Assembly: GCA_947176355.1 (NCBI GenBank)
Contig: CAMWQY010000017.1
Coordinates: forward strand, 1 to 17,013
Source: an uncultured Porphyromonadaceae bacterium
GTDB taxonomy: Bacteria > Bacteroidota > Bacteroidia > Bacteroidales > Muribaculaceae
DNA length: 17,013 bases
Reading direction: 5' to 3'
Below, one piece after another: positions 1 through 17,013 of the stretch. Below the pieces are notes generated by a model. It searched no databases and was not told where the DNA came from. It saw only the letters and a program-made list of their open reading frames with translations. A program made the position numbers and the translations under genes. How positions within the stretch are numbered: the stretch's first letter is position 1; each line of letters starts with the position of its first letter.

Positions 1-229
1 ATACAGTGTTTTCTGTAGTGGCATCCTTCACGAGATATTTGTCTTTAGGACTGCGACCGGTGTAGACGCCAGTCATAACGTCGATAGCGCCAAGGCTGGT
101 AGGGATACCTTTTTCATAGCCTTCGAGACCTGGTTTAGTCTCTTCAATGAAAAGCTGATCGTAGCTGGGGTTGTGGATAATTTTCTTAACCCCCTTGATC
201 CCATAGCGGGACAAATCTAACTCTGCCAT
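1..229 (-). CDS. pckA: Phosphoenolpyruvate carboxykinase (ATP), N-terminal part
   Basis: This is the first 76 codons of an ATP-type PEP carboxykinase, which interconverts oxaloacetate plus ATP with PEP, CO2 and ADP in the cytosol. In anaerobic Bacteroidales it commonly serves CO2 fixation toward succinate as well as gluconeogenesis (family knowledge). I translated the minus strand by hand from the ATG at 227-229. The protein begins [11 protein letters not shown] and reaches the family signature TGRSPKDKY at residues 57-65, whose Arg contributes to substrate binding in characterised enzymes. The rest, including the kinase-type nucleotide site, lies beyond the left edge. A promoter-like element sits about 105 nt upstream, so it is probably transcribed separately from the permease gene upstream of it. 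The frame is open to base 1; truncation is only by the window. Confidence 0.95.
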
Positions 230-320
230 ATTGTCAAGTAATATTATTGGGTTTTAGTTATATTATAAGTGTTTTTCTTACGTTTTTGCTAATCTCGGAT
301 ATATGGATAACAACACCCGC

Positions 321-332
321 CGCAAATTTGCG
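321..332. repeat. 12-bp perfect palindrome at the pckA transcription start
   Basis: CGCAAATTTGCG is a perfect palindrome placed 1 nt after the -7 box of the predicted pckA promoter, so it spans the likely +1. The position would suit an operator. This is an inference from placement alone, with no known regulator assigned. Confidence 0.4.
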
Positions 333-333
333 A

Positions 334-365
334 CAAAGTTAAACAAATTTTAGGAATTCAGCAAT
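334..365 (-). promoter_or_regulatory. Bacteroidota-type promoter for pckA
   Basis: On the minus strand ATTG (362-365) is followed by a 20-nt spacer and TAACTTTG (334-341), matching the Bacteroidota -33 TTTG / -7 TAnnTTTG pattern with one mismatch in the -33 box. Transcription would start near 327-331, leaving a leader of about 100 nt before the pckA ATG. A perfect 12-bp palindrome lies at the predicted start point. Confidence 0.65.
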
Positions 366-386
366 ACCTTTGGGAGAAAAAGGACT

Positions 387-412
387 AAAAAAAAGCATTC
401 TTAATGATTTTT
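387..412 (-). terminator. AT-rich hairpin with T-run after the permease gene
   Basis: Read on the minus strand, AAAAA-T-CATT / loop AAG / AATG-C-TTTTT forms a 9-bp stem interrupted by one mismatch, ending in a run of eight T. It lies 18 nt past the stop of the LolC/E-type permease and upstream of the pckA promoter, where an operon terminator is expected. The stem is weak (mostly A-T). Confidence 0.4.
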
Positions 413-429
413 AACTTGATAATTTAACA

Positions 430-1653
430 TTATATCATCCTTGACTTGGCGAAGGAACCCGCCACCCAAGCACATACAATCGTAATCAAAGCTATTGGCA
501 GTGCCGTAATCAGCAAATCCATCAACTCAAGTCTGACCGGGTATGGCATCGGCGCCATATCTCCCCCTTGTGCGATAGTAATAAATCCAAACTTTTCCTG
601 CAGCAACGAAAGAATGGAGCCCAATGCAAGCCCAATCACACCCCCTATCAAAGAGACAAGAACACTTTCCCATCTGAACACTCCTGAAATCGAAGTCCTG
701 TTCATTCCAATTGCCGCCATTGTACGCATCGAATCTTCCTTCTCAAGCACGAGCATCGAAAGAGTGGTGACAATATTAAAGGATGCAATGATGAGAATGA
801 AGAAAAGCAGAAGGAAGGTCATCCACTTCTCTATCTGAACCATACGGAAATTCACCTCCTGAAGCATCAGACGGTTTTTCACCACATAATCAGGTCCTAT
901 ATGAGCAGCCACATCATCCATCAACTTGTCAATCTCTTTTGGATTGCCTACTTTTATCTCAATGGCAGTCGCTTCTCTATCATAAAGCAGAAGATCCCTT
1001 ACAAGCGAAATATCAGTAAATACAGTATTTTCATCATAATTATCTTGTAACGATTGGAATATGTCTGCCACATACAGAGAATCCATGACAAAGGCTGCCG
1101 CCGGATTTGCAGGATTAAATCTCCCTGTCCTCTTCGGGGCAAAAACTGTCAAAGGTTGGTCATAGTCAAACATCGAAAGTTTGTAGGCAAGCCCTATTGA
1201 CATTAAAGCCGGATTGGCAGAGGCAGCATCTTTCAAGGCTACTCCTCCGGCGACCCGAAGAGAATCTATCGACGTCACCTTAGCATATTCAGCAGGCACT
1301 ACACCCTTAAGCGTGACCGGAGTTTCACGGCCATTGTAAAAGCCAAGAGCATTGTCAGTAAGCGTCGGAGTGGCTATTTTCACTCCCTTTATCTTTCCTA
1401 TCTCAAAGGCTAAGGAGTCTCCATTAGCTATTGTCTTCCCTTCTTTGGGCGTCACCATAAGGTCGGGCGACAGCGTGTCCATCCGCCCTGTAAGGACTGA
1501 CTGAAAACCATTGAAAACCGACAGGACACAAACGACGGCGGCAGTGGCCACAGCGACCCCTGCCACCGACACAATTGCGATTGCATTTACTGCACTGTGC
1601 GATTTCTTTCCAAAAAGATATCGCAAGGCTATAATAAAAGGAATTGATTTCAA
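430..1653 (-). CDS. LolC/LolE-type (FtsX/MacB superfamily) ABC transporter permease
   Basis: A 407-residue inner-membrane permease of the lipoprotein-releasing LolC/LolE type. Members work with a LolD-like ATPase to release lipoproteins from the inner membrane. The layout is classical: an N-terminal membrane segment at about residues 20-47, a large periplasmic domain at about 48-270, then three C-terminal membrane segments (near 277-305, 330-355 and 375-400). The stretch IASFNIVTTLSMLVLEK before the coupling region is typical of the family. The start must be TTG at 1651-1653: an in-frame TAA lies two codons upstream, and the first ATG would remove the conserved first membrane segment. It follows rbfA by 35 nt and is probably the last gene of the minus-strand operon. 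The ATPase partner is not in the window. Assignment to LolC or LolE specifically is not possible. Confidence 0.88.
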   Translation of the reverse strand: MKSIPFIIALRYLFGKKSHSAVNAIAIVSVAGVAVATAAVVCVLSVFNGFQSVLTGRMDTLSPDLMVTPKEGKTIANGDSLAFEIGKIKGVKIATPTLTDNALGFYNGRETPVTLKGVVPAEYAKVTSIDSLRVAGGVALKDAASANPALMSIGLAYKLSMFDYDQPLTVFAPKRTGRFNPANPAAAFVMDSLYVADIFQSLQDNYDENTVFTDISLVRDLLLYDREATAIEIKVGNPKEIDKLMDDVAAHIGPDYVVKNRLMLQEVNFRMVQIEKWMTFLLLFFILIIASFNIVTTLSMLVLEKEDSMRTMAAIGMNRTSISGVFRWESVLVSLIGGVIGLALGSILSLLQEKFGFITIAQGGDMAPMPYPVRLELMDLLITALPIALITIVCAWVAGSFAKSRMI

Positions 1654-1655
1654 CG

Positions 1656-1690
1656 ATTAACTATTAACTATTAGCTATTAACTATCAACT
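1656..1690. repeat. Five tandem 7-nt units between rbfA and the permease gene
   Basis: On the plus strand the units read ATTAACT, ATTAACT, ATTAGCT, ATTAACT and ATCAACT, in perfect 7-nt register. The array fills the whole gap between the two genes. It overlaps the rbfA stop codon (TAG on the minus strand, 1689-1691) and ends 3 nt before the TTG start of the permease. Confidence 0.85.
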
Positions 1691-2075
1691 ATTTTAAATC
1701 GTCGGGGTCAACATAGTCGTCGGCAGTTCCTTTAATAGGATCTGAGGCGAGCAGGCGGTCGATGTTCTCCGCATAGTCAAGAGAGTCATCAAAATAAAAA
1801 GCAAGGTCAGGACACTTGCGGAGCACTTGCTTCACAGCCTGAGCAAGCTCATACCTTACGGTCTTCGACTGCTTCTTTATGTTCTCGAGAATTTCGTTTG
1901 ACTTTTCCGGTGGGAAAATGCTGAGATATGCCTTTGCGATTGCAAGGTCAGGAGAGACACGCACTGTGCTTACAGACACAAGCACATTACCCATAGCTGC
2001 CGTTTGCCGACGAAATATCTCGCTAAGTTCTTTTTGTATAAGTCTTGCAATTTTTGCTTGTCTTTTCGATTCCAT
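1689..2075 (-). CDS. rbfA: 30S ribosome-binding factor RbfA
   Basis: A 128-residue protein of normal RbfA length. RbfA is a single KH-like domain protein that binds immature 30S subunits and helps process the 5' end of 16S rRNA; it is important in the cold. The N-terminal helix (KIARLIQKELSEIFRR, residues 8-23) and the following VSVSTVRVSPDLAIAKAYLS strand-helix region are characteristic. The C-terminus is acidic (DDYVDPDDLK). It starts at ATG 2073-2075, 42 nt after the O-methyltransferase stop. Its own TAG stop lies inside a 7-nt tandem repeat. Its place beside a LolC/E-type permease and the aroQ/O-methyltransferase pair looks like a conserved Bacteroidales arrangement (recollection, not checked). 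Confidence 0.93.
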   Translation of the reverse strand: MESKRQAKIARLIQKELSEIFRRQTAAMGNVLVSVSTVRVSPDLAIAKAYLSIFPPEKSNEILENIKKQSKTVRYELAQAVKQVLRKCPDLAFYFDDSLDYAENIDRLLASDPIKGTADDYVDPDDLK

Positions 2076-2117
2076 AGTTATTTCATTTTAGTTTGTAACT
2101 AAATAACGCCACATACC

Positions 2118-2774
2118 CTAATAAAGTTTCTTTTTCCGCAGCAAACTTATTCCATCGCGAAAAGGCAAAATAATCGTCTCAAATCCATCCAATGTGCAAG
2201 CCATATCATTAAATGCCCTTACCCCTATCGTCTGAGGATCATTGGCGTATGTGGGATCGCACACATGGCCTGACCACAAGGTGTTGTCTGCCACTATCAA
2301 ACCTCCGGGACGTAGCATGCGCACGGCTTCTGACAAATAATCCGGATACTCACGTTTGTTTGCGTCGATAAAGATCATATCCACACTCTCATCAGCAAAC
2401 TCCTTGCATACTTCCAAAGCCAACCCGATCCTCAACTCCACCTTTTCCCCATATTCGGAAGCGTCAAGCTGACATCTTATAAAATCTTCCAATTCATCAT
2501 CAGCCTCTACAGTGACAAGCCTTGAGCCTTCCGGCAATCCCTCTGCGATGCAGAGAGCTGAATAACCCGAGAAAGTGCCCAATTCCACTACAAGCCTTGG
2601 CGCGCACAACTGAGTGAGCATCTTCAGAAGTCTCCCCTGAAGATGTCCGGAACACATTCGCCCATTTATAAGGCGAAGATAAGACTCGCGTGTCAGACGC
2701 TTCAAATGCTCCGGCTCCGGCGAAATATGGGCGTCAACGTATGCGTCAAGATCAGATTCTATCTCGTAGGTCAT
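2118..2774 (-). CDS. Class I SAM-dependent O-methyltransferase (COMT-like)
   Basis: A 218-residue O-methyltransferase of the metal-dependent catechol/caffeoyl-CoA-like family. Motif I for S-adenosylmethionine is VELGTFSGYSAL at about residues 63-74. An acidic residue after the second strand (VEADDE, 89-94) would bind the ribose. The metal-site aspartates fit FIDANK (D137) and VADNTLWSG (D163, N164). It overlaps the end of aroQ by four bases (ATGA, 2771-2774), so the two are almost certainly translationally coupled. The natural substrate of these bacterial homologues is mostly unknown, and linkage to aroQ does not prove a shikimate-pathway role. It is complete, with a normal start and a TAG stop. 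Confidence 0.9.
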   Translation of the reverse strand: MTYEIESDLDAYVDAHISPEPEHLKRLTRESYLRLINGRMCSGHLQGRLLKMLTQLCAPRLVVELGTFSGYSALCIAEGLPEGSRLVTVEADDELEDFIRCQLDASEYGEKVELRIGLALEVCKEFADESVDMIFIDANKREYPDYLSEAVRMLRPGGLIVADNTLWSGHVCDPTYANDPQTIGVRAFNDMACTLDGFETIILPFRDGISLLRKKKLY

Positions 2775-3211
2775 GATTGTGAGAGAATCGAGCGAATGGC
2801 AAGAAGATAACCGTCAAGTCCAAGTCCGCAGATCGAGCCCTTGGCTGCAGATGCCACCACATCAGTATGACGGAATTCCTCGCGCGAGTGAATATTAGAA
2901 ATGTGAACAATTATTACCGGGACCGGCGACATCTCCACTGCATCATGGATTGCGTATGAATAATGAGCGTAAGCTCCGGGATTCATCACAATCCCACGAC
3001 AATGAGGATCAAAAGCCAGTTGCTGCAACTTGCTGACAAGTTCACCTTCAGAATTAGACTGAAAATACTCCAATCCTTCCTCACCTTTGGAAAGTCGCGC
3101 CACAAGATCTGCAGCCACCGGAAGGAAATCCTCGAAAGAAGTAGGCCCATACACTTTCGGATCCCTTCTGCCTAACATATTCAAATTCGGCCCGTTGATT
3201 ATAGCTATCAT
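2771..3211 (-). CDS. aroQ: Type II 3-dehydroquinate dehydratase
   Basis: A 146-residue type II dehydroquinase, the third shikimate-pathway enzyme, removing water from 3-dehydroquinate to give 3-dehydroshikimate. Family signatures are all present: INGPNLNMLGRRDPKVYG at residues 5-22 with the flexible-lid Arg (R15) and catalytic Tyr (Y21), FQSNSEGEL at 50-58, NPGAYAHYS at 77-85 with the catalytic His (H83), and VHISNIHSREEFRH at 102-115 with H103, E112 and R114. Length is typical; the active enzyme is a dodecamer in known members. It starts at ATG 3209-3211, 38 nt after the kinase stop, and its 3' end overlaps the methyltransferase start by 4 nt, so it belongs to the same minus-strand operon. 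Confidence 0.96.
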   Translation of the reverse strand: MIAIINGPNLNMLGRRDPKVYGPTSFEDFLPVAADLVARLSKGEEGLEYFQSNSEGELVSKLQQLAFDPHCRGIVMNPGAYAHYSYAIHDAVEMSPVPVIIVHISNIHSREEFRHTDVVASAAKGSICGLGLDGYLLAIRSILSQS

Positions 3212-3249
3212 TTTTCCTTAATGATTTATATGAGTGATAAATGATATTT

Positions 3250-3627
3250 TTAGAAGAATGCAAATATTTTGGGTAAAAAGATAATGAGACCTGCAGCGGC
3301 AGCCGCCATTGCCATCATAAGCACACCGGCAGCCGCCACGTCTTTAGCCTTCTTCACGAGGGGATGGAATTCAGGACTGACAAGGTCAACTAAAGCCTCT
3401 ATAGCCGAATTCATCGCCTCTGCCATAAGGACACCTCCACAGCATAATGCCACGACACACCATTGCTCAGGAGATATCCCTAATGCAAACCCTAAGACGA
3501 CGACACACGCCATTGCCACTATATGAATGCGAGAGTTGTGCTCATCGCGAAGCAGGGTTACGATTCCCTGGAAAGCATATCCAAATGACCTTACCCTCTT
3601 CCTAATCGAAAACTTTTCATTTTTCAT
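3250..3627 (-). CDS. Diacylglycerol/undecaprenol kinase family protein (DgkA-like)
   Basis: A 125-residue integral membrane kinase of the prokaryotic DAGK family, with three predicted membrane segments (about 36-52, 56-72 and 96-122). The conserved set is visible: E29, N31, R33 and H35 in the amphipathic region, EAMNSAIE at residues 70-77 (the core motif) and KAKDVAAAGVL at 93-103. Family members phosphorylate diacylglycerol (Gram-negative DgkA) or undecaprenol (the Gram-positive type); Bacteroidota homologues cannot be assigned to one by eye. It would be the first gene of the minus-strand operon. The promoter found upstream ends so close to the ATG that the transcript may be nearly leaderless. 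Confidence 0.88.
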   Translation of the reverse strand: MKNEKFSIRKRVRSFGYAFQGIVTLLRDEHNSRIHIVAMACVVVLGFALGISPEQWCVVALCCGGVLMAEAMNSAIEALVDLVSPEFHPLVKKAKDVAAAGVLMMAMAAAAAGLIIFLPKIFAFF

Positions 3628-3631
3628 ATCG

Positions 3632-3662
3632 CAAAATTATACAAAATTCCCCATATTTCAAA
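3632..3662 (-). promoter_or_regulatory. Bacteroidota-type promoter for the dgkA-aroQ-rbfA operon
   Basis: On the minus strand TTTG (3659-3662), a 19-nt spacer and TAATTTTG (3632-3639) match the -33/-7 consensus perfectly. The G of the -7 box is only 4 nt from the A of the ATG at 3627, so the transcription start would fall at or next to the start codon. A further TAATTTTG farther upstream lacks a well-placed -33 box. Confidence 0.6.
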
Positions 3663-3756
3663 ATTATGGCATACTTCCTCTTAGTCATCCGATACAGTCA
3701 AAGATTGTAACAGAACCATGAAATTTTAACTTTTTGCTATTAAATTTTCCATCAAG

Positions 3757-3789
3757 TATTGTTTATTTGCATTTTTTGTTTTAACTTTG
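3757..3789 (+). promoter_or_regulatory. Bacteroidota-type promoter for the Lrp-YfhO pair
   Basis: TATTG (3757-3761), a 20-nt spacer and TAACTTTG (3782-3789) form a -33/-7 pair with one mismatch in the -33 box. The -7 octamer and spacer length are identical to those of the pckA promoter. Transcription would start near 3793, giving an unusually long leader of about 108 nt before the Lrp ATG. Confidence 0.7.
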
Positions 3790-3901
3790 CACAAAGAAAT
3801 GATTCTAAAAAGTCGCAGGACATATCCGGACCACTTGTCAAAGATACGAATGCGAGACTCTCCGAACATTAACAAAACCTAAAAACAGACAAAATTTAAT
3901 C

Positions 3902-4375
3902 ATGGAAAAAGTCGACAACCTTGACAGAAAGATCCTAAACATTATCATGAATAATGCCCGCACTCCTTCTAAGGACGTGGCAATCGTATGCGGAGTATCT
4001 CGCGCAGCTATTCACCAGCGCATCCAGCGTCTTATCGAAATGGGCGTCATCACAGGCTCCGGCTATGACGTTGACCCCAAGAAACTCGGATATAACACTT
4101 GCACATACGTAGGCGTGAAACTTGAAAAAGGCTCGATGTACCGTGGTGTGGTAGCCGATCTCGAAAGTATCCCGGAAGTTGTGGAATGTCACTTCACCAC
4201 CGGTCCGTACTCAATGCTCATGAAAGTGTTTGCACGCGACAACCAGCATCTTATGGAGCTTCTCAACGACCGCATCCAGCACATCAAGGGGGTAACTGAG
4301 ACCGAGACCCTCATTTCCCTTGAGCAGTCTATGAAACGTCAGATAAAACTTGAAACAGACGAAAATGCAAAATAA
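3902..4375 (+). CDS. Lrp/AsnC family transcriptional regulator
   Basis: A 157-residue feast/famine regulator. The N-terminal winged helix-turn-helix starts LDRKILNIIMNNAR (residues 7-20), with the recognition region SKDVAIVCGVSRAAIHQRIQRL at about 23-44. The C-terminal RAM ligand-binding domain covers about 65-145. Such proteins form dimers to octamers and sense small molecules, often amino acids; the ligand here is unknown. It starts at ATG 3902-3904 behind a strong promoter and long leader. Its end overlaps the start of the YfhO-type gene by 11 nt, so the two are co-transcribed and probably coupled. Autoregulation is common in the family but cannot be read from this sequence. Confidence 0.93.
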   Translation: MEKVDNLDRKILNIIMNNARTPSKDVAIVCGVSRAAIHQRIQRLIEMGVITGSGYDVDPKKLGYNTCTYVGVKLEKGSMYRGVVADLESIPEVVECHFTTGPYSMLMKVFARDNQHLMELLNDRIQHIKGVTETETLISLEQSMKRQIKLETDENAK

Positions 4376-6821
4376 AAAAAATCTCATATTCACCATAGTG
4401 GCGGCTCTGCTCTTAGCAGTGGTCGCCTTTATGTTTTTCTTCCCCGATGCCATGGAGGGAAGGGTGCTTCAGCAGCACGATATCCAGCAAGGTCTCGCCA
4501 ATGGCCACGAGCAGCAAGTGTTCAAGGCTGAGACCGGAGAAAGCACACGCTGGACCAATTCACTATTCGGAGGAATGCCGACATTCCAGATTTCACCTTC
4601 ATATCCCGCAAACGACTTGCTGAGCTGGATACAGAGTGTGTATATGCTCGGACTCCCATCCCCTGCCAATCTTCTCTTCGGGATGATGCTTGGCTTCTTT
4701 ATCATGTGCCTTTGCATGAAGATGCGCTGGAGCGTAGCGCTATTCGCATCTTTAGCTTGGGGATTCTCTTCCTATTTTATAATAATAATAGGAGCCGGGC
4801 ACATATGGAAATTCCTCACTCTTTGCTATATCCCCCCTACTATAGGCGGATTAATACTAATCTATCGGAAGAAATGGCTTGCCGGTGGGGCACTGACAGC
4901 GCTTTTCTCCGCAATGCAGTTGATGAGCAATCACCCTCAGATGACCTATTACTTCCTCATCGTAATGCTATGCATTGCTTTGGCTTATCTCTGGATAGCA
5001 ATCAAGGAAAAGACGGTGGGGAAATGGTGCATATCCACTTGCATCGCAATAGCATGCGGACTTATTGGAGTTGCCGCCAACTCCCCAAGTCTCTACAACT
5101 CTCTTGAATACAGCAAAGAGACTGTACGCGGAAGAGCCACAGACATAACTGACCCGAATGCACCGGCAGCAGTAGGCATGGACAAGGATGCCATCACGGC
5201 TTGGAGCTATGGCATCGACGAGACATGGAGTCTTTTGATACCAAATGTCAAGGGTGGTGCTTCACTGAAACCGACAGCCGGACAAAACAGGATGCTTTCC
5301 GTGGCGGAAACCGATATGGGAGCCGACAGATATCTCTCGCCTGAAGAAATGCAATTTGCCAGCCAATTCACTCAGTATTTCGGAGACCAGCCAATGACTA
5401 ACGGACCGGTATACGTAGGTGCGTTCGTACTTCTTCTCGCAATATTGGGAATGTTTGTGATCGACGGCAAATGGGAGACTCCAATGAAATGGGCACTCTT
5501 TGCTGCTACATTCTTTACCATCATGCTTAGTTGGGGGCACAACTTCAATGCACTGACCGACTTTATGATCGACCATTTCCCGGGATACAATAAATTCCGG
5601 ACGGTAAGTTCCATATTAGTTGTAGCCGAATTCTGCATCCCTCTCCTTGCGGCACTCTGCGTAAAACAAATCATACAGACAGAAGACTTTTTCAAGCAAA
5701 ACAAATGGACCGTAATTTGCGTGATGGGAGGTGGGGCTGCAATATGCCTCGTCGGTTGGATTGCGCCATCCGTATTTGGAGAGCCATATTCAGCTTCCGA
5801 ACTGAACTATCTGAATGAGGCGGGAGTCTTCTCTAATCCTGCTTACTCCAATGTGATGCATGGGATAGGAGATGGACGCCTATCGCTTGTTTCTACGGAT
5901 GCCTTGCGTTCTCTAATTTTCATAGTCCTTGGATGCGCATTGCTCCTGCTATGGGAGAAAAAAATCATAAAGAATGCTTCTGTTTTAGCTTGTTGCCTTG
6001 CAGCCGTCGTACTTGTCGACCTATATACTGTCGACAAAAGGTATGTGGATTCTGACAACTTTATTACTGCAGAGAGCGACGAAGCCGCATTCGTGCCTAC
6101 CGATGCCGACCTTGCTATCCTTCAGGACAAGAGTAATTACCGAGTGATGGACATACCGGGATTCTCTTCGGCTCGCAGCAGCTATTTCCACAAGACCATC
6201 GGAGGATATCATGCTGCTAAATTGACGCGCTACAATGACCTTATCGAGCATCAGATATCAAAGGGGAATCCTTTTGTATTGAACATGCTCAATGCAAAAT
6301 ACTTCCTTACAGATGGCGGTTACACCGTAAATCCGGATGCTTTCGGCAATGCTTGGTTGGTAGACACGCTGACATACGTCGGCACTTCCAAAGAAGAAAT
6401 GGAGGCTCTTTCAGATTTTGAAAATCGCAATACGGCAGTTGCCGACAAGAAATTTGCAAATGTATTAGGGACTCCCCTGCCAATCCAACCGGGCGATACC
6501 ATTTATGAGACTTCTTACGCGCCAAACAAATTGACATATAAAGCTCACTCTTCGAAAGGAGGCATTGCGCTATTCTCAGAGGTATATTTCCCATGGGGCT
6601 GGAAGGCAACTGTAAACGGCAAGGAAACTCCAATCGGGCAGGCTGACTATGTGCTCCGTGCACTTCGGTTGCCGGCAGGAGACTCCGAAATAGTCATGTC
6701 TTTCGAGCCCGAGACTGTCAATAAGGCAAATAATATTGCCATGGCATCCGTGATTCTCATCTACCTCCTTGCATTAGGAGCCATAGCCAAATGGATAGTT
6801 AAATTAATTCGTAATTCATAA
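4365..6821 (+). CDS. YfhO-family polytopic membrane protein
   Basis: About 818 residues with a dozen or so predicted membrane segments in the first two thirds and a soluble, presumably extracytoplasmic C-terminal domain. The C-terminus (VYFPWGWKATVNGKE followed by LRALRLPAGDSEIVMSFEP) is the hallmark of YfhO-type proteins, which have a GT-C-like fold and are thought to glycosylate cell-envelope lipids or polymers. Substrate is unknown. I prefer the ATG at 4365 (MQNKKNLIF) to an in-frame TTG at 4350, because it puts a short lysine-rich segment just before the first membrane helix. It overlaps the Lrp gene by 11 nt. Its last codons (IRNS) and TAA stop are formed by a 7-nt tandem array. No terminator is evident downstream. 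Confidence 0.88.
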   Translation: MQNKKNLIFTIVAALLLAVVAFMFFFPDAMEGRVLQQHDIQQGLANGHEQQVFKAETGESTRWTNSLFGGMPTFQISPSYPANDLLSWIQSVYMLGLPSPANLLFGMMLGFFIMCLCMKMRWSVALFASLAWGFSSYFIIIIGAGHIWKFLTLCYIPPTIGGLILIYRKKWLAGGALTALFSAMQLMSNHPQMTYYFLIVMLCIALAYLWIAIKEKTVGKWCISTCIAIACGLIGVAANSPSLYNSLEYSKETVRGRATDITDPNAPAAVGMDKDAITAWSYGIDETWSLLIPNVKGGASLKPTAGQNRMLSVAETDMGADRYLSPEEMQFASQFTQYFGDQPMTNGPVYVGAFVLLLAILGMFVIDGKWETPMKWALFAATFFTIMLSWGHNFNALTDFMIDHFPGYNKFRTVSSILVVAEFCIPLLAALCVKQIIQTEDFFKQNKWTVICVMGGGAAICLVGWIAPSVFGEPYSASELNYLNEAGVFSNPAYSNVMHGIGDGRLSLVSTDALRSLIFIVLGCALLLLWEKKIIKNASVLACCLAAVVLVDLYTVDKRYVDSDNFITAESDEAAFVPTDADLAILQDKSNYRVMDIPGFSSARSSYFHKTIGGYHAAKLTRYNDLIEHQISKGNPFVLNMLNAKYFLTDGGYTVNPDAFGNAWLVDTLTYVGTSKEEMEALSDFENRNTAVADKKFANVLGTPLPIQPGDTIYETSYAPNKLTYKAHSSKGGIALFSEVYFPWGWKATVNGKETPIGQADYVLRALRLPAGDSEIVMSFEPETVNKANNIAMASVILIYLLALGAIAKWIVKLIRNS

Positions 6822-6834
6822 TGCTTAATGCATA
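6807..6834. repeat. Four 7-nt units over the end of the YfhO-type gene
   Basis: The units ATTCGTA, ATTCATA, ATGCTTA and ATGCATA run in 7-nt register. The array begins inside the last four codons of the YfhO-type gene and contains part of its TAA stop (6819-6821). Confidence 0.7.
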
Positions 6835-6889
6835 ATTTCAGCCGCAATATGCTTCCCTTGAATAATTAATTATGAATTAAACAAATTGG

Positions 6890-6938
6890 ATTATGCATTG
6901 TGAATTATGAATTATGCATTAAGAATTATGAATTATAT
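6890..6938. repeat. Seven 7-nt units over the start of the methyltransferase-like gene
   Basis: ATTATGC, ATTGTGA, ATTATGA, ATTATGC, ATTAAGA, ATTATGA and ATTATAT follow one another in exact 7-nt register. Both candidate ATG codons of the next gene (6907 and 6928) lie in this array, so the first residues of the protein are encoded by repeat DNA. Confidence 0.85.
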
Positions 6939-7431
6939 TAGAAGATGGCGCCATACCCGTGGGTATGGCGTCCATTCTCCTTTGGCTTTCCGGATCGTGA
7001 AGGAATGTGTCCGTCCCGACAAGAAATATGGATTCTACTCTGATGCATATCTCGATTTCGAATATCACGAGGAGAGGAAAGCCCTTCGCAATGCAAAAAT
7101 GACCATCAGGCTCATCAATCTTATCCGACCGCAACGCATCTGGTATCCCAATGGAGACAAACGTCTTTTTTCAGCTCTAAAAATGTCTTTTCCCAAGCAC
7201 TACATTGCCACGCAAAGGGAATGTCCGAAAAATATAGATTTCATTATTTGCGATGGCAAGAACGATTACAAGAAAATGTGGGAGAAGATGGATGATATCG
7301 CTGAATGCTGTATGATTGTGTTTGGGAAAGAATTGGAGAATTTGAAAGGAGCTACGTTGATGATCTGCAGCAAGGAATTCTCTATTGCCATAAGACGCAT
7401 CGGGATGGACTTTATAAACTATAGCGTATGA
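6928..7431 (+). CDS. Small protein with methyltransferase-like N-terminus
   Basis: 167 residues from the ATG at 6928 (174 from 6907). The N-terminus, RRWRHTRGYGVHSPLAFRIV followed by an aromatic-rich stretch, resembles the lead-in (GxHSPFxF) of a Bacteroidota group of class I SAM-dependent methyltransferases. However, the protein is short and I see no glycine-rich SAM motif (E/DxGxGxG). The middle part (RPQRIWYPNGDKRLFSALK) and IDFIICDGK look like remnants of the Rossmann core. It may be a degenerate or non-catalytic paralogue. The later ATG is preferred because the seven residues before it are repeat-encoded. Its stop overlaps the xerD start by 4 nt (ATGA), so the genes are coupled. Function unknown. 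Confidence 0.7.
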   Translation: MNYIRRWRHTRGYGVHSPLAFRIVKECVRPDKKYGFYSDAYLDFEYHEERKALRNAKMTIRLINLIRPQRIWYPNGDKRLFSALKMSFPKHYIATQRECPKNIDFIICDGKNDYKKMWEKMDDIAECCMIVFGKELENLKGATLMICSKEFSIAIRRIGMDFINYSV

Positions 7432-8321
7432 ATGTGGAGGATTTTGAGGCATATTTAGCATTGGAGCGGGGTATGTCAGGAAATACTTGCGAGGCTTATG
7501 TGTCAGATGTATGTCATCTGCTTGAGTATCTCGAAGCTGAAGGTCTTAATCCTACGGAGGCAACGGAAAAGGACCTACATGGCTTTCTATCCACACTTCG
7601 CGATTTGGGAATTGGACCGCGCAGCCAGGCACGTATCCTCTCAGGCATCAAAAGCTACTATAAATTTCTGAAACTTTCAGGACATATAGACAACAATCCT
7701 ACCGACCTTCTTGAATCCCCGAGACTCGGCAGGCATCTGCCGGAAGTGCTGAGCACAGAGGAAATTGACATGATGATCGAGCAGATACCGGAAGATAAAG
7801 AGGAATCTCTACGCAATCATGCTATTATAGAGACTCTATATGGGAGCGGTCTTCGCGTGTCGGAATTGACAGATGCCAGGCTGTCGAGACTGAGTTTTGA
7901 CGATGGATGTCTGATAGTGGAAGGCAAGGGAAGCAAACAGAGGATAGTGCCGGTGTCTCCGGTTGCAATTGATCTTATAAAGGAGTATCTCCCGCAAAGA
8001 TCCCGACTTAATATAAAAAGAGACTCTCAAGACATTATTTTCCTAAATCGCAGAGGCGGAAAAATGTCGAGGGTAATGGTCTTCTACATCATACGCGACC
8101 TGGCAGAAGCTGCCGGAATACTGAAGACAGTCTCACCTCATACACTCCGCCATTCCTTCGCCACCCATCTCCTCGAAGGGGGAGCGTCCCTACGAGTAAT
8201 ACAGGAACTTTTAGGACACGAATCTCTTGAAACCACAGAAATCTACGTCCACCTCGACCGCTCACGCCTCCGCAAGGAACTCCTCACCCACCATCCCCAC
8301 TACCGCAACAATAATTCATAA
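7428..8321 (+). CDS. xerD: Site-specific tyrosine recombinase XerD
   Basis: A 297-residue tyrosine recombinase of typical XerC/XerD length. The N-terminal core-binding domain covers about residues 1-95, with the SAM-like helical pattern FEAYLALERGMSGNTCEAY. The catalytic domain carries the full set: R143 (YGSGLRVSE), K167 (VEGKGSKQR), H238 and R241 (HTLRHSFATHLL), H264 (LLGHESLETT) and nucleophile Y273 (EIYVHLD). With XerC it resolves chromosome dimers at dif during division. Housekeeping identity is favoured over a phage or transposon integrase by the length, the near-canonical motifs and the absence of integrase partners. The start overlaps the preceding stop by 4 nt. The TAA stop falls at the start of a 7-nt tandem array. 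Confidence 0.9.
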   Translation: MNVEDFEAYLALERGMSGNTCEAYVSDVCHLLEYLEAEGLNPTEATEKDLHGFLSTLRDLGIGPRSQARILSGIKSYYKFLKLSGHIDNNPTDLLESPRLGRHLPEVLSTEEIDMMIEQIPEDKEESLRNHAIIETLYGSGLRVSELTDARLSRLSFDDGCLIVEGKGSKQRIVPVSPVAIDLIKEYLPQRSRLNIKRDSQDIIFLNRRGGKMSRVMVFYIIRDLAEAAGILKTVSPHTLRHSFATHLLEGGASLRVIQELLGHESLETTEIYVHLDRSRLRKELLTHHPHYRNNNS

Positions 8322-8341
8322 TTCATAATTCATAATTGCAT
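8314..8341. repeat. 7-nt tandem array over the xerD stop
   Basis: Three exact ATTCATA units plus a variant ATTGCAT in register. The xerD TAA stop (8319-8321) spans the first and second units. Confidence 0.75.
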
Positions 8342-8381
8342 TATGGCTATATACCTTGATATCTTAAGGCTACAAACTAAG

Positions 8382-8461
8382 TCACGGCTCTATCATTTAA
8401 ATCACCATCCGACTACACCGCTGACTACAACAGAATAGAATTCTATATGAAAGAGCCGTGA
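8382..8461. mobile_element. 80-bp inverted-repeat element (possible MITE)
   Basis: TCACGGCTCTATCATTTAAA (8382-8401) and the reverse complement of 8442-8461 match at 17 of 20 positions, enclosing 40 nt. The core begins GGCTCT and ends AGAGCC, resembling the GGCTCT-type tips of ISL3-family insertion sequences (recollection). No obvious target duplication flanks it and no transposase lies inside, so a miniature element is possible; a structured RNA or terminator for xerD is the alternative. The right arm includes half of a 12-bp palindrome, ATAGAATTCTAT at 8435-8446. Confidence 0.45.
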
Positions 8462-8489
8462 AACTACGTGAGAAAATAGGTCAAATTAC

Positions 8490-8520
8490 TTTGAAGTTAT
8501 CTGTTTTTTTCGTAATTTTG
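8490..8520 (+). promoter_or_regulatory. Consensus Bacteroidota promoter for the AAA/DUF4143 ATPase
   Basis: TTTG (8490-8493), a 19-nt spacer and TAATTTTG (8513-8520) match the -33/-7 consensus perfectly. Transcription would begin near 8523-8527, inside the left arm of a leader inverted repeat. Confidence 0.8.
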
Positions 8521-8574
8521 CACTGATAAGTGCGGAAAAATGCAAGAACCAACACAAAACCGCACTTTCCAGTG
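8521..8574 (+). repeat. Interrupted inverted repeat in the ATPase leader
   Basis: CACTG (8521-8525) pairs with CAGTG (8570-8574), and AGTGCGG (8529-8535) with CCGCACT (8560-8566). A 3x3 internal loop separates the stems and the terminal loop is 24 nt. It covers the predicted transcription start and ends 8 nt before the preferred ATG at 8583. An alternative in-frame ATG (8540) lies in the loop. It could act as an operator or as a 5' RNA hairpin. Confidence 0.65.
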
Positions 8575-8582
8575 TAAAGATA

Positions 8583-9928
8583 TGAAAATTGAGAGAGAAA
8601 TAATCAATAGATTTATCGAATGGAAAGACCGAGAGGGACGTAAACCAATTCTCCTTAAAGGTGCGCGCCAGATTGGCAAGACATGGGCTATGGAGGAATT
8701 CGGTCATAAATGTTTCGATTACACAGTAAAATTCGATTTTGACCGGCAGCCGGAACTGAAATCTATATTCAAAATCAGCAAGGAGCCTTCCCGAATACTT
8801 AAGGAGCTTGCGATTTATAGCGAAGTTCCAATCGAAGCTGGAAAAACCTTAATCATTTTTGATGAGATTCAAGAATGCGAAGCAGCTCTCAACAGCCTTA
8901 AATATTTCTATGAGGATGCTCCGCAATTCCATATCATAGCTGCAGGATCCCTACTCGGTGTGGCTGTGAAGAAAAAAAATATGAAAGTTCCGGTTGGAAA
9001 AGTTAATATCATGAGAATGTATCCTGTAACATTCCGTGAGTTTCTCAAAAGCAGCGACGAAAAGACTTTTGATTACATAGAATCATTAACAGAAATAAAT
9101 CATCTTCCGGAAATAATTCTCAATAAACTGGCTACAGAATACAGGAGATACCAAGTATGTGGTGGAATGCCCGAAGCTATCGTAGCACTTCTTGAGAATA
9201 AAGGGACACAAGAAATAGATTCTGTCCTTCAAGACATTCTGGATCTTTACGAACTTGACTTCGCTAAATATGCCAGTCCTCAAGAAATACCGAGAATCAG
9301 ATCTATTTGGCACTCCCTTCCGGCTCAACTTGCAAAAGAAAACCGAAAATTCATATACAAAGTAATAAAGACCGGGGCTCGTTCTAAAGATTATGAAGAT
9401 GCATTGATGTGGCTTGAAGATGCCGGCATGATCTATCGCGTGTATGATATCAGCAAGCCTGGTTTTCCTTTATCCGCCTATCAAGAATCTGGTGCGTTTA
9501 AGGTATATGCTTGTGATTGTGGATTAGTAAGAAGATTAGCAAATCTTCCTGCTACGATAATCATGAGTCCGATAGCTAATTATACCGAATTCAAAGGAGC
9601 ATTAGCAGAAAACACTGTTTTGGAATGTATGAAGCCATTATTGGATACAGAGCAAACATATTATTGGACATCTGACGGGAGAGCGGAAGTGGAATTCGTT
9701 TTGCAATGGGATTCTTATATCATTCCTATAGAAGTCAAAGCCGAAGAGAATATTTCCGGCAAGAGCCTTGCACTATACAATAAGAAATATGAACCAAAGT
9801 ATCGAGTTAGATTCTCAATGCTTAACCTGCAATACAACGGTGGACTCTTAAGTGCCCCATCACCACTGTCAGCATGGTTTAATAAGCTCTTAGGCTTACT
9901 TACATCTTCAACACCTTTAGTTACATGA
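8583..9928 (+). CDS. AAA ATPase with DUF4143 domain (ATP-binding protein)
   Basis: 448 residues from the preferred ATG. The N-terminal AAA_14-type P-loop domain has Walker A GARQIGKT at residues 27-34, Walker B LIIFDE at 90-95 and a sensor-like IIAAGSLLG at 118-126. A DUF4143-type C-terminal domain follows, with a restriction-endonuclease-like core: AEVEF plus IPIEVKAEEN fits the acidic and ExK residues of that fold. These proteins are abundant, patchily distributed and often multi-copy in Bacteroidales; their cellular role is unsettled. An ATG at 8540 would add 14 residues, but those codons lie in the leader hairpin and homologues normally start just before a xxxLxxW segment like the one here. 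It is monocistronic in appearance, with its own promoter. No toxin or antitoxin partner is evident. Confidence 0.87.
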
Positions 9929-9947
9929 AACCGTGAAGCACCTGAAT

Positions 9948-9975
9948 CTGACAACTTAAAACTGACAACCTAAAA
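9948..9975. repeat. Two 14-nt direct repeats before the Rossmann-like gene
   Basis: CTGACAACTTAAAA and CTGACAACCTAAAA are adjacent and differ at one base. They lie between the ATPase stop and the ATG at 9983. The 14-nt period is twice the 7-nt period of other arrays in the window. Confidence 0.7.
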
Positions 9976-9982
9976 CTCACTT

Positions 9983-10426
9983 ATGGCTGACAATTATCTT
10001 GAAAGACGGATGGAGGAACTCCGATCAGGCAGACTTGCAATAAAAAAAGCAATCCCCGGAATAAAACCGAAAGCCAGACGCATATTAATGGCAGGAGGGT
10101 GCCATGGGATTGCCCGTGAGAAAGCTCTTGAATACCGCAAATCAGGATGCCGTGTAGCGATTTTTGACTCCGATGAAGTCGTTGGCAAACAATTGGCACA
10201 TGACCATGGCATACGTTTCCATCGTGTAAATCTTGAGGATGAAAGCGCAGTCAGCAATGAAATGCTATCGTTGCTTTCAACATGGCGAGGCGTGGATATA
10301 ATTGTTGGGGGAAAAGACATTTGCAACATCCTTTACAAGAAAATCATTGACTGGAAAGAATCTCTACCCATTGCTGACAAATCAGACATTGAGATTGTTA
10401 TAATTAGTGAAGTCCATCAGTCATGA
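9983..10426 (+). CDS. Short Rossmann-like (SDR-type N-terminus) protein
   Basis: 147 residues. After a basic lead (MADNYLERRMEELRSGRLA) comes a strand-loop-helix RILMAGGCHGIAREKALEYRK at about 33-53, which resembles the TGxxxGIG dinucleotide-binding start of short-chain dehydrogenases. A second strand ending in an acidic residue (VAIFDSDE) and VNLEDESAV follow, as in that fold. The third glycine of the motif is Ala here. The protein ends before the Ser-Tyr-Lys catalytic region, so it is at most half a normal SDR. It may be a non-catalytic nucleotide-binding protein or a decayed enzyme. Similar short proteins next to bcp occur in other Bacteroidales (recollection). Its TGA stop lies in a 10-nt tandem array. 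Confidence 0.75.
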   Translation: MADNYLERRMEELRSGRLAIKKAIPGIKPKARRILMAGGCHGIAREKALEYRKSGCRVAIFDSDEVVGKQLAHDHGIRFHRVNLEDESAVSNEMLSLLSTWRGVDIIVGGKDICNILYKKIIDWKESLPIADKSDIEIVIISEVHQS

Positions 10427-10470
10427 GACATCATGATGTAACGTGATATATCATGATAAATCATGAATAA
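10421..10470. repeat. 10-nt tandem array over the stop of the Rossmann-like gene
   Basis: Five units in exact 10-nt register: TCATGAGACA, TCATGATGTA, ACGTGATATA, TCATGATAAA and TCATGAATAA. The first unit contains the TGA stop (10424-10426). Four units contain the palindrome TCATGA. Confidence 0.75.
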
Positions 10471-10499
10471 ACACCATAACACCCAAACATTAATCAATT

Positions 10500-10955
10500 A
10501 TGGAAATAGGAGATAAATTCCCTGACGTGCTTGGAGTAGACGCTCAAGGGAAAGAAGTAAAGCTTAGTGATTATCCCGGAAAGAAATTCGTATTGTATTT
10601 CTACCCGAAAGACAATACACCCGGTTGCTCAGCCGAGGCATGCAGCCTCAACGACGGGCTTGACGAACTGGCAGCCAAAGGTTATCAAGTGATCGGTGTC
10701 AGCAAAGACTCCGCTGCAAGCCATCAGAAATTCATTGACAAATTTGGACTGAAGTTCCCGCTTGTGGCAGACACCGACACAACACTATGTCAGCTTGCCG
10801 GTGTATGGCAGAAGAAGAAAATGGCAGGACGCGTATACATGGGAATCGTCCGCACCACATTCCTACTCTCTCCGGACGGAACCGTAGAGCAAATAATCCC
10901 GAAAGTCAACACCAAAGATGCAGCCAATCAAATACTCGGTATAATTGAGAATTGA
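10500..10955 (+). CDS. bcp: Thioredoxin-dependent thiol peroxidase (Bcp/PrxQ)
   Basis: A 151-residue PrxQ-type peroxiredoxin that reduces hydrogen peroxide and alkyl hydroperoxides in the cytosol using thioredoxin. The active-site segment YPKDNTPGCSAEACSL (35-50) carries the peroxidatic C43 and, five residues on, the resolving C48 typical of the atypical two-cysteine PrxQ type. The Thr of TPGC and the later Arg in GIVRTTFLL complete the family set. Length is normal. It starts at ATG 10500, 73 nt after the Rossmann-like gene, and is probably co-transcribed with it. The last codons (IIEN) and the TGA stop are part of a 7-nt tandem array. No OxyR-type site was recognised. Confidence 0.95.
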   Translation: MEIGDKFPDVLGVDAQGKEVKLSDYPGKKFVLYFYPKDNTPGCSAEACSLNDGLDELAAKGYQVIGVSKDSAASHQKFIDKFGLKFPLVADTDTTLCQLAGVWQKKKMAGRVYMGIVRTTFLLSPDGTVEQIIPKVNTKDAANQILGIIEN

Positions 10956-11027
10956 GAATTGAGAATCGAGAATCATGAATTGAGAATTGAGAATCGAGAA
11001 TCATGAATTGAGAATTGAGAATTTAGA
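10944..11027. repeat. Twelve-unit 7-nt tandem array after bcp
   Basis: Twelve consecutive heptamers without a register slip. ATTGAGA occurs seven times, ATCGAGA and ATCATGA twice each, and ATTTAGA once. A higher-order 28-nt period is visible: the block ATTGAGA-ATTGAGA-ATCGAGA-ATCATGA occurs twice in a row (10951-10978 and 10979-11006), then starts again. The bcp stop codon (10953-10955) lies inside it. Confidence 0.9.
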
Positions 11028-11112
11028 ATCAGCTCGGAGAGCTGATGATTATGATAAAACCCCAGGCTTCAGCCTGGGGTAATTTCTTACATATCAATAG
11101 CCTCGGAGAGGC
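11028..11112. repeat. REP-like block of three hairpins
   Basis: Three close stem-loops: ATCAGCTC-GGA-GAGCTGAT (11028-11046, 8 bp), ACCCCAGGC-TTCA-GCCTGGGGT (11059-11080, 9 bp) and GCCTC-GGA-GAGGC (11100-11112, 5 bp). The first and third share the core CTCGGAGAG. They lie between the convergent ends of bcp and the GH28 gene, a usual place for REP-like elements or a bidirectional terminator. Confidence 0.7.
11053..11080 (-). terminator. Possible terminator of the GH28 gene
   Basis: On the minus strand the 9-bp GC-rich hairpin ACCCCAGGC...GCCTGGGGT is followed directly by TTTTATC, about 80 nt past the GH28 stop. The T-run is short, so termination is plausible, not certain. On the plus strand no T-run follows. 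Confidence 0.45.
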
Positions 11113-11161
11113 GCTTTATGATGTCGTATCTTATTCTCATTTCTCAATTAAAGAACATTTC

Positions 11162-12646
11162 TCAATTAATCACTACATCCTTCACTCCATCGCCATAGAT
11201 GATCTTCTCGCCGGGGACGTCGACAGTGACGTTCTTCATTGTCAGGCCATCAATATGATTGAGAGTGAATCCCTGATTAGCGCGGAAGCGACAGTCTTCA
11301 AGCACAACATTCTTCATCGGCATCTCGGGAAGACCATTGAACAGGGCTGCGCGTCCTGCCGAGCGACATGTCACGTCCTTGATAAAGATATTTCGGAAAG
11401 ACGGGGTCTCTTCAGTGACAGGAGGCACAGGAGCTCCGGGTTTGATACCATAATACATATCGAAAATCAAAGCCTCTCCGGGGATATCCGTCATCTTGAT
11501 ATTGTCGACATAGATATTCTCAACTACACCGCCGCGTCCGCGCGTAGACTTGAAGCGGAGACCAACGTCCGTTCCGATGAATACACAATTCTTTGCAACT
11601 ACATCTTTGCAACCTCCTGACATCTCACTGCCAATCACAAAGCCACCATGTCCGTGATATACAGTACATCCATCGATCAGGACATTGGAAGATGGCACTC
11701 CACGATCACGACCATCCTTATCCTTGCCGCTCTTCATACAAATTGCATCATCGCCGACGTCAAAACTGCTGTTGACAAGAAGCACATTGGTGCATGACTC
11801 AATATCAATTCCATCACCATTCTGTGCATACCAGGGATTACGGATATTTACATTTTCGACGATAAGATTCTCACACAGCAACGGATGCACATTCCATGCC
11901 GGTGAATTTTCGAAAGTCACACCCTGAAGTAGTACGTTGGTGCAACCGATAAACGACACAAGCACAGGACGAAGGAAATCGTGGGCGACCTCCAAAGCCT
12001 CCGGATCGCCACTGTGTACTTTCTCCTGAATCTCCTTGCTTCCATACACTTTGAGAACATTCTCATTGGGAAACCAAACATCTCCCTTCTCGTTAACGAC
12101 ACCTTTCTTTATAAGATTCTTCCACTGATTATCAGTCATCTTCATCTTCTTTACCGGACGCCAAGCCTGACCATTACCGTTTATGGTGCCTTCTCCGGTG
12201 ATAGAGATGTTCTTCTTTCCGCGAGCCATAAGCGGAGACATGGCGCGATATGTAGATAGACCCTCCCAGTCAGATTTTATAACCGGGTAATCCGCGAGGT
12301 TATCACTAAAAATAATAAGAGCACCACGGTCAAGGTGCAGGTCGATATTATGGTCAAACACGATAGGTCCGGTATACCAGATTCCCTCGGGCACTATAAG
12401 ATGACCACCCCCTTTTGATGAGAGGTGTGCGATGGCATTCTCGAACGCCTTTGTGTTGAGTGTTACCCCATCGTCTACACCTCCGAATTCGGTTATTTTC
12501 ACGCTGTAGTCAGGCACCGAGAAATCCTTCACCTGATTGATCTTCACCGGAAGGCCCTGATAGTACTTACTATAATCGACAGCATTGGCGGATACAGACG
12601 CCAGGCACAAAGCCACTGCCGCAAAAATCATTTTTTTGAGTTTCAT
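11162..12646 (-). CDS. Secreted glycoside hydrolase family 28 (polygalacturonase-like)
   Basis: A 494-residue exported pectinase of family GH28, which hydrolyses alpha-1,4-linked galacturonic acid in pectin by inversion. Residues 1-22 form a signal peptide (KLKK, hydrophobic core, SANA) with cleavage probably after ANA. The right-handed beta-helix follows. Family catalytic motifs are present: NGDGID at 276-281 (the NTD position), VGDDAICMKSG at 297-307 with the D299-D300 pair, GHG at 332-334 and RFK at 364-366. The fold entry motif EFGGVDDGVTLNTKAFENAI (53-72) is also typical. It is complete, starting at ATG 12644-12646. No SusC/SusD or other pectin genes flank it, so it is an orphan within this window. 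Exo versus endo action, or rhamnogalacturonan specificity, cannot be settled by eye. No clear promoter is seen upstream. Confidence 0.93.
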   Translation of the reverse strand: MKLKKMIFAAVALCLASVSANAVDYSKYYQGLPVKINQVKDFSVPDYSVKITEFGGVDDGVTLNTKAFENAIAHLSSKGGGHLIVPEGIWYTGPIVFDHNIDLHLDRGALIIFSDNLADYPVIKSDWEGLSTYRAMSPLMARGKKNISITGEGTINGNGQAWRPVKKMKMTDNQWKNLIKKGVVNEKGDVWFPNENVLKVYGSKEIQEKVHSGDPEALEVAHDFLRPVLVSFIGCTNVLLQGVTFENSPAWNVHPLLCENLIVENVNIRNPWYAQNGDGIDIESCTNVLLVNSSFDVGDDAICMKSGKDKDGRDRGVPSSNVLIDGCTVYHGHGGFVIGSEMSGGCKDVVAKNCVFIGTDVGLRFKSTRGRGGVVENIYVDNIKMTDIPGEALIFDMYYGIKPGAPVPPVTEETPSFRNIFIKDVTCRSAGRAALFNGLPEMPMKNVVLEDCRFRANQGFTLNHIDGLTMKNVTVDVPGEKIIYGDGVKDVVIN

Positions 12647-12827
12647 TTCTGATATTAATTTTTTATTGTTAGACTATAAAAGATCTCACACAGAGGGCAC
12701 ACAGAGTAAAATTATCAGTCCTTTAAGCAAGATCAAACCATCTTGGATATTTTTAACTTAGACATAAATGACTCTTTTTATATGTAGAGGGACTTGCTTC
12801 GCTCGTCCTATAAGATCACTGAGAGAC

Positions 12828-13214
12828 TTAGTAGCCGTTAATAATTCGTTTCAGGCCATCTATCAATCTATTATTATTAAAGTTTATGAGAAATCCTAAT
12901 CTTTTATTTGTCAGTCTTAAATAAGTATTAAGCTGCTTATAAAATACCGGATTATCCTTTTCTGTGGATTTTAATTCTAAAATGATTTGATCTTCCACAA
13001 TTATATCAGCTCTATAAGCCAAATCGATTTTTATTCCATTGTAGACACAAGGAATTGGGACTTCGCATTCAACGTTTAAACCGAGCTGTCTTAGCTCATA
13101 CGCAAGAGCAACTTTATAAACTTGTTCGAGTAAACCCGGACCCAAATTCTTATGTACGACAATTGCAGACTTTATGATTTTTTCTGACAATTGATTGAGT
13201 TCTTCAATGGTCAT
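12828..13214 (-). CDS. GxxExxY family protein
   Basis: A 128-residue protein of the GxxExxY family, named for a motif seen here as GLLEQVY at about residues 27-33 within HKNLGPGLLEQVYKVAL. The second half has VPIPCVYNGIKIDLAYRADIIVEDQIILELKS, which fits a PD-(D/E)xK nuclease-like core (D about 75, ELK about 85-87). Family members are small and widespread in Bacteroidota and other phyla, often in multiple copies; no biochemical function is firmly assigned. It is complete, with ATG at 13212-13214 and TAA at 12828-12830, and has its own consensus promoter. It lies between inverted CACACAGAGGGC repeats. The DNA is more AT-rich by eye than the neighbouring GH28 and HlyD genes, consistent with acquisition. 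Confidence 0.9.
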   Translation of the reverse strand: MTIEELNQLSEKIIKSAIVVHKNLGPGLLEQVYKVALAYELRQLGLNVECEVPIPCVYNGIKIDLAYRADIIVEDQIILELKSTEKDNPVFYKQLNTYLRLTNKRLGFLINFNNNRLIDGLKRIINGY

Positions 13215-13283
13215 ATTTCCTGAATATAATTAGGTTAGATGAATATTGAGGTTACCATGCAATGCTCAACTTCTTGGAGTTTA

Positions 13284-13315
13284 CAAAATTACTAAATTTA
13301 TAACTTAAAACCAAA
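13284..13315 (-). promoter_or_regulatory. Consensus Bacteroidota promoter for the GxxExxY gene
   Basis: On the minus strand TTTG (13312-13315), a 20-nt spacer and TAATTTTG (13284-13291) match the -33/-7 consensus. Transcription would start near 13278-13281, giving a leader of about 65 nt. The promoter is inside the inverted-repeat cassette. Confidence 0.75.
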
Positions 13316-13350
13316 TGTATTTAATAAAATCTCATAGAAAAATCAATCGC

Positions 13351-13410
13351 CTCACACAGAGGGCAAACAAATAATAACTCCGTGTGCCCTCTGTGTGCAA
13401 TTTGTGTGAG
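13351..13410. repeat. Large inverted repeat with CACACAGAGGGC arms
   Basis: CACACAGAGGGC (13353-13364) and GCCCTCTGTGTG (13386-13397) are perfect 12-bp complements separated by 21 nt. Outer CTCACACA (13351-13358) is also complementary to TGTGTGAG (13403-13410). The same 14-nt sequence CTCACACAGAGGGC recurs at 12685-12698, on the other side of the GxxExxY gene. Confidence 0.8.
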
Positions 13411-13416
13411 ATATCA

Positions 13417-13448
13417 TACAAAATCGGACAAAATCGTCCGATTTCGTA
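13417..13448. promoter_or_regulatory. Dyad upstream of the sigma-54 promoter (putative activator site)
   Basis: AAATCGGAC (13421-13429) and GTCCGATTT (13436-13444) form a perfect 9-bp inverted repeat, extended by TAC/GTA after one mismatch. The half-site ACAAAATCG also occurs twice directly, exactly 10 bp apart (13418-13426, 13428-13436), with a near match inverted at 13439-13447. It lies about 90 bp upstream of the predicted start, the usual range for an enhancer-binding activator. The cognate regulator is not in the window. Confidence 0.6.
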
Positions 13449-13462
13449 CACCTATCAAAAAT

Positions 13463-13483
13463 ATTAAGTATTGAGTATTAAGT
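13463..13483. repeat. Three 7-nt units upstream of the sigma-54 promoter
   Basis: ATTAAGT, ATTGAGT and ATTAAGT in 7-nt register, between the dyad and the -24 element. They belong to the same heptamer type as the other arrays. Confidence 0.6.
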
Positions 13484-13494
13484 ATTTGCATTTT

Positions 13495-13510
13495 TGGCAC
13501 GCATATTGCA
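13495..13510 (+). promoter_or_regulatory. Sigma-54 (RpoN) promoter of the HlyD-permease operon
   Basis: TGGCACG, four bases (CATA), then TTGCA matches the -24/-12 consensus TGGCACG-N4-TTGCW at every defined position. The invariant GG and GC are separated by exactly 10 nt. The start would fall near 13520, giving a leader of about 120 nt before the HlyD ATG at 13642. Such promoters need an ATP-dependent activator, for which the upstream dyad is a candidate site. Confidence 0.85.
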
Positions 13511-13520
13511 AGGAAATCAG

Positions 13521-13619
13521 CAAAGACCCTTAAGGACTTTAAAGACTTTAATGACCTTAAAGACCCTAATGACATTAAGGACCTTAAAGACCTTAAGGAC
13601 TCTAAAGACCCTAAAAACA
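13521..13619. repeat. Eleven-unit 9-nt tandem array forming the operon leader
   Basis: Eleven consecutive 9-nt units of consensus TTAARGACY (for example TTAAGGACT, TTAAAGACC and TTAATGACC) with no register slip. The array begins at the predicted sigma-54 start and ends 22 nt before the HlyD ATG. On the minus strand it reads as a Ser-Leu-Arg/Lys repeat, which makes a spurious open frame at 13414-13620. Confidence 0.9.
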
Positions 13620-13641
13620 TAAAAAGACAAACAATAACAAT

Positions 13642-14892
13642 ATGGATAGAGAAATCCCCAACTCAGAGCGCCGCAAGACTAAGCGCAACAAAATAATAAA
13701 ATTCGGTGTCATTGGCTTAGCAGTGATAGCCGGAGCAATCGGCCTCGGATCTATGATGCGTGCATCTGTCGCATCATCCGACCTTACAATTGGCACTGCC
13801 GACACCGGCACAATTGATGTGACAGTGACAGGCACCGGAACAGTAGCCGCAGCATTCGAGGAGATAATCACCTCTCCCATCAATAGCCGAATAGTTGAAG
13901 TCTATTGCCGCGCCGGAGATTCAGTTAAGGCAGGAACTCCCCTTCTTCGTCTTGACCTCCAGAGCACTGAAAACGAAGTGAATCAGCTTAGCGACCAGAT
14001 CGCGATGAAAAATCATGAACTCGACCAGCAACGCGTGAATTCCGACACCCGCCTCACCGACCTCACAATGCAAGTGAAGGTAAAGGAAATGACTCTTAGC
14101 CGTCTTGAGGCTGAACTCCGCAATGAGAGATATCTCGACAGCATCGGCAGCGGCACAGGCGACCGCGTGCGTCAGGCAGAACTCGCGGTAAGCACCGGGC
14201 GTCTGGAACTCGAGCAGATGAAACAGCAGCTCGCCAACGAAAAGCGTGTGGCACAAGCATCTGAAAACGTGAAGCACCTCGACATCGACATTGCCCGCCG
14301 CAACCTTGACGAGAAAAGCCGCACTCTAAGCGACGCTCGTGTCTCATCACCCCGCGATGCCACCCTCACCTTCATCCAAGACCAAATTGGAGAAAAAGTG
14401 AGCGAAGGACAAAAGATAGCAGTCATCGCAGACCTCGGGCACTTCCGTGTAGATGGAGAGATATCGGACAGCTACGCCAATAAAATCGGAGTTGGCAGTC
14501 AAGCTATCGTAAGAATCGGGAAAGAGCGATTGAAAGGTGTGGTATCCAATCTGACGCCTCAGTCTCAAAACGGAGTCATCAAGTTTACCGTACGGCTTGA
14601 AGACGATGCTCATCCACGCCTCCGGTCAGGACTTAAGACAGATATCTTTGTAGCATGCGATGTAGTAGACGATGCTGTCCGCATTCCTAACGGCTCCTTC
14701 TACACCGGACCCGGCACCTATAGCCTATTCTTCCTGAGCCAAGACGGAAAGAAACTTGAGAAGCACGAAGTGAAGCTCGGCAACTCCAACTATGAATTCG
14801 TAGAAGTCCAAAGCGGCATCCGCCCGGGCGACCGCGTAGTACTCTCCGACATGTCCCGCTTCAAAGACTCCGCCTCCCTCCGAGTCCGCTAA
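13642..14892 (+). CDS. HlyD/MacA-like periplasmic adaptor subunit
   Basis: A 416-residue membrane-fusion protein that would link an inner-membrane ABC pump to an outer-membrane TolC-like channel. A basic N-terminus (RRKTKRNK) precedes one membrane anchor at about residues 20-40. A lipoyl-like half (IDVTVTGTGTV ... VEVYCRAGDSVKAGTPLLRLD, about 58-108) comes next, then a long helical hairpin rich in Glu, Gln, Leu and Arg at about 112-235. The second lipoyl half and beta-barrel (VSSPRDATLTFIQDQIGEKVSEGQKIAVI) and a membrane-proximal domain (VRIPNGSF ... GIRPGDRVVLSDMS) complete it. Layout matches MacA-type adaptors. It is the first gene after the sigma-54 promoter and is followed by MacB/FtsX-type permeases, so it is likely part of a tripartite exporter. 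Cargo is unknown. Confidence 0.9.
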   Translation: MDREIPNSERRKTKRNKIIKFGVIGLAVIAGAIGLGSMMRASVASSDLTIGTADTGTIDVTVTGTGTVAAAFEEIITSPINSRIVEVYCRAGDSVKAGTPLLRLDLQSTENEVNQLSDQIAMKNHELDQQRVNSDTRLTDLTMQVKVKEMTLSRLEAELRNERYLDSIGSGTGDRVRQAELAVSTGRLELEQMKQQLANEKRVAQASENVKHLDIDIARRNLDEKSRTLSDARVSSPRDATLTFIQDQIGEKVSEGQKIAVIADLGHFRVDGEISDSYANKIGVGSQAIVRIGKERLKGVVSNLTPQSQNGVIKFTVRLEDDAHPRLRSGLKTDIFVACDVVDDAVRIPNGSFYTGPGTYSLFFLSQDGKKLEKHEVKLGNSNYEFVEVQSGIRPGDRVVLSDMSRFKDSASLRVR

Positions 14893-14900
14893 TCTCAATA

Positions 14901-14914
14901 ATGCATAATGCATA
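14901..14914. repeat. Two 7-nt units after the HlyD gene
   Basis: ATGCATA twice in 7-nt register, 8 nt after the HlyD stop. It marks the left side of an unusually long gap (120 nt) between the adaptor and the first permease. Confidence 0.55.
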
Positions 14915-14972
14915 ATTAATTTCTCCGCTAAAGATACAAGAGACGACAACGAAAATACCTACAGCATTAACA

Positions 14973-15000
14973 ATTATGCATTATGAATTATGAATTATGA
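14973..15000. repeat. Four 7-nt units just before the first permease gene
   Basis: ATTATGC followed by three exact ATTATGA units in register, ending 12 nt before the ATG at 15013. Several ATG triplets lie in the array but are followed by early stops. Confidence 0.8.
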
Positions 15001-15012
15001 ATTAAAAGAACT

Positions 15013-16365
15013 ATGAACTTAATTAAAAAGACAATAAAAGAGGCGATAAAGACTCCCGGATTCTCACTATTATATATTGCGGGAGTAGCCTTCACAATAG
15101 CCTTCACCATAATCTACGGGATGCTGCTCTATAGCCAGCTCGGTCCCGTCTACCCTGAATACGACCGCAGTTCGACTATGTATGTCAAAACCATGATAGT
15201 GGTATCCAACGGCAACAACAGGTCAAGCGGTTCGCTGGGCAGAAACTTCATTGATGAGTTTCTGCGCGATAAGATAAAATCTGCCGATAAGATGACAGCC
15301 TCAATCAATTGGATCTCCGATTATCCCATGGTGCAAACTGACGGACACGGACCGGAGTTCCACGCCGAGGTGCGCTATGTCGAACCCTCATTCTTTGATT
15401 TCTACAAATATGAGTTCAAGGAAGGAAAACCATTCTCTCAGGAAGACTTTGATTCCGCAATAGAGGTTGCCGACATAAGCGAAGGTATAGCTATGAAGCT
15501 GTTTGGTTCTCCGGAAGAGGCAGTCGGCAAAGACATATCGATCGACCACGTCAACTATAGAATCCGAGGAGTATTCCGTGAGGGAAGCGCACTCAACGTA
15601 GATTCATACGGCGAGGTTTTCATGCCTTACTCTCTTCGATCAAGTTCACATGGCTACCAAGATGGTCTTCGCAAGTACTTAGGAAGACTAAGAGCCACAT
15701 TCAAGGTTAAGGACGGACAGGAAGAAGCTCTTCGCGAGGAGTTGCGCGACGTATGCCGACGTATAAATGCAATGGACACCACTCAGGAAATATTCTATCT
15801 CCCCGGTGTGATGACACACGCTGAGCACGTCCTGACCGATACTAACATCGAATGGGGATGGGACGGTAACGACGAAGACAGGTTTAAGATAAAAGAAGCC
15901 TCTACCGTTTTCCAATTGTGGAAACCCTTTCTCATCGCACTTCTCGTAGTACTCGTCATACCTGCCCTTAACATCAGCGGCCTTATCGGAGCGCGTATGG
16001 ACAGAATGGCATCTGAATTAGGAGTGCGCCGTTGCTTTGGGGCGAACCGTAGAAAACTTATGGGGATGGTATTGACGGAAAATCTCGTCCTCACGCTCGT
16101 CGGTGGAGTGGTGGGATTGATCGCTGCTTGGTTGATCTCTCTTTTCGCCGGAGACTTCCTGCTTCAACTCACGCCATTGGCATACGATCAAGGCTTCCGG
16201 TTTGGCAATGAAGCATCGTTCATCACCGGAGAATCAGCTTTCGCACCACTCCTCTTTGCGTTCGCCTTGTGTATCTGTGTAGTACTCAACCTCATATCGG
16301 CATGGATTCCGGCACGACGAGCACTTCATACACAAATAACAGAATCTATCAACACAAAACGATGA
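15013..16365 (+). CDS. MacB/FtsX-type ABC transporter permease (first of pair)
   Basis: A 450-residue permease with MacB topology: membrane segment 1 at about residues 17-41, a large periplasmic domain at about 45-295 (MacB_PCD-like, with FDFYKYEFKEGKPF and VGKDISIDHVNYRIRGVF), then three C-terminal segments at about 303-325, 352-380 and 415-438. The coupling region RMASELGVRRCFGANRRKLM and the LTENLVLTLVGGVVGLIAAWL segment are characteristic of the FtsX domain. There is no nucleotide-binding domain, so a separate ATPase must supply energy. It overlaps the next permease by 4 nt (ATGA, 16362-16365). With the HlyD-like adaptor it probably forms an exporter of unknown cargo; mechanotransmission (MacB) or peptide/antimicrobial efflux is possible. 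Confidence 0.9.
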   Translation: MNLIKKTIKEAIKTPGFSLLYIAGVAFTIAFTIIYGMLLYSQLGPVYPEYDRSSTMYVKTMIVVSNGNNRSSGSLGRNFIDEFLRDKIKSADKMTASINWISDYPMVQTDGHGPEFHAEVRYVEPSFFDFYKYEFKEGKPFSQEDFDSAIEVADISEGIAMKLFGSPEEAVGKDISIDHVNYRIRGVFREGSALNVDSYGEVFMPYSLRSSSHGYQDGLRKYLGRLRATFKVKDGQEEALREELRDVCRRINAMDTTQEIFYLPGVMTHAEHVLTDTNIEWGWDGNDEDRFKIKEASTVFQLWKPFLIALLVVLVIPALNISGLIGARMDRMASELGVRRCFGANRRKLMGMVLTENLVLTLVGGVVGLIAAWLISLFAGDFLLQLTPLAYDQGFRFGNEASFITGESAFAPLLFAFALCICVVLNLISAWIPARRALHTQITESINTKR

Positions 16366-17013
16366 ACAAAGCCATGATACAGATAATAAAATCAATATTC
16401 GGAAGAAAGTCACGCTCTATCGCGCTTTTCATCGAGATTGTGATAGTCACCATTATCGGATGGATTATTATCGAACCCGTTGCCATCAACACTACTACGG
16501 CTCTGATTCCTGCCGGATATAATCACGACCGACTCGTGATGCTGACCTTCGACTACCTATCGTCCGAATCTCCGGAATACGATAAATCGGCCAAAGGCAT
16601 GGACGCAAAAGAGTTATTTGGTAATCTTCTTCGTATGATAAGAGAACGACAAGGTGTGGAAAAAGCCACATACTCATTCTATCAGTCGTTCGAAATGGAT
16701 GGAAGATCATCAAGTGGCATCGTAGCCGATTCCACATATAAGGAAAAGGGAATAGAAGACATTGGCTTCAGCATGACTTGCATAGAATTTATGCCCAATA
16801 CTGATTTCTTCTCTACATTCGGAATAAAGGATGTAAATGGCAATGCATTCCAAGAACCGGAAATGAGTGAAAGCACCTACATTATAAGCCAATGTGTAGC
16901 AAAAGCACTTTTCCCAGGCTCCTCTGCCATTGGCAAAGAGGTCTATCCTCCATCAGACTGGAGACCTTACGCCATGACTGCCGTCGGCGTAGTTGCCGAT
17001 ATGCCATACAATA
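16362..17013 (+). CDS. MacB/FtsX-type ABC transporter permease (second, partial)
   Basis: The open frame from ATG 16362 runs to the window end without a stop (217 codons), so only the N-terminal half is seen. The start is MNKAMIQIIKSIFGRKSRS, followed by a membrane segment at about residues 20-38 and a periplasmic domain. Near its end, IISQCVAKALFPGSSAIGKEV followed by AVGVVADMPYN is the MacB_PCD signature (the family has xxNExxAxxLFpgxdpIGk, then VVGVVkD). It overlaps the first permease by four bases, so the pair is coupled and would form a heterodimeric membrane core. The FtsX membrane segments and the ATPase gene should lie just beyond the right edge. Confidence 0.9.
   Translation, partial: MNKAMIQIIKSIFGRKSRSIALFIEIVIVTIIGWIIIEPVAINTTTALIPAGYNHDRLVMLTFDYLSSESPEYDKSAKGMDAKELFGNLLRMIRERQGVEKATYSFYQSFEMDGRSSSGIVADSTYKEKGIEDIGFSMTCIEFMPNTDFFSTFGIKDVNGNAFQEPEMSESTYIISQCVAKALFPGSSAIGKEVYPPSDWRPYAMTAVGVVADMPYN

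Follow-up and report, generated by a model that had tools for sequence, protein, structure and literature searches.

Related systems

NtrC-type sigma-54 promoters that carry an IHF site consist of a tandem palindromic enhancer, a bend site and a -24/-12 element. MacB is an ATPase fused to a MacB_PCD/FtsX permease. Bce modules, as far as the available parts of the sources go, pair FtsX-type transporters with two-helix kinases that have short loops (PMC10314905, PMC3023708, PMC8277102). Promoter prediction has tied sigma-54 to FtsX-type ABC permeases, COG0577 being enriched in Bacteroidia, and the report terms this enrichment first evidence (PMC12316311). By the available part of that report, the general link between sigma-54 and FtsX permeases in Bacteroidia is already published. 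An operator, a bend site, a cognate regulator and an operon all go unnamed in that part, and its main text does not use IHF, HlyD or Muribacul as terms. Neither there nor elsewhere in the literature searched did we meet the operator and bend site described below, or the accompanying regulator and operon logic. The same literature yielded no work on sigma-54 in Muribaculaceae. For this gut family, the present locus supplies a specific operator and regulator for sigma-54, together with a set of targets.

The window analyzed here is 17,013 nt long and is the entire contig C17 of a genome that is 74% complete and lies in 402 contigs; among named organisms, Muribaculaceae are its nearest relatives. 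A preliminary description of the window had proposed a sigma-54-controlled exporter operon, and that interpretation is supported by the comparisons reported here. We consider it very probable, on sequence grounds, that the region ahead of hlyD serves as enhancer and promoter for a sigma-54 exporter operon that regulates itself. As in NtrC-type promoters, a tandem palindromic enhancer and a candidate bend site accompany the -24/-12 element; unlike in those promoters, the operator occurs almost only in this family and the candidate bend site is near -24. Like the MacAB-TolC type VII exporter, the operon specifies an adaptor, FtsX-type permeases and TolC, and mechanotransmission is plausible (PMC8277102, available part); unlike in MacAB-TolC, the ATPase is separate and there are four half-permeases. 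As in BceAB-BceRS, so far as the available parts of the papers describe it, the FtsX-type transporter genes adjoin that of a two-helix kinase with a very short outer loop (PMC10314905, PMC3023708). This likeness is drawn from the genes and a kinase model; unlike the Bce system, the present one belongs to a Gram-negative organism, would act through a sigma-54 bEBP and would serve a pump linked to TolC.

The -24/-12 element

The element TGGCACGCATATTGCA lies on the + strand at 13495-13510, where the GG-N10-GC spacing of a sigma-54-dependent promoter is found, and 131 nt separate it from the hlyD ATG at 13642. Its presence upstream of hlyD, as first described, is confirmed. Base-shuffled versions of the window (2000 shuffles) each give 0.0025 perfect matches to TGGCACGN4TTGCW; the 2.74 Mb genome has five, versus none for the reversed pattern. 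Three of the other four genomic matches fall within ORFs, and the fourth is 82 nt upstream of groES (L014:2633-2648, contig C77). The match ahead of groES offers a helpful control within the genome, since groES is stated to be sigma-54-dependent in Bacteroides thetaiotaomicron (PMC12316311, available part).

Conservation was followed by taking the best -24/-12 match within 300 nt of hlyD in 53 loci, the window included. Left out before this count were 12 duplicates and four single loci: L033 and L053 (match not from residue 1), L021 (51 nt of upstream sequence) and L057 (the window's own copy). A score of at least 12.5 was reached by 52 of the 53 hlyD upstream regions, compared with 56 of 440 control ORF upstreams from the same loci; at 14.5 or more the counts were 35/53 and 4/440, and at 15.5 they were 15/53 and 0/440. 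All of 52/52 loci share the TGGC of the -24 box and the G of the -12 box, a uniformity that is partly built in because the scoring selects the best match, so that the weight rests on the controls. The Bacteroidota -7 box is TAnnTTTG. That a chance -24/-12 match is read here, with transcription coming from an ordinary promoter of that type, gains something from the recurrence of such short motifs, as the three matches inside ORFs illustrate. It is nevertheless scarcely credible: the promoter is present in 52/53 loci with fixed spacing to the operator, and TAnnTTTG is absent from the + strand of 13412-13660. Judged by its sequence context, the -24/-12 element at 13495-13510 is real.

Upstream operators

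A sigma-54 promoter is expected to have an upstream operator at conserved spacing, and one is present. The main enhancer operator, UAS2 (CGTCCGATTTCGTACA, 13435-13450, + strand), matches TGTCCG-N4-CGGACA at 10 of 12 positions and is centered 52 nt upstream of -24. A match of at least 10/12 occurs in 51/53 loci, with the center 51-53 nt before -24 in 49 of these 51. A score of 10 was reached by 6 of 1060 shuffles and by 14 of 440 other ORF upstreams; 12 of the 14 come from divergent neighbors with which hlyD has its intergenic region in common, and, of the remaining two, one is ahead of an exporter ATPase. A weaker copy, UAS1 (CATACAAAATCGGACA, 13415-13430, + strand), coincides with the peak of the second-operator score. 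Over 51 loci (L064, with a probable wrong start, and L050 left out) this score averages 5.1 of 12 at 20 nt upstream of UAS2, about two helical turns, versus 1.5 to 4.0 at all other offsets from 8 to 39 nt. The 9-bp dyad reported previously (AAATCGGAC at 13421-13429, N6, GTCCGATTT at 13436-13444) is exact as a sequence, and joins the right half-site of UAS1 to the left half-site of UAS2. As a literal operator it was rejected, because relatives conserve TGTCCG-N4-CGGACA instead; its arms are the inner halves of two tandem operators.

The IHF-like element

The IHF consensus is WATCARN4TTR. Between the operators and -24 lies an IHF-like element (TATTAAGTATTTG, 13476-13488, + strand) that matches this consensus, WATCARNNNNTTR, at 8 of 9 positions. 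Among 52 loci (L064 again left out), 34 score 8 or 9 of 9, compared with 6.9% of shuffles reaching 8, and 18 score below 8. In 32 of the 34 the element begins exactly 19 nt upstream of -24, and a T is found at -9 in 52/52 loci and at -8 in 51/52. At sites away from hlyD the same register holds a score of 8 or 9 in 6/10 cases (L139, L140, L142, L143, L144, L147) and of 3 to 6 in 4/10 (L138, L141, L145, L146). The genome has four DNABII matches, and for the one protein tested the closest PDB entry is an IHF construct, followed by HU chains.

The fixed -19 element might instead be an extended part of the sigma-54 promoter or the site of another protein, which we hold to be a serious but lesser contender. 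Its closeness to -24 is in keeping with this, the best-conserved bases (T-23, A-15, TT-9/-8) overlap the IHF consensus in part only, and the likeness of the tested DNABII protein is to HU chains as well as to IHF. The high scores in 34/52 loci compared with shuffles argue for an IHF-like site, as does the perfect groES -24/-12 element of the same genome, where, by eye, both the bend element and the TT are absent.

The exporter operon

The adaptor gene hlyD (13642-14892, + strand; 416 aa) matches HlyD_3, and RND_mfp at 107.4 bits over a cut-off of 94.9. It is followed on the same strand by half-permease P1 (15013-16365; 450 aa; MacB_PCD and FtsX) and by the start of half-permease P2 (16365-17012), which is cut by the contig end. 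The P2 piece in the window gave no Pfam match; it is collinear with P2 of the relative L020, which has an FtsX match. Of the 38 relatives fetched, 12 show the gene order hlyD, P1, P2, ATPase, P3, P4, tolC, response regulator, kinase. The operon is carried by a relative that can be cultured, Duncaniella muris (L038). The remaining 26 loci comprise shorter ones, ones truncated at a contig or flank end, and variants, L043 and L053 being examples without P1/P2; L031 gave no HlyD call, and in L026, L027 and L028 the ORF 3' of tolC is, within the fetched DNA, not the regulator. In L020, FtsX is found in P2, P3 and P4, and further matches are to ABC_tran, to OEP, and to receiver, Sigma54_activat and HTH_8. 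MacB_PCD is over the cut-off in P1 and P3, just below it in P2, and gives no match in P4.

In the window's own genome, contig C267 carries P3, P4 and TolC, and C242 carries the end of TolC, the response regulator and the kinase. Synteny with the relatives, as opposed to the assembly, links C17, C267 and C242 into what is probably one operon. Apart from its last bases, the ATPase gene falls in the gap that separates C17 from C267, and it is seen in relatives only. Of the downstream genes suggested for a search, the TolC-like protein, response regulator and kinase are thus in the genome and the ATPase is known from relatives. With that ATPase, adaptor, FtsX-type permeases, ATPase and TolC stand in one operon, as in tripartite type VII exporters, and the operon is predicted to make a TolC-linked, MacB-like exporter of this type. 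The earlier label of a MacA/MacB-like exporter holds in the sense of MacAB-like. The pump is not MacB proper, because its ATPase is separate (an ORF of 221 aa in L020) and it has four half-permeases, P1 to P4, none of which gave an ABC_tran match.

The exporter might secrete an endogenous peptide or lipid, with the kinase reporting that product, and not remove a toxic compound. We regard this as plausible though on balance doubtful. The adaptor does match the model of a darobactin-export adaptor, far below the cut-off (71.6 versus 450 bits), and in one relative two operator sites are ahead of outer-membrane beta-barrels; against it, inspection by eye of the window and of the listed relatives showed no biosynthetic gene adjoining the operon.

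RpoN, activators and the kinase

The genome encodes RpoN (PF04552, 150.1 bits, contig C291), the sigma factor such a promoter requires, and three strong bEBPs, on C242, C8 and C5, besides two weaker PF00158 matches. Absence of rpoN and bEBP genes would have spoken against the proposal; both are present. The C242 regulator has a receiver, AAA+ and HTH_8 domains and GAFTGA, as expected of a bEBP for a sigma-54 promoter, and is 93% identical to the L020 regulator. A Fis-type response regulator of the kind that had been predicted to lie outside the window is found on C242, and synteny with relatives puts its gene near the operon end. The C8 bEBP has the same layout and sits in a TolC-HlyD-permease-ATPase operon, whose promoter is mostly removed by the contig start; the C5 bEBP is without a receiver. 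Among 22 regulators, four gave no GAFTGA match, and the C8 regulator has GAFTDA.

A structure model of the C242 kinase places N-terminal helices at residues 2-23 and 27-67 with a three-residue turn between them, at moderate confidence (block pLDDT 63-77 over the helices, pTM 0.42, nine-row alignment). The model thus has the two helices and short outer loop of an intramembrane-sensing histidine kinase. In relatives, 16 of 17 kinase N-termini fit two helices by eye, L029 having one segment; a simple hydropathy scan did not cleanly separate the two helices.

Distribution in the family and order

The operator with TGGCAC at fixed spacing was found at 60 sites in 51/297 family genomes, versus two matches to the reversed control. 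The exact pattern misses the window because its UAS2 has two mismatches; the relaxed pattern finds, in the window's own genome, the window site only. In the genomes covered by the HlyD search (taken as G197 or lower, excluding the partial HlyD matches of G174 and G166:C97), 35 of 47 sites are within 300 nt upstream of an HlyD match. Of the other 12, nine were fetched: seven are ahead of exporter genes and two ahead of outer-membrane beta-barrels. A tenth fetched site, L146, is also upstream of an HlyD. By these counts, the operator with -24 tracks the MacB-like exporter class across the family. The two beta-barrel sites, L142 and L143 of genome G113, are near-identical operator and -24/-12 sites before OMP_b-brl_3 genes, and suggest a wider envelope regulon in that genome.

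The promoter might be real and yet be controlled by another bEBP (that of C8 or C5), the operon's own regulator acting elsewhere. The genome does have three strong bEBPs, one of which, the C8 regulator, is encoded within a paralogous exporter operon, and a site at L144 upstream of C8-like ATPase and permease genes leaves some room for such control. We judge it improbable, as the operator follows the exporter class in 7/9 fetched sites off hlyD, and the exporter loci L138, L139 and L145 carry on the same strand a related regulator of 56-60% identity.

Across the order, the operator and -24 pattern occurs in 11/393 genomes, three of them in the family, versus five reversed-control matches. Among the eight matches out of the family, only L128 has both a -12 and a bend element, and it is upstream of an HlyD at 54% identity. 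L130 and L135, the two of the other seven whose ORFs were read, have no exporter gene. At the search sensitivity used, the operator is nearly confined to the family.

Proposed regulation

The autoregulated promoter would work as follows. The phosphorylated Fis-type bEBP encoded at the operon's own end would bind the TGTCCG-N4-CGGACA tandem, whose two sites lie roughly 80 and 100 bp upstream of the start. Bending of the IHF-like site, probably by a DNABII protein, would let the bEBP meet RNA polymerase-sigma-54 at -24/-12, and ATP hydrolysis would open the promoter. The output would be the TolC-linked type VII exporter and more regulator and kinase; because the operon encodes both of these, positive feedback would follow if the regulator binds the operator. 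Hardly any of the kinase is periplasmic, so its sensing probably takes place in the membrane. The signal there could be damage to the membrane, a compound that acts on it, or the transporter in its loaded state; the preliminary description proposed envelope stress or a specific compound.

A further, tentative suggestion, rather unlikely as it stands and made by analogy, is that the locus is a Gram-negative counterpart of a Bce module, in which an intramembrane kinase would monitor how a MacB-like, TolC-linked pump is working and would drive its own operon through a sigma-54 bEBP. If so, positive feedback would give an all-or-none switch. This raises the testable question of whether an FtsX-type exporter can signal its own need via a membrane-embedded kinase.

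Repeats around the promoter

A leader of 9-nt tandem repeats (TTAARGACY-like; 13521-13619, + strand) starts about at the predicted start site; Rfam gave no match in the window. With up to three mismatches the pattern has 120 matches in the genome (60 per strand, overlapping), versus one for the control, and in the 20 loci inspected the arrays are near unrelated genes. The array was therefore rejected as an operon-specific feature, similar ones being found across the genome. Copy number and sequence vary among close relatives.

A GxxExxY (PDDEXK_3) gene (12828-13214, - strand) lies between 21-nt inverted repeats of the CACACAGAGGGCACACAGAG type, and this unit (12683-13412) ends beside the enhancer. 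In L020 the gene is absent, and remnants of the repeats remain on either side. A roughly 97-nt interspersed repeat (11027-11120), with three short hairpins by eye, is present in at least 16 places in the genome, and in L020 (19024-19120) lies between tolC and the regulator gene. Between hlyD and P1, at 14972-15003, there is a repeat of the ATTATGAATTATGAATT type, similar copies of which occur at many places in the genome.
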